The notes beneath the pieces are model-generated. The model was not told the DNA's origin and did not search any database. It was given only the letters and a program-made list of their open reading frames with translations. Below, piece by piece: positions 1-56,109 of a DNA stretch of 56,109 bases. The DNA comes from a bacterium. GTDB lineage: Bacteria > UBP6 > UBA1177. Location: assembly GCA_017961325.1 (NCBI GenBank), contig JAGCXM010000044.1, positions 1-56,109 of the forward strand, given 5' to 3'. Every line of letters begins with the position of its first letter. Position 1 is the first letter of the stretch. The translations under genes and the position numbers were made by a program.

Positions 1-395
1 CGAATTTGACGCGGCAGTTTTTATCGTAATACCGGTCTATCTGATAACTGTAATCGAAGCCGACTCCGTTTTCAAAACCGTCGCCTTGCCAGTCTATTTC
101 AACAATTTCTTTTGTAAGAACCTTTTTGCCGAAACATTCCTGAGTCAGGGAATTTGCCTCATCCGGCAAATCTTCATCGTTTTCAGAATCACTGTCCTCA
201 CCATCGGTTTTATCATAATCATCAATAAAATCAGTATCTTGGAAATCGAAATCTTCGTCATCGGTTTCGATGTCCTGCATGTCATCATCAGTATCAGGCA
301 GAATGTCGGTGTCGTTGGAAGAGTGCGAAGAGGAGCAGGAAACCAAGAAAATCAATCCTAAAACAACTAAAAATGCTTTTAAATGGAGCTGCATT
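1..395 (-). CDS. Asp-rich lipoprotein, N-terminal part (runs off left edge)
   Basis: The reverse strand opens with ATG at 395, and a GGAGG ribosome site (401-405) sits 5 nt upstream. The first residues form a short signal peptide ending in the lipobox LVSC, followed by Ser residues and an Asp/Glu/Thr-rich linker of about 60 residues. An ordered segment then begins (QECFGKKVLTKEIVEIDWQG) and continues past the window edge. Membrane attachment through the lipobox Cys is expected from the lipoprotein family. The signal peptide, linker and upstream region closely resemble those of the leucine-rich-repeat lipoprotein starting at 5710, so the two are paralogues. The function of the downstream domain cannot be read from this fragment. 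Confidence 0.85.
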
Positions 396-507
396 TGAAC
401 CTCCGGAGAATGATATCCAAAAAGACATGAAATTATACTTTTCATTGAAAATTTAGCAAGCGAAAAAATAAAAATTTTTAAGAAAATCAGATGTTTCCGA
501 TCGTTAT

Positions 508-529
508 GAGCCGTGTCAGGTCACGGCTC
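508..529. repeat. Palindrome with 8-bp arms (copy A)
   Basis: GAGCCGTG and CACGGCTC flank the loop TCAGGT, which reads ACCTGA on the other strand. The element lies between the valS-tail fragment and the lipoprotein at 395. An identical palindrome follows real valS at 5827-5848, so it belongs to the duplicated block. It could fold as a weak terminator, but no clear T-tract follows it on the minus strand. Confidence 0.75.
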
Positions 530-540
530 TGCATTTAGGG

Positions 541-968
541 ATTTATTTGCTGATTTCCTCTAGTCTCGCCTTGAGGTGAGCCAGATTTTCGGAAAGTTCG
601 GTATGTTTTGATTTTTCTTTTTCGACTACTTCGGGCTGCGCTTTTTCGAGGAAATTCGGGTTGTTGAGTTTTCTGTCGCAGAGGTCGAAATCTTTCTGGA
701 GTTTCGCGATTTCCTTTTCAAGCCGCTTGATCTCGTCGGTGAAATCGATGAATCCTGCAAGCGGGATGTAGAGCGTTCCGCCTTAGACGAGAGAACTTGC
801 AGTCTCTTTGTCAGGCGTGAAAGTATCAACGAATTCAACATCTTTTACTCTTGCGAGCTTGATTATGTATTCAAGTTTTTAGTTTACAGGGTTAAAATCA
901 TTGATTTTTTCATTATCCGCAAACTGCATGAGGCAGAATCTCGTCGCGTTGTAGATTTTCTTGATACT
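541..968 (-). pseudogene. Degraded duplicate of the valS 3' end
   Basis: This stretch is nearly the same as the end of valS. Bases 541-882 match about 5865-6200 (residues about 774 to the C-terminus). Bases 883-968 match about 6718-6800 (residues about 574-601), so roughly 520 bp of the parent are missing between them. The Lys of the parent LVKGG is a TAA stop here (783-788 region), and the fragment has no start. It therefore cannot make a synthetase. It ends about 5 bp from the stop of the protease/propeller gene and is followed by the same palindrome and a paralogous lipoprotein start, as in the parent locus. Confidence 0.9.
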
Positions 969-973
969 TTAGG

Positions 974-1528
974 TTACCACCCGTCATCGGAGCAATTATT
1001 TGTATTGTAGCCGTCACATGTTGCATTGCAGGTAGCAGTTCCGCTGACATAATTTGAATCCAACTCTTCGCAGTCAATCTGACCTCCGTCACAGACTTCG
1101 TCACCTTCGACTATGCCGTTTCCGCAAAGCGCGGGAACATCGTTGCTGGTTGAAATCCAGATAGTGTTTTCATCGTAAAAATAAGTGTATCCGTTGTAAG
1201 TGTAGACATCCTGAAGCTCTCTGATATCACCCGAAAGCTCTGTGAAAGAAATTCCTCCGTCACCGTCGTCTTCAAATCTGTAGGTTTCATCGTCGCATGA
1301 AAGGTAGAATCTGCCGTCAGAGCTTCCTACCTCTATCTCAAAACATCCGAAGAACTCGTTCGCTTTCAAGGCAAGCGTATCAGCATCGCGGATCTCCACC
1401 GGAGAGAACAAAGCATCTTTGTAAAGTCCGATTTCACCGTTTTCTATTGCAAAATCGAGCACTGAGCCGTTGTTTACCGAGGTAAGAACTGAAAGAGTAT
1501 CAAGGTCTCTGACTTTGATTCCGTTGTC
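974..1528 (-). pseudogene. 3' remainder of the protease/propeller gene after an in-frame TAA
   Basis: This is the direct in-frame continuation of the gene upstream, separated only by the TAA at 1529-1531. The residues just after the stop (DNGIKVRDLD) continue the propeller repeat seen earlier as LYVGTNNAIKVYD, so the reading is natural. The last 45 or so residues contain CGNGIVEGDEVCDGG and further Cys residues. This resembles the Cys-rich repeat common in myxobacterial secreted proteins (DUF4215/TIGR02232 type). No ribosome site was found for independent translation of this part. The undamaged gene would run 974-4195 and encode 1073 residues. Confidence 0.8.
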
Positions 1529-4195
1529 TTATCCGACATAAAGTTTGCCGTTGTAAACTTCAACTTTGTACTGAGAATTGAGGAAAGCTGAAACGAACAG
1601 TGTTTGTGTAAGCGTGTCGTTTGAAGCATCGAGTTTGTAGAGCCCTCCGTTTGTCGCTGCAAACAGAACGTCCCCATAAACTTCAAGGTCGTTGACTCTG
1701 CTGCTTGTCGAGAAAGATGAAACCAGAACAGGAGAGGTTGGATCGGAAATGTCGTAGACTTTGATTGCATTGTTTGTTCCGACATAAAGCCTGTCACCTT
1801 TGCCATCCAGGCTGTAAACCGTTGCACCGGCAGAGAAGGAATTATACCACGGATGAGTAAACGGAACGCACTCGCCGCTCTGTTCAAGGCCGCTAACAAG
1901 ATTGTCGTTTGATTCTGAAAGACAAAAACCGACCGGATGACTTTCAAAAGAAACGTTTAACTCTTCTCCGTTTATTGGAATATCCGAAAGATCAAGAACA
2001 AATTTCTGCATGGAATTTTCAGCAGTAATAAATGGATTTACAATGACAAGATTACCGTCATCTATCGCGGTGACGCTCAGCATGATAATTTTGTTGTTCA
2101 TGTTCTCAGCAACAGTAACCCAGTTGTTTGAGACATCCGGTTCAAGCATTATTATGTTGTTGTAAACTGCAAAACCTTCAGGATATGGCTCTCTCTCTTC
2201 AATTGCTAGGACCGTGCTAATGTAATCGGTTGCACCGCCTGAAACGATGATTTTTCCGTCAGATGCTGTCAGGTTATAGTCTTTTCTGACAGGTTGGGAG
2301 GCATCGCTTGCAGGAATAAGAGTATTGTTCGAAAGAAGTTTGTAAATGACAAAATGGCCGTCTGTGTTTCCGCTGACATAAATATCGTTCCCGAGAGAGA
2401 AAATCCTGATGTCTTCAAAATCAGATGGAAGAGTTGCAACTATCGAAAAATTATAGCCGTTCTGCCCGTCGCTTGAGATTTTTGTTATGAGTTGAACAGT
2501 ATTGCCGCTATTATTTTGATTGCCATTGGAAAGGTATTGAATGCCTCCGGCGACATAACCTCCTGCAAGGTAGATATCATTGCCTTTGACAAGCGTGCTA
2601 CTTCCACTTAACGCTGGATAATTGGAAATTTCTCCAAGAGCTGCACCATTTTTAAAGAGATAAACACTATTGTTGTGTATCGCAACATAGAAAAAATCTC
2701 CGTTGTTAGACCATGCGACTTGATATGTATAAGGTGGAAGCACTTTTGTTTCGGATATAAGTTTTTTCTGATTAATATCATATTTGTAATTTTGAACTTC
2801 GGATGCTGATGATGAAAGAGCCAAATTATTCAACAGGAATCCATCTATTCCCAAAAATTCAAAACGTATGAATCTCAAAGAAAGTATGAAATCCCACAAA
2901 TCATTTCTTCCGTTGCAGTTCTGATCATTCGCGGCATTTTTGACTACTCTGGAAGCCCTGCAGATTTTCCACATAGGAGTTGCATAGTTTTTAGCAGGTC
3001 TTCTCAATTCATCAGGATTATTTAAAATATTCAATAAAATCTGATCCCATGCACTTGTTCCGCCAGGTGCACAGTCTGTCCAAACTGCAACTCCTGCAAG
3101 TCTGTCACGGCTGTCAATAACAGAGCTTCCAGAGTTCCCCGGCAACAAATCTGCATCTTTAAATATCAAGATATCTTCCTCGTATGAAAATGCAAGCCCA
3201 TAATCTTGACCGTTGACAACACTTCCAGTGTTTATAACTTTTAAAGCACCGGCAGCTCCAGGAAATCCGATAATACTTAAAGGATCATTTTCTTGAAGAA
3301 CAGACGTATTTACTCTTGCCCAGCCTCTAAAACCGTTTGTATTATCGGGAAGAATCCAAGGCAGAACAAGATTAGTCGAAATAGTATTTTGTGAAGATTG
3401 ATTATTTTCAGATCTCCAAGGCCATGGGTCTTCAACGTTCCCCGGATAAGCGAGATCGCTGTTTTTGTCCAATTTATATATCGCATAATCAATCATTCCA
3501 AGTTTTTCACCGTTAGGATCATCATTCGGCCAAGTCATTGTTGAAGCCGCTTGAGGAAACATATAATCTCTACTAAGCCAGCCCACATTAGCCCATCCGT
3601 TTTCTACAGAATAATCAACATTATAACGATACTGAAAGCTCCTATTTATCGGGAAATATGCTGGATGTTCCATAAAGTTTAAATAATCAGAACCTGCTTC
3701 ACCATAATATCGATAAATCCCATTATCATCGAGATATCCTTCACGTGAAACTCTTGGTAATCCTGTAAAATTGTTGTTGCCACCACGATCTTCGATTTGA
3801 TATCCGAACAAGACTCCTATATTTTCTGCATGAGCACAATGTCCGGCTGTTATGAAATAGTTTTCTCCAATAAGAGTGCCGCTGCACCTTGTTTTATATT
3901 CTCCATCAAAATATACTATCGTTCCGGAATGACCGCTGTGTTGCTGAAGAAACTCTTGGCTATAATCAGAAAAATCATCAGCAAATTCGATGTGATCAAA
4001 CCAGTTAGGAATAAAAGTATTGTCAAGCTGGTTTAGAGGATCAAGAACATCCCAAACTCTTATGTTTCCGACCGTCGCATCAGGTGAAATTGCCTTGGCA
4101 TACTCAAGACAGGAGTGAGGCTCTTTATGAATTCCCTCTGCAAACGAACTCACAAAAGAAACCAAGGTCGCAACCAAAATAAAAATTCTTTTCAT
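1529..4195 (-). CDS. Secreted trypsin-like serine protease with propeller repeats (prematurely ended)
   Basis: The start is the ATG at 4195, because GGAG lies 6 nt upstream; an ATG four codons earlier has no ribosome site. A signal peptide (MKRIFILVATLVSFVSSFAE) is followed by a trypsin-like domain at roughly residues 90-390. It has the catalytic His in TAGHC, an Asp candidate in MIDYAIYKLD, and the Ser in PGNSGSS. Residues from about 450 onward form repeated beta strands of the propeller type (for example LYVGTNNAIKVYD). An in-frame TAA at 1529-1531 cuts off the last propeller strands and a C-terminal Cys-rich repeat. Export is expected, and the T2SS in this window is a possible route, by inference. 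Whether the stop is real, read through or an assembly error is open. Confidence 0.8.
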   Translation of the reverse strand: MKRIFILVATLVSFVSSFAEGIHKEPHSCLEYAKAISPDATVGNIRVWDVLDPLNQLDNTFIPNWFDHIEFADDFSDYSQEFLQQHSGHSGTIVYFDGEYKTRCSGTLIGENYFITAGHCAHAENIGVLFGYQIEDRGGNNNFTGLPRVSREGYLDDNGIYRYYGEAGSDYLNFMEHPAYFPINRSFQYRYNVDYSVENGWANVGWLSRDYMFPQAASTMTWPNDDPNGEKLGMIDYAIYKLDKNSDLAYPGNVEDPWPWRSENNQSSQNTISTNLVLPWILPDNTNGFRGWARVNTSVLQENDPLSIIGFPGAAGALKVINTGSVVNGQDYGLAFSYEEDILIFKDADLLPGNSGSSVIDSRDRLAGVAVWTDCAPGGTSAWDQILLNILNNPDELRRPAKNYATPMWKICRASRVVKNAANDQNCNGRNDLWDFILSLRFIRFEFLGIDGFLLNNLALSSSASEVQNYKYDINQKKLISETKVLPPYTYQVAWSNNGDFFYVAIHNNSVYLFKNGAALGEISNYPALSGSSTLVKGNDIYLAGGYVAGGIQYLSNGNQNNSGNTVQLITKISSDGQNGYNFSIVATLPSDFEDIRIFSLGNDIYVSGNTDGHFVIYKLLSNNTLIPASDASQPVRKDYNLTASDGKIIVSGGATDYISTVLAIEEREPYPEGFAVYNNIIMLEPDVSNNWVTVAENMNNKIIMLSVTAIDDGNLVIVNPFITAENSMQKFVLDLSDIPINGEELNVSFESHPVGFCLSESNDNLVSGLEQSGECVPFTHPWYNSFSAGATVYSLDGKGDRLYVGTNNAIKVYDISDPTSPVLVSSFSTSSRVNDLEVYGDVLFAATNGGLYKLDASNDTLTQTLFVSAFLNSQYKVEVYNGKLYVG

Positions 4196-4219
4196 TTTAC
4201 GCTCCATCTACTGAAGTTG

Positions 4220-5710
4220 TTATTTATCCTCGCAGCTTTCCAGCTGATCATTCATTCCGCCGACATAAGTTCCGCGTTCCTTCAACTCTTCAAGAGGGGA
4301 AAGATCTTTGATACAGTTTTTATTTATCAACAGTTCGACCAATCCTTCTCTTTTTCTGAATGCTTCGGCATTATCTATTTTATTTTCTCCGAGATCCAGT
4401 CTTTCGAGTACAGGAAAAGAATCGTTGTCGGCAAAGCCGGTAACATCACTGATATTGTTACCTACCAGATATAATTTCTGTAGAGATTTCAGATTCTTGG
4501 AAACAGGAACTTTTGTAAGTTTATTAAAGGAAACATCCAAAAAATTTATATTTTCAAGTCCATCAAGTTTAGCGAACTCTTCATCATTCAAATTATTGTA
4601 AGCGATCCACAGTTCTGTAAGTGAATCAAGACCTTTCAGATTGGGCAGGTTGCTTATGTTATTGTAACTTAAATGTATACGTTGCAATTTTCCTAAACGC
4701 TGAAAGTCAGGCAACATTTTTATTTTATTATTGTTTGCCACCAACGATTCTAATTTCGTGAAATTTTCAACAACTGTGATGTCTAAAATATTGTTGTTTG
4801 AAAAATTTATTATAATTAACTTTAACATATCTTTTACTGGCAAAATATCTTCGACTTGATTATTGGTAAAACCCAAACGTTCCAAATTTGTCAAAGATTT
4901 TATTGCTTCTATATTTTGCACTTTATTGTAAGAAAACGTGAGATATTCCAACCCATGTAGATTGCCGATATTTTCAGGTAAAAACTCGATCTGGTTCTTG
5001 TCCAAATCCAAACTTTTAAGATTTACAAGCTGTCCTATTGGAGAAACATCTTTTAGCTCTGTGTTGTTGATTCTGACACTTTCAAGATTAGTGAGCAGAG
5101 AAAAAGAGCCGTCAAGACATGTCATGTTTATGAAATTTTCATTCGGGTCTATTTCTTCGGGAGAGCTAAAAATAATTTTGACTTCTTTCAGTTTTTTCAA
5201 CTTTGAAAGAGGAGTGAAATCATAGATATTGCCGTCAGTATCAAAGAATGTTACTGATTCAAGATTTACTAATTTTTCGATGCCGCGAATGTCTTTGAAA
5301 GGCAATCCGATTTCCGTGACTTTTTCCAAATCTTCTTCTTTGAGTTCATAATCGATATCATATCCAAGGACACCTTTTACCCAATATTCAATACCGGGAG
5401 ATGCGAAGAAACCTTCATAAGGCTCATCAGGAATTTCATCGTAACAGCGTTTGTATCCGTTGACTGAATTTGTATCGTCAGAATCTTCATCGTCTACATC
5501 TTGATCCGCATCTTGATCCGGCGTTTCATCAGAATCATCAGTTATTTCTGCTTCTTGAGAATCAAAATCATCATCAATGGTTTCAGAATCCTGAGTGTCT
5601 GCATCGGCATCAGGCAAGGCATCAGCGTTGTTTCCAGACTTTGAAGAAGAACAGGAAAGCAAGAAAATCAATCCCAAAACACCTAAAAATAGTCTTAACT
5701 GGATTGGCAT
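4220..5710 (-). CDS. Leucine-rich-repeat lipoprotein
   Basis: The ATG at 5710 is preferred over an upstream TTG, because GGGGG lies 6 nt before it in the same position as GGAGG in the paralogue at 395. The signal peptide ends in the lipobox LLSC (Cys about residue 20). An Asp/Glu/Thr/Ser-rich linker extends to about residue 80. From about residue 120 to 480 there is a run of 21-23-residue leucine-rich repeats of the SDS22/internalin-like kind (LKSLDLDKNQIEFLP, LERLGFTNNQVEDI and so on). Such repeats bind proteins or other ligands; the partner here is unknown. The gene lies 24 nt upstream of the protease/propeller gene in the same direction, so the two may be co-transcribed. Confidence 0.9.
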   Translation of the reverse strand: MPIQLRLFLGVLGLIFLLSCSSSKSGNNADALPDADADTQDSETIDDDFDSQEAEITDDSDETPDQDADQDVDDEDSDDTNSVNGYKRCYDEIPDEPYEGFFASPGIEYWVKGVLGYDIDYELKEEDLEKVTEIGLPFKDIRGIEKLVNLESVTFFDTDGNIYDFTPLSKLKKLKEVKIIFSSPEEIDPNENFINMTCLDGSFSLLTNLESVRINNTELKDVSPIGQLVNLKSLDLDKNQIEFLPENIGNLHGLEYLTFSYNKVQNIEAIKSLTNLERLGFTNNQVEDILPVKDMLKLIIINFSNNNILDITVVENFTKLESLVANNNKIKMLPDFQRLGKLQRIHLSYNNISNLPNLKGLDSLTELWIAYNNLNDEEFAKLDGLENINFLDVSFNKLTKVPVSKNLKSLQKLYLVGNNISDVTGFADNDSFPVLERLDLGENKIDNAEAFRKREGLVELLINKNCIKDLSPLEELKERGTYVGGMNDQLESCEDK

Positions 5711-5826
5711 TTGAACCCCCGAAGACAATTATTATGTAAAATCCTGCTGAGGAGTTTACTTTTTATTCAGTTGGTGTCAAGTGAAAAAATGGAAAATAGA
5801 AGAAAAATCAGATGTTTGTGGAAAAC

Positions 5827-5848
5827 GAGCCGTGTCAGGTCACGGCTC
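5827..5848. repeat. Palindrome with 8-bp arms (copy B) after valS
   Basis: Its arms and loop are the same as copy A at 508-529. On the minus strand it comes 14 nt after the valS stop and is followed by GTTTTCC, so it may act as a weak terminator between valS and the LRR lipoprotein. A distant match with the same ACCTGA loop occurs at 42455-42476. Confidence 0.75.
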
Positions 5849-5861
5849 TACAGCAAGAATT

Positions 5862-8522
5862 TTATTTCCTGATTTCCTCTAGTCTCGCCTTCAAATGTGC
5901 CAGATTTTCCGAAAGTTCGGTGTGTTTCGATTTTTCTTTCTCAACTACTTCGGGCTGCGCTTTTGAAAGGAAGTTCGGATTGTTGAGTTTTCTGTCGCAG
6001 AGATCGAAATCTTTCTGGAGTTTCGCGATCTCCTTTTCGAGGCGTCTGATCTCGTCGGTGAAATCGATGAATCCGGCAAGCGGGATGTAGAGCGTGCCGC
6101 CTTTTACGAGTGAGCTTGCAGTCTCTTTATCTGGAGTGAAACCGCTGACGAATTCAACATCTTTCACTCTTGCGAGCTTGATTATGTATTCGAGTTTTTC
6201 ACTGAGTGCGCTCTTGAGTTCATCCGCAAGATCGAGTTTGAGCGGAAGTTCCGCCGAGGGTTTGATGTTGTTTTCGGCGCGGATCGTTCTGATGACGGTG
6301 ATGATCTCGATGATCTCTTCCATCGTCTGTGCGTCTTTTTCAAAAACCGGGCAGTCGCCGAGTTCGGGGAAGCGGCTTATCATGATCGACTCCTCGCGTC
6401 CGTCGAAGCTGAAAGGCAGACTCTGCCACAGCTCTTCGGTGACATGCGGCATGAAGGGGTGAAGGAGTTTCAGGCTGGCATCGAGAACTTTGAGAAGAAC
6501 GCGCTTCGAAACAGTTTTCGCCTTTTCGTCTGTGCCGAAGAATGTCGGTTTGACGAGCTCGATATACCAGTCGCAGAATTCGTGCCAGAAGAAGTGATAG
6601 ATCGCGCCTGCCGCATCGTTGAGCCTCATTTCGTCGAGGTTTTTGCGGACTTCCTTCGTGGCATCCTCGAGTTTTGAAAGGATCCACTTGTCGGCGAACG
6701 AGAAGTCGTCGGATTTGTATTCTATCGGGTTGAAATCGAGTTTCTCGCCGTCAGCAAACTGCATGAGACAGAATCTCGTCGCGTTGTATATCTTGTTGAT
6801 GAAAGCCCAGTAGCCTTCGAACCATTCATCCGAAAGTTTTACGTCTCTGCCTGCGAGCGGCATCATCGCGAAGGTGAAGCGGAGAGCGTCCGCACCGTAT
6901 TTTTCGGTGACTACGAGCGGATCGATGACGTGTCCTTTGCTCTTTGACATCTTCTGGCCGACTTTGTCGCGGACAAGACCGTGGAAGAAGACCTTTCCGA
7001 AAGGTTTCTCGCCCATGAACTTGTATCCCATCATTATCATTCTCGCAACCCAGAAGAAAATGATGTCAAATCCTGTTTCCATGAGTGTCGTCGGATAGTA
7101 TTTCGCACGTTCGGGCGTCTTTTCGGGCCATCCGAGAGTCGAGAAGGGCCAAAGCTGCGAGCTGAACCAGGTGTCGAGGACGTCAGGATCGCGTCTGAGC
7201 TTCGTCGAGCCGCATTTCGTGCATTTCGCCGGATCTTCGCGGCTCACAATCATCTCGCCGCAGTCCTCGCAGTACCATACCGGGATCTGATGTCCCCACC
7301 AGAGCTGGCGGCTGATGCACCAGTCTTTGATGTTGTACATCCATTCGAAGTATGTCTTTTTCCAGGTCTCTGGCTGGAAGACGATCTTTCCCGTTTCTAC
7401 AGCTTCGATCGCCGGTTTTGCGAGATCTTCCATCTTGAGGAACCACTGGTCGGAAAGTATCGGTTCAACGATGGTCTTGCATCTCTGGCAGTGGCCTACA
7501 GCGTGCATGTGCTTTTCGACTTTGAGAAGAAGCCCCAGTTTGTCGAGGTCGGCAACTATCGCCTCTCTCGCTTCGGTCGTCGTCATGCCGGCATATTTGC
7601 CGCCGAGCTCGTTGATCTCGCCTTTTTCGTTTATGACGTTGATCTCTTCAAGGTTGTGGCGTTTGCCGGTCTCGAAGTCGTTGAAATCGTGGGCAGGCGT
7701 GACTTTTACGGCACCTGTTCCGAATTCGATGTCGACAAGAATAGCGTCGCCGATTATCGGGATCTCCCTGTCGGTAAGCGGCAGTTTGACCTTTTTGCCG
7801 ATGAGGTGCGCATAACGCTTGTCTTCAGGGTGGACTGCGACCGCGCTGTCGCCGAGAAGGGTTTCAGGTCTTGTCGTTGCGATAGTCAGGAACTCGTCGC
7901 TACCCGAGATCGGGTATTTGATGTGCCAGAGGTGTCCTTCGACGTTCTCGTGATCGACTTCGAGGTCGGAAAGAGCCGTTCTGCAGTGCGGACACCAGTT
8001 GATGATGTAAGTATTTTTGTAGATAAGCCCCTCTTCGTAAAGCGAAACGAAAACTTCTCTGACTGCTTTCGAAAGGTTTTCATCCATCGTGAAACGCTCT
8101 CTCGACCAGTCAAGCGAAGCACCCAGGCATCTGAGCTGGCGCGTGATCGTGCTGCCGTTCTCCTTTTTCCACTGCCATACTCTTTCGAGGAATTTTTCGC
8201 GTCCGAGATCGTGTCTCGAGATACCCTCTTTGTTGAGAGCTCTCTCTACAACCATCTGCGTTGCGATTCCGGCGTGGTCCGTGCCCGGAAGCCAGAGAAC
8301 GTCGTAACCCGACATTCTTTTGTATCTGCTCATCGCATCCTGAACGACTACCATGACGGCGTGTCCCATGTGAAGGACGCCGGTAACGTTGGGCGGCGGC
8401 AGAACTATCGTGTAAGGCGGTTTCTTGCTGCTGGGATCAGCCTTGAAGAAGCCCTTCTCCTCCCAGAATCTGTACCATTTCTTTTCGATTGACAGATGGT
8501 CGTATTTCTTGTCGATTTCCAT
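5862..8522 (-). CDS. valS: Valyl-tRNA synthetase
   Basis: This class I aminoacyl-tRNA synthetase of 886 residues charges tRNA-Val in the cytoplasm. The HIGH-type motif appears as PNVTGVLHMGHA near residue 45 and the KMSKS motif as GQKMSKSKG near residue 525. The editing domain (TTRPETLLGDSAVAVHPED) lies between them, along with CxxC pairs (CEDCGEMIV and CTKCGSTKL). The C-terminal 75 residues form the charged coiled-coil tRNA arm. The ATG follows the stop of the citryl-CoA-lyase-like gene by 1 nt, with GGAGAA as ribosome site, so the two genes are co-transcribed. The length is normal for the family. A degraded copy of its 3' end lies at 541-968. Confidence 0.98.
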   Translation of the reverse strand: MEIDKKYDHLSIEKKWYRFWEEKGFFKADPSSKKPPYTIVLPPPNVTGVLHMGHAVMVVVQDAMSRYKRMSGYDVLWLPGTDHAGIATQMVVERALNKEGISRHDLGREKFLERVWQWKKENGSTITRQLRCLGASLDWSRERFTMDENLSKAVREVFVSLYEEGLIYKNTYIINWCPHCRTALSDLEVDHENVEGHLWHIKYPISGSDEFLTIATTRPETLLGDSAVAVHPEDKRYAHLIGKKVKLPLTDREIPIIGDAILVDIEFGTGAVKVTPAHDFNDFETGKRHNLEEINVINEKGEINELGGKYAGMTTTEAREAIVADLDKLGLLLKVEKHMHAVGHCQRCKTIVEPILSDQWFLKMEDLAKPAIEAVETGKIVFQPETWKKTYFEWMYNIKDWCISRQLWWGHQIPVWYCEDCGEMIVSREDPAKCTKCGSTKLRRDPDVLDTWFSSQLWPFSTLGWPEKTPERAKYYPTTLMETGFDIIFFWVARMIMMGYKFMGEKPFGKVFFHGLVRDKVGQKMSKSKGHVIDPLVVTEKYGADALRFTFAMMPLAGRDVKLSDEWFEGYWAFINKIYNATRFCLMQFADGEKLDFNPIEYKSDDFSFADKWILSKLEDATKEVRKNLDEMRLNDAAGAIYHFFWHEFCDWYIELVKPTFFGTDEKAKTVSKRVLLKVLDASLKLLHPFMPHVTEELWQSLPFSFDGREESIMISRFPELGDCPVFEKDAQTMEEIIEIITVIRTIRAENNIKPSAELPLKLDLADELKSALSEKLEYIIKLARVKDVEFVSGFTPDKETASSLVKGGTLYIPLAGFIDFTDEIRRLEKEIAKLQKDFDLCDRKLNNPNFLSKAQPEVVEKEKSKHTELSENLAHLKARLEEIRK

Positions 8523-8523
8523 C

Positions 8524-9300
8524 TTATTCTCCGATCTTCCTCTTTTCGTGTCCGTTGTATATTGCAGCCTTCTGGTCGATGTTGCGCATCGGTTTCTGCG
8601 TCGTCTTTTCTTCGACGTAGTGAGCCATAAGGCCGGGAACTCTCGAGATCATGAATATTCCGTTTGCAAGTTCCGCCGGAATTTCGAGAGCGAGCAATAC
8701 TGCGCCGATCATTCCGTCAACGTTGACCGGAAGTTTCGTTCCCTTTACTTTGAAGATGTTGGCTTCGATCATTTTTGCGAGTTTGATGAAGAAAAGTTTC
8801 TCTTCAGGAAGGTTTTTGAAGCAGATCTCTGCAAGTTTCACGCTTCTCGGATCTTCGGTGTGGACTCTGTGGCCCATTCCGGGGAATCTGAATTTCTGCT
8901 CGAATTTCATCTTTACGAACTCTTCCACTTTTGCTTCGTTGAGTTCGTTTCCGCAGTATTCAGCGGCAGCTTTGAGCATTTTCATCGTGTTTTCTATCGC
9001 TCCGCCGTGGAAAGCGTTGATAGCCAGAAGTCCCGAAGCAACAGCCGCATTGAGCGGTGCGCCGGTCGAAGTTGCGTTCAAAGTCGCAAGTGCGCTCGGA
9101 GGAGTTACGCCGTGATCGACTGAAGAAACCAGAACAGCCTGAAAAACTCTTCCCTCTTCTTTTGTCGGAAGTTCGCCTTTCAAAATGAGGTAAACCGTTT
9201 CTGCGTAGCTCAGATTTTCCATGATGTCTTCTATCGCATAGCCTCTGATCAAAATTTCATTCGGTTTGATCGAAGTAACAGCCGTCGTCCACTCTGCCAT
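8524..9300 (-). CDS. Citryl-CoA lyase / citrate synthase-family protein
   Basis: The ATG at 9300 has GGAGGG 6 nt upstream; a TTG four codons earlier is less likely. The 258-residue protein carries citrate-synthase-fold signatures, including an N-terminal I.RGY.IEDI segment, SVDHG near residue 75, and PGMGHRVHTEDPR near residue 140, equivalent to GFGHRVYK.DPR of citrate synthase. It is much shorter than citrate synthase (about 400 residues). Its size resembles stand-alone citryl-CoA lyase (Aquificales type) and the C-terminal part of ATP-citrate lyase. No citryl-CoA synthetase gene is visible nearby, so the reaction is not settled. It forms an operon with valS. Confidence 0.75.
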   Translation of the reverse strand: MAEWTTAVTSIKPNEILIRGYAIEDIMENLSYAETVYLILKGELPTKEEGRVFQAVLVSSVDHGVTPPSALATLNATSTGAPLNAAVASGLLAINAFHGGAIENTMKMLKAAAEYCGNELNEAKVEEFVKMKFEQKFRFPGMGHRVHTEDPRSVKLAEICFKNLPEEKLFFIKLAKMIEANIFKVKGTKLPVNVDGMIGAVLLALEIPAELANGIFMISRVPGLMAHYVEEKTTQKPMRNIDQKAAIYNGHEKRKIGE

Positions 9301-9461
9301 GATTCCCTCCAAAAATTCAATAAATTAAACAACTTAAACTGCCGAAAGCTGAAGTCCCGAAAAACCGGGAAAAGCCTGCTTTCATAAAAAACCAAATATA
9401 TTAGCAGAAACGATTTTTTTTTCAATTTTGGCTTTGATTTATTGGGAAAGGAAAGTAGCTG

Positions 9462-12400
9462 CTATTTTTTAGTGCAGGAGACATCGTCGAAATAGGTAAG
9501 AAGGCTGTCGTTCTTTGCATCGAAAAGAACGATCTGGACATCGGTGTCATCGGCATTCAGCTTGAAAGCCAAAGTAAGCTTGGTCCAGTCGTTTGAATTG
9601 ATGTTGAACCAGAAGCCCGTTTGCGGGTAGTAGCCGCTGCTGTTGCCTTCAACATTTGTTGAGTAGACTCTGAAACCGGCACTTGCCGCCGTGCCTTTTG
9701 CATAGGCTTCGCATGTATAGTTTCCGGCTGTCAAAGCTATAGACTGGGTCGTAAAGCGTTTATTGTCACTTGTGATACTCTTAAGCATCAGTGCGTGAGT
9801 TCCGGTCCTTACGTTGTCCGTCACTATGCTTACGTTGCTGTCAGAGATATTGGTTTTAGTGCCGTTCCAGTCTGTCATTCCGTTTTCAAAGCTGCCGTTT
9901 CTGATTATCGGAGCCGCTTCGCATTCGTGTGTCGTCGTGTTGCACTCTTCAGTCGTCCCGCAGTCGGAATTGCTTATGCATTTTCCGTCTTTTGCAACGC
10001 AGGTTCCCGTTTCTTTGGAACATTCCTCGTATTCCTCGCATGAAACTCCTTCGCACGGATCGCCGTCAACACATTCATGCGTGGTTGTATCGCAGGTTTC
10101 TTCAGGATCAGGGCAGTCGGCTTTTGAAGCGCAGAAGCCGTATTTTGCTATGCATTCGCCTGTCGCAGGTTCGCATTCTGACCAGCTTGTGTCGCATGTC
10201 GAATTGCCGCAGTTATCGATGACATAATCTTTTGCAAATCTCGGAAGTATCTTGGAATAGCTGAAAGTGTAGGCCAGAACGCCGCTGATTTCGGTAAAAT
10301 GAGTGCCGACAGCGGGATCTTTGAACGAATAAAAGTCATCGTCTACTTTGAGCCCGTTAGCAACGCCGAAAACATGATAAGAATCGGCCTCCTCGGTGAC
10401 ATCTACGTTTTCAACTCTGACTAAAACACCGTTGTAGGTATCTTTCTGACTGCCGCCGTTTTTGACTTTCGCGGGATCGACGGTTACGAAATCCGGAACG
10501 CCCTTGTTTGCCTTGATGATTTCGACGCTTTCAACATTCGCAATCTGAAGCTGGTCGTAATAAGTCATAACTTTTCCGGAAACTCTGACTTTGTCGCCTA
10601 CGTTTACCTCCAAGGTCGATTTGTAGACGTAAATTCCGCTGAACTGTTCTTTCAAAACGGGATCTTGGTCGGCAGGATCTACCTGCATGAAGAAATTGTT
10701 GCTCTTGTAAGCAGTAACGATACCTTCTACCTTTACTGTAGTTCCTTCCGCAATGTTTTTTTGTTTGATTTCATAAATCGTAGTCGCAGCAATATCGCAT
10801 GCATCGCCTATGCCGTTTCCGTCGCTATCTTCCTGATCCGTATTCTTGTCGAACGGGCAGTTGTCGAGCGCATTGAGAATGCCGTCATCGTCCTTATCGG
10901 CAGGATTCGGGGTCTTTTCGCACTCATCGCCTTTTTTAAGCGGACACGGATCGCATGCATCGCCTTTGCCGTCACCGTCAGAATCAGCCTGTTTGTCGTT
11001 ATCTACCGGACGGATCGGGTTAAAAATATCGGGGCAGTTGTCTTCGCTGTCAGCGATTCCGTCACCGTCTTTGTCTCCTTCTTTCGGACCGGAGTAAGGA
11101 CGCGACTCGTCCTGGCTTCTCGTACGCTGCGGCACGCATGTAGGTTCGTTATCCGGAGTTTCGCAGTAGAAAAGTTTATATTGACTGCTGTTGTTGCTCT
11201 GGAACGCAGAGAGGGTCATCCCCGTTTCTTTGACGCACACTTTTTTGTCGGTATCGCAGACGGAAATCGCTTCGCATTCGTTGGCCGTATCAAGCGCAGT
11301 CACGACATTTTCATCGCCGTAGAATACCTGACCGCCTCTCAGAACGAGAGCGACCTTCTTTTCATGTCCGGCGATAACGGCTCTGTAGGGATTTTCCGCA
11401 CCTTTCGCGTCAAAAACGACGATATCGCCGACAAGTCCCGGGCGGATCGCGCCTGTGACGTCGAGGATCCTGAGTGCAGCAGCATTGTTTACGGTTGCCA
11501 TCTGCCAGATTTCATAGTCGGAGAAAGTTTTGTTGAAGTGGTTTTTGTTGAGGTAATCGACGCACGCAAGTTCACGGAGCATGTGCATCGAACCGCTTGC
11601 GACCCAGTCGGTGCCGAGACCGATGAGGACGCCCTGATTCTTGAGCATCGTGACGGGTGCCGTGTTTCCGTAAAGCGAAATATTTGTCCTGGCCGACCAG
11701 ATTATCGCTGTTTTGCTGTCGGCAAGTTCTTTTCCGTCATCAGCGATGATTCCGACGGAGTGGACGAACGCCGAATTTTCCTTCGCGAGGTCGATTCCGC
11801 CATCCTGTCTTCCGGTGAGACAGAGAAATTCGTTTCGGGCAGCTTTGTTGATACCTTCCGAAACATGCGGAAGATAGCAGTCGGCCTGAAGAACGCTCTC
11901 CTTGTCTATTTTGCTGTAACCGCAGCCGCTGTCCAGCATGAATCCGTTCGAATCGCCGAGCGGGAAGGTCTGGTATTGGACATCCATTCCGCCGAGTCCT
12001 AAAGTATCGACGAAATTCTGGTCGATGTTTCTCAAAAATCCCTTTGCGCCGCCGCTTCCGGCAATCGCAAGAGTTCCGGCCATAAGCTGACGAAGTTCCG
12101 CCCATTGCTTCTGTGCCGCAGAAGCACTTCCCGGAACATCGAGTTTCGTGTGACCGTTTTTGCCCCTTCTCCAGTCATGTCTGTGGTCGAATCTTTCGTC
12201 TTTCCAGTCACCCGGCTTGTTGTTGACGTAACCGAGATGATCGTGTCCGTTTATCAAAGCGGGGGTTACTGTCGCACCAGGACAGTTTACGACCGTTGCA
12301 CCGGCAGCCTCTGCCGAGCAGTCGCAGCCTGCGCAGACTATGAACCCGGCTTCAGAAATCAGCACTTCGCCGCCGATATACGCCTTGTTCCCTGAGAGGA

Positions 12401-12830
12401 TGTTTCCTCTGATAAGTTTCGCGCCGTTTCCTGGAGTAACATCGCAGGTTTTGCCCGACAATGCCGGAAGTTCGGCACACTGAACCGTTTCAGGTGCGTC
12501 TTCGGCATCGATCACTGTAGTATCGTTGTCGGTATCGTCTTCATCTTCAGTATCGTTGGTGTCGTCGTTATCGGGTTTGTCGTTATCGGGTTTGTCGGTA
12601 TCACCTTCGTTTTCAGTATCAGCGGTGTCGTCGTTATCAGACTTGTCGGTATCCGTTGCATCGTCTCCATCCGGTTCATCGGTATCGGAAAGTTCATCAC
12701 TATCCGTCTCTTCACTGTCTGTCTGATCGTCGTTGTCGATGATTTCTTCTTCATTTTTTCCGCCGTTGTCATCGCAAGCTGCAAAGAATAGAATCGCAAA
12801 CAGCACAAAAAACGCGAGAAATTTTTTCAT
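9462..12830 (-). CDS. Modular amidohydrolase lipoprotein (TSP3, OB-fold, Cys-rich, carbohydrate-binding-like domains)
   Basis: The start ATG has GGAGG 7 nt upstream. The protein has 1122 residues. A signal peptide ends in a lipobox at FAACDD (Cys about 19), and an Asp/Thr-rich linker runs to about residue 100. An amidohydrolase domain follows at about 110-530. It shows the metal-binding H-x-H in INGHDHLGY, a later metal Asp candidate in [11 protein letters not shown], and a C-terminal [11 protein letters not shown] strand. Thrombospondin type-3 calcium repeats ([16 protein letters not shown]) occupy about 575-665, an OB-fold resembling extracellular nuclease-associated domains about 680-775, and Cys-rich EGF-like repeats about 875-985. 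The last domain ([13 protein letters not shown]) resembles CBM4/9-type carbohydrate-binding modules. The substrate is unknown. Surface exposure is inferred. Confidence 0.85.
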
Positions 12831-13019
12831 TGTAACCTCCTCATAAAGTTGTAATAAAACAAAAAAACCAAACTAACCATTATAGTAAAAACGCCGGAAA
12901 ATACAAAATTAATTGCAAATGGAGCATCTTTGTCACATCTCTGCGGAAAATTCATCAATTTCTTTAAATTTTCATTATTTATGACATAATCGGGAGTTTT
13001 TGATTTTTCAGAGGTAAAA

Positions 13020-13628
13020 ATGGAAAGGATTTCAGTCCATCTAAACAATCCTGAGCGCAGGGCGGTAGACAAGGCGGCAGGCGTGCTTGAAAGCGGCGGG
13101 GTAGTGCTTGTTCCTGGCGATACGTCGTATCTTCTGGCGGTGAAAATCGGCAAAAAAAACGCTCTTGACAAGCTCAACCGGATAAAACAGACCAAGAAAA
13201 GAAAGTTTTATTCTCTGATTTTCAAGGATCTGAGCGACATTTCACGTTACGCAGACATCGACAACCGCCATTTCAACCTGCTGAAACGCTGTCTGCCGGG
13301 AGCTTACACGTTCATTCTGTCGGCGAGCCGCGAAATTCCGAAAATCATGCTTGAAAACCGTAAAGAAATCGGCATAAGGATTCCGGAAAACCGCTTCTTG
13401 AACGATCTTGTCGAGGCTGTAGGCGAACCAATCGTCGTTTCGACCGCATCGAACGAGGAGGGTGAGGAGTTCTGCGACCCGGATGAAGATGCTCCGGACT
13501 GGCTCGGATTCGTTGATCTTCTTGTCGACGGCGGATATATAGCAATGGATCTCACGACCATCGTCCAGCTTTCTGGAGACGAATACGAAATCGTCCGCGA
13601 AGGCAAGGGAGATGTGGATATTTTTTAG
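13020..13628 (+). CDS. Sua5/YciO/YrdC-family protein (threonylcarbamoyl-AMP synthase-like)
   Basis: The 202-residue protein has a YrdC-like fold. It starts with AAGVLESGGVVLVPGDTSY, then K-x-R-x(6) basic residues (RIKQTKKRKFYSLIF), LPGAYTFIL, and IGIRIPENRFLNDLV. These match the family that makes threonylcarbamoyl-AMP for the t6A37 tRNA modification. The KRKFYSLIF wording is closer to the YciO subgroup, so it may not be the main TsaC enzyme. AGAGG lies 7 nt before the ATG. It starts a short plus-strand operon with the nitroreductase 9 nt downstream, divergent from the modular lipoprotein. Confidence 0.8.
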   Translation: MERISVHLNNPERRAVDKAAGVLESGGVVLVPGDTSYLLAVKIGKKNALDKLNRIKQTKKRKFYSLIFKDLSDISRYADIDNRHFNLLKRCLPGAYTFILSASREIPKIMLENRKEIGIRIPENRFLNDLVEAVGEPIVVSTASNEEGEEFCDPDEDAPDWLGFVDLLVDGGYIAMDLTTIVQLSGDEYEIVREGKGDVDIF

Positions 13629-13637
13629 GAGGAAACA

Positions 13638-14156
13638 ATGAATTTCATCGAACTCGCAAAAAAACGCTACTCGGTGCGCAGCTATTCAAGCAGAAAAGTG
13701 GAAAAGGAAATTCTCAACAAAATTCTCGAAGCAGGAAACATCGCCCCTACTGCCAAAAACCAGCAGCCGCAAAGAATTTACGTTGTAGAGGATACGGCTA
13801 TGCTCGCAAAGCTCGACACTCTGACACCGTGCCGCTACAACGCGCCGACAGTTCTTATTTTTACCTACGACACAGACGACGACTGGAAAAACCCTAATGA
13901 AGCTGGAATTCATTCCGGAATCGAGGACGTCAGCATTGTCGCTACCCACATCATGCTTCAGGCGGCTGAACTCGGGCTCGGAACAACCTGGTGCAATATG
14001 TTCGGAAACACCGCGCTCGAAGAAGCCTTCGACCTCCCGGCAAACGAAAAGTCTGTTCTCTTCATGGATCTCGGCTATGCGGCGGAAGACGCTGAACCGT
14101 CACCCGGGCACACCGAGAAAAAACCTCTTGCCGATACGGTCAGATACCTGAAATAG
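13638..14156 (+). CDS. Nitroreductase-family flavoprotein
   Basis: The 172-residue protein begins FIELAKKRYSVRSY, the N-terminal FMN-binding signature of the family, followed by EAGNIAPTAKNQQP. LGLGTTWCNMF and the C-terminal PGHTEKKPLADTVRYL also fit small nitroreductases. Members reduce nitro compounds, quinones or enones with NAD(P)H. The physiological substrate cannot be told. AGGAGG precedes the ATG, and the gene follows the YrdC-family gene by 9 nt. Confidence 0.9.
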   Translation: MNFIELAKKRYSVRSYSSRKVEKEILNKILEAGNIAPTAKNQQPQRIYVVEDTAMLAKLDTLTPCRYNAPTVLIFTYDTDDDWKNPNEAGIHSGIEDVSIVATHIMLQAAELGLGTTWCNMFGNTALEEAFDLPANEKSVLFMDLGYAAEDAEPSPGHTEKKPLADTVRYLK

Positions 14157-14293
14157 TAAGTCAAAACGAAAAAATCATCTGTTCCGGCAGTTTTTATCAT
14201 CCTGTTTTCCATTTCAAATTTTTAACAAATCCTTTTTAGCGGGAAACGGTAACGCTTTTCAGAGAATTTTTCCGTTCAGAAATGCTTTTCCGC

Positions 14294-14340
14294 TATAATC
14301 CCTCATAATTCCTTTAATTTTACGCAAATTTGGCTATAAT
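14294..14340 (+). promoter_or_regulatory. Two candidate -10 boxes upstream of the ATPase-like/CPBP pair
   Basis: TATAAT occurs at 14294-14299 and again at 14335-14340 in an AT-rich gap of 239 bp. Neither has a strong -35 box; a weak TTTAAT lies about 16 nt before the second. The same GGCTATAAT wording recurs upstream of pepT (16502-16510). Nothing else recognisable was found in this gap. Confidence 0.45.
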
Positions 14341-14395
14341 TTCCCGTTTTGTTTGTGAACGTTTGACATTTTTTTAATAATTTCAGGTGCTTATA

Positions 14396-15799
14396 ATGAG
14401 AAAACTCAATTTTTCGGTTCATTTCTTTCTTTATTCGCTTCTTGCCTACATTTTTTATATTATTTATTTCGTTTTCATAAAAAAGGCTGATTATTTTTTC
14501 GGGCTTTACTACTTTACTCCGGCATATGTATTTGTTTTCATTAAATTATTTTCGACAGGCATTAAAAAATTGTCGTGGGTTGCATCATTTGTTTTTATCC
14601 CTTTTGCAATCTCGGTTTTTCTCACGTTTGCCGATCATCCGTTTCAGGGCTGGGAAGTTTCCGGCTTCATTCCGGTTGCTGTTCTCGCCTCCTATCTTTT
14701 CAAAAGTTCGGGCGGTTCGCCTACGCCGCTCGGAATCAGGGTTCTGCCCAAAATAATAAAGTGGTTTTTCGCTGTTGTACTTGTTTTCGGCGTGATTCAT
14801 TTTATCAAAACCCGTTCAATAAACGACGCTCTTCTTCTTGTCGTTACGCTCTGGACACCCGCTCCGATAGCTGCCGTGACGGCGCTTTTCATCAATTTCA
14901 TAATCACCACGACGGCGGCTTCGGTACTTCTCAACAACATGAAATTTTTCAACAACGAAGCAAAAATTTCGCGCCTGATTTTCGACACGGACGCTTTTCT
15001 GAATGTTCCTCACCTCAGTCTTTCGGGAATCGAAACCGTGCCGGAACTGAAAAAAGAGGATTTCATAAGAATGATTGACAGGCTGAACAAGGCTGCCGCA
15101 GACAATCCGGAACAATCGGAAAACATCAAGAAAAACAAATACTTTTCTCACAGCTTTGAAGACGGAAAAACGCTGACTATGGCTCCTTTGCATTTTCTGG
15201 TTTCTGAAAAACACTGTTCACACGAAGGAATTGAAATTCCGCTCAAAGATACTGACAGCGAATATGTCGCCCTTGCCGAAGACGGTAAAATCATCGGTTA
15301 TTACGCCATAGACAAGGTAAAACCGACTGAAAACGCCGCATTTCTGGAACTTTTCGAAAAAAAATACGGAATAAAATCGGTAATAGTCAACCCTGTGAAG
15401 CCTCAGCTTTGGAAAAGCATCGAAACAAAGAAGTCGTTCGACGAAATCGAACTCACGGAGAGAGATATTGTAATTACCGATAATCACAGGGAAAATATTT
15501 CTTCTTCCATAGAAGCCCGCTGGGGCGGAACCGATATTGTCAAAGGTGACATTTACATCACGAAACCTTTGGTGAAGACGCTCTTTCATTTCATCATCGT
15601 TTCAAGAAAAATCCCTGAAAAAATAGTAAAAGGTGCCGCCGTCTGCTCGATTCCCTTTCTTTTCCAGCTTTTTGCGGCCTCTTTCGACATATCAGCTCCG
15701 CAGATATCTTCGGTCGCGCTCCTGATGTCGTTTTTCATGATCGTAATTTACATTTTTTTCGTCAAGCCTGTGTCTAAAAATTCGCTTTCGGATAAATAG
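14396..15799 (+). CDS. Degenerate P-type-ATPase-like membrane protein lacking catalytic motifs
   Basis: The ATG at 14396 is chosen because AGG lies 8 nt upstream; a GTG three codons earlier is the alternative. The 467-residue protein has N-terminal membrane helices. A helix with TPAP (about residue 154) stands where metal ATPases have CPC. After 43 residues comes LIFDTDAF (Asp about 197), where P-type ATPases have FDKTGT at nearly the same distance. Later, DGKIIGYYAIDKVKPTENA (about 296-314) matches the segment before TGD. GGTDIVKGDIYITK (about 377-390) matches the GTDVAKESADI segment after GDGxND, and two C-terminal helices follow. The KTGT, TGES, TGD and GDGxND motifs are all absent or altered, so ion pumping is unlikely. 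TAG|ATG abutment with the protease gene suggests a joint role. Confidence 0.7.
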   Translation: MRKLNFSVHFFLYSLLAYIFYIIYFVFIKKADYFFGLYYFTPAYVFVFIKLFSTGIKKLSWVASFVFIPFAISVFLTFADHPFQGWEVSGFIPVAVLASYLFKSSGGSPTPLGIRVLPKIIKWFFAVVLVFGVIHFIKTRSINDALLLVVTLWTPAPIAAVTALFINFIITTTAASVLLNNMKFFNNEAKISRLIFDTDAFLNVPHLSLSGIETVPELKKEDFIRMIDRLNKAAADNPEQSENIKKNKYFSHSFEDGKTLTMAPLHFLVSEKHCSHEGIEIPLKDTDSEYVALAEDGKIIGYYAIDKVKPTENAAFLELFEKKYGIKSVIVNPVKPQLWKSIETKKSFDEIELTERDIVITDNHRENISSSIEARWGGTDIVKGDIYITKPLVKTLFHFIIVSRKIPEKIVKGAAVCSIPFLFQLFAASFDISAPQISSVALLMSFFMIVIYIFFVKPVSKNSLSDK

Positions 15800-16441
15800 A
15801 TGAAAGAAAAAAAATACTCGAAACTCATAGTTCCGTTTCTGCTTCTGGCAGCTATATCGGTTCTGTCATTTTATATGAACAAATACCGCATCGGAGCGAG
15901 ACACTTCATCTTTCCGGCGGCACTTTTTGTTCTGCCGCTTGCTTTTGACGGAAAATTCAGGCCTAAAGACATCTCTAAACCCTCAAAAGAAGGTCTTTTT
16001 CTGTTTTTGTGGGTGACTTTGGCGGTTATTGTGTTCTATCCTCCGTTATTTTTCGCATACAATCTCGGTTTCATGCACCGCAACATGGTTACCCCGGCTT
16101 CATCTGAACTCGTGCAGGCCGTGATCAAAGGCTTGATTGCGATTGCTGTTGCCGCGGTACCGGAGGAATTCTTTTTCCGAGGATATCTTCAGGAGCATGT
16201 TTTTGCTGAGTTCGACAGAAAAATTCTGAAAACGGTTTCGCTCAAAAACCTTTTTACCTCAATTCTTTTCGGTCTTGTCCACGCTTTGGCTTTTCTCGAC
16301 GCAACACGCGCGGCGACATTCTTTCCGTCGCTTTTGTTCGGGCTTTTCACCGAAAAGAGCAGGGGACGTATTTTTTACAGTATCTCGTTTCATGTAGTTT
16401 CAAACATTCTGGCGTTCATACTCTGGACTTTCGTAAAATAG
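15800..16441 (+). CDS. CPBP-family intramembrane glutamic protease
   Basis: The 213-residue membrane protein has the three CPBP/Rce1 motifs: EEFFFRG (about residues 121-127), FGLVHAL (about 157) and HVVSN (about 197). The Glu pair and the two His are the expected catalytic or structural residues. In bacteria the family includes CAAX-like proteases, bacteriocin-immunity proteins and the C-terminal-signal-processing 'myxosortases' of Myxococcota. The subgroup here cannot be assigned by eye. Its ATG follows the TAG of the ATPase-like gene directly, so the two are translationally coupled. Confidence 0.88.
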   Translation: MKEKKYSKLIVPFLLLAAISVLSFYMNKYRIGARHFIFPAALFVLPLAFDGKFRPKDISKPSKEGLFLFLWVTLAVIVFYPPLFFAYNLGFMHRNMVTPASSELVQAVIKGLIAIAVAAVPEEFFFRGYLQEHVFAEFDRKILKTVSLKNLFTSILFGLVHALAFLDATRAATFFPSLLFGLFTEKSRGRIFYSISFHVVSNILAFILWTFVK

Positions 16442-16482
16442 AAATGGATAATTTTTCGGTTTGAAACAATATTCCGCATTTT

Positions 16483-16510
16483 TTGTTAAAAATTTAAATC
16501 CGGCTATAAT
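16483..16510 (+). promoter_or_regulatory. Promoter for pepT
   Basis: TTGTTA (16483-16488) and TATAAT (16505-16510) are 16 nt apart, and the ATG of pepT lies 36 nt further on. This is a typical housekeeping sigma-factor promoter. Confidence 0.7.
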
Positions 16511-16546
16511 ACCCCGGTTTTTTTATTAACTTTGATGGAGTCCGTT

Positions 16547-17794
16547 ATGAAAAGAGATCAGTTGGCAGCAAAAATCCTTAATGAAACCAATTTGTTGAAC
16601 CGTTTCTTAGACTACGTTAAAGAAGATACGCAGTCTGTCGAGGAGAGCGAAACCTGTCCTTCTTCGCCGAAAGAGAAAAATCTGGGCAGAAAGCTTGTCG
16701 AAGAGCTTAAATTGCTCGGTCTTGACAATGCCGAAATGGATGAAAACGGCTATGTTTACGCAAAAATGGCTACGAACTGCGGAATCACGAAGAAAGTCGC
16801 TTTCATCGCCCACATGGACGTCGCTCTTGACTGCAAAGGCGAAGGCGTGTGTCCGGTAATCCACGAAAAATACGACGGAACGGTCATTAATCTCAAAGGC
16901 GGAACGGTCATTGATCCGGCTGATACCGAGCATCTTTCGGACTGCATCGGTGACACGATCATCACTTCCGACGGCACGACTCTTCTCGGCGCTGACGACA
17001 AAGCAGGTGTTGCTGCGATCATGTCGATGGTCGAATATCTCGGCAAACATCCCGAAATCAAACATCCCGAAATCAGGATCTGCTTCACGCCCGACGAAGA
17101 GATCGGACGCGGTGTCGACAAAATCAATCTTCAGAAAGTTGACGCTGACTTCGCATACACGCTCGACGGCGGCGCTCCTTATGAAGTAAACTACGAGAAT
17201 TTCAACGCTTTTTCGGCAAAAGTTACACTGCGCGGCGTTTCGATCCATCCCGGATACGCAAAAGACAAAATGGTCAACGCGATCAGATACGCAGGCAAAT
17301 TCATCGATATGCTTCCGAAGACGATGTCTCCTGAAAGAACCTGCGGCAGAGAGCCTTTCATCCACATTGTCGGCATCAGCGGCGGCAGCGAGGAAGTTAC
17401 GGTCAGCATGATCCTCAGAAGTTTCGTTCGCGAAGACATCGAACGCGAAGAGAAGATAATCCTCAACATCATCGAAGTTCTCAAGGCTGAAGAACCGCGT
17501 CTTCAGGTAACGCCCGTTTTCAACGAAAGTTACCTCAACATGTATGAAGTAATGAAGAACAACATGGAAGTTTTCGGCTATGTCAGGAAGGCAATCGAGG
17601 ATCTTGGAGCAGCTCCGGATGTAGAACCCATCCGCGGCGGAACCGACGGTGCAAGACTTTCCTTCATGGGTCTTCCGTGTCCGAACATCTTTGCAGGCGG
17701 CGTAAATTTCCATTCGCAGAAAGAGTGGGTCGCTCTTGAAGACATCGCGCTCGCTTCGGCTGTCACTGTCAAAATCGTTGAAAACGTCAAGTAA
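16547..17794 (+). CDS. pepT: Peptidase T-like M20 metallopeptidase
   Basis: The ATG at 16547 has GGAG 6 nt upstream, while the earlier ATG (16535) contains that ribosome site. The 415-residue protein shows M20 metal ligands: His and Asp in AFIAHMDVA, Asp in LGADDKAG, the Glu pair in FTPDEEIGRG, Asp in YTLDGG, and a C-terminal His in VNFHSQKEW. PIRGGTDGARLSF is typical of peptidase T, an aminotripeptidase that releases the N-terminal residue of tripeptides in the cytoplasm. The gene has its own promoter. With the OPT transporter at 26301-28298 it suggests that the cell uses peptides. Confidence 0.93.
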   Translation: MKRDQLAAKILNETNLLNRFLDYVKEDTQSVEESETCPSSPKEKNLGRKLVEELKLLGLDNAEMDENGYVYAKMATNCGITKKVAFIAHMDVALDCKGEGVCPVIHEKYDGTVINLKGGTVIDPADTEHLSDCIGDTIITSDGTTLLGADDKAGVAAIMSMVEYLGKHPEIKHPEIRICFTPDEEIGRGVDKINLQKVDADFAYTLDGGAPYEVNYENFNAFSAKVTLRGVSIHPGYAKDKMVNAIRYAGKFIDMLPKTMSPERTCGREPFIHIVGISGGSEEVTVSMILRSFVREDIEREEKIILNIIEVLKAEEPRLQVTPVFNESYLNMYEVMKNNMEVFGYVRKAIEDLGAAPDVEPIRGGTDGARLSFMGLPCPNIFAGGVNFHSQKEWVALEDIALASAVTVKIVENVK

Positions 17795-17806
17795 CCAAAA
17801 AAAAAT

Positions 17807-17834
17807 TTGACTTTCAAAAAAAAGTTCCTAAACT
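17807..17834 (+). promoter_or_regulatory. Promoter for the tRNA gene
   Basis: TTGACT (17807-17812) and TAAACT (17829-17834) are 16 nt apart, ending 16 nt before the tRNA. The stretch after the -10 box is GC-rich (ACCCGCCG), the kind of discriminator found in growth-rate-controlled stable-RNA promoters. Confidence 0.7.
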
Positions 17835-17850
17835 ACCCGCCGTCCTGTGT

Positions 17851-17927
17851 GGCGGGATAGCTCAGGTGGCTAGAGCAGCGGACTCATATCCCGCAGGTCG
17901 AGTGTTCGAATCACTCTCCCGCTACCA
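17851..17927 (+). tRNA. tRNA with CAT anticodon (probably elongator Met)
   Basis: The 77-nt sequence folds as a cloverleaf. The acceptor stem GGCGGGA pairs with TCCCGCT, with a G-T first pair as in Bacillus elongator tRNA-Met. The D arm is GCTC..GAGC. The anticodon loop CTCATAT has CAT at 17885-17887, and the T arm is GAGTG-TTCGAAT-CACTC. The 3' CCA is encoded. The innermost anticodon-stem pair is an A-C mismatch. Elongator Met is likelier than Ile(CAT), whose lysidine site cannot be read by eye. A T-run follows (about 17928-17939) and may terminate transcription. Confidence 0.92.
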
Positions 17928-18045
17928 TTTCTTTTTTTTCCCTAAAATTTAGAAGTTTTATTATTTTTTCTTGTTAGTTTTAACGTTATATGCTATTTTT
18001 GTGCGTTTGGTTTTTGGCTTTTTTATATTATTTGGAACTTCGATA

Positions 18046-21000
18046 ATGAAAAAAATTTTATCCTTTTTGTTTATATTTGTTCTTTTTGTTTCCGTTTTTG
18101 CAGAAACTGAAACCTGTCGCGGCGGTTACTGTTTCGACTGCTACGATTCTTCGAGAGGACTGCCTCAGAATTCGGTCAAGGCTTTCGGCCGTGACGAAAA
18201 CGGTTTCATGTTTGTTGCCGGAAGAAACAGCTTTCTGCGTTTCGACGGAAGAAATTTTGTTTTTCCGCTCGAAGAAGCAAGTGAAAATTTGCCAACAAGC
18301 ACGATAAACGATTTCGTCATCGGTTCCGGCGGAGACGCTTTTTTGGCTACGGATGCCGGTCTCTTGTTTTTCAATGTGAAGGATTCAGGGGCTAAAACTG
18401 TCAGAAATATTGATAAAATCGGCGAAAAGTCGGTTGAGTCCGTTACTTTTGACAAAAATTCAGATTCACTTTTCGGAGCAGTAGGCGGAGTAGGAGTCTT
18501 TTCGTTATCTAAAAATTCATCGGTTGAATGGTTCAGTCCTGAAAAATCCGGACTTGAAACGAAAGATGTCAGGAAAGTTTTTGCCGATAAAATCGGAAAT
18601 ATCTGGCTCGGAGCGGCTGACGGTGTTTATCTTTTGAAAAAAGGGGAAAAAAAGTTCCGTAGGATCGAATATATTGAAGATTATGTTTCGGCTTTTGCCG
18701 ATTTTGACGGGAATTCTGTTTTTGCAGGCGGAAAAAACGGTTTGTATCGAATCGAAAACGGCAGATTCGACAGGGTTTGGAGTGCCGGCGACATTCAGAT
18801 TTCAGAGATAACGGCCCTTAAAAACGGTTCGGACGGCAGACTCTGGATCGGGACGAAAAATTCGGGAATCGCCTTTTTTGACGGCGAATATTTTACAAAA
18901 ATCGAATCAACTCCAACAAACAGCCTTAAAGCAATAACAGCTTTTGCCGAAGACGGCGAAGGGGAAATGTGGTTCGGAACCTATTTCGGCGGTTTCTGCA
19001 TCGCCAAAAAAAGCGCTTTGAAAGATTTCGTTCTTGGAAACGAAATCATTGAAAATGTTGCCGCTGATTCTCTCGGAAACATATGGGTTAATACGCTTGA
19101 TTCAGGTATAATCAGGATTTTCGGCGGTAGTGAAAGGGAAGTCTTGCCGGAAAATCATAAAAGATTTTCTGAGATTTTTGTCGATTCTGCAGATAATTTA
19201 TGGGCATCTTCAGATGATTCCGGGCTTTATATTCGTCAGCCTGATTCGACTTTTAAGCCGGTAAAAGAGCTTTTTAACAGCGAAGAAGATCTTTTTCCGC
19301 TCTCTTCAAACCTGTTTTTTGAAGATTCATACGGAAATGTTTGGACGAACGATAAAGGAAATCCGTCGTCGCTCTTTGTTTTTATGACCGACCGGACAGT
19401 CGGAAAGACTATTCTGCCGGTCGCGGGTGAAGAAATTGTCGATATTCTGCAACATAACGGACATTTTTATATTGCGACGAAACGGAGCGGAGTTTTTGAA
19501 AGAAAGTCCGACGGTACTATTCAGCCGGTAACGCTTTGGGATAAGGGAATTTTTGTAAAAAAAGTTTTCACCGATTCAAAACAAAGAATCTGGATAATTA
19601 CGGCAACGGATGAAATTTTTATCAATATTGAAAAGGATTTTGTGGCTTTTCCGCTTGACGGAAGGTTCCCGAGCGTTCTCTATTCTCTGGTCGAAGACAA
19701 AAACGGCAACTTCTGGCTGACGACGAATTCAGGAGTCTTAAAGTTTAACAGCTGGTCAGTCGACTGTCTGATAAACGGCGGTTGCGGAAGCGTCCCGGTA
19801 TCTGTTTACGGAAAAGATCGCGGACTGCCTTTTTCGGAATGCGCGGAAGGTCGGAAGTCGCTGCCTGCTTTGTCGGAATCAGGGCAGCTTTTTGTTCCGA
19901 TGGTCGTCGGATTGGCGGTTTTTGACACTGATTATGACGAAAAATTCACCTGTTCGCCTGATGTAAGAATTGAAAAAATAAGAGTCGAAAACGAAGAAGA
20001 GTCCAATTACTATTCATTGACGACAGACAGAATAGTTCTTCCCAAGCCTGCCGAAACTGTTGAAATTTTTTACTCCGCCGTATGTTTTAGCGATTCCAAC
20101 GCTTTTCTTTTTGAATTTTCTTTCGATAAGAATAATTTTACCGCGGCGTCAGGCGGATCGGTGCGTCTTAAAAATCTTTCGAGCGGGACCCACACTTTCA
20201 CGCTTCGTGCCTATGCGGCGAACAAGAGGGAAATCTTTTCGGAAAAAACGGTCTTGTTTGAAGTTCCCGCTGAATTTTATCAGAAAACGACATTTAAACT
20301 TGTGCTTCCTATTATATTTTTACTAGCCGTTGCGGTTCTCTTTTTTATGGACAGGCGTTTGAAAATAATGCGTGAAACCGAGATCAGGCGTCTGATAGAT
20401 GAAAAAACCGCCGAACTTCAGATGAAGAACAACACGCTGAAGGAGGCAGTTATGAAAGATCCGCTGACCGGACTTATGAACAGGCGTTTTTTGTTCGATG
20501 TCGAAGAGCGGAAAATCAGGCGTTTCATTGATTCCCGTGACCGCAAAAATCATCTTCTGGATAACAGGATTTCTGAGAAAAACGATCTCGTTTACGGTGT
20601 TATAATGATGGATATCGACCATTTCAAGCGTGTCAACGATATTTACGGTCACGATGTCGGCGATTCGGTTCTTAAAGGTGTCGCCGAAATTATGCAGGAC
20701 TCTGTGCGTGTTGATGATATCCTGATTCGCTGGGGCGGTGAAGAGTTTTTAATCGTACTCAAAAATATTCCTGTGAAAAAGATAATAGAAGTCGCAAAGA
20801 AAATACGAAAGGCGATTGAAATACATCCTTTTAAGATGCAAAACGGCTCTGATATCTGGATTACTGCTTCCATGGGGGTCGTTTTTCTTCCGTTTTTTGC
20901 GACGGATCCGAAACTTCTGACGTTTGAGAACATTATAACGCTGGCCGATATGGCGCTATATCATTCGAAAGGTGATGGACGCGACGCGGCGACTTTTGTC

Positions 21001-21135
21001 GTTCCGGGTGACAAAGTGCCGCAAAACGGAGAAGATGTCCAGGGAATGCTGGGCAGCGATGAATTTGCTGCAGTAAACGGTTTTTATACTTTTGAAAAAA
21101 TAGAACCCGATAATTTTTCTGAATTTGAAATTTGA
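18046..21135 (+). CDS. Membrane diguanylate cyclase with periplasmic propeller sensor
   Basis: The ATG at 18046 starts a clean signal peptide (MKKILSFLFIFVLFVSVFAE); an upstream in-frame start would place 25 hydrophobic residues before it. Two-component-regulator propeller repeats (GLPQNSVKAFGRDENGFMF, GNIWLGAADGVYLL, GRLWIGTKNSGIAFFDG) fill about residues 35-640. A Y_Y_Y-type beta domain follows (about 645-745), then one membrane helix (about 750-770), a short coiled coil, and a GGDEF domain. The active-site GGEEF is at about residue 897, with RVDD just upstream matching the inhibitory RxxD site. The protein should make cyclic di-GMP in response to a periplasmic signal. The signal is unknown. 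Confidence 0.93.
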   Translation: MKKILSFLFIFVLFVSVFAETETCRGGYCFDCYDSSRGLPQNSVKAFGRDENGFMFVAGRNSFLRFDGRNFVFPLEEASENLPTSTINDFVIGSGGDAFLATDAGLLFFNVKDSGAKTVRNIDKIGEKSVESVTFDKNSDSLFGAVGGVGVFSLSKNSSVEWFSPEKSGLETKDVRKVFADKIGNIWLGAADGVYLLKKGEKKFRRIEYIEDYVSAFADFDGNSVFAGGKNGLYRIENGRFDRVWSAGDIQISEITALKNGSDGRLWIGTKNSGIAFFDGEYFTKIESTPTNSLKAITAFAEDGEGEMWFGTYFGGFCIAKKSALKDFVLGNEIIENVAADSLGNIWVNTLDSGIIRIFGGSEREVLPENHKRFSEIFVDSADNLWASSDDSGLYIRQPDSTFKPVKELFNSEEDLFPLSSNLFFEDSYGNVWTNDKGNPSSLFVFMTDRTVGKTILPVAGEEIVDILQHNGHFYIATKRSGVFERKSDGTIQPVTLWDKGIFVKKVFTDSKQRIWIITATDEIFINIEKDFVAFPLDGRFPSVLYSLVEDKNGNFWLTTNSGVLKFNSWSVDCLINGGCGSVPVSVYGKDRGLPFSECAEGRKSLPALSESGQLFVPMVVGLAVFDTDYDEKFTCSPDVRIEKIRVENEEESNYYSLTTDRIVLPKPAETVEIFYSAVCFSDSNAFLFEFSFDKNNFTAASGGSVRLKNLSSGTHTFTLRAYAANKREIFSEKTVLFEVPAEFYQKTTFKLVLPIIFLLAVAVLFFMDRRLKIMRETEIRRLIDEKTAELQMKNNTLKEAVMKDPLTGLMNRRFLFDVEERKIRRFIDSRDRKNHLLDNRISEKNDLVYGVIMMDIDHFKRVNDIYGHDVGDSVLKGVAEIMQDSVRVDDILIRWGGEEFLIVLKNIPVKKIIEVAKKIRKAIEIHPFKMQNGSDIWITASMGVVFLPFFATDPKLLTFENIITLADMALYHSKGDGRDAATFVVPGDKVPQNGEDVQGMLGSDEFAAVNGFYTFEKIEPDNFSEFEI

Positions 21136-21154
21136 TGTTTTGTGGAGATTCTGT

Positions 21155-22561
21155 ATGAATAAATTTTTCAAGCTTTCTGTTTTTTCGTTGATTTTGATCG
21201 TTTTTTCGACTCTTTTTTCTGTCGATTTCGATCCGGATGCTGCTTATGAAAGATTCAGAAAAGGTTTCTCTGTCGGCGGTTCGCTTTTTCCTACTTATGA
21301 AGGCAGTTCTCTGCTTCTCGAACTTGATGTTTACGGCTCTTTCGAGTTTTCGATGCTCGGTTTCGGTGTGGGGCTTCCCGTTAGATTTATCCTAATGAAC
21401 GAAGACGATATTCCGACTTCAGGCGGCGTTTTCCCGAAAGAGGACTGGGACGACGCGCGTGACTGGGTTGCAATTCTCAATTATTTTCATTACGGTTATT
21501 CCGGCGATATGTTCTACTTCTACTTCGGAGAGCAGAGAAACCGTTATGTCGGAAACGGTTCTATCGTCGGGGCTTATTTCGGTGATATCAGGCTTTACCA
21601 TCCGCAGCGCGGAGTCAACATTGAAGTGAACACCGACTATGCGGGGCTTGATTTCTTTATGGACGATGTCACTCCTCCGAATGTGATCGGCGGAAGAGTT
21701 TATATCAAACCGTTAAGTTTCTTTGACAAGGAGAATTACGGCAACAACCTTGAAATCGGCGCATCGTATTTCGCCGATATTTTTGCCCCCGATCAAATAA
21801 CAGGCAAGGGTCCGGGAGACAACGGACGTGAAATCTCCAAGACAAATATGCAGATTTTCGGTTTTGACGTCTCTTTCCGTCTGCTTGCGATGAAGTATTA
21901 TCAGCTTACGCCTTATATTGACATAAACAAAATCGTCAATGCCGGAACCGGCCTGCATTTCGGTTTGAAACACAAAATCATGTTCCCTGGAAGCAGAGAT
22001 TTCCAGATTCTCAGCAAGTGGGAGGGTAGGGCGATGCAGCCTGATTATATTCCCTCCTATTTCAACACTTTTTACGACATTGAGCGTGAATACTACAAAG
22101 GTGTGGAATCCAGTGTGCCTAATCAGCAGACGACGAAGCTGCAGTATCTTTTGAATTATGCCGATAAGGGCAAAAACTGGACAGGCGGCTACTATTTTGA
22201 TCTGGTTTTTGATCTTACAGGAACTTTTTCGATCGGCGGATCGTTCGAACACAACAAATTGTATAATTATGATGCCAAAAAGTATAACAATTATCAGATA
22301 AATGTCTTTCTGAACGCCTTTTTTCTCGATGCGGTATCAATCGATTTCCTGATAACTCTGCAGTCTCTCGGCGAAGAGGGGAGAGCGCTTAAAAACCAGC
22401 CATATTTTTACGGAGCAGTCACTTACTACATGAACAAATATTTCAGTTTCGGTTTCAGAACGGCTTCAAAATGGTATCTTTGCCATTATGAAAACGGTCT
22501 GGGAGAATACGCTTATTACAAGAGTTTTTCGATTGGCGCCTTTGCCGGAATCAGGTTTTAG
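21155..22561 (+). CDS. Putative outer-membrane beta-barrel protein
   Basis: The ATG at 21155 has GGAG 7 nt upstream and begins a signal peptide (MNKFFKLSVFSLILIVFS). The mature 445 or so residues alternate aromatic and polar residues in short strands (FHYGYSGDMFYFYFGEQ, YYQLTPYIDINKIVNAG). The protein ends in a strand finishing with Phe (GAFAGIRF), the usual recognition end for outer-membrane assembly. No family was recognised. It lies 19 nt after the diguanylate cyclase and 3 nt before the amidase, so the three are co-transcribed. A barrel-forming role in the envelope is inferred from composition only. Confidence 0.7.
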   Translation: MNKFFKLSVFSLILIVFSTLFSVDFDPDAAYERFRKGFSVGGSLFPTYEGSSLLLELDVYGSFEFSMLGFGVGLPVRFILMNEDDIPTSGGVFPKEDWDDARDWVAILNYFHYGYSGDMFYFYFGEQRNRYVGNGSIVGAYFGDIRLYHPQRGVNIEVNTDYAGLDFFMDDVTPPNVIGGRVYIKPLSFFDKENYGNNLEIGASYFADIFAPDQITGKGPGDNGREISKTNMQIFGFDVSFRLLAMKYYQLTPYIDINKIVNAGTGLHFGLKHKIMFPGSRDFQILSKWEGRAMQPDYIPSYFNTFYDIEREYYKGVESSVPNQQTTKLQYLLNYADKGKNWTGGYYFDLVFDLTGTFSIGGSFEHNKLYNYDAKKYNNYQINVFLNAFFLDAVSIDFLITLQSLGEEGRALKNQPYFYGAVTYYMNKYFSFGFRTASKWYLCHYENGLGEYAYYKSFSIGAFAGIRF

Positions 22562-22564
22562 TCG

Positions 22565-23437
22565 ATGAAAATCGCCCTGCTTTTCTTTTTTCTGCTTCAA
22601 TTCGGCACGGTTTCCGCACAAAACTCTATAAGCGATTCGGATATGGATTCTCTCGATCAGCTCATTTCCGGTATAGTAGAATCTTCAAAGAATGAGAAAA
22701 GTCAGGGAAAAGTTCAGAAAAAACAGACCGCTAAGCATCAGAAAACCGGAAAAAAACAGGACGGGAAAAAGAAGACGAGTAAGCTTATAGTCATTGATCC
22801 GGGGCATGGAGGAAAAGATCCGGGAACTGTTTCCGGGAAACTTTATGAAAAGGACATCGTTCTGAAGCTTGCTAAAAAGATAGAGAAACTTTCCAAAAAT
22901 TATAAAAACATAGAAGTTAAGCTGACGCGCAACAAGGATGTTTTCCTTGCTTTGGAAGAACGTGCCGTTATTGCAAACAAAATGGAAGGAGATCTTTTCA
23001 TCTCTCTTCATGCCAATTCCTATAAAGATAAAACCGTAGGCGGAATGGAAATTTATCACCTTGACAACACGCGTGACGACTACGCTTCGAAACTTGCTCG
23101 TGTCGAGAACAGAATTTCCGAGAACACTTCGCTTTTAGAGACGATTTTGGTAGATATGGATATAAGCTATTATGTCGGCGACAGTCTCGACTATGCTAAG
23201 GAAATAGGGAATGGCTTGAAAAAAGATTTGAAAAAATACGGAGTTAAATTAAGAGGTTATGAAAAAGGCGCACTTTTTTATGTCCTTGTCGGAGCAAGGA
23301 TGCCGTCCCTTCTTTTTGAAATAGGTTATGTTACGAACAAAACAGACAGGGAACTTCTTAAAAAGGATGAATATCTTGAAGCGATAGCAAAATCCATCCT
23401 TGATTCAGTTTCTTCTTCAAAGGTCGAAAAAAAGTGA
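22565..23437 (+). CDS. Periplasmic N-acetylmuramoyl-L-alanine amidase
   Basis: The 290-residue protein has a signal peptide (MKIALLFFFLLQFGTVSAQ) and a Lys/Gln-rich linker to about residue 75. An Amidase_3 domain follows. Zinc ligands appear as His in IDPGHGGKDPGT, Glu in LYEKDIVLKLAKK, and His in LFISLHANS; the catalytic Glu lies in LLFEIGYVTN. Such enzymes cut the amide bond between muramic acid and the stem peptide during cell separation. No LysM or AMIN domain is present. It overlaps the next gene by 1 nt (TGATG). Confidence 0.93.
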   Translation: MKIALLFFFLLQFGTVSAQNSISDSDMDSLDQLISGIVESSKNEKSQGKVQKKQTAKHQKTGKKQDGKKKTSKLIVIDPGHGGKDPGTVSGKLYEKDIVLKLAKKIEKLSKNYKNIEVKLTRNKDVFLALEERAVIANKMEGDLFISLHANSYKDKTVGGMEIYHLDNTRDDYASKLARVENRISENTSLLETILVDMDISYYVGDSLDYAKEIGNGLKKDLKKYGVKLRGYEKGALFYVLVGARMPSLLFEIGYVTNKTDRELLKKDEYLEAIAKSILDSVSSSKVEKK

Positions 23438-24411
23438 TGAACGGCGGAAAAATTTTAATGAAAATCACTCTTCTGGCACTGTTTTCGCTGTTTCTGTTAG
23501 CCGTTCTTCCTTTTTTCGGATATATCGAAATGCCGTTCAGCAAGATTTTCGGCGAAAGTGCGGCAGCAAACATATTCTGGAACATAAGGGTCCCTAGGAC
23601 TTCCGGTGCTTTCGTCTGCGGTGCAACCTTGGCTTTATGCGGAATGGTTTTCCAGTCGATGTTCAAAAACGATCTGGCAACGCCTTACACTCTCGGAGTG
23701 AGCAGCGGTGCGGCAATGGGGGCTGTGCTTGCTATAAAACTCTTTTCCGGAATTGATTTTGCCATTCCGGTCACACAGATTTTGAGTTTTGCATGCGCGT
23801 TTCTTACGGTCGTTTTCATTTATTCGGCGGGACGCTTGAAAAAGAGGTTCGATACCGGATTTCTGCTTCTTGCAGGAGTTGCAGTCAACTTCATATGCAG
23901 CGGGCTGATTCTTTTCATTCAGTATATCGCAAGCGGAAGCGAGAGTGCGATGATGATTCACTGGATGATGGGAAGCCTTGATTTTACTGGCTTTGCAACG
24001 GTTCTGAAAGTCGTTCCTGCGTTTCTGGTGATGATATTCGTTTCGCTTTTTTTTCACAGGGAACTCGACCTAATGCGTATCGATTCCGATATTGCAGCTA
24101 CCCGGGGCGTAAACATGAACGCAGTCGGAAACATTCTTCTTTTTACTGTTTCCTTATCTGTTGCAGTCGTAGTTTCGCAGGTCGGGCCTGTAGGCTTTAT
24201 CGGTATGGTTGCACCTCATATTGCAGGAAAAATCGTCGGAAGAAGACACGGTTCTCTTGCATTTGCCTCACTGTTTGCCGGCGGATCGATACTGATGCTT
24301 TCTGACGCCGTTTCGAGAACCGTGATAGCTCCGTCGGAAATTCCTGCCGGAGTCGTAACTTCTCTTATCGGAGGTCCGTTCTTTCTCTTCATCCTGATAA
24401 AATCTAAGTAG
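23437..24411 (+). CDS. FecCD-family ABC transporter permease
   Basis: The 324-residue membrane protein carries the BtuC/FecCD hallmarks VPRTSGAFVCGATLALCGMVFQ near the N-terminus and GPVGFIGMVAPHI near residue 245. The family imports iron-siderophores, haem, cobalamin or other metal complexes. The ATG at 23437 overlaps the amidase stop; a later ATG at 23458 is possible. No ATPase or binding-protein gene follows, because the next gene is convergent. The partners must be elsewhere or have been lost. The substrate is undetermined. Confidence 0.9.
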   Translation: MNGGKILMKITLLALFSLFLLAVLPFFGYIEMPFSKIFGESAAANIFWNIRVPRTSGAFVCGATLALCGMVFQSMFKNDLATPYTLGVSSGAAMGAVLAIKLFSGIDFAIPVTQILSFACAFLTVVFIYSAGRLKKRFDTGFLLLAGVAVNFICSGLILFIQYIASGSESAMMIHWMMGSLDFTGFATVLKVVPAFLVMIFVSLFFHRELDLMRIDSDIAATRGVNMNAVGNILLFTVSLSVAVVVSQVGPVGFIGMVAPHIAGKIVGRRHGSLAFASLFAGGSILMLSDAVSRTVIAPSEIPAGVVTSLIGGPFFLFILIKSK

Positions 24412-24461
24412 AGATGTTTCTGAAATGTCTTGTTTCGAGTCCGTTTTTTCAGGAAAAATCG

Positions 24462-26255
24462 TTATTTTTTGATTTTTATCCTTCCCGAACCGTAAGGATT
24501 TTCATAGTTGAGAAGGTAGTTTTCATAAGATTTCAGCGGGCTGTTTTCTGTCGAAATGTGCGGAAAGCCGTCACCGCCTTTTTTGAAGGCTTTTAGGTAA
24601 TTGACCAGAATTTCGTGATCTTTGCCGACTGAATCACGAATAATTTTACTTTTTTTGAACATTGCCATACCGTCTCCGGAATTTTTTAGCGTGTAATCGT
24701 TTGCGGCGACGCGGTATATTTTTTCCAAATCTACCGGTTCATACTGCCGGCTTTTTCTGTTGTAGATGCGAATGTTTTCAACTTTGTATCTGCCTGTAGG
24801 AGGTCCGAGCCAGATTTTGTTTTCGTCGACCTGAACTGACGATTTTACGCTTGTGTTGATTTCAAAAGTCATTCCGGCTACCTGCTGGAAACCTCCCGAT
24901 TCGGCGGGAATGTTTTTTGAATGGTCCCAAAGTCCGGCGAAAATCGCTCCGTTTTCCAATGCGTCCTTTATCTGCTGTCCAGTGGCTTCGACAATACAGA
25001 GAGTGTCGCTGAAAGGAAGGACGGTTTTTGCCGAAAGGTACGAAACGAATCCCTTTTTGATTCCGTTTCTGGTACCGCCGCCGTTTGAAAAGGCGGTGTC
25101 GCAGTCAAGCTGCAGAATTTCGTTGAAATAATGGTAGTAGGAATCGGCCAGAAGATCGCCTAAATTCGTTTCCTGATTGCGGATCATCCGCTGTTCTGGA
25201 TTTTTCGGATCCGTGACGAACATTTCCGTATCAAGAACAGCTATTTTTTCGTCGAATTTTTGTTTTAGCGAAGTGATCCACTCTTGTTCAATTTTTTCTA
25301 CTTTTGGATCAGTTATCGGAAATCCTGTAATAATTTCAGTGGTTAATGTCCCGTTTTCTGAAATTGTCATTTTGCCTGCAGCTTTGAAATATTCTCCGGT
25401 CTGCGTTAAAAGCACATCGTTCCCCGCGGCATCCCTGACATATTCATGCTCGAGCAGAGTGTGGGAATGTCCGTCGATAAACGCATCCAAACCTTTTGTG
25501 CATGCGATGATTTCCCGGCTTGTGTACGGTGAAGAGGAGATGTCGATCCCGAGATGTCCCAAAGCCACGATGTAATCGGCATCGCCGCGGATTGAGTCGA
25601 TAGTGTTCTGAAGTGAACCGCATAAAGTCGTTTTGGTTTCTGAATTGTAGAAATTGTATAATAAATTCCCGTTGTTATCCATGAAATACACCGGAGTCGA
25701 TTTTGTGATACTTTCGGGGGTGCTTATGCCGATGAAAGCGATTCTTTTTCCCCCTTTTTCAATAATTTTGTATGTCGGAAGCAGAAGTTTTCCGGTATCC
25801 GTTTTATAAAAATTGGCTGAAATATAAGTGAATTCAGCTAATTCTGCAAGTTCGAAAAATCTCTGTATGCCATAGTCGAATTCGTGGTTTCCAGGTACCG
25901 CCAGCGAATAACCGGCTGCGTTCATGAGCCTGATTATTGTTTCACCTTTGTCGACTGAACCGAAGGCCGTTCCCTGAAGGTGGTCGCCGGCGTCGACGAG
26001 AATAACTTCTGCGCCTTGTTCCTCGAGATCTTTTTTTATTGCCGCAAGTGCCGAATAAGAGAGACTTTCTGCGCTTTTTTCGTCGTATGCATCCCTGTTG
26101 TTTATGAAGGTATGGATATCGTTGGTATAAAGAATAACGATTTTGTTTGACCGGCGTGAATCGTTTGTTCCGAAAAATATGGAAAAAAGTAAAACGGCCG
26201 GCACTAAAAGCGGCAGAAAAAGCAGAAATCGGAAAATCTTTCTGTTTTGCTGCAT
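24462..26255 (-). CDS. 5'-nucleotidase/UshA-family metallophosphatase
   Basis: The 597-residue protein has an N-terminal hydrophobic segment (about 8-26) serving as signal or anchor. The metallophosphatase domain shows YTNDIH, VDAGDHLQGT, VPGNHEFDYG and DGHSHT, the metal-binding motifs of the UshA/YfkN family. A C-terminal 5'-nucleotidase domain begins near residue 335 (RNQETNLGDLLADSYYH) and includes LPFSDTLCIVEATGQQI. Members hydrolyse extracytoplasmic nucleotides or related phosphates. GGAGG lies 12 nt before the ATG, a long but usable spacing. It is 45 nt downstream of the OPT transporter in the same direction. Confidence 0.92.
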   Translation of the reverse strand: MQQNRKIFRFLLFLPLLVPAVLLFSIFFGTNDSRRSNKIVILYTNDIHTFINNRDAYDEKSAESLSYSALAAIKKDLEEQGAEVILVDAGDHLQGTAFGSVDKGETIIRLMNAAGYSLAVPGNHEFDYGIQRFFELAELAEFTYISANFYKTDTGKLLLPTYKIIEKGGKRIAFIGISTPESITKSTPVYFMDNNGNLLYNFYNSETKTTLCGSLQNTIDSIRGDADYIVALGHLGIDISSSPYTSREIIACTKGLDAFIDGHSHTLLEHEYVRDAAGNDVLLTQTGEYFKAAGKMTISENGTLTTEIITGFPITDPKVEKIEQEWITSLKQKFDEKIAVLDTEMFVTDPKNPEQRMIRNQETNLGDLLADSYYHYFNEILQLDCDTAFSNGGGTRNGIKKGFVSYLSAKTVLPFSDTLCIVEATGQQIKDALENGAIFAGLWDHSKNIPAESGGFQQVAGMTFEINTSVKSSVQVDENKIWLGPPTGRYKVENIRIYNRKSRQYEPVDLEKIYRVAANDYTLKNSGDGMAMFKKSKIIRDSVGKDHEILVNYLKAFKKGGDGFPHISTENSPLKSYENYLLNYENPYGSGRIKIKK

Positions 26256-26300
26256 GTGAAACCGAAACCTCCGGATAAGTCGTGGAAAACGATTTTCGGG

Positions 26301-28298
26301 TTATTCTTCGGCTTTTGCTCTGAGAGTGTGCCAGATCATGTAAGCGCAGAGAACGAGGAACATGACTATTGCGAGCCACTGCGCGCCTTTGGATTCAGCC
26401 CAATTGCCCATGAAAAGGTCTATGCCGATAAATTTGAGGATCGCAGCTGCAACGCCCATCAAAGCACCGCCTGCGATGAAGCCGGATGCGATAAGGGTTC
26501 CCTGTTCCTGACGGGCGTTATTGAGTTTTTCGTCTTTCGAGCGGGTCGTTACGAAGTGTGCGATAAGTCCGCCGAAAAGTATCGGAACGTTGAGGTCGAG
26601 CGGAATGAACATTCCGAGTGCGAAAGCGAGTGCCGGAACGCCGATCATCGTGAGTATAAGTGCTAAAGCCGCACCTGCACCGTAAAGCATCCACGGAGCA
26701 GCCTGACCCGACATCATCGGTTCGATTACTGCAGCCATTGCGTTTGCCTGCGGAGCGACGAGAGCATTGTCTCCGGTGAATCCGTAAGTTTTGTTGAGGA
26801 CCATGATTACACCGCCTACCGTCGCAGCAGAAACGAGAACACCGAGGAATTTCCATGTTTCCTGTTTGTAGGGCGAATTTCCGAGCCAGTAGCCGATTTT
26901 GAGGTCGGTGATGAAACCGCCGGCAGTTGAAAGAGCCGTGCATACGACGCCGCCGATAACAAGTGCCGCAACCATTCCGGCCGTTCCTTTAAGGCCGACC
27001 GAAACCATGATGAGCGATGCAATGATGAGCGTCATGAGCGTCATGCCCGAAACCGGGTTTGAACCGACGATTGCGATCGCATTCGCAGCAACTGTCGTGA
27101 AGAGGAAAGCGATTATCATAACGATTGCAAGGCCTACGACTGCGTGAACGAGGTTGTGGACAACGCCGAACTGGAAGAATACAAAAACGAGTATCGTGAG
27201 AGCCAGAACGCCGAAAGCGATGATCTTCATCGAAATATCCTTCTGAGTCCTCAAAACTTCAGCTTTTTTGTCGCCGCCTTTGCCGCCCAGCTCTTTGACT
27301 GCAAGGCCGAAGGCCTGAAGAATTATTCCTTTGGAACGCCATATTCCGATCATTCCGGCCATGGCGATACCGCCGATACCTACCGGACGGACGTAGTTCG
27401 CGAAAATCTGCTCCGGTGACATATTGCCGATGAGAGCCGTAATGTTTGCTCCTACGGGCTGAGTCATGCCGGGAGCGAAGTAGGCGATTATCGGAATGAT
27501 GAAGAACCAGCCGACAAACGAGCCGGCGCAGATGATAGCGGCATATTTGAGGCCGACGATATAACCCAGACCCATGACAGCCGCGCCGGTATTGAATTTG
27601 AAGATGAGTTTGTATTTGTCTGCAAGAGTTTCGCCGAATCCGAAAATTCTGGTGGAAACGGTTTCTGCCCATGCGCCGAAAGTTGCGATTATGAAGTCGT
27701 AAAGACCGCCGGCAAGACCTGCGATGAGAAGAACTTTTGCCTGATTTCCTCCTTTCGCGCCGCTTACCAGAACCTGGGTCGTTGCGGTAGCTTCAGGGAA
27801 CGGGTATTTTCCGTGCATTTCGGCAACGAAGTATTTGCGGAACGGGATGAGGAAAAGTATTCCGAGGAAGCCGCCGAGGAGCGATGAAAGGAAGATCTGC
27901 ATGAAATCGACTTCGATGTCAGGGTATTTCGCCTGAAGGATATAAAGAGCTGGAAGGGTGAAAATCGCACCTGCGACGATAACGCCGGAACATGCGCCGA
28001 TCGACTGGATGATGACGTTTTCACCGAGAGCATTTTTCCTCTTGAAAAGTGTCGATGCACCGACTGCAATGATGGCAATCGGGATTGCAGCTTCGAAAAC
28101 CTGACCGATTTTAAGGCCTAAGTAAGCCGCAGCCGCCGAAAAAACGACAGCCATGACGAGCCCCCAAATTACCGACCAGGGAGTAATTTCCGGATAAACT
28201 TTCTGCGGAGACATAAGCGGCTCGAAAACCTCGCCTTCCTTGAGTTCTCTGAATGCATTTTCGGGAATTCCTTTGATTTGTTCCTGATTTTCTGACAT
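26301..28298 (-). CDS. OPT-family oligopeptide transporter
   Basis: The 665-residue protein has many membrane helices and OPT signatures, including TPWSVIWGLVMAVVFSAAAAY near residue 40, the PFPEATATTQVLVSG segment near residue 170, and VGSNPVSGMTLMTL near residue 415. It is a proton-coupled importer of small peptides in the inner membrane. Some OPT proteins move metal chelates instead, so the substrate is inferred. GGAGG lies 6 nt before the ATG. Together with the downstream nucleotidase and pepT it suggests nutrient scavenging. Confidence 0.95.
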   Translation of the reverse strand: MSENQEQIKGIPENAFRELKEGEVFEPLMSPQKVYPEITPWSVIWGLVMAVVFSAAAAYLGLKIGQVFEAAIPIAIIAVGASTLFKRKNALGENVIIQSIGACSGVIVAGAIFTLPALYILQAKYPDIEVDFMQIFLSSLLGGFLGILFLIPFRKYFVAEMHGKYPFPEATATTQVLVSGAKGGNQAKVLLIAGLAGGLYDFIIATFGAWAETVSTRIFGFGETLADKYKLIFKFNTGAAVMGLGYIVGLKYAAIICAGSFVGWFFIIPIIAYFAPGMTQPVGANITALIGNMSPEQIFANYVRPVGIGGIAMAGMIGIWRSKGIILQAFGLAVKELGGKGGDKKAEVLRTQKDISMKIIAFGVLALTILVFVFFQFGVVHNLVHAVVGLAIVMIIAFLFTTVAANAIAIVGSNPVSGMTLMTLIIASLIMVSVGLKGTAGMVAALVIGGVVCTALSTAGGFITDLKIGYWLGNSPYKQETWKFLGVLVSAATVGGVIMVLNKTYGFTGDNALVAPQANAMAAVIEPMMSGQAAPWMLYGAGAALALILTMIGVPALAFALGMFIPLDLNVPILFGGLIAHFVTTRSKDEKLNNARQEQGTLIASGFIAGGALMGVAAAILKFIGIDLFMGNWAESKGAQWLAIVMFLVLCAYMIWHTLRAKAEE

Positions 28299-28452
28299 CT
28301 ATTCCTCCAAAAATTAAAAAAACCTCTGAAATCTAGGGAAAAAGTGCCGTTTAGTCAATATTTTATCGCTGGCTGTGCTAAAAGATGACGTAAAAACGGT
28401 GTCGTGTGAAAATTTATGCCGTGATTCGTATCGGAAAGCTGATTCTTGAGGG

Positions 28453-29871
28453 TTATTCCTCTTCCTCTATTTCATCGTTTGAAGGTTTCGGTATTTCCTC
28501 CTCGTTTTCATTTACTTGAGTATTGTTGCGCAGCCTTTCCGCTTCTATTTCTTCCCTTGCTTTGCGGATTTCATTCATGGCCTCTTCCTGAGCCGCGTGA
28601 ATTCTCGCTTCTTCTTCCATTCTCTTCTTTTCTTCCTGTTCCCTGCGCTCTTTTTCCTCTCTTTCGCGCTGTTCGCGCTCTTCACGCATTTTTTCTTCAC
28701 GCTCTTTCGTATCTTCCTCCTTTCTGCGGAGTTCATCCTCTTTGCGTTTCAGTTCGTCTTCCTTTTTCTTTAATTCATCGTCTTGTTTGGTAGTTTGCGT
28801 ATTGTTTTGATTTTCCTGTGCGGCAGGCAAGTCGTTCTGTCTCACCTTCTGCGGAAGTTTTTCCTTAAGAGACTGCCGCTGGAATTGAGGTCTCTCCGGT
28901 TTTTGCGGACGCATTTCATTTTTTGGGTCACGTTCTTTCGTCATTTTGCCCGTCTGCGGCTTGTTCAAAAAGCCTTTGAGGGTGAGTGCAAAACTGTTTT
29001 TCTCCTCTCCTTTGTATTGTGAAAGCTGACCTGCAAGAAGATTCAGTACGACGTTTTCTTCTATTTTTTTCATATCTGGTACTTTAGCCTTGATGTTGAG
29101 GTCAAGTCTGGATGAAAGAAAATTTTTCGTGTTCAGGGTAATTTTTCCTAGAGCGTTGAGTTCAAAAACTCCTTTTATGGCAAGATTTTTTATGTCCGCT
29201 TTGTTGTTTATGATTTCAGCTGCAAGTTCGATTTCACCTAAAATTATCTTCCCGACATCGAGATCGCCCATCGGAGTCGGCACTTTTCCGCGTAAGATTA
29301 TGTCGTCGCCTTTCAGATCGATTGTGCCGTTATATTTGTTGTCTTGTCGGCAGATTTCACCGTTACCGGTAAGTGCGCCGGTGATGACGATTTCACCTGA
29401 AAAAGGTTTCAGTGTGGAAAGCGGAACTTCCTGTGAATTAAAAGTGTAACATGGATTTTCGTTCGTTTCAAACGATGCTTCAAGTTCTCCTCCCTGAGAA
29501 TTCATATCTTTTAGATAAACTGTACCTGCAGGGTGACCTCCCAATGTTTTGAAAATTTCCGGCGAAAACGAAAGTTTTGAAAAAGTAAGCACCTTGTCAC
29601 CTTTCTGCATAAGAGTTCCTTCTTCGAACGAAATGTTTCCGAGAAGCGAAATGTTGATATCTTCGGACAAAAGCGTCAGATCCTTCAAAAAAAGCTGCTC
29701 GTTGATTTTGGAGAGGACGAAATCGTCGGGGAAGAAAAGCTTTATTCCCAGCCAAATACCGATAATGACTGCGATGTCGATGAAGAGAAAAATTTTTATT
29801 CCGGCCAGAACTTTGCCTGAAATAGGCAGTTTATTGATTTTGTCCGATATTTTTGAGAAATTAATTTCCAT
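28453..29871 (-). CDS. gspN: T2SS protein GspN with a long charged C-terminal helix
   Basis: The start is the second ATG (29871), because the AGGAG at the end of gspM is 7 nt upstream; the first ATG (29877) is too close. One membrane helix lies at about residues 22-42. An AsmA/GspN-like beta-rich region follows to about 310 (LSPEIFK-type strands, LKGDDIILRGKVPTPMGDLDVG). From about residue 360 to 450 the protein becomes Glu/Lys/Arg heptads (KKKEDELKRKEDELRR and so on), a likely single charged helix or coiled coil, ending in an acidic tail. That extension is unusual for GspN. The gene overlaps gspM and ends the operon. Confidence 0.8.
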   Translation of the reverse strand: MEINFSKISDKINKLPISGKVLAGIKIFLFIDIAVIIGIWLGIKLFFPDDFVLSKINEQLFLKDLTLLSEDINISLLGNISFEEGTLMQKGDKVLTFSKLSFSPEIFKTLGGHPAGTVYLKDMNSQGGELEASFETNENPCYTFNSQEVPLSTLKPFSGEIVITGALTGNGEICRQDNKYNGTIDLKGDDIILRGKVPTPMGDLDVGKIILGEIELAAEIINNKADIKNLAIKGVFELNALGKITLNTKNFLSSRLDLNIKAKVPDMKKIEENVVLNLLAGQLSQYKGEEKNSFALTLKGFLNKPQTGKMTKERDPKNEMRPQKPERPQFQRQSLKEKLPQKVRQNDLPAAQENQNNTQTTKQDDELKKKEDELKRKEDELRRKEEDTKEREEKMREEREQREREEKERREQEEKKRMEEEARIHAAQEEAMNEIRKAREEIEAERLRNNTQVNENEEEIPKPSNDEIEEEE

Positions 29872-30406
29872 TAGCATTCTCCTTTTTCATTGCCGCAACA
29901 ACAAGCGAAACGTCATAATTCTGCTTGTTTAAGCGCTTTTTTATCGTTATGGAATCGACAAAAACATAACGCCCTTTGTTTTCAAGCCCGTACATGAATG
30001 TCAGAGTCTGATCGAGAGGAACTTCGCGCAGGTTGAGTTCGATTCTTTCGATGTTGATGTCACCTTTCTTGCGCGGTTTTATCTCTTTGATTGAACTTAT
30101 CTGAATTCCGACGCTTTCTTTGACTGTGGAAATATCGGAATTGAGGTTGACATTGCTTGAGTCGATTCCGTCCTGAATTTGTGAACTCTGCGCCTGTGCC
30201 TTTTTGAAAAGTTCTTTTTTGGAAACCATTTCCTGAATCATCTTTTCCTGTTCAGCGATCGTGTTTTTCTTGTCTTCAATGGACGAATTCATAAAAAACC
30301 AGATTGCTACAAAGATGAAAATCATTACGAAACTTAAGAATCCGACGAGAATAACCCGTTCTCTTTCACTGAGATTATTTATGATTTCAATCAGTTTTTC
30401 TTTCAT
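29861..30406 (-). CDS. gspM: T2SS protein GspM
   Basis: The 181-residue protein has a short cytoplasmic start (EIINNLSERERVILVGF), one membrane helix (about 18-38), a coiled coil (about 40-75) and a ferredoxin-like periplasmic end. This layout is that of GspM, the inner-membrane platform partner of GspL. LREVPLDQTLTFMYGLENKG matches the usual GspM strand. It lies 11 nt after gspL and overlaps gspN. Confidence 0.85.
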   Translation of the reverse strand: MKEKLIEIINNLSERERVILVGFLSFVMIFIFVAIWFFMNSSIEDKKNTIAEQEKMIQEMVSKKELFKKAQAQSSQIQDGIDSSNVNLNSDISTVKESVGIQISSIKEIKPRKKGDINIERIELNLREVPLDQTLTFMYGLENKGRYVFVDSITIKKRLNKQNYDVSLVVAAMKKENANGN

Positions 30407-30417
30407 TCCAACATCTC

Positions 30418-31896
30418 CTAATCGCTGTTTTCCTTTCCTTTTTTCTTACTTTTTTTCGCTTTCGGGTCTTCTTTTTTAGGTCCTGCGTAATTGAACGAAA
30501 TATTAAAGGAACTCTTTTCTCCGCGTGTGTTTATCTGACCTCTGTTAATTTCGTCAATCAGCGGGTCTTGTTCAAGCAAGTCCGTGAATTTATTGATGTC
30601 TTCAAGTGAATTGCTTGTTCCGACGACCCTGATTTTACCTTCTTCCTTTATTGAAATTTCCGATACTTCGATTGTACTGTTTTCAAAAGTGAAATATGGA
30701 AAAATCACTTCCATGATGTAAAGCGCGCTGTAGGGATAGACCGATTTTTTGTCAATGTTGTTTACATCGCCTTTTATGGTCTTGTCCATAATCGACAGGG
30801 CCTGGCGTAATGACGGCATCTCTTTGCCGATAACTTCTTTCATAAGCTGATTCGTTCTGTTTTCACCCTCTTCGATTCGTGAATCGAGATAGCCTTTTCG
30901 TATTTCCATTCCGAAAATCAGCATGATGACTGCGAAAAAGTAAAGCGCAGCAGCAATAATAGCCCGTTTCTTGAGGAATGCGAAACCGCCTTTATACGCA
31001 AAGTCTCCGACTGCGAAATTGACTATGCTGTCATCTTCGACGGCGATTGAAGCCAATTCGAGCTGATATGTGTAATCGTAAACGATAAATTCGGAATCTG
31101 AAAACTGTGAGGAATCGATTCCTTTAATGATTTCCGATGTTCCGTCCGGAAGAATTCCTCCTGTAAAAACGGCAGTTTCTCCTGTTTCTCCTGCAAATGG
31201 GGCGAAAAAAGTGAAAGTCTTTTCGAAGAACGAAATTATTGTTCTGCGGATTCTGACTTCAATGTCGCTGAGTCCTTCGGGACTGCTCAGATCTTTGGCG
31301 ACCTTCAGCCATTCGTCGAGTTCGGCTTGCGGATCTTCGCCGCCGAAAATGGCGAGCATGTCGTTTCTAAGCTCGTTGAGACCGCCGTTGCAGACGATCT
31401 GTCCGTCCGGAAGCACCATCAGCGAGTAGTCGTCGTTTACGAAAATTGCTTTTTTAACCGGAATGTCGGATTTGAAAAATAGAACTTCTTCGGGAACGAT
31501 GCTCCGCACTTTTTCACGTGCCGCGTCGTCGAAATCACTCAAAGCCTCGCGGATTATATCCTTTCTGACGGCGAAAACGTTCATGTCGCCGCTTCCCTTT
31601 TGAAAATTTTTCACTTCAATCAGCATTTCATCTTCTTTAAAGGGGGTTTCGGACTCTATGTCCTGTGCCACGATCTTTCTTAGGTAAGAGTTCTTTACCG
31701 GAGGATAGTTCCTTGAAAAATAGAGCATTTCCCTGCCTGAACAGACGAAATCGATGTAGTCGAAATTCCTGAAAATTTCCGCTGCGGCACTTTTTTCAAC
31801 GAACTCGCTTTTTTCCAATGTCGTTTTGTTGTACTCTTTTGAAAAAGTGTCGACCAGAAATCCGCCCTGAGCGGCTCTGCATGAAGCAAACTTCAT
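30418..31896 (-). CDS. gspL: T2SS protein GspL
   Basis: The 492-residue protein begins with a cytoplasmic actin-like domain (about 1-310) with PilM/GspL-like elements (ETPFKEDEMLIEVKNFQK, DDYSLMVLPDGQI). A membrane helix follows (about 320-340), then a periplasmic coiled coil and a ferredoxin-like end (STIEVSEISIKEEGKIRVVG). In the T2SS, GspL links the GspE ATPase to the inner-membrane platform. The end is very Lys-rich. It sits between gspK and gspM with short gaps. Confidence 0.87.
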   Translation of the reverse strand: MKFASCRAAQGGFLVDTFSKEYNKTTLEKSEFVEKSAAAEIFRNFDYIDFVCSGREMLYFSRNYPPVKNSYLRKIVAQDIESETPFKEDEMLIEVKNFQKGSGDMNVFAVRKDIIREALSDFDDAAREKVRSIVPEEVLFFKSDIPVKKAIFVNDDYSLMVLPDGQIVCNGGLNELRNDMLAIFGGEDPQAELDEWLKVAKDLSSPEGLSDIEVRIRRTIISFFEKTFTFFAPFAGETGETAVFTGGILPDGTSEIIKGIDSSQFSDSEFIVYDYTYQLELASIAVEDDSIVNFAVGDFAYKGGFAFLKKRAIIAAALYFFAVIMLIFGMEIRKGYLDSRIEEGENRTNQLMKEVIGKEMPSLRQALSIMDKTIKGDVNNIDKKSVYPYSALYIMEVIFPYFTFENSTIEVSEISIKEEGKIRVVGTSNSLEDINKFTDLLEQDPLIDEINRGQINTRGEKSSFNISFNYAGPKKEDPKAKKSKKKGKENSD

Positions 31897-31926
31897 TTTT
31901 TACCCCAACATATTGATTTTGTTAAA

Positions 31927-33150
31927 CTATCCTTCCCTATAATAATAAATGTTCCCTTCCCTGTCGACAATCATTTCGACCCAGCTTTCAACTCCTTCCT
32001 TGATTCCGAGAGCTTTTATCCGGTAAATACTGCCTTTCGTATCGGCTATTTCGGAAATGGATTTATCCAGATTCACCCCTTCGTCGGCGCAGGTCTGAAC
32101 GAAGTCGTTGAGTTTTTGGAAACCGTATTGCGCCCGTTTCGCAAGGATTTTGCCCAGAAGTTCGCGCATTGCATCCTCGTTGTAAAAAACAGGCAGGGCC
32201 TTGTCAACTGAATAAGCACGTATCAGACCTTCCATCATCTCGTGGTTAGCCTTGTTTACATTGATTTTTCCTGTCGAATAGATCGTTACGTGAGGCTCTA
32301 AAATCTTGAAGACGATGTCGTTTACGCCGTAAACCATCATGAGTTCCTGAACGGTGTCGAATTTGGAGTTTTTGACTTTATACTGCGGCTCGAAATCGTC
32401 GTAGTTCGACTGTTCGTCTCCGCCGGTCATATACTTCACGCCGTCGGTGTATTTATCATCTCCCATATCGACCCAGTCGACGATGTTCTGAATAAGTTCT
32501 TCGCGGTCGACATATTCGGTTCTTGAAGTATTTTCAAGAAAAAGAAAATCGTAGAATTCAGGCTCTATCAGGGCTTCGAGCATTTTTACGACCGCATTTC
32601 TTGCCCCGTAAGCCAGCTGATTGAGATTTATTTTTGTGTCTTCTCCTTTAAATTCAACTTTAAAATCACCTGGAAACTGGAAAATCGGATCACCTGTTTC
32701 CGCGAAAGTGTTTTCACCCTCCTCGTCGTTCGTCGCAGCTCCGGCAGGCTTGTCTACTTCGGTTTTCGATACGACGTCTTCAAGATCGACGAAAGGTCCC
32801 GCGTTCGTAAAACCGCGGAGAATCGCCGTATCCATCGGGATTATGTCCCATATTTCTATCTGTTGCGACAAATCGAACTGTTTCAAAAGGCTTTCGACCT
32901 GCTTCTGGAGATCGAAAATTACAACGGCGAAATTGACGGCGCTCGAAGCCAGAGCACGCGCTTCCGCCTTGTGTTTGTAGTTCATAGCAAGGTCGAATTC
33001 TGTTTTAGCCTCGTAGTTCATATCGCTGACAATCGGCAGCATAACGGCTATCATTACGAGAACGATTACAAGCGCAAAGCCGCGTTTCTTGGTGGACGAG
33101 TCGTTTTCTCTGGCGCATGCCGATTTTATTTTCTTAAATAATTCCAACAT
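31927..33150 (-). CDS. gspK: T2SS minor pseudopilin GspK
   Basis: The 407-residue protein starts with a basic leader ending KKRG, then FALVIVLVMIAVMLPIV. Position +5 after the cleavage site is Ile instead of Glu, which is characteristic of the tip pseudopilin GspK. The large periplasmic part includes FKGEDTKINLNQLA and two helix-hairpin-helix-like segments (VNKANHEMMEGLIRAY), as in GspK. It should sit at the pseudopilus tip with GspI and GspJ. The natural end of gspJ (33152) lies 1 nt before its ATG. Confidence 0.92.
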   Translation of the reverse strand: MLELFKKIKSACARENDSSTKKRGFALVIVLVMIAVMLPIVSDMNYEAKTEFDLAMNYKHKAEARALASSAVNFAVVIFDLQKQVESLLKQFDLSQQIEIWDIIPMDTAILRGFTNAGPFVDLEDVVSKTEVDKPAGAATNDEEGENTFAETGDPIFQFPGDFKVEFKGEDTKINLNQLAYGARNAVVKMLEALIEPEFYDFLFLENTSRTEYVDREELIQNIVDWVDMGDDKYTDGVKYMTGGDEQSNYDDFEPQYKVKNSKFDTVQELMMVYGVNDIVFKILEPHVTIYSTGKINVNKANHEMMEGLIRAYSVDKALPVFYNEDAMRELLGKILAKRAQYGFQKLNDFVQTCADEGVNLDKSISEIADTKGSIYRIKALGIKEGVESWVEMIVDREGNIYYYREG

Positions 33151-33151
33151 A

Positions 33152-33229
33152 TTAAAAACTAAAAGGCTTCGTCATTTTAAGGTTTATAACGGTTTCTATT
33201 TTATAGTCTTCTTTGTCGAAATCGCCCTC
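33152..33229 (-). pseudogene. gspJ: 3' end of gspJ beyond an in-frame TAA
   Basis: Directly after the TAA at 33230-33232 the same frame stays open for 25 codons (EGDFDKEDYKIETVINL, then KMTKPFSF) and stops at 33152-33154, 1 nt before the gspK ATG. This spacing matches the tight packing of the rest of the operon, so the original gspJ almost certainly ended here with 217 residues. Confidence 0.8.
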
Positions 33230-33805
33230 TTAGGCAATCATTGTCACTTTGATTTTGGAAGGTAGCGAATTCACGTTGTCAATACTTTCGGTATTCCAGT
33301 GGTCTATCCATTCTTTCGTCGTCGGGCGCCAGTATTCGAATTTTATGCTTTTGAACCCTTTCAGGACAGGATAGACGTTTCCGCCGCGCTCCGGATCTTC
33401 GTCGACCCACAGACTTTCCCTGCGGAAAAGGACGTTTTCACCTTCAATGTTGTCTCCGTAGTATTCGATTTCCGTCTGGTCGCACTGTTTCGCTTCGGAC
33501 GACATCTTCACGTGATTTATCGTGGTGAAGGTTAGATGTGTCACGGGATCTTCGTCATCGCTTTTGAAAATGGTTTTGTGCGTCTCTTCCGGCGCGCCTT
33601 TATTGACTGTAAGGTAGGCGTTTACAAGGTCGTTTCTGATGAGTTCGAGAGTGAAATAGATTCTCCGCTCCCTCTCTGTTACGGCCTTTATTTTCGCCCT
33701 GCCGTTGAGCAGATTTGAAAACGAGAAGTAAACCGAAGCGACAAGAACTACGGTAATGCTCATCGCAAGCAGAACTTCTATGAGGGTGAAACCTTTCTTC
33801 ATCAT
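33230..33805 (-). CDS. gspJ: T2SS minor pseudopilin GspJ (apparently shortened)
   Basis: The protein begins MMKKG then FTLIEVLLAMSITVV, a classic prepilin cleavage site with Glu at +5, and contains RRESLWVDEDP and LKGFKSIKFEYW as in GspJ. The ATG overlaps the gspI stop by 4 nt (ATGA). Translation would stop after 191 residues at the TAA at 33230-33232, 25 codons short of the natural end next to gspK. The missing piece is one or two C-terminal strands, so the shortened product might fold poorly. Sequencing error, readthrough or decay are all possible. Confidence 0.85.
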   Translation of the reverse strand: MMKKGFTLIEVLLAMSITVVLVASVYFSFSNLLNGRAKIKAVTERERRIYFTLELIRNDLVNAYLTVNKGAPEETHKTIFKSDDEDPVTHLTFTTINHVKMSSEAKQCDQTEIEYYGDNIEGENVLFRRESLWVDEDPERGGNVYPVLKGFKSIKFEYWRPTTKEWIDHWNTESIDNVNSLPSKIKVTMIA

Positions 33806-34521
33806 TTTCCCTTGACTGCGCCGCCGCCTTTAAACATGTTGTTGTTCTGCATGTGATTTCCGCCTTTGTTGAGTCCGTCGAAACGGTTCTTCGGCGAATT
33901 ACCGTTTTTGTTGCCTTTTTTGCCGTTGCCGTTGTTTTCTCCGGTATACTGCTGGAATGTTTTTACCGTTCCTTTAGTCGTTAGAAAAATGGTGAAGACC
34001 ACTTTTTCCGACTCTTTAATCCCTTCGCCCCAGAAAACGGAAACCGTGAGTTTGCGTATCCTTTCTTTGAAGAAATCTTCAATGTTTCCTTTCGCCAGAG
34101 AAAGCATCGAAGCGCTCTGGTCAAGGTAGGAACCGTCGTCGGAGTCGGTTGAAAAGTCTGGAAGCGGGATAAAAACGCGTTTGATCGAGTATTTCCAGCG
34201 GAAACCTTCGTATTCGCGTTCTTCGAATTCGCCTTCCTCCTCGGTTTCATCTTCAGGCAGACCTTCCTGATTTATGATTTCCTCAACATCGTGCAGTTTT
34301 AGGCGGCATAGCTCCGTTCCCAAATATATGTTGTGGATTTTTGATGCATAAATGTAACTTGCTGATATTATTCTGGAAGCTGCGAAAAGCACGCCGGAAA
34401 GTATGGTTATTGCGGCAAGAACTTCGATAAGCGAAAATCCTTTATTCAAGGTTCCTCTGACATAGGGTAGGTGACTCTTGCAAAGAGTCTGGGGAGTCTG
34501 GCTGAGGAATCCGCATCTCAT
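33802..34521 (-). CDS. gspI: T2SS minor pseudopilin GspI (start uncertain)
   Basis: The prepilin site reads LNKG then FSLIEVLAAITILSG. With the ATG at 34521 the leader would be 28 residues, long for GspI, and it contains a perfect hairpin repeat at 34473-34489. A TTG at the Leu of LNKG (about 34449), with AGAGGA just upstream, would give a normal 4-residue leader and may be the real start. At 239 residues the protein is about twice the usual GspI length. It ends in an Asn/Gly/Lys-rich tail (NGNGKKGNKNGN). Its stop overlaps gspJ. Confidence 0.82.
   Translation of the reverse strand: MRCGFLSQTPQTLCKSHLPYVRGTLNKGFSLIEVLAAITILSGVLFAASRIISASYIYASKIHNIYLGTELCRLKLHDVEEIINQEGLPEDETEEEGEFEEREYEGFRWKYSIKRVFIPLPDFSTDSDDGSYLDQSASMLSLAKGNIEDFFKERIRKLTVSVFWGEGIKESEKVVFTIFLTTKGTVKTFQQYTGENNGNGKKGNKNGNSPKNRFDGLNKGGNHMQNNNMFKGGGAVKGK
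34473..34489. repeat. Hairpin repeat at the gspH-gspI junction
   Basis: GACTCTT and AAGAGTC flank GCA as a perfect 7-bp inverted repeat just after the gspH stop. It lies within the unusually long gspI leader and looks like a small inserted palindromic element. Confidence 0.6.
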
Positions 34522-34523
34522 CG

Positions 34524-35345
34524 CTATTTTCCCTCCTCATCCTTATCTTTCAGCAGATCTTGCATGTCTTCAACGACATCCTCGAAACTGCCCGACTCGA
34601 TTTTTGTGTTGAGGAACATGTCGGATGTGATGTAGGCATAGCTTTCCTCGCCGTCGTCAGTCTCTTCGCCGATCGAGAGGTAAAAAGGTTCGATGCGCCC
34701 TTCAGGAAAGATATAGATGAAGACTTTCGGCTCTTTTTCTTTGCTTCCGGAGTCCAGAAAATCGCTCCTCGTTATGATTTTGGAAGTGTGATACGCGAAA
34801 AAACCGGTAACAATCATACTCTTTGAGAATCTTTTTTCACTTGAATTTTTCGTGAATTCCGGTTTTAGAATCTTTTTGAGCGAGCGTCTGTCTGGAATGA
34901 AATTTTCGTAGTTGTAGTAATCCGAATTTTCCAAATCCTCTTCAGAAGAGAGGAGTTTTACCTTCTGCAGAAGAGTTTCGGCATCCAGAGCCGAGCCTGT
35001 TCCCTCGTAAGGATCGCTCGTTTTGCCGTTTTCCATCCTTTCTATCAGTTTGTCGTTTTCCTCCTCTTTTGCAGCGGCAGCCTCTCCCGTGAAAAGATAG
35101 AACGGAGTTTCGCTTTTTTCAGTCCAGTAACTCCCTTTTTCCATATCGACGACAAGGCGGACGTACTCTTTGTTTCTCACAGCCTGCATGAAACTGTGGC
35201 GCAGGAACGAGTTGAAACCGCCCATGTCGGCTTGTGCCTGATATCTTCCGAAACGGTTGACGCCGGCAACGGAAAAGCCGGTGATGGCAATCGCTATCGC
35301 GGCGACGGCAAGCATTTCGACCATGGAAAATCCGGATTTTTTCAT
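34524..35345 (-). CDS. gspH: T2SS minor pseudopilin GspH (large)
   Basis: The protein starts MKKSG then FSMVEMLAVAAIAIAITGFS, with Glu at +5. VRNKEYVRLVVDMEKGSYW fits the GspH/FimT beta strand. It is 273 residues long against about 170 for typical GspH, because of an acidic insert (about 85-150) and an acidic C-terminus. It follows gspG by 3 nt and precedes gspI by 2 nt. The assignment as GspH rests on position and the FimT-like strand. Confidence 0.83.
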   Translation of the reverse strand: MKKSGFSMVEMLAVAAIAIAITGFSVAGVNRFGRYQAQADMGGFNSFLRHSFMQAVRNKEYVRLVVDMEKGSYWTEKSETPFYLFTGEAAAAKEEENDKLIERMENGKTSDPYEGTGSALDAETLLQKVKLLSSEEDLENSDYYNYENFIPDRRSLKKILKPEFTKNSSEKRFSKSMIVTGFFAYHTSKIITRSDFLDSGSKEKEPKVFIYIFPEGRIEPFYLSIGEETDDGEESYAYITSDMFLNTKIESGSFEDVVEDMQDLLKDKDEEGK

Positions 35346-35348
35346 AAT

Positions 35349-35780
35349 TTAGTCGTCTTCCCAGTTCGTTATATCGTCGTTTCCGCCCTCTTTTCCGTCA
35401 GGGCCGAACGAATAAAGGTCAAAAGCATCTTCGTTGTTTGAACCCGGGTAAATGTAGACGTATTCGTTTCCCCAGGGATCAAGCGGAACTTTTTTCTCTT
35501 TCAGAATTTTTTCTTCAACGAGTCTCGAAAGGCCGTCGTCGCTGTCGGGATAGCGTCCGAACTCGGTTTTATAAAGGTCAAGAGCGTTTGAAATGGTACC
35601 GATGTCGATCTTAGCCTGTTTTATCTTCGATTTGTCAAGATAACCCATAACGCCGACGCCGACTGCACCCATAATCATCGTCATAATCGTGATGGTTACC
35701 ATGATTTCAAGAAGTGAAAAGCCTTTTGCCGCTTCGTTGGCGTTTGCTTTTAAAAAAGCCCTGAAAAAATTCTTCAACAT
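35349..35780 (-). CDS. gspG: T2SS major pseudopilin GspG
   Basis: The ATG at 35780 has GGAGG 5 nt upstream; an earlier ATG (35801) lies before that ribosome site. The prepilin site reads EAAKG then FSLLEIMVTITIMTMI, with Glu at +5. LDLYKTEFGRYPDSDDGL and the C-terminal DPWGNEYVY, DLYSFGPDGKEGG are the conserved GspG calcium-binding segment. The leader of 20 or so residues is long. It is the first gene of the G-H-I-J-K-L-M-N operon and should form the pseudopilus shaft. Confidence 0.96.
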   Translation of the reverse strand: MLKNFFRAFLKANANEAAKGFSLLEIMVTITIMTMIMGAVGVGVMGYLDKSKIKQAKIDIGTISNALDLYKTEFGRYPDSDDGLSRLVEEKILKEKKVPLDPWGNEYVYIYPGSNNEDAFDLYSFGPDGKEGGNDDITNWEDD

Positions 35781-35883
35781 AAAAACCTCCTGCAAAAACA
35801 TAAAAAACCTAAAACCTATAATTAAAGCAACTCAAATGCCAGAAAAATTATTCAGTTATTTCAATGCGTTACAAGATTGCAAA

Positions 35884-35910
35884 AAATGTCAAATAGGCAA
35901 TTTGACATTT
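35884..35910 (-). terminator. Rho-independent terminator after rlmN
   Basis: AAATGTCAAAT and ATTTGACATTT form a perfect 11-bp stem around AGGCA. On the minus strand the stem is followed by a run of T (GACATTTTTTGC). It lies 44 nt past the rlmN stop and before the gspG start, so it separates gspO-rlmN from the pseudopilin operon. The TGTCAAAT/ATTTGACA arms also occur at 38584-38609. Confidence 0.8.
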
Positions 35911-35953
35911 TGTCACAAAATAAGGGAACTTCCGTGCAAGCAAGAAAAATCGG

Positions 35954-36976
35954 TCATTTGATTCTGACTCTTCCCAGCTGACCGCATGCAGCCAGTTTGT
36001 CGCCGCCGCGCGATTTTCTGATAAGGGCGGTAACGTTTTTGGCAAGCAGTATGTTCTGGAAGTCGATGATTTTTTTCATAGGCGTCGCTTCAAAAGCAGC
36101 CCCGTCAAAGGTGTTGAACGGAATCAGGTTTACTTTCGCATCGTATCTGTTCGCGATTTTGGCGAGTGCTGCTGCGTCTTCGGGAAAATCATTGAAATTC
36201 TTGAGCATTACGTATTCCAAGACGACCATTTTCCGAGAAATCGGATATGAATCTATCGCTTTGAGAAGGGTTTTTAACGGATATTTTTTGTTTATCGGCA
36301 TGATTTTATCGCGTTTCTCGTCAGTCACTGCGTGGAGCGAAACTGCCAGATTGACTTTCGTTTTTTCGCCGAGTTCAACGATTTTGTCCGCGATTCCTGA
36401 AGTCGAAACGGTGATTTTTCTGTTTGAAAAGTTGAAGCCGAAGTCGTCAAGAAGAATTTCTATCGCGTCAGTCAGATTTTCGAAGTTGAGAAGCGGCTCG
36501 CCCATTCCCATGAAAACGAGGTTTGTGATTTTTTTTCCGCTTTTTTCGGCTTCGATCTGCGCCGTTAAAACCTGCGAATTTATTTCCGAAACGGTGAGGT
36601 TCCGCCTGAATCCGAGGCTTCCCGTGCGGCAGAATGCGCATTTTATCGGGCATCCGGCCTGAGTTGAAACGCAGAGAGTGCAGCGCGTTTCTTCAGGAAT
36701 TATGACAGCTTCGACGACGTTTCCGTCTGAAAGCGTGAATGCAAGTTTTTCCGTTCCGTCGGATGAAGTGAAGGTTTCACCGGGAAAAACCGGAGTGACG
36801 TCAAACATTTCGCCGAGTCTGAGGCGGTCGCTTTTGCTGATGTTCGTCATTTCGTCGAAGGAAAAGACTCTTTTCTGGTAGATCCACTGCATTATCTGGG
36901 ATGCCTTGAATCTGGCAAAGCCGTTTTCAAGAAGTTTTTCTTCAAGTTTTTTCCTTGTAAAATCAAGCAGTTCCAT
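35954..36976 (-). CDS. rlmN: Dual-specificity rRNA/tRNA methyltransferase RlmN
   Basis: The 340-residue radical-SAM enzyme has the cluster motif CPIKCAFCRTG (about residues 109-119), GMGEPLLNF, KITVSTSGI and VNLAVSLHAV. The C-terminal Cys of SRGGDKLAACGQL completes the RlmN/Cfr mechanism. It methylates C2 of A2503 in 23S rRNA and A37 of some tRNAs. RlmN cannot be fully told from Cfr by eye, but the length and housekeeping context favour RlmN. The ATG lies 2 nt after the gspO stop. Confidence 0.96.
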   Translation of the reverse strand: MELLDFTRKKLEEKLLENGFARFKASQIMQWIYQKRVFSFDEMTNISKSDRLRLGEMFDVTPVFPGETFTSSDGTEKLAFTLSDGNVVEAVIIPEETRCTLCVSTQAGCPIKCAFCRTGSLGFRRNLTVSEINSQVLTAQIEAEKSGKKITNLVFMGMGEPLLNFENLTDAIEILLDDFGFNFSNRKITVSTSGIADKIVELGEKTKVNLAVSLHAVTDEKRDKIMPINKKYPLKTLLKAIDSYPISRKMVVLEYVMLKNFNDFPEDAAALAKIANRYDAKVNLIPFNTFDGAAFEATPMKKIIDFQNILLAKNVTALIRKSRGGDKLAACGQLGRVRIK

Positions 36977-36978
36977 TT

Positions 36979-37845
36979 CTACATTCCTAAAAAGAAAGAC
37001 AAGACGGAATTCATGATTTCAGTAGGCAGAAGGAAAATCAGAAGACCGCCGGCGGCGAGAAACGGACCGAAATAAATCGCGTGTTCGACATCCTTTTCAT
37101 CTTTGGAATTAAGATCTTCTGCCGAAATGTTGCCGGCAATGCGCTTTTTCCCGAAGAAAATCTTTGCCGCGAGATAGAAAATTATGCCGCAAAGCGATGC
37201 CAGCAGCAGAATGAACGGGATCTTGACCGGTCCCGTGAAAGCTCCGATAGCTGCAAGGATCCAGACGTCGCCCAGACCCATGCCGATTTTTTTAGTGACG
37301 AGGTAAAAGAGAAGTATTGCAAGGAGAAGAAATCCGGCGCCGACGCCGATTCCGAGCAGAGACTCCTTCCAACTGATCGTCGGTTCGAAAAAACTCCACA
37401 CGATTCCCATGAAAATCGGCGGAATTATCACTTTCGAGTAAACGAACTGGGTTTTGTAGTCGATTGCCGCAGTGACGACGAGCGCCGAAATGAAGTAAAG
37501 CGGCAGAATGAGGCGCGGATAAAGCCCGAATTTGAGGAACGCGAAAAGATAGAGAAACGCGTTTAACAGCTCGATTGCCGGGTAAATCAGCGAAATTCTT
37601 TCGCCGCAGCCCGAACATTTTCCGCGCAGAAATAGCCAGCTGAGCACCGGAATATTTTCATACCATGTGATTTTATGATTGCATTTAGTGCAGGAACTCG
37701 GCGGAAACACTATGCTTTTCCCGAGCGGAATGCGGTAGATGCAGACATTGAGAAAGCTGCCGAATAGCAGCCCGTAAATAAAAACGAATGCAACCGAAAA
37801 CGGCATGAAACGCTTTGAATTAAGAATAAAGAAAAGATCTTCCAT
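36979..37845 (-). CDS. gspO: Prepilin peptidase / N-methyltransferase (GspO/PilD)
   Basis: The 288-residue membrane protein shows GSFLNVCIYRIP, two CxxC pairs of the zinc-binding loop (CTKCNH and CSGCGE), and the aspartate protease residues in AAIDYKTQ and MGLGDVW. It cleaves the leader of GspG-K and methylates the new N-terminus. GGGGGT precedes the ATG. It is transcribed ahead of rlmN and a terminator, then the pseudopilin operon, so it likely serves that T2SS. A role for type IV pili is possible, but no such genes are seen. Confidence 0.95.
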   Translation of the reverse strand: MEDLFFILNSKRFMPFSVAFVFIYGLLFGSFLNVCIYRIPLGKSIVFPPSSCTKCNHKITWYENIPVLSWLFLRGKCSGCGERISLIYPAIELLNAFLYLFAFLKFGLYPRLILPLYFISALVVTAAIDYKTQFVYSKVIIPPIFMGIVWSFFEPTISWKESLLGIGVGAGFLLLAILLFYLVTKKIGMGLGDVWILAAIGAFTGPVKIPFILLLASLCGIIFYLAAKIFFGKKRIAGNISAEDLNSKDEKDVEHAIYFGPFLAAGGLLIFLLPTEIMNSVLSFFLGM

Positions 37846-37969
37846 TTTACCCCCGAATCAACAGAAAAACGCCGAATTTTAAAGAGTCGACGCGGAAAGG
37901 CAAGAAATTGTTGTAATAAAACAGCTCTCCCTGAGTATTGTAAAGATATAGTTCTTTGGAATATGATTC

Positions 37970-38509
37970 CTACAGCAATCCCTTGATTTTCTCAGCAATT
38001 TCCGATGGTTCCACAGTTGATTCGAAGCGCTCGACGACATCGCCTTCGCGGTTTACGAGAAATTTCGTGAAATTCCATTTGATTTCGGCGTTGTTTTTAT
38101 AGTCCGGATCCATTTTTGCGACAAAACTTCCCATGAAATCGGCTTTTTCGCCCGTAAAACCTGCAAAACTTTTCTTGCTTTTGAGATATTTGTAAAGCGG
38201 TTCCGCGTTTTCGCCGTTTACTTCGATTTTTTTGAAGTTTTCGAAACCGGTGTTGAACTTCATCTGGCAGAACTCATGGATTTCGTCATCCGTGCCCGGT
38301 GCCTGATGCCCGAACTGGTCACACGGAAAATCCAGTATTTCCAGACCTTTTTCGTGGAACTCCTCCCAGAGTTTTTCCAGTCCGTCATACTGCGGAGTGA
38401 AGCCGCATCCGGTCGCCGTGTTCACGATAAGGAGCACCTTGCCTTTGAAATTTGCCATAGGAACATCGTTCCCCTTTCTGTCTTTCACCGTAAAATCGTA
38501 AATGTTCAT
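37970..38509 (-). CDS. Glutathione peroxidase-family thiol peroxidase
   Basis: The ATG at 38509 (MNIYDFTVKDRKG) has GGAG 9 nt upstream and is preferred to earlier starts. The 179-residue protein shows VNTATGCGFTPQY with the peroxidatic Cys (not selenocysteine), the ILDFPCDQFGHQ motif with a further Cys and Gln, and KWNFTKFLVNREG with the Trp-Asn pair. Many such Cys enzymes use thioredoxin. It protects against peroxides in the cytoplasm. It is divergent from the LeuD-like gene, and the 150-200 bp between them hold a palindrome. Confidence 0.93.
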   Translation of the reverse strand: MNIYDFTVKDRKGNDVPMANFKGKVLLIVNTATGCGFTPQYDGLEKLWEEFHEKGLEILDFPCDQFGHQAPGTDDEIHEFCQMKFNTGFENFKKIEVNGENAEPLYKYLKSKKSFAGFTGEKADFMGSFVAKMDPDYKNNAEIKWNFTKFLVNREGDVVERFESTVEPSEIAEKIKGLL

Positions 38510-38582
38510 GTTTTTCTCCATTGAAACAGTGAGCAAAAATTACGGCGGATTATACAGAATATATTTTCAGCGTCACTTTTTT

Positions 38583-38610
38583 TTGTCAAATGTCGGCAGT
38601 GATTTGACAA
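38583..38610. promoter_or_regulatory. Palindromic candidate operator overlapping the -35 box of the LeuD-like gene
   Basis: TTGTCAAAT and ATTTGACAA are perfect 9-nt inverted arms 10 nt apart. The right arm contains the -35 hexamer TTGACA. The 19-nt centre-to-centre spacing suits a dimeric regulator or a hairpin. The same inner arms occur in the rlmN terminator. Confidence 0.5.
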
Positions 38611-38631
38611 CTTTCCAAATTCTTCTAAAAT
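38604..38631 (+). promoter_or_regulatory. Promoter for the LeuD-like gene
   Basis: TTGACA (38604-38609) and TAAAAT (38626-38631) are 16 nt apart. The gene begins at 38717. Between them lies TCTCCA-TTG-TGGAGA (about 38660-38675), a small leader hairpin. Confidence 0.65.
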
Positions 38632-38716
38632 TTGTGGTTTTTTAACCTTACCTCTACCCATTCTCCATTGTGGAGAGGGGAACAAAAGTGGTGAGGTCGC
38701 TTTTATGGAGGGCAAA

Positions 38717-39223
38717 ATGAACAAACTTACGGCTGAAATTTTCGTGCTGAAGGACGCTTCGGGCAAACTCATCAATGACATCGATACCGATATGATTTTT
38801 CACAACAAGTATCTTTCGATCGTTGACATCAATCTCATGGGGCAGTACGCGCTCGACAACCTTGAAGGCTACAAGGATTTTTCGAAAAGAGTAAAAGAGG
38901 GAATGATAGTCGTTGCAGGAGAAAACTTCGGAGCGGGAAGCAGCCGTCAGCAGGCAGTTGACTGCTTTATTTCCCTGAATTTACAGGGAGTTGCGGCAAA
39001 ATCATTCGGTGCGATCTACAAAAGGAATATCATCAACACCGGTTTCCCGATGATAGAGATCCTCGACATAGCGGACGATGCGCTTGAAACGGGCAAAACT
39101 CTCGATTTCGTTATCGATTCAGGCGAAATCCTCGATAACGGCAAAGTTGCAGGTCACTTCAAAAAATTCTCTACGGTTCAGAAGGACATCATTGAAAAGA
39201 AAGGCCTTCTCAACTGCATTTAG
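38717..39223 (+). CDS. LeuD-type isopropylmalate/homoaconitase small subunit
   Basis: The ATG at 38717 has GGAGGG 6 nt upstream. The 168-residue protein has the aconitase swivel-domain signatures DIDTDMIFHNKYL, GENFGAGSSRQQAVDC, AKSFGAIYKRNIINTGFP. It would pair with a LeuC-type large subunit to isomerise isopropylmalate, homocitrate, or a related acid. No large-subunit gene is adjacent, which is unusual because the two are normally neighbours. The short form resembles the LeuD/HacB group. The substrate is open. Confidence 0.87.
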   Translation: MNKLTAEIFVLKDASGKLINDIDTDMIFHNKYLSIVDINLMGQYALDNLEGYKDFSKRVKEGMIVVAGENFGAGSSRQQAVDCFISLNLQGVAAKSFGAIYKRNIINTGFPMIEILDIADDALETGKTLDFVIDSGEILDNGKVAGHFKKFSTVQKDIIEKKGLLNCI

Positions 39224-39352
39224 TTGTCTTTTAGGGAACTTTTTTAACGAAAATATTCCCTGACTGACGGGTGTAATGCATAAAAAACTTGATTTTGCCA
39301 CGAAAATAAAAGTAGTCGTCAGCAAGTCAACAATAAAAACATTCCAGGAAAT

Positions 39353-39381
39353 TTGACAAAATATTTTATTGCTTTTATCAT
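39353..39381 (+). promoter_or_regulatory. Candidate promoter for the first AAA/DUF4143 gene
   Basis: TTGACA (39353-39358) and TATCAT (39376-39381) are 17 nt apart, about 130 nt before the ATG. The rest of the 290-bp gap is AT-rich, and nothing else was recognised in it. Confidence 0.5.
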
Positions 39382-39514
39382 ACATTCTGCAAAAAGGTCT
39401 TTTTAATTAGGTAAACATAAATTATTTTTGCACAATAATTTGCAAAAATGGATTTTTTAACTGTTTTACTAATCGTTTTTGGATTTTATTCCAAAAATGT
39501 AAAGCAGAGGTCGC

Positions 39515-40798
39515 ATGGACATAAAAAGAGACCGTTACCTTGAAAAATTGAAAATCCGGATGCACAACGGATTTGTAAAAGTCATAACAGGAATAAGAAG
39601 AAGCGGGAAATCTTATCTTCTCAACAAAATATTTTACAAATGGCTGCTTGATTCAGGAGTCGATAGTTCACACATCATAAAATTCGCTTTCGACAGCGCC
39701 GAAGACCTTGAAGTGATAAACGAGGATTATCTGAATGCTGATTTAAAGGGAAGAAAAGTCGATCCTGTAAAATTTACGGCATATATCAAAAGCAAAATCT
39801 CAGACGGCGGGCGATATTATCTTCTGCTTGACGAAGTACAGAAACTTGGTTCATTTGAAGCGGTTCTGAACGGATATCTCCGCAAAGATAATCTTGATAT
39901 CTATGTTACAGGAAGCAACTCGAAATTTCTTTCTTCCGATATTCTTACCGAATTTGAGGGGCGCGGTGATGAAATTCATCTTCTTCCGCTCAATTTCAGT
40001 GAATTTTTCAGCGCTTTCAAAGGAACAAAAGAAGAGGCTCTGGAAAATTATCTGATATACGGCGGGCTTCCGGCTGTTGCGTCAATGATTACAAACGAAC
40101 AGAAAAGCTATTATCTTTCAAACCAGCTCAACAATGTCTATTTCCGGGATATAATTCTTCGCAACAGTTTGCGCCGCGAAAAAGAGCTCGAGGAACTGCT
40201 TGATGTTCTTGCTTCAGGTGTGTCGTGTCTCACAAATCCGAAGAAACTTGAAAACACGTTTCTCTCATTGGAAGGAAAAAAGATTTCAGGCGCCACAATA
40301 GAAAAATTCATTGGTTATTTCATCGATTCTTTCATAATATCAAAGGCAAACCGCTATGACGTGAAAGGAAAAAAATATATCGGATCTCCTTACAAAATAT
40401 ATTTTGAGGATATCGGGTTGAGAAACGCCCGCCTAAATTTCAGACAGATCGAAGAAACGCACATTATCGAAAATATCATATACAACGAACTCCGTTTCAG
40501 AGGTTTTAATGTCGATGTCGGCGTGGTGGAATCAAGGGAAAATAACGGACCGAGACAGTATTACGAAATTGATTTTGTTGCAACGAGCGGAAGCAAAAAA
40601 TATTACATTCAGTCAGCATACAACATTCCTGATCTTGAAAAATGGAATCAGGAGACGAAATCTCTTCGGAAAATAGACGATTCTTTCAAAAAAATTGTTG
40701 TTGTCAGAAACCCTGTTGTACCGAGATATGATGATTTCGGATGTGTAGTTATCGGAATTTATGATTTTCTTCTGAATGAAAACAGTCTTGAAATATAG
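39515..40798 (+). CDS. AAA_14/DUF4143 ATPase
   Basis: The 427-residue protein has Walker A TGIRRSGKSYLL (about residues 25-36), Walker B YYLLLDEVQ (about 105-113) and sensor-1-like YVTGSNSKFLSS. The DUF4143 region after about residue 215 carries YFRDIILRNSLRREKEL. The last 100 or so residues include FNVDVG and YEIDFVATSGSKKYYIQ, a restriction-nuclease-like end. The family is widespread and its function is unknown; several members look like selfish or defence-related genes. A -GGT- ribosome site (AGAGGT) precedes the ATG. Confidence 0.9.
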   Translation: MDIKRDRYLEKLKIRMHNGFVKVITGIRRSGKSYLLNKIFYKWLLDSGVDSSHIIKFAFDSAEDLEVINEDYLNADLKGRKVDPVKFTAYIKSKISDGGRYYLLLDEVQKLGSFEAVLNGYLRKDNLDIYVTGSNSKFLSSDILTEFEGRGDEIHLLPLNFSEFFSAFKGTKEEALENYLIYGGLPAVASMITNEQKSYYLSNQLNNVYFRDIILRNSLRREKELEELLDVLASGVSCLTNPKKLENTFLSLEGKKISGATIEKFIGYFIDSFIISKANRYDVKGKKYIGSPYKIYFEDIGLRNARLNFRQIEETHIIENIIYNELRFRGFNVDVGVVESRENNGPRQYYEIDFVATSGSKKYYIQSAYNIPDLEKWNQETKSLRKIDDSFKKIVVVRNPVVPRYDDFGCVVIGIYDFLLNENSLEI

Positions 40799-40858
40799 AA
40801 CGGTAATTGTTTCAAGGCTACCGCAAATTTAAAAACTTTTTTTAGAAAATCTCTACAT

Positions 40859-40864
40859 TATAAT
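40859..40864 (+). promoter_or_regulatory. -10 box upstream of malQ
   Basis: TATAAT occurs 30 nt before the malQ start. A good -35 box was not found, only T-rich sequence about 17 nt upstream. Confidence 0.45.
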
Positions 40865-40893
40865 CCTGCGGGTTTTGTTTTGTGGAGGAAAAA

Positions 40894-42405
40894 ATGACAG
40901 AAAAAACGAAAACAAATCCGAGAAAGGCGGGTATAATCCTGCATCCGACATCCCTTCCCGGCCGCTACGGCATCGGCTTTTTCGGCAAATCTGCTTTCGA
41001 TTTTGTCGATTTCATGGCTGAATCGGGAATAAGGATCTGGCAGATCCTGCCGCTCACTCCGACAGGCGCCGACGGCTGTCCCTACAACTCTTTCAGCGCG
41101 TTTGCGGGAAATGAGATCTTGATTGATATCGACGAGCTTTTTGAGAAGAATTTTGCTGAAAAACCGATCGAAATGCCGGATTTTGACAACTTTCGGGTCG
41201 ATTATCCGAAAGTTATTGACTTCAAAGCGAAAATTCTGGATGAAGCGGCTGAAAATTTTTACAAAGTCCGTGAAAATTATCCGGAATTTTCAGTTTTTGT
41301 CGAAGAAAACTCCTCATGGTTGCGTGATTTCGCACTTTTCAGAGTTCTCACGAAAAATTTTGACGGAAAATCGTGGAAATTCTGGCCTGCTGCATTCAGA
41401 AATCACGATGAAAAAGCTTTGAAAGAGTTTGAAAAAGCGCATGAAAAAGAGCTTTTCCGCCACTTTTTCGCGCAGTGGCTCTTCTTTTCACAGTGGAAAA
41501 AACTCAAAAATTACGCAAATGAAAAAGATATCGAGATCATGGGTGACATCCCGATCTTCCTTTCGTTCGACAGTGCCGATGTCTGGGCGAACCAGCATAT
41601 TTTCAAGATGAATGACGGCGTCATGTCGGAAGTCGCAGGCGTTCCGCCGGATTATTTCAGCGCCGACGGGCAGCTCTGGGGAAATCCGCTCTATGACTGG
41701 AAAGTGCTTGAAAAAGAGGATTTTTCGTGGTGGATCGACCGTTTTCTCCACAATCTGAAACTTTACGATATCCTGCGCCTCGACCATTTCAGAGGCTTCA
41801 GCGCATACTGGTCCGTTCCGGCAACCGAAAAAACGGCCAAAAACGGTCACTGGGAAAAAGGCCCGCGTGAAAAACTTTTTGAAACTCTCTTCAAAAAAGC
41901 GGGGAAGATCCCTATCGTCGCGGAAGATCTGGGCGATATCGATGCAGATGTTATCAAACTCCGTGAAAACTGCGGATTTGCAGGAATGAAAGTGCTTCAG
42001 TTCGCCTTTTACGAAGGGACTGACCACGAATTCCTGCCGCACAACTATACAAATACAAACTGCGTCTGCTACACCGGAACGCATGACAACGACACTATAG
42101 TCGGCTGGTTCTGGTCGCTTTCTGACGGAACGAAGTCGTTTGTGACCCACTATCTGGGAAGCAACGGAGACGACATCCACTGGAAAATGATCAGACTTGC
42201 GATGTCATCCATCGCCGAAAAAGCACTGTTTCCGCTTCAGGATGTCCTCGGCTGGGGAGGAGACTGCCGCTTCAACGTTCCCGGAACGACAGGACCGCAG
42301 AACTGGTCGTGGCGCTTCCAGAAAGGTTCCCTTTCAAAATACCATTCAGACCTGCTTCGCGGCATAGTTGTCGCATTCAACAGAGAAAATAAGAAAAGTT
42401 CGTAA
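40894..42405 (+). CDS. malQ: 4-alpha-glucanotransferase
   Basis: The ATG at 40894 has GGAGG 6 nt upstream. The 503-residue GH77 enzyme shows GIILHPTSLPGRYGIG, WQILPLTPTGADGCPYNS, IMGDIPIFLSFDSADVW, and the catalytic segments ILRLDHFRGF (nucleophile Asp), VAEDLGDI (acid/base Glu) and GTHDNDT (transition-state Asp). It transfers maltooligosaccharide units and works with glycogen or maltodextrin enzymes. None of those are in this window. The gene stands alone, with a palindromic repeat following. Confidence 0.97.
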   Translation: MTEKTKTNPRKAGIILHPTSLPGRYGIGFFGKSAFDFVDFMAESGIRIWQILPLTPTGADGCPYNSFSAFAGNEILIDIDELFEKNFAEKPIEMPDFDNFRVDYPKVIDFKAKILDEAAENFYKVRENYPEFSVFVEENSSWLRDFALFRVLTKNFDGKSWKFWPAAFRNHDEKALKEFEKAHEKELFRHFFAQWLFFSQWKKLKNYANEKDIEIMGDIPIFLSFDSADVWANQHIFKMNDGVMSEVAGVPPDYFSADGQLWGNPLYDWKVLEKEDFSWWIDRFLHNLKLYDILRLDHFRGFSAYWSVPATEKTAKNGHWEKGPREKLFETLFKKAGKIPIVAEDLGDIDADVIKLRENCGFAGMKVLQFAFYEGTDHEFLPHNYTNTNCVCYTGTHDNDTIVGWFWSLSDGTKSFVTHYLGSNGDDIHWKMIRLAMSSIAEKALFPLQDVLGWGGDCRFNVPGTTGPQNWSWRFQKGSLSKYHSDLLRGIVVAFNRENKKSS

Positions 42406-42454
42406 TCTCTCGCAATTTCCGAATAATTGAATATAATACAAAGGTTTTCTTGTA

Positions 42455-42476
42455 GAGACGTAACCTGATACGTCTC
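42455..42476. repeat. Palindrome with ACCTGA loop (copy C)
   Basis: GAGACGTA and TACGTCTC are perfect arms around ACCTGA. The loop equals that of copies A and B read on the minus strand, and the arms share GAG.CGT. It lies between malQ and the nucleotidyltransferase gene. Confidence 0.75.
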
Positions 42477-42494
42477 ATTTACGGAGGTTCAGAA

Positions 42495-42806
42495 ATGCCT
42501 GAAAATGAAATCAATCTCATAAAAGAGAAACTTGTGAACGAGCTGACACCGTTGAAAATATATCTCTTCGGTTCATTTGCGGACGGAACGGCGACCGAAG
42601 ACAGCGACTTCGATTTTTATATCATTGTCAAGGACGGTTCACAGAATCTTGCCGATTTGACGGCTGAAGCTTACAAGTCAATCCGTTCGGTGCGAAGCCG
42701 CGCAGTGGACATTGTCATCTGCACGGAGAGCCGATTTGAAAGCCGTAAAAACAGAATGGGAATTGAAAACGAAGTTATGAACAAAGGAGTGCTGCTGTAT
42801 GGCTAA
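42495..42806 (+). CDS. MNT-type minimal nucleotidyltransferase (antitoxin-like)
   Basis: The 103-residue protein has the Pol-beta-like motif GSFADGTATEDSDFDF (about residues 27-42), with the third Asp likely in VDIVICT. Such minimal nucleotidyltransferases pair with HEPN proteins, and in studied pairs (MntA-HepT) they AMPylate and silence the toxin. GGAGG precedes the ATG. It overlaps the HEPN gene by 8 nt (ATGGCTAA), so the two are translationally coupled. Confidence 0.9.
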   Translation: MPENEINLIKEKLVNELTPLKIYLFGSFADGTATEDSDFDFYIIVKDGSQNLADLTAEAYKSIRSVRSRAVDIVICTESRFESRKNRMGIENEVMNKGVLLYG

Positions 42807-43203
42807 CGAAAATTTAAACGACGCGAAAGAATGGCTTTCCTTTGCGGAAGCGGATTTAGGAGTTGCGACTCATCTTTTGGCGACATATAACCCGAAACCG
42901 CTTGAAATCGTGTGCTTTCACTGCCAGCAGGCGGCCGAAAAAGTTGTCAAAGCATTGATTGTGCTGAACGGCAGTCAGGGCGGAATCCCCAAAAAGCATG
43001 ATCTTTTTCTTCTGTTGAATCAGATAAAAGACACCGTCAAAATCGATGAAAAATATTACAATTATGCAGATATTCTGACTCCTTACGCTGTTTCGATGCG
43101 TTATCCCAACGAACTGTTTCTTGAAGAACGCCATGCAGTAAAAGCGATAGATATGGCTAAGGAATTTGTCGATTGGGCAAAAAGTATTGTTTCGATTATT
43201 TAG
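42799..43203 (+). CDS. HEPN-domain protein (partner of MNT)
   Basis: The 134-residue helical protein contains CFHCQQAAEKVVKALIV (about residues 36-52) and KKHDLFLLLNQI, typical of PF05168 HEPN proteins. The classic RNase motif R-x4-6-H is not evident. The closest candidate is RYPNELFLEERHAVKA (about 101-116), in which R and H are too far apart. It may be an inactive or divergent HEPN, or not a toxin at all. Pairing with the MNT gene is certain from the overlap. Function as a toxin-antitoxin system is inferred. Confidence 0.85.
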   Translation: MANENLNDAKEWLSFAEADLGVATHLLATYNPKPLEIVCFHCQQAAEKVVKALIVLNGSQGGIPKKHDLFLLLNQIKDTVKIDEKYYNYADILTPYAVSMRYPNELFLEERHAVKAIDMAKEFVDWAKSIVSII

Positions 43204-43214
43204 GAAAAACCTTA

Positions 43215-43436
43215 ATGAGAAAAATTTCTTTATTTTTATTGTTTTTTGCAATTTTCATTTTTGCCGCATGCGGCGGTTCGAAAAACGATGACAAAACCGA
43301 TTCTGACCGACCAGAAGGTTCTCTTTACGGTAAATGCTACCAAAATAAAACCTGTAACAAAGGACTTGAATGTGATACAGCGAATAATATTTGTATTAAA
43401 GAATCTGAAAAGAATTTAAGGCAAAAGTATGAATAG
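43215..43436 (+). CDS. Small Cys-rich lipoprotein
   Basis: The ATG at 43215 (MRKISLFLLFFAIFIFAACGG) starts a signal peptide with lipobox FAAC, with AGGAAA 8 nt upstream. The mature part of about 53 residues has an Asp-rich stretch followed by a Cys pattern (GKCYQNKTCNKGLECDT, NNICIKE) similar to Cys-rich repeats of secreted proteins. It overlaps the following glycoside-hydrolase-like gene by 8 nt, so the two are likely made together at the envelope. No function is recognised. Confidence 0.8.
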   Translation: MRKISLFLLFFAIFIFAACGGSKNDDKTDSDRPEGSLYGKCYQNKTCNKGLECDTANNICIKESEKNLRQKYE

Positions 43437-44733
43437 AATCAATAATTATTTCAGTCTGTTAGCTGTTGCGTTTGCGGTTCTGTTCTGTACATCCTGCGAG
43501 CTTGAATACACGCCGATGAACAGTGACCCTTTCCGTGTGGCACTTTCGCTGAGCCCGTTTGCCCTCAATCAGTTTGAAGACGGCTATTCATTTGTTGTCG
43601 GTGATAAAACAGCGACTACACCCGCCGAGTTGCAAGCCATCTACCGTGACCTCGGTTCGACCGAGATGTTCGTGCGAATCGCCACAAAGCGCCACAAAAC
43701 ATACAAGGAAGACGGCGTCACTCTGGACAACACTGTCGACGGCAAGGAAGACGAAAACGCCAACGTCCATACATTCGACCAGGCGATAGAACTCTGCAAG
43801 ATCGCAGCCGGGCTGGATATTCCGATAAACCCCGAAATCATGGGAGCTTACATCTACATGGATATGGACAAGCAGCAGGAGCCGCGTTTCGAGGAATATC
43901 CCGAAATCTATGCTCTCCAGAACGGCAAAGAGTGGTCAGATCTTTCAGTGGATGAGGCCTGCACCGTGATGGAAGCTTACGCTGCTTTTGTCGCGGAGGA
44001 ACTTCTCACTACCGGCTGCACGATAAACAACTGGAATCTCGGCAACGAGGCGAATTTCGGTTTCGCCGCTACCGGAAAAGGGATTTCCGATATAAAAAAA
44101 TACACCGGCTCTGTATTTTCGGTATGGTGGCTCAAGGAAAACATCTGGAAAGACGAGGCTCGCGTGCTGGCAGCCACGAAAAAAGGCGTTCTGAGCGCCT
44201 ACGACAAACTGGGGATCGATGCGGCAAACGTAAAATTCTCGACTCATATCGCAACTGTAGTTTCAACTCCCCGCGCGACCGTCTCTTTCTTTAAAACGCT
44301 GGTTGAAAACGGTTACAAAGTTGACGTGGCGGGCATAAGCTACTATCCGAGCGCGTCTTCCATGGCGGTAGACAGATGGGACATGCTCACCAGAACGGTC
44401 GTGCGCATAAACCATGAACTCAAAGTTCCTGTTTTTATTGCCGAATTCGCTTATCCGTCGGGCAAAATGGAAGGCCCCTTCGCAGGCTGGAACAAGAAGT
44501 TGAAAAACTACAAGCACAATCAGCACGGACAGGCTGAGATCTATGCCGACGTGATCGAATGGGGCAGAGAATACGGCTTGGCGGGCATCCGCTACTGGGC
44601 GCCAGATTATGAAAAGTGGTACGCAATGTCGATGTTTGAGTTCGCCGACAAAAAAGGGACTGCAAAAGAGATTCTCCTGAACCACAAAGAACTGATCGGC
44701 GGATCAGATGAAAGTGAAAACGAGGGAGAGTAG
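43429..44733 (+). CDS. GH53-like glycoside hydrolase lipoprotein
   Basis: The 434-residue protein begins with a signal peptide ending in a lipobox (FCTSC). The rest reads as a TIM-barrel glycoside hydrolase of clan A. NWNLGNEANFG has the acid/base Glu near residue 207, VDVAGISYYPSAS is the strand-6 motif, and VFIAEFAYPSGKM has the nucleophile Glu near residue 339. This layout is closest to GH53 endo-beta-1,4-galactanases, but other clan A families are possible. It would act on plant or mucosal polysaccharide at the cell surface. It is coupled to the small lipoprotein upstream and the barrel-like protein downstream. Confidence 0.75.
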   Translation: MNRINNYFSLLAVAFAVLFCTSCELEYTPMNSDPFRVALSLSPFALNQFEDGYSFVVGDKTATTPAELQAIYRDLGSTEMFVRIATKRHKTYKEDGVTLDNTVDGKEDENANVHTFDQAIELCKIAAGLDIPINPEIMGAYIYMDMDKQQEPRFEEYPEIYALQNGKEWSDLSVDEACTVMEAYAAFVAEELLTTGCTINNWNLGNEANFGFAATGKGISDIKKYTGSVFSVWWLKENIWKDEARVLAATKKGVLSAYDKLGIDAANVKFSTHIATVVSTPRATVSFFKTLVENGYKVDVAGISYYPSASSMAVDRWDMLTRTVVRINHELKVPVFIAEFAYPSGKMEGPFAGWNKKLKNYKHNQHGQAEIYADVIEWGREYGLAGIRYWAPDYEKWYAMSMFEFADKKGTAKEILLNHKELIGGSDESENEGE

Positions 44734-44734
44734 C

Positions 44735-45292
44735 ATGAAAAAGAAGATTATACTGATTATTATGCTCCTTTTATCAGCTGTTCCTGCGTTTGCACAGACA
44801 GAAACTTCTCCGAAACTCATCGGCATGAGCGGCGGAGCCGGCCTCCCTTTTGAAGTCTATGACCTTGAAGCGATGGGCATTAACTTACATTTGGGCTTTG
44901 ACTATGCCCATCCGGTCAAAAACAACCTTGCCATCGGATTCTATCTCAATTTAGGCGGCGGTGTCATGGGAGCACTGCATCCTTACAGCGAATACGACCG
45001 CTATTACTACCCTTTCAGATTTTCGGCAGGTCTTTTAATGGAGATCGGCGACTTGCAGAAAAGACCTTTCATTCTCGGTGTCGCACCCTGCACCGGAATG
45101 GGCTTTGTGGACATGGACCTTTTCATTCCTCTGGAAATCCGCTTCGGCCGCTTCATCACTGACAACTGGTACATTGTCGCCGAACTGACCTACGGCATTT
45201 CACTGGCGCATGAAACTGCGTATTTAGAACCCTCGGTAAGAGTAGGATATAATTTCGGACGAAAGAGCAAGAAACAATCGGAGGCAAAATGA
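44735..45292 (+). CDS. Small outer-membrane beta-barrel-like protein
   Basis: The ATG at 44735 follows the previous stop closely, with GGGAGAG upstream. A signal peptide (MKKKIILIIMLLLSAVPAFAQ) precedes about 165 residues of alternating strands rich in Gly and aromatics (LHLGFDYAHPVKNNLAIGFYL, YIVAELTYGISLAHE). The C-terminus SVRVGYNFGRKSKKQSEAK resembles a final barrel strand plus a basic tail. No family was recognised. It is the third gene of the lipoprotein-GH-barrel operon. Confidence 0.7.
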   Translation: MKKKIILIIMLLLSAVPAFAQTETSPKLIGMSGGAGLPFEVYDLEAMGINLHLGFDYAHPVKNNLAIGFYLNLGGGVMGALHPYSEYDRYYYPFRFSAGLLMEIGDLQKRPFILGVAPCTGMGFVDMDLFIPLEIRFGRFITDNWYIVAELTYGISLAHETAYLEPSVRVGYNFGRKSKKQSEAK

Positions 45293-45324
45293 AAAAATTC
45301 TGCTTTATTTTGCAAACTCACTAA
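45289..45324 (+). pseudogene. Start of a lost gene (11-codon remnant)
   Basis: A perfect GGAGG ribosome site (45280-45284) lies 4-5 nt before an ATG that overlaps the barrel gene stop (ATGA), as expected for a fourth operon gene. The frame reads MKKFCFILQTH and then stops. The basic-hydrophobic start resembles a signal peptide. The remainder appears to be missing, replaced by AT-rich repeats and the AAA/DUF4143 gene. Confidence 0.5.
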
Positions 45325-45406
45325 TTTTTTAGCAAATTTTCTTGAAATATCGCTCATTTTCTAGTAAATTTTAATTAAAACTCGCTCATTTTTTAGGAAT
45401 TTCATA
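45316..45406. repeat. AT-rich imperfect tandem repeats upstream of the second DUF4143 gene
   Basis: Three units of about 32-35 bp share the wording CGCTCATTTT-TAG-AAATTTT (starting near 45316, 45351 and 45383). The repeats lie directly after the gene remnant and before the AAA/DUF4143 gene. They may be the promoter region or an insertion footprint. Confidence 0.55.
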
Positions 45407-45433
45407 GACAAATCCAAGTGATTAAGGAATGTT

Positions 45434-46780
45434 ATGAAAAATTCAAATTACATCCGACGCAAAGCTGACGATTTTCTGGCTGAATGGAAAAAAAATCCGC
45501 AAAGAAAGCCTTTGATTGTGAAAGGAGCAAGACAGGTCGGCAAAACCGAGACAATTCTTCATTTTGCCAAGCAAAATTATAAGAATGTTGTCTACATAAA
45601 TTTTGTTGAGGATGAAAAATTCAAGTCGATTGTCAAAGACGGATACTCACCTGAAAACATTATAAAAAACATTACTCTTACAGAACCTTCCGCAAAATTT
45701 GTGTCCCGAAAAACACTCATAATTTTTGACGAGCTTCAGGAATTTCCCGAAATAGCCGTCTCTCTCAAATTTTTCTGCATTGACGGCCGCTTTGATGTGA
45801 TCTGTTCAGGTTCTCTTCTCGGAATCAGTTACCGCAGAATCGAAAGCAACAGTGTGGGCTACAAAACCGATTTCGAAATGACATCCCTCGATTTTGAGGA
45901 GTTTATTCTGGCAAAAGGCTACTCTTCGTCAATAATCGACGGGATGCTTGATAAAATGAAGAACATCACTCCTTTTTCCGATACTGAGATTGAAGTCTTT
46001 TCCGGTTTGTTCCGCGATTTCTGCATTACAGGCGGAATGCCCGCGATAGTTTCGTCATATTTGAGAAACGGCAGTTTTGAAGGTGTTCTCGATATGCAGC
46101 GTCAGCTGATTTCAGACTATCGGGAGGATGCTAAAAAATATGCGGAAGGGCTTGACAAAGCGAGGATTCTCCATGTTTTAAAACACATTCCAGTGCAACT
46201 TGCGAAAGAAAACAAGAAGTTCCAGATTTCAAAAGTGGCAAACGGTGCAAAATTCAAGGATTACTGGGGTTGCATCGAATGGCTGAACGATGCCGGTATT
46301 GTAAACATCTGCTACTGCATGAGATTTCCGGAACTGCCGCTGAGAGGCAACTACGACGAGTCTAAATATAAACTTTACTTCTTTGATACCGGGCTTCTTG
46401 TCGCGGAACTTGACGACGATGCTCAGGAAGATCTCCGCGCAAACGGAAATTTCGGGGTCTACAGTGGCGCCCTGTATGAAAATATTGTCGGAGAATCCCT
46501 GAAAAAACAAGGCCTTGAGCTTTATTACTACAAAAGGGAGAATTCAACTCTTGAGGAGGATTTTTTTGTCCGCGCAAAAAATTTTCTGATCCCGATTGAA
46601 GTCAAAGCGAAAAACGGCACCGCAAAATCGCTCCGCACACTGATTGAAAGCGACCATTATCCAGATATAAATTTCGGAATAAAACTGGTTAAAGGCAACA
46701 TCGGTTTTGCAAATAATATTTTTACCTTTCCATATTTCTGTTCATTCCTACTCAAACGCTATCTCGGGAGTTTAAAATGA
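45434..46780 (+). CDS. AAA_14/DUF4143 ATPase (second, different type)
   Basis: The 448-residue protein has Walker A VKGARQVGKTETI (about residues 29-41), Walker B LIIFDELQEFPE (about 95-106) and CSGSLLGI as sensor region. The DUF4143 part includes YWGCIEWLNDAGIV and YKLYFFDTGLLVAEL, and it ends with FLIPIEVKAKNGTAKSLR, a nuclease-like PIEVK motif. It differs clearly from the protein at 39515, so the two are not recent duplicates. The function of the family is unknown. It overlaps the FMN/ferredoxin-type gene by 4 nt. Confidence 0.9.
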   Translation: MKNSNYIRRKADDFLAEWKKNPQRKPLIVKGARQVGKTETILHFAKQNYKNVVYINFVEDEKFKSIVKDGYSPENIIKNITLTEPSAKFVSRKTLIIFDELQEFPEIAVSLKFFCIDGRFDVICSGSLLGISYRRIESNSVGYKTDFEMTSLDFEEFILAKGYSSSIIDGMLDKMKNITPFSDTEIEVFSGLFRDFCITGGMPAIVSSYLRNGSFEGVLDMQRQLISDYREDAKKYAEGLDKARILHVLKHIPVQLAKENKKFQISKVANGAKFKDYWGCIEWLNDAGIVNICYCMRFPELPLRGNYDESKYKLYFFDTGLLVAELDDDAQEDLRANGNFGVYSGALYENIVGESLKKQGLELYYYKRENSTLEEDFFVRAKNFLIPIEVKAKNGTAKSLRTLIESDHYPDINFGIKLVKGNIGFANNIFTFPYFCSFLLKRYLGSLK

Positions 46781-47913
46781 CAAAATTTTTCCGTATTTTC
46801 AGGATATCAGCCGTGATCATGGCTTTTGTCTCGGCTTTTTTTGTTCTTCACAAACCTGCGGAACCCCAAACCGATGACTGCAGCCTTGATAAAGATGCGG
46901 CAAAACAGATTTTCAAGACTGCCGAAACTTTCGAAAAAACCGGTTCAGAGTGTGTTTTTAATGTTTCCGATGTTTCGGGAAAGATGCTCGGAAGAGTGCT
47001 TTATGCAAAACCGGATGAGACAAGTGTCGCCGGTTTCGGAGGAAATCTGAGAGTCGTCGTAGGCATTTCGCCCGAGGGAAAAATCGCAGGGGTCGAACTC
47101 GGTGAAAACTACGAATCTTACGGTTTTATCGAGCGTGTAAGAAGCGAAGGTTTTTTCAAGAAATGGAACGGTCTCAGCGTTGAAGAAGCTGCAAAAGCCG
47201 ATGTCGATACAGTGAGCGGAGCGACGATGTCAACGACTGCGATAAAATCGATGGTCGCGCTAAACCTTTCGAAATACAGCGGTATGAAAATTGCGGCAGA
47301 TCAGCAGGATTTGACTCCTCTCTGGCTTAAAATCGCGGTTTTCGTCATCCTTGCATACTCACTTTTTGCATTTTTCTTTCCGCAGAAAACGGCAAAATTC
47401 CGCATTTTTCATCTTGCCGCACTCGCAGTTGTCTTAGGTTTTATCAGCGGCTCGGCACTTTCAATAGAATCTTTCAAAAACTGGCTAACAACCGGAAATA
47501 TCGCCCTTGTTCCGCTTGTAATTCTGTGCGCGGCACTGCTGCTTCCGATAATTTCCGGCAGGAATTTTTACTGTAACTTTGTCTGTCCTTTCGGAGCAAT
47601 GCAGGAACTTCTTGGAAAAATCCCGCTTCCGAAAAAGAGTTTTCCGCCGAAATTCATGAAAGCAGTTTCAATTTTTAAAGTTTTATTGCTTGTTGTGATT
47701 TATATTCTGATGATCTTCAAAGTTGTAACCGACTTCACCGTTTTCGAGCCTTTCAGCGCGTTCAAATTCGAGGCCGCCTCACTTCCTTCGCTTGTCATTG
47801 CAGCATTCTTTCTGATTGTTTCGCTTTTCATAAACCGTCCGTGGTGCAGACTCTTCTGTCCTACGGGAACACTTTTGAATATGCTCAGAAAGAAAAACGG
47901 AACGGAAATATAA
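46777..47913 (+). CDS. Membrane flavo-iron-sulfur protein (FMN-binding plus NapH/NosR-like)
   Basis: The 378-residue protein starts with a membrane helix, then a periplasmic FMN-binding domain (about 30-170). DTVSGATMSTTAI carries the Thr that covalently binds FMN in RnfG, NqrC and NosR. Several membrane helices follow, with two CxxxC-P motifs, CNFVCPFGAMQEL (about 267-279) and CRLFCPTGTLLNM (about 355-367), as in NapH/NosR/RdxA-type electron carriers. It lacks a soluble ferredoxin domain, so it is a compact NosR-like form. It probably passes electrons across the inner membrane. The acceptor is unknown. The ATG overlaps the stop of the ATPase gene. Confidence 0.87.
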   Translation: MTKFFRIFRISAVIMAFVSAFFVLHKPAEPQTDDCSLDKDAAKQIFKTAETFEKTGSECVFNVSDVSGKMLGRVLYAKPDETSVAGFGGNLRVVVGISPEGKIAGVELGENYESYGFIERVRSEGFFKKWNGLSVEEAAKADVDTVSGATMSTTAIKSMVALNLSKYSGMKIAADQQDLTPLWLKIAVFVILAYSLFAFFFPQKTAKFRIFHLAALAVVLGFISGSALSIESFKNWLTTGNIALVPLVILCAALLLPIISGRNFYCNFVCPFGAMQELLGKIPLPKKSFPPKFMKAVSIFKVLLLVVIYILMIFKVVTDFTVFEPFSAFKFEAASLPSLVIAAFFLIVSLFINRPWCRLFCPTGTLLNMLRKKNGTEI

Positions 47914-47941
47914 AACGAGAAAAACAAATTTAAATTTTAAT

Positions 47942-47969
47942 TTGATTTTGTGAAACCTGTCGTTATAAT
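47942..47969 (+). promoter_or_regulatory. Promoter for the cmk operon
   Basis: TTGATT (47942-47947) and TATAAT (47964-47969) are 16 nt apart, ending 21 nt before the cmk start codon. Confidence 0.7.
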
Positions 47970-47990
47970 GCCGCGTTTTTGGAGGGTGTC

Positions 47991-48659
47991 ATGAAAAAAA
48001 TCAGGGTTGCAATCGACGGTCCGGCAGGTGCCGGAAAAAGCAGCGTGAGCAGACTCACGGCTGAAAAATTAGGCTATTCATATATCGATACCGGCGCGAT
48101 TTACCGCGCTTTGGCCTTGCTCATGGGTGAAACGAAAGTTGAGGAGCACGACAAAATAAGGGAACTTCTGAAAGATTTCGAGGTCTCTTTCAAAATCGAA
48201 AACGGCGTAAACCGCGTTTTTCTCAACGGAAACGACGTGACAACCGAGATCCGTGCCGAAAAAATCAGCATGAAGGCAAGTTCGGTTTCGGCAATTCCGT
48301 TTGTCCGCGAGGCGCTTTTCAACATGCAGAGAAAATATGCCGAAAACGGCGGCGTCGTCATGGAAGGGCGCGATATCGGAACGGTTATCATACCTGATGC
48401 CGAACTCAAGATTTTTCTTACCGCTTCTCCGGAAAAACGGGCAAGACGAAGAATGCTTGAAATCGAAGCGAAGGGACTTAAAGTCGATTTTGACGAGCTC
48501 GTTAAAGAGATAAAGGAGCGCGACATCAAGGATTCAACACGCGCCGTTTCGCCTTTAAAACAGGCCGAAGATGCCGTCCTGCTCGACAATTCCGACATAA
48601 ATCTCGAACAGACGGTTGATCTCATCGTAAAATATGCGCATGAAAGAGAGGGGATATGA
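47991..48659 (+). CDS. cmk: Cytidylate kinase
   Basis: The ATG at 47991 has GGAGGG 6 nt upstream. The 222-residue P-loop kinase shows VAIDGPAGAGKSSVSR, YSYIDTGAIYRALA, and GGVVMEGRDIGTVIIPDA near residue 120, all typical of CMP kinases. RARRRMLEIEAKG and RDIKDSTRAVSPLKQA form the lid and base-binding parts. It phosphorylates CMP and dCMP. It is the first gene of an operon with ispH, dprA and topA. Confidence 0.97.
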   Translation: MKKIRVAIDGPAGAGKSSVSRLTAEKLGYSYIDTGAIYRALALLMGETKVEEHDKIRELLKDFEVSFKIENGVNRVFLNGNDVTTEIRAEKISMKASSVSAIPFVREALFNMQRKYAENGGVVMEGRDIGTVIIPDAELKIFLTASPEKRARRRMLEIEAKGLKVDFDELVKEIKERDIKDSTRAVSPLKQAEDAVLLDNSDINLEQTVDLIVKYAHEREGI

Positions 48660-49552
48660 AGATAGTTGTTGCCGGCAATTCAGGAGTGTGCTTCGGCGTG
48701 AGGAGGGCTTTCTCTCTGCTTGAAGAGGCTGTATCCGACGCGGAGAAAAGCGGAAAGAAAGTCTTTATGCTCGGACCGCTCATCCACAATCCGAGAGTGA
48801 TTGCGCAGTATGCAGAAAGAGGCGTAGACGTCATCGATATCGACTCGATTCGGGAAAATTCGTGCGTCGTGATACGCAGCCACGGCATCACGAAGGATGA
48901 AAGGGCGAAACTCGACAGATTCAGCGGAATAACCCTCGTCGATACTACCTGCCCTTATGTCCAGAGGATTCACCAGCTTGTCGAAAAGAGGTCGAAGGAG
49001 GGTTTTGCCGTTCTCATAATGGGAGACCGCGAGCATTCCGAAGTGAGAGGAATAACTTCGAAAATTACGGGCGCTTTCTTCGTCATTCATCCTGCCGAGT
49101 TTGATTCGAAAAACGGAAAACTTCTTGATTTTATCAAGACTCACGACAAAATTTTCGCTGTAGCGCAGACAACTTCGCGCCCTGCGAATTACGATTTTCT
49201 GCTGAAAAGATCACGGAAGATTGCGACCGAACTTCCAGGACACAGGTTTCTTGCGGCAGAAACGATCTGTACGGCAACACTCAAAAGGCAGGATTCGGCG
49301 GGCGAACTTGCGAAAAAGGTCGGTTCGATGGTCGTTATCGGCGGAAAAATCTCATCAAATACGGCAAAACTCTTTCAGGTAGTTTCGGAAAAGAACAGCA
49401 GTTCCTTCTGGGTCGAGTCTCCGGAAGATTTCACCTCATCCGATATCGAAATACTTAAAAATTCTGAATCCGTCGGAATCACCGCCGGTGCATCGACTCC
49501 GGACGAGCAGATTGCCGAAATGAAATCGTTTCTGGGCTCGCTCAATGGCTAA
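48656..49552 (+). CDS. ispH: 4-hydroxy-3-methylbut-2-enyl diphosphate reductase
   Basis: The 298-residue iron-sulfur enzyme has the three cluster Cys in GVCFGVRRAF (about residue 12), DTTCPYV (about 100) and ETICTATLKRQ (about 203), plus RSHGI and GDREHSEVRG. It performs the last step of the MEP isoprenoid pathway. The gene overlaps cmk by 4 nt and dprA by 8 nt. A typical short form without a fused S1 domain. Confidence 0.97.
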   Translation: MKIVVAGNSGVCFGVRRAFSLLEEAVSDAEKSGKKVFMLGPLIHNPRVIAQYAERGVDVIDIDSIRENSCVVIRSHGITKDERAKLDRFSGITLVDTTCPYVQRIHQLVEKRSKEGFAVLIMGDREHSEVRGITSKITGAFFVIHPAEFDSKNGKLLDFIKTHDKIFAVAQTTSRPANYDFLLKRSRKIATELPGHRFLAAETICTATLKRQDSAGELAKKVGSMVVIGGKISSNTAKLFQVVSEKNSSSFWVESPEDFTSSDIEILKNSESVGITAGASTPDEQIAEMKSFLGSLNG

Positions 49553-50492
49553 AACAGGCAACACCGCAGAAAACCATCCGGACAGAATTTTAAAGCTTGA
49601 CCCGAAAATCGGGCTTCCTCTTGACATTGAAGGTTCGATTTTACCGTGTGACGCAGACGGAATCGCGATAGTCGGAAGCAGGAAACCGTCTCTTTACGGC
49701 ATAAAACTTGCCGGAAAAGCGGCGGAAGCGGCTGTTAAAGGCGGAAAAACGGTAATCAGCGGTCTGGCGCGCGGCATTGATACCGAGTCTCACAGAGCCG
49801 CACTCAAATTCGGCGGAAGGACGATCGCGGTCCTTGGCACCGGAATAAACGTTATTTATCCCGAAGAAAACGTCGGTCTTGCCGAAGAAATCAGGCAGAA
49901 TGGCGCTTTGATTTCGCAGTTTCCGCCCGACACTCCGCCGATAGGGAGGAATTTTCCGATAAGAAACGAGACCGTCGCGAAAATGTGCGGTTCTCTCGTT
50001 CTCGTTCAGGCTGCGGCGAAGAGCGGTAGCCTCATCACGGCGAGACTTGCGCTTGAATACGGCAAAAAAGTCTTCGTCTGTCCCGGAGAGATCGGCGATC
50101 CGCTTTTTGAAGGAAGTTACGGATTTTTGAAAAAATACCGGAAAAACAGAAATCTAAAGATACTTTCCGATTTTGACATGCTTTCTGAAAACGGCGGATA
50201 TTCTGATCTGAATTCTGAACTCTTTTCAGCCGGACGAAGTGAAAAACATCCCGAAATTTCAGGCGGAAAGCCTTTTTTGAAAGAGAAAAAGGAACTGCAA
50301 CTTGATGGAACTGAAAAAATTGTTTATAACATAATAAAGTCAAATCCGTCAGGGATAGACTTTGACACTCTCACCGTTCTTTCCGGAATCGGCGCGGCTG
50401 AGCTTCCTACCGTACTGCTGACGCTGATTCTTGAAGGTGCAGTGAGTGAGCTTAGCGGCAAAATTTATAAACCAAGTGAGGCGGCATTATGA
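49545..50492 (+). CDS. dprA: DNA-processing protein DprA
   Basis: The 315-residue protein has the Rossmann-like DprA core, with AIVGSRKPSLYGI (about residue 43), SGLARGIDTESHRAAL, GTGINVIYPEENV, FPIRNETVAKMCGSLVLVQAAAKSGSLITARLALEYGK. An end domain with a winged-helix look (KIVYNIIKSNPSGIDFDTL) lies after residue 250. It protects incoming single-stranded DNA and loads RecA in transformation. No N-terminal SAM domain is present. It overlaps ispH and topA by a few nt each. Confidence 0.95.
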   Translation: MAKTGNTAENHPDRILKLDPKIGLPLDIEGSILPCDADGIAIVGSRKPSLYGIKLAGKAAEAAVKGGKTVISGLARGIDTESHRAALKFGGRTIAVLGTGINVIYPEENVGLAEEIRQNGALISQFPPDTPPIGRNFPIRNETVAKMCGSLVLVQAAAKSGSLITARLALEYGKKVFVCPGEIGDPLFEGSYGFLKKYRKNRNLKILSDFDMLSENGGYSDLNSELFSAGRSEKHPEISGGKPFLKEKKELQLDGTEKIVYNIIKSNPSGIDFDTLTVLSGIGAAELPTVLLTLILEGAVSELSGKIYKPSEAAL

Positions 50493-52714
50493 AACTTCTT
50501 ATCGTTGAATCTCCCACAAAGGCAAAAACTTTGACAAAATATCTGCCCGATTTCAAAGTCGTGGCTTCAATGGGTCACATCATCGACCTTCCGTCGAAAA
50601 CTTTAGGAATCGACATCGACGACAACTTCAAGCCCGATTACGAAGTGATTCCGGGCAAGGAGGCAACAATCGCGATGCTCAAAAAGGAAGCCGATGCGGC
50701 TGACGAAATCTATATCGGTTCCGACCCTGACCGTGAAGGAGAGGCTATCGCGTTCCACATCGCGTCGCTTTTTACGAACAAAGTCATTCACCGCGTTCTT
50801 TTCCACGAAATAACGAAAAGCGGAATAGAAAAGGCGCTTTCAACTTCCGCCGAACTGAACGAAGACCTTTACAATTCTCAGCAGGCGCGCAGAATTCTGG
50901 ACAGGATCGTCGGCTACAAACTTTCCCCTTTCCTCTGGAGAAGCGTTAAAAAGGGACTCAGCGCGGGAAGAGTCCAGTCTGTAGCATTAGAGATGATTGT
51001 CGACCGTGAAAAAGAGATCCGTGCTTTCGTCCCGGAAGAATACTGGTCGTTCAAGGCGGATTTTGCAGGAAAAAACGGCAGATTCGATGCCATTCTTGAA
51101 AAAATCAAAGGTGAAAAAGTCGAAGTAACAAATGAAAAAGATGCAAGCGCAATAAGGAATGATATAGAAAAAACGCAGTCTTTTTCAATAGTTTCAATTG
51201 AAAAGAAGGAAAAGAAGGAATCTCCTCTTCCGCCGCTCAACACGAGCAATCTTCAGCAGGAAGGCTCGCGTCTTCACAACTACACCGGCGAGCAGACGAT
51301 GCGGATCGCGCAGTCGCTTTATGAAGGTAAGGATCTCGGCGAAGACGGCTTCACCGGTCTTATCACCTACATGAGAACAGACTCTTTCAGAATTTCAGAC
51401 GAGGCGAATGCCGCTCTGCGCCAGTACATTGTGAAAAATATCGGCGAAGAGTTCCTTACTCCGAAGACGAAATATTACGCTAACAAAAAAGGGAAGACTC
51501 AGGACGCGCACGAAGCCATCAGACCGACCAATGTCGAGCTTACTCCGACGAAAGTCGCTTCAAAACTCACCAAAGACGAGCTTAACATCTACACTTTGAT
51601 CTGGAAGAGATTCGTTGCGACGCAGATGAAGGATGCGGTCTATGAAACTACGGCAATCACGATCGAAGATACCGGAAAGAAATATTCCTTCAAAAAGACA
51701 GGAAGCGTCATTCAGTTTGAAGGTTTCCGCAAGATATACAAAAAAACCGGCAAGGACGACACGATTCCGAAGGTTGCCGAAAACGAAGCGGTTCAGCTTG
51801 AAAATCCGGTATGCGAGCAGCATTTCACGAAGCCGACGCCGAGATTCACCGAAGGCAGTCTAGTAAAAGAACTTGAAGAAAAGGGAGTCGGCAGACCTTC
51901 GACGTACGCGACCGTAATCAAACAGATAGTTCAGCGCAATTACATCGAAAGGATGAAGGAGCCTAGAGGTGCTCTCATGGCTACCGATTTGGGAATTCTG
52001 GTCAGCGACACGCTTGTTTCGTTCTTTCCCGAAATCATCAACGTCAACTTCACCGCTGAGATGGAATCGGATCTTGATACCGTCGAAACCGGCGAAAAAG
52101 ACTGGCTCGAAGTTCTCAGAAGTTTTTACGCGACATTCTCGAAAGTTCTTGACAAAAGCATAACCGAAGTAAAAAAAGAGGGTAAAAAGAAGATTTACGC
52201 CGAAGAACCGTGTCCGAAATGCGGCAAAAAACTCGTTCTCAGATGGTCGAAAAAAGGGAATCTTCCGTTCCTTTCGTGCGAAGGCTATCCGGAATGTGAT
52301 TTTGCCGGAACTTTTGAGAAGGACGGTGAAGTCTACCACCTCAAAAACGAAGCAGAAGAGGAAAAAAGCGTTGAACTTGACGAAGTTTGCCCGAACTGCG
52401 GAAGCAAACTCGTCATCAAAAAGGGACGTTTCGGCGAATTCAAGGCCTGCAGCGCATATCCGAAGTGCAAAACGATAATCAAGGAAGAGAAAAAAATCTG
52501 CAACTGCCCGAAATGTGACGGTTATATCACGGTTAAACGTTCCAAAAAAGGGAAACTTTTCTATGGCTGCTCGAACTATCCGAAATGCGATTTCGTCAGC
52601 TGGTATAAGCCCGTCGAAGGTGAAGTCTGCCCCGAATGCGGAGCGGCGTATATCGTTGAAAAGAAAAGAAGCGGCAAAGTCTGCCAGATCTGCGGTCACA
52701 AAATAGAGGATTAA
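50489..52714 (+). CDS. topA: DNA topoisomerase I
   Basis: The 741-residue type IA topoisomerase starts with a TOPRIM domain (LIVESPTKAKTL, GSDPDREGEAIAFH). The catalytic Tyr lies in LITYMRTDSFRIS near residue 290, preceded by the SAGRVQSVALEMIVDREKEI region. The C-terminus has four zinc-finger-like segments, CPKCGKK..SCEGYPEC, CPNCGSK..CSAYPKC, CPKCDGY..CSNYPKC and CPECGAA..CQICGHK. It relaxes negative supercoils. The ATG overlaps dprA by 4 nt, so topA is the last gene of the cmk operon. Confidence 0.98.
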   Translation: MKLLIVESPTKAKTLTKYLPDFKVVASMGHIIDLPSKTLGIDIDDNFKPDYEVIPGKEATIAMLKKEADAADEIYIGSDPDREGEAIAFHIASLFTNKVIHRVLFHEITKSGIEKALSTSAELNEDLYNSQQARRILDRIVGYKLSPFLWRSVKKGLSAGRVQSVALEMIVDREKEIRAFVPEEYWSFKADFAGKNGRFDAILEKIKGEKVEVTNEKDASAIRNDIEKTQSFSIVSIEKKEKKESPLPPLNTSNLQQEGSRLHNYTGEQTMRIAQSLYEGKDLGEDGFTGLITYMRTDSFRISDEANAALRQYIVKNIGEEFLTPKTKYYANKKGKTQDAHEAIRPTNVELTPTKVASKLTKDELNIYTLIWKRFVATQMKDAVYETTAITIEDTGKKYSFKKTGSVIQFEGFRKIYKKTGKDDTIPKVAENEAVQLENPVCEQHFTKPTPRFTEGSLVKELEEKGVGRPSTYATVIKQIVQRNYIERMKEPRGALMATDLGILVSDTLVSFFPEIINVNFTAEMESDLDTVETGEKDWLEVLRSFYATFSKVLDKSITEVKKEGKKKIYAEEPCPKCGKKLVLRWSKKGNLPFLSCEGYPECDFAGTFEKDGEVYHLKNEAEEEKSVELDEVCPNCGSKLVIKKGRFGEFKACSAYPKCKTIIKEEKKICNCPKCDGYITVKRSKKGKLFYGCSNYPKCDFVSWYKPVEGEVCPECGAAYIVEKKRSGKVCQICGHKIED

Positions 52715-52724
52715 ACCTCTTTTG

Positions 52725-52750
52725 TAGAGACGTTCCATGAAACGTCTCTA
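52725..52750. terminator. Bidirectional hairpin terminator between topA and uvrC (palindrome copy D)
   Basis: TAGAGACGTT and AACGTCTCTA form a perfect 10-bp stem around CCATGA. The flanking TTTTG and CAAAA extend it and supply T-runs in both directions. It lies between two convergent genes, 10 nt after the topA stop and 29 nt before the uvrC stop. The stem shares GAGACGT with copy C at 42455-42476. Confidence 0.75.
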
Positions 52751-52778
52751 TGCAAAATATCAATAAAATCAATATGTT

Positions 52779-54548
52779 TTAATCGTTCAGAACTTTCAGG
52801 ATTTCTTCAGCCAGTTCTTCTGTGATTCCCTTAATCTGCATCAGATCTTCTACGCTTGCCTCTTTTATCGCGGAAATCGTGCGGAATTTTTCAAGCAGGG
52901 CTTTCTCACGCGCTCTGCCGATACCTTTGATTTTTGAAAAGGGGAGTCCGAGCTTTTCCTTGCGCTGCTCCCGGTTGAAAGTTATCGAAAAACGGTGAGT
53001 CTCGTTTCTGACCGCTTTCAGAAGCATCGCAAAGGCGGCGTCCTGCAGCACGAGTTCGTTTCCTTTTCCGTCGATCAGAAGTTCCATTCCTTTCACGTTG
53101 TGACGGTCTTTGATGATTCCTGCCACCGGAACAAAGCCCTGAATTATCGAATTTACCGATGAAACCTGTCCTTCACCTCCGTCGATAAGCAGCAGTGTAG
53201 GCTTTTCGAGCGAATTTTCCTGCCAGCGTTTGAGAAGACGTGCCGCCACTTCGCGCAGACTGCCGAAATCATCGACTCCTTCGACCGTTTTGATTTTGTA
53301 TTTTCTGTATTTCTGCCTGTTGAATTTTCCGTTTTCCCACCACACCGCGCCGGCAACGTTGTATTCGCCGTAAAGCGTTGAAATGTCGAGACACTGTATC
53401 GAAGAAACGGGCGTTTTGAGGAATTTCGAAATCACCGAAAGTGCCTTTTCCGTTTTTTCGGAGTCGTTGAAGAAAACGCGCATGTTCTGGTCGATGTTGG
53501 TCTGCAGCATTTTTAGTATTTCACCGCTGACAGCTCCCGTTTTTCTGATTTTCCGCTGCAGGATTGCCGAAATCTCGTCTTTCGTCAGCGTTTCGGGGAA
53601 AAGAAAAATTTTGTCGGGCGTCTCTTTTCCAGAATAGAACGAGGTGAGGAACGTTGCTGTCCAGCTTGACATTTCTTCGAATATTCCGGAAGCGGAGCAG
53701 GATTTGAGCGAGATCAGTTTTCCTTCACTGTATCTTGCCGCTGCGGCGAAAAGAGTGTCTCCGACTCTTTTGAAGCAGAAAAAGTCTTCAGCGCCGCTTC
53801 CTGAAAACTCGACGCTGTACTTCCGTCTTATGTCCGGCAGAAGTTCCAGTAAATCCCGCAGCTTGGCCGCTTTTTCAAAGTCGAGCACCTTTACGCTTTC
53901 TGCGATACCGTCTTTTATGACAGCTTCGATTTCGTTCCATTTTTTCCCCTGAAGAGCTTCGATCGTGTTTTTTACGTTTTCAAGATATGCCGCTCTGTCG
54001 GCATCTTTTCTGCACGGAGCGGGACAGAGTCCGATCTGGGAGTTGATGCACCCTTTCGGGTGACGGTCTGAGCAGTATTTGAGCGGATAGAGCGTCTGAA
54101 TCAGCTTTTTCAGCGAATTCAGAAGGTTCACCTGAGTGAAAGGACCTCTGAACGATTTCAGTTTTTTGGTGAGACGCCTCGTCGTTATGAGGCGCGGCCA
54201 CTCTTCGTCTGTCACCGCGAGATAAGGATAGGTTTTGTCGTCCTTCAGATTGATGTTGAACATCGGCTGCCTGTTCTTTATGAGAAGATTTTCGAGAATC
54301 AGCGCTTCCGATTCGGAATTAGTCATTATTATTTCAACGCTTCCGGCGTTTTTCATGAGCGAACTTATCATCGGGCGGCTGTCGGTTCCCGAAATATACT
54401 GCGAAACGCGCGCTTTGAGATTTTTCGCCTTACCGATGTAAATCACTTTGCCCAATTTGTTTTTGAACTGGTATACTCCCGGGGTTTCGGGAAGTTTTTT
54501 CAGCAGGAACTCGTCAATTATGTAGGAATTACCGATGTTTTCCGTCAA
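52779..54548 (-). CDS. uvrC: Excinuclease ABC subunit C
   Basis: The 589-residue protein begins with a GIY-YIG nuclease domain (GVYQFKNKLGKVIYIGKAKNL, about 20-40), then a UvrB-binding UVR segment (DFEKAAKLRDLLE), an RNase-H-like nuclease half (IQCLDISTLYGEYNV, LLLIDGGEGQV) and C-terminal helix-hairpin-helices (IKGIGRAREKALLEKF). It makes both incisions in nucleotide excision repair. The TTG at 54548 is chosen: GAGGAGG lies 5 nt upstream, while the ATG at 54572 lies beside the promoter -10 box and would be outside the transcript. Confidence 0.96.
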   Translation of the reverse strand: MTENIGNSYIIDEFLLKKLPETPGVYQFKNKLGKVIYIGKAKNLKARVSQYISGTDSRPMISSLMKNAGSVEIIMTNSESEALILENLLIKNRQPMFNINLKDDKTYPYLAVTDEEWPRLITTRRLTKKLKSFRGPFTQVNLLNSLKKLIQTLYPLKYCSDRHPKGCINSQIGLCPAPCRKDADRAAYLENVKNTIEALQGKKWNEIEAVIKDGIAESVKVLDFEKAAKLRDLLELLPDIRRKYSVEFSGSGAEDFFCFKRVGDTLFAAAARYSEGKLISLKSCSASGIFEEMSSWTATFLTSFYSGKETPDKIFLFPETLTKDEISAILQRKIRKTGAVSGEILKMLQTNIDQNMRVFFNDSEKTEKALSVISKFLKTPVSSIQCLDISTLYGEYNVAGAVWWENGKFNRQKYRKYKIKTVEGVDDFGSLREVAARLLKRWQENSLEKPTLLLIDGGEGQVSSVNSIIQGFVPVAGIIKDRHNVKGMELLIDGKGNELVLQDAAFAMLLKAVRNETHRFSITFNREQRKEKLGLPFSKIKGIGRAREKALLEKFRTISAIKEASVEDLMQIKGITEELAEEILKVLND

Positions 54549-54573
54549 AGCAGCCTCCTCAGAAAAGCGCATA

Positions 54574-54601
54574 TTTATAGCAGAAAGCTGCCGTTTTACA
54601 A
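54574..54601 (-). promoter_or_regulatory. Promoter for uvrC
   Basis: On the minus strand TTGTAA (54601-54596) and TATAAA (54579-54574) are 16 nt apart. The expected transcript start is near 54567, between the two possible start codons, which supports the downstream TTG. Confidence 0.6.
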
Positions 54602-54698
54602 ATTGATTTTTTTTTCATTAGATTGGTTCTAAAAATTTGCTTTGAAAAAATAATTGATTACCATCGCATGTTTTGTTTTGGTATTTTTGGAGAAACAG

Positions 54699-54863
54699 AT
54701 GAAGAATTTTATGATTTTGCTTTCAGTTGTTATATTAACTTTATTTGTATCTTGTTCGAGGCTGGATGACGAACTCTGGTATGGCGGCTATGACGAAAGC
54801 TATGACAGTGAAGACGATGATGCAGACACAAGCACTATGGATGAAACCGATAGCGAAAATTGA
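54699..54863 (+). CDS. Short Asp-rich lipoprotein
   Basis: The ATG at 54699 has GGAG 7 nt upstream. The 54-residue product is a signal peptide with lipobox FVSC followed by an acidic tail (SRLDDELWYGGYDES, DDDADTSTMDETDSEN). It has no folded domain. The first 24 or so codons and about 65 nt upstream repeat in the next gene (54959), so it is either a truncated copy or a short paralogue. A membrane-anchored acidic peptide is the most that can be said. Confidence 0.75.
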   Translation: MKNFMILLSVVILTLFVSCSRLDDELWYGGYDESYDSEDDDADTSTMDETDSEN

Positions 54864-54958
54864 TTCCGATTAAATTCTATAAAAATTTGATTTAAAAAAA
54901 TAATCGACTATTATCTTCCGGTTTGTTTTGTTTTGGCAATTTTAAATTGGAGAAACAG

Positions 54959-56109
54959 ATGAAGAATTTTGTGATTTTACTTTCCGTTATTATGTTAGCG
55001 GTATTCCTATCATGTTCGAGGTTGGATAACAAAAATTGGTATGATAAACCGCCGGCTGACGTAGTTAGCCAACATGATGATTCTGATTCCGGTCATAAAA
55101 AGCCTGACGACGGTGATACAGCCGATGATGGAGATACGAATCAGGATGACACTGATACTGTCGATACTGATGATGCAGACACAGTAGATACCGTAGATAC
55201 TGACGATGCGGACACAGTAGATACCGTAGATACTGACGATGCGGACACAGTAGATACCGATGATGCAGACACCGTAGATACTGACGATGCGGACACAGTA
55301 GATACCGATGACGCAGACACAGTAGATACAGTAGATACTGATGATGCAGATACCGTTCCGGACAGCGGCAGCGATGACGACGCAGATACGGATACAGTAG
55401 ATACTGATGATGCAGATACCGTTCCGGACAGCGGCAGCGATGATGACGCAGATACAGATACAGTAGATACTGATGATGCAGATACCGTTCCGGACAGTGG
55501 CAGCGATGACGACGCAGATACAGTAGATACTGATGACACAGACGGTGACGATACCGATGATGAGGATGATGAGGACATAGACGGAGACGATACCGATATA
55601 CCTGACGAAGAAACTTATGAAGTCGGTTGGTCAAACTTTCAATATCCTGACCCCGAAGATATCTTTCACATCAATGCAGGTGAAGAACAGACATATTACG
55701 GCAGAGTTCTCGTTGTTGGAATCACGGATCTGACTCCTGGTGTTTCCGAAGCAACTTCGGTAAAAGCCAAATTCGGTTGCAGACCCGCAGATTCATCAGA
55801 AGAATTTGACTGGAATGATGCGTCCATTAACGAAGCTTCAAATCCGGATTTCGGAAACAATGATGAGTTCGCGTATACATACTCATTTCCCAATGCCGGC
55901 AGTTTTGAATGCAAATTCAGGTATAGTGTTGACGGTAGCGAGTGGAAGGAAAGTGCTCCTGATGTGACTGAAGACTCGCTTATGGTTATGGTAAGTTCGA
56001 CGGAAGAACCCGATGACGATGCAGACACACTAGAACCTGATGATGATGCAGACACTGTTGATACCGATGACGCGGACAGCGAAAACGATGACGATGCTGA
56101 CACGGTAGA
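54959..56109 (+). CDS. Lipoprotein with long Asp/Thr repeat and Ig-like domain (runs off right edge)
   Basis: The ATG at 54959 has GGAG 7 nt upstream. A signal peptide (MKNFVILLSVIMLAVFLSC) leads into an acidic linker of about 180 residues built from VDTDDADT and a 22-residue VPDSGSDDDADT-containing unit. A folded part follows (about residues 222-345) with YYGRVLVVGITDLTPG and NAGSFECKFRYSVDGSEW. It resembles the short Ig-like extracellular domain found beside nucleases and glycosidases in secreted proteins. A second acidic linker (DDDADTLEPDDDADTVDT) then starts and runs beyond the window. The catalytic part, if any, is not visible. Confidence 0.85.
   Translation, partial: MKNFVILLSVIMLAVFLSCSRLDNKNWYDKPPADVVSQHDDSDSGHKKPDDGDTADDGDTNQDDTDTVDTDDADTVDTVDTDDADTVDTVDTDDADTVDTDDADTVDTDDADTVDTDDADTVDTVDTDDADTVPDSGSDDDADTDTVDTDDADTVPDSGSDDDADTDTVDTDDADTVPDSGSDDDADTVDTDDTDGDDTDDEDDEDIDGDDTDIPDEETYEVGWSNFQYPDPEDIFHINAGEEQTYYGRVLVVGITDLTPGVSEATSVKAKFGCRPADSSEEFDWNDASINEASNPDFGNNDEFAYTYSFPNAGSFECKFRYSVDGSEWKESAPDVTEDSLMVMVSSTEEPDDDADTLEPDDDADTVDTDDADSENDDDADTV
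55141..55560 (+). repeat. Coding minisatellite (Asp/Thr-rich)
   Basis: About 24-bp units coding VDTDDADT repeat from 55155 to 55345. Three units follow that start GTTCCGGACAG and encode VPDSGSDDDADT; the first two are 66 bp each, the third is shortened. Copies differ mainly at silent sites, and all differences keep the reading frame. Length change by slippage or recombination is plausible. Confidence 0.85.

Follow-up and report, generated by a model that had tools for sequence, protein, structure and literature searches.

The window, the whole 56,109-nucleotide stretch of DNA analysed here, carries on its forward strand a gene for YciO, a TsaC/Sua5 paralogue (13020–13628), which is the order-wide upstream neighbour of the gene under study. 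Between the two lies a nitroreductase-family gene (13638–14156). The gene under study (14396–15799) encodes a predicted pseudo P-type ATPase of 467 residues, with a P1B-like architecture of eight helices and no actuator (A) domain. The following gene (15800–16441) encodes a CPBP/Rce1-like intramembrane protease of 213 residues, which is myxosortase-like. The reading frame of the pseudo-pump is open, and its TAG stop codon (15797–15799) abuts the ATG of the CPBP gene at 15800.

The N-terminal part of the pseudo-pump (residues 1–100; 14396–14695) contains four helices, located by AlphaFold at residues 6–29, 42–54, 60–78 and 86–99, and carries the invariant pair W86-E87. From their count and order, these helices probably correspond to MA, MB, M1 and M2 of P1B pumps. 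A short loop with an invariant PL (residues 101–115; 14696–14740) occupies the position of the actuator (TGES) domain. It leads to M3 and M4 (residues 116–175; 14741–14920), where WTPAPI (residues 153–158) stands in place of CPC. The degenerate cytosolic P/N head (residues 190–390; 14963–15565) contains the dead phosphorylation site IFDTDAF (residues 195–201; 14978–14998) at the FDKTGT position and an invariant GYY (residues 301–303), and it has no TGD, GDGxND or HP. M5 and M6 (residues 392–455; 15569–15760) carry a conserved S-x-PF and PQ. The eight helices would thus fit the MA, MB, M1–M6 plan of P1B pumps, with a one-to-one assignment that is tentative.

The first-pass annotation recognised the pump layout from a series of motifs, all of which are present: TPAP at residues 154–157, FDTD at residues 196–199, EDGKIIGYYAIDKVKP and GGTDIVKGD. 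The 43-residue spacing that it reported between T154 and D197 is also correct; in genuine P1B pumps of the window's genus, the distance from CPC to DKTGT is 44 residues. GGTDIVKGD holds as a motif only in part, because G377 and D385 are invariant, whereas GTD is not.

Comparison of 23 homologues from eight genera reveals the extent of the catalytic loss. As described for the window protein, KTGT, TGD and GDGxND are absent, and they are absent from all 23. The N-domain HP and the cysteines of CPC are likewise gone in every homologue, and the latter site reads SPAP, TPAP or variants. The reported loss of TGES is real; however, it is not a mutation of the motif, since the whole A domain is missing. 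In pumps, about 110 residues occupy this position. In the AlphaFold models, about 16 residues are found there, between the fourth N-terminal helix and M3. The loss of DKTGT is incomplete: KTGT has disappeared, whereas its aspartate is retained as D197 in 22 of the 23 homologues. The preceding F196 is invariant, and a DxD at this site is seen in the window and in family f1, but is not kept in family f3. Invariant positions of the clade are W86-E87, P111-L112, GYY 301–303, D357, G377, D385, P420 and P435. Going by established P1B signatures, M5 and M6 appear to lack the metal-ligand residues of the known P1B classes. Having neither an actuator domain nor any catalytic motif, the pseudo-pump is predicted to be unable to run an ATP-driven transport cycle.

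The likeness of the 467-residue protein to P-type ATPases, which had been proposed from motifs, goes beyond chance in both profile and structure comparisons. Pfam gave no meaningful family for the window protein or any of the 23 homologues, and PDB sequence searches with the protein and with the family profile returned only chance matches; the case for homology therefore rests on profile-profile and fold comparison. By hhalign, the family aligned with 49 diverse P1B ATPases at E=5.9e-7 over residues 115–462; the 339 collinear columns begin at M3 and run to the end. Control families, one reversed and eight block-shuffled, gave E values of at least 0.05. Against 23 pumps of the clade, the profile-profile E value was 1e-4. 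The P-type ATPase model TIGR01494 matched 16 of the 23 homologues (best E=1e-4), and those matches with coordinates listed are all in one register. The window protein alone scored 12.4 bits (E=0.039), and the best homologue listed reached about 21 bits, below the curated cut-off of 62.3 bits. Beyond its own members, the family profile recovered from 386 genomes a single genuine CadA/ZntA-type pump, for which the alignment (E=7.6e-4) lies at M3-M4-DKTGT in the correct register, and one further marginal, non-specific match to an unrelated ORF (E=0.009).

Structure prediction, proposed earlier as a check against CopA and ZntA, recovered the P-type ATPase fold. AlphaFold modelled the window protein with a pLDDT of 72.9 and a 31%-identical homologue with 66.3. 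Searched against the PDB, both models matched P-type ATPases exclusively at E<=1e-3 (CopA, ZntA, KdpB, ATP7B), and the homologue model additionally matched the isolated ATP-binding domains of CopA and CopB. With moderate pLDDT and low global TM-scores (~0.3–0.4), the relative placing of the domains in these models is uncertain. A likeness produced merely by membrane composition, in a protein that is no relative of P-type ATPases, would agree with the missing Pfam and PDB sequence matches. We consider this extremely improbable, given a profile-profile E value of 6e-7 against at least 0.05 for the shuffled controls and two fold searches in which P-type ATPases alone were significant. The sequence profiles and models together confirm the protein as a diverged relative of the P1B-type ATPases.

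Throughout one order of the candidate phylum UBP6, selection maintains an intact pseudo-pump. All 25 genomes of this order have it, two of them as fragments at contig ends, and it was not found in the three genomes of f4, another family of the phylum. Among nine members of the window's genus, 36 pairwise comparisons gave dN/dS values of 0.06–0.12. The loss of every catalytic motif could also mark a pump gene that is decaying locally into a pseudogene. No relative with an intact DKTGT, the sign of local decay named beforehand in the first-pass annotation, occurs among the homologues; the frames are open in almost all of them, and identical losses recur in eight genera. On the strength of the purifying selection and the order-wide presence we rejected decay, whose probability we regard as close to nil.

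We also rejected the pseudo-pump as a regulator or subunit of a resident pump. Eight carrier genomes (G015–G019, G022–G024) have no other match to TIGR01494, and thus no recognisable real P-type ATPase, so the pseudo-pump is unlikely to be the partner of an active one. The model was positive in 14 of 14 control genomes, and the genomes behind this count are drafts of 65–95% completeness, six of the eight being at least 91% complete.

Of 23 genomes measured, 14 have yciO directly upstream of the pseudo-pump gene, at a distance of 14–29 bp. In eight more, the window included, the two genes share a contig and are separated by one to several others. The two genes are probably co-transcribed. In f4, neither a pump nor a pseudo-pump was found beside yciO. 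We assigned YciO by PDB similarity, with E values of 7e-44 for YciO (1k7j), 5e-12 for threonylcarbamoyl-AMP synthase and 1e-4 for YrdC/TsaC. TIGR00057 is above its cut-off for the product of 13020–13628, and this model cannot separate YciO from TsaC/Sua5. A recent analysis makes the case that YciO does not function as TsaC does and is linked to RNA metabolism (PMC12506659).

We notice that the stretch separating yciO from the pseudo-pump (13629–14395 in the window; loci L136–L140) is an insertion hot spot within the genus. Depending on the genome, it holds the nitroreductase, an AbiE-like pair, a helix-turn-helix protein with a protein of ~680 residues, or a cluster of ~10 kb. The pseudo-pump and CPBP genes remain together despite these insertions. 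In other genera, a TPR-repeat protein of ~1430 residues precedes yciO (L037:876–5174, L038:3058–7368, L041:3060–7370, L045:3031–7359), and at three of these four loci a guaA-like gene lies before it. At the corresponding position in the window, a large lipoprotein-like gene is found on the opposite strand (9462–12830). Its 1122-residue product has a long Asp/Thr-rich linker, an amidohydrolase-like stretch and thrombospondin-type-3-like repeats, and its C-terminal end has no sorting tail.

Downstream, the coupling to a CPBP protease that the first-pass annotation had put forward is true as gene order within one genus and does not extend to the rest of the order. A survey of the gene pair in related genomes found it throughout the window's genus, with a gap that ranged from −1 to 23 bp across the 13 genomes in which it was measured. 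CPBP is likewise single-copy in the seven remaining genera of the order, but lies away from the pseudo-pump. Named by reading their sequences, the next genes encode a HIT-family protein in three other genera of the window's family, an adenylate-kinase-like protein in f2 and unrelated proteins in f3.

The CPBP protease itself scored 50.4 bits against PF02517 (cut-off 22.4), and its motifs EExxxR (EEFFFR) and HxxxN (HVVSN) are intact, as had been noted. Against the myxosortase model Mrt_core (NF040914), it scored 80.9 bits (E=6e-23) and its homologues 84 bits, below the cut-off of 100 bits. The gene is single-copy in 28 of 28 genomes of the phylum, the window's genome included, and the f4 genomes have it without the pseudo-pump.

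A search for proteins with shared C-terminal tails, suggested as a further check, found such tails in genomes of the order. They are carried by a multicopy family of proteins of ~1000 residues (loci L141–L156; G000:C42:62833–65826 in the window's genome), and consist of an invariant cysteine, a hydrophobic transmembrane helix and a basic end. The MYXO-CTERM model TIGR03901 exceeded its cut-off of 20 bits in five of the 28 genomes, all belonging to f3, and remained sub-threshold in f1. With a tail profile, each of the 25 order genomes gave tails at E<=0.5, several of them only weakly, and f4 gave doubtful matches only. The ~1000-residue family has 4–16 matches per genome in the order and none in f4. 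The idea that CPBP is a C-terminal sorting enzyme has therefore gained support from its myxosortase-family scores, its intact motifs and the occurrence of MYXO-CTERM-like tails alongside it. Given the Mrt scores and the tails, a myxosortase-type sorting system in UBP6 is likely, in which CPBP probably trims the MYXO-CTERM-like tails of surface proteins. Apart from gene adjacency, we found no link from the pseudo-pump to tail sorting.

Homology, catalytic loss, purifying selection, order-wide conservation and the preferred position beside yciO are the firm ground from which we infer a function and a partner. We propose, with reasonable though incomplete confidence, that the protein is a P1B-like pseudoenzyme serving as a non-pumping membrane scaffold or receptor, with YciO as its first candidate partner. 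This descendant of a P1B pump would retain the membrane part with its eight helices and a reduced form of the P/N head without pumping. Anchored in the membrane, it may bind a soluble partner or ligand through the cytosolic head (GYY, D357, G377, D385). The proposal draws on gene order and on the parts that are missing. YciO would be the first candidate for binding the head, since its gene usually neighbours that of the pseudo-pump and is probably transcribed together with it. In the window's genus, CPBP would follow the pseudo-pump by position rather than by a proven joint function. At D197, some residual chemistry may persist.

The retained membrane domain could instead work as an ATP-free facilitator or channel for an ion or lipid, or as a metal-binding sensor. 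All eight helices are kept, with conserved W86-E87, S73, P155, S418-x-P420-F421 and P435; however, CPC and the known P1B ligand residues in M4–M6 are absent, and the cytosolic head is also rich in invariant positions, so that we hold this to be possible but rather doubtful. We consider it unlikely that the pseudo-pump and CPBP form one working module for sensing, chaperoning or sorting, as first suggested. The genes do abut throughout the genus, even where other genes have been inserted upstream of the pseudo-pump, CPBP is the only copy in the genome, and proteins with MYXO-CTERM-like tails exist as targets which, like the pseudo-pump, occur in the order and not clearly in f4. Yet the two genes are apart in seven other genera, f4 has CPBP without a pseudo-pump, and the co-occurrence of tails and pseudo-pump amounts to a single split between the order and f4.

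A more specific idea is that an ATP-free scaffold acts as a membrane-helix chaperone, binding the C-terminal MYXO-CTERM-like transmembrane tails of surface proteins and presenting them to the adjacent myxosortase, much like a passive counterpart of the P5A helix dislocase; we give this very little credence. The head might also bind a nucleotide or be phosphorylated at D197 and thereby act as a switch. The invariant F196, the near-invariant D197 and the DxD of the window and f1 would fit such a role, whereas no homologue has the remainder of DKTGT, TGD, GDGxND or the N-domain HP, and DxD is not kept in f3, which makes a switch quite improbable.

The non-pumping scaffold or receptor that we favour would still share much with P1B ATPases such as CopA (4bbj), ZntA (4umw) and ATP7B: the number and order of helices, the proline kink in M4, the M5–M6 end, a P-domain core with F-D at the phosphorylation site, the N/P head and 339 collinear columns. 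Unlike them, it has no A domain, CPC, DKTGT, HP, TGD or GDGxND, and its N domain is short. To our knowledge, pseudoenzymes are well known among kinases and hardly described for bacterial P-type ATPases. Our search of the open literature, outside which an earlier description is possible, found no A-domain-less P-type ATPase family. For degenerate P-type ATPases, it returned only point-mutated pumps and cyclase P4 domains of apicomplexans.

The guanylate cyclase beta of Plasmodium contains a degenerate P4-ATPase domain that has lost most signature residues (PMC6592433). It resembles the pseudo-pump as a degenerate P-type ATPase in a protein with another job; however, it is eukaryotic, P4-type and fused to a cyclase, whereas the pseudo-pump is bacterial, stand-alone, P1B-like and has its A domain deleted. 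Other P-type ATPases carry a single point change in DKTGT and are recognisable pumps (PMC3896382). They share with the pseudo-pump a divergence at the defining motif, whereas the pseudo-pump clade has lost all motifs and a whole domain. A clade that keeps the membrane and head domains of a pump, often in genomes without a real one, suggests that this scaffold can serve a non-pumping role, and offers a natural experiment on the positions that this role requires.

The neighbouring protease resembles the myxosortases MrtX, MrtC and MrtP, which act with MYXO-CTERM (PMC11980579), in its Mrt-family scores, EExxxR and HxxxN, and the UBP6 tails are MYXO-CTERM-like in their invariant cysteine, transmembrane helix and basic end. 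It differs from the known myxosortases in scoring below the NCBIfam cut-offs and in belonging to UBP6, and the likeness concerns the neighbour, not the pseudo-pump. The window comes from this candidate phylum instead of the Myxococcota, the setting named in the first-pass annotation, and a probable myxosortase/MYXO-CTERM-like sorting system is placed outside that phylum. UBP6 is a little-known phylum of rumen and sediment, and close relatives of the window's genome include rumen and gut metagenome bins.
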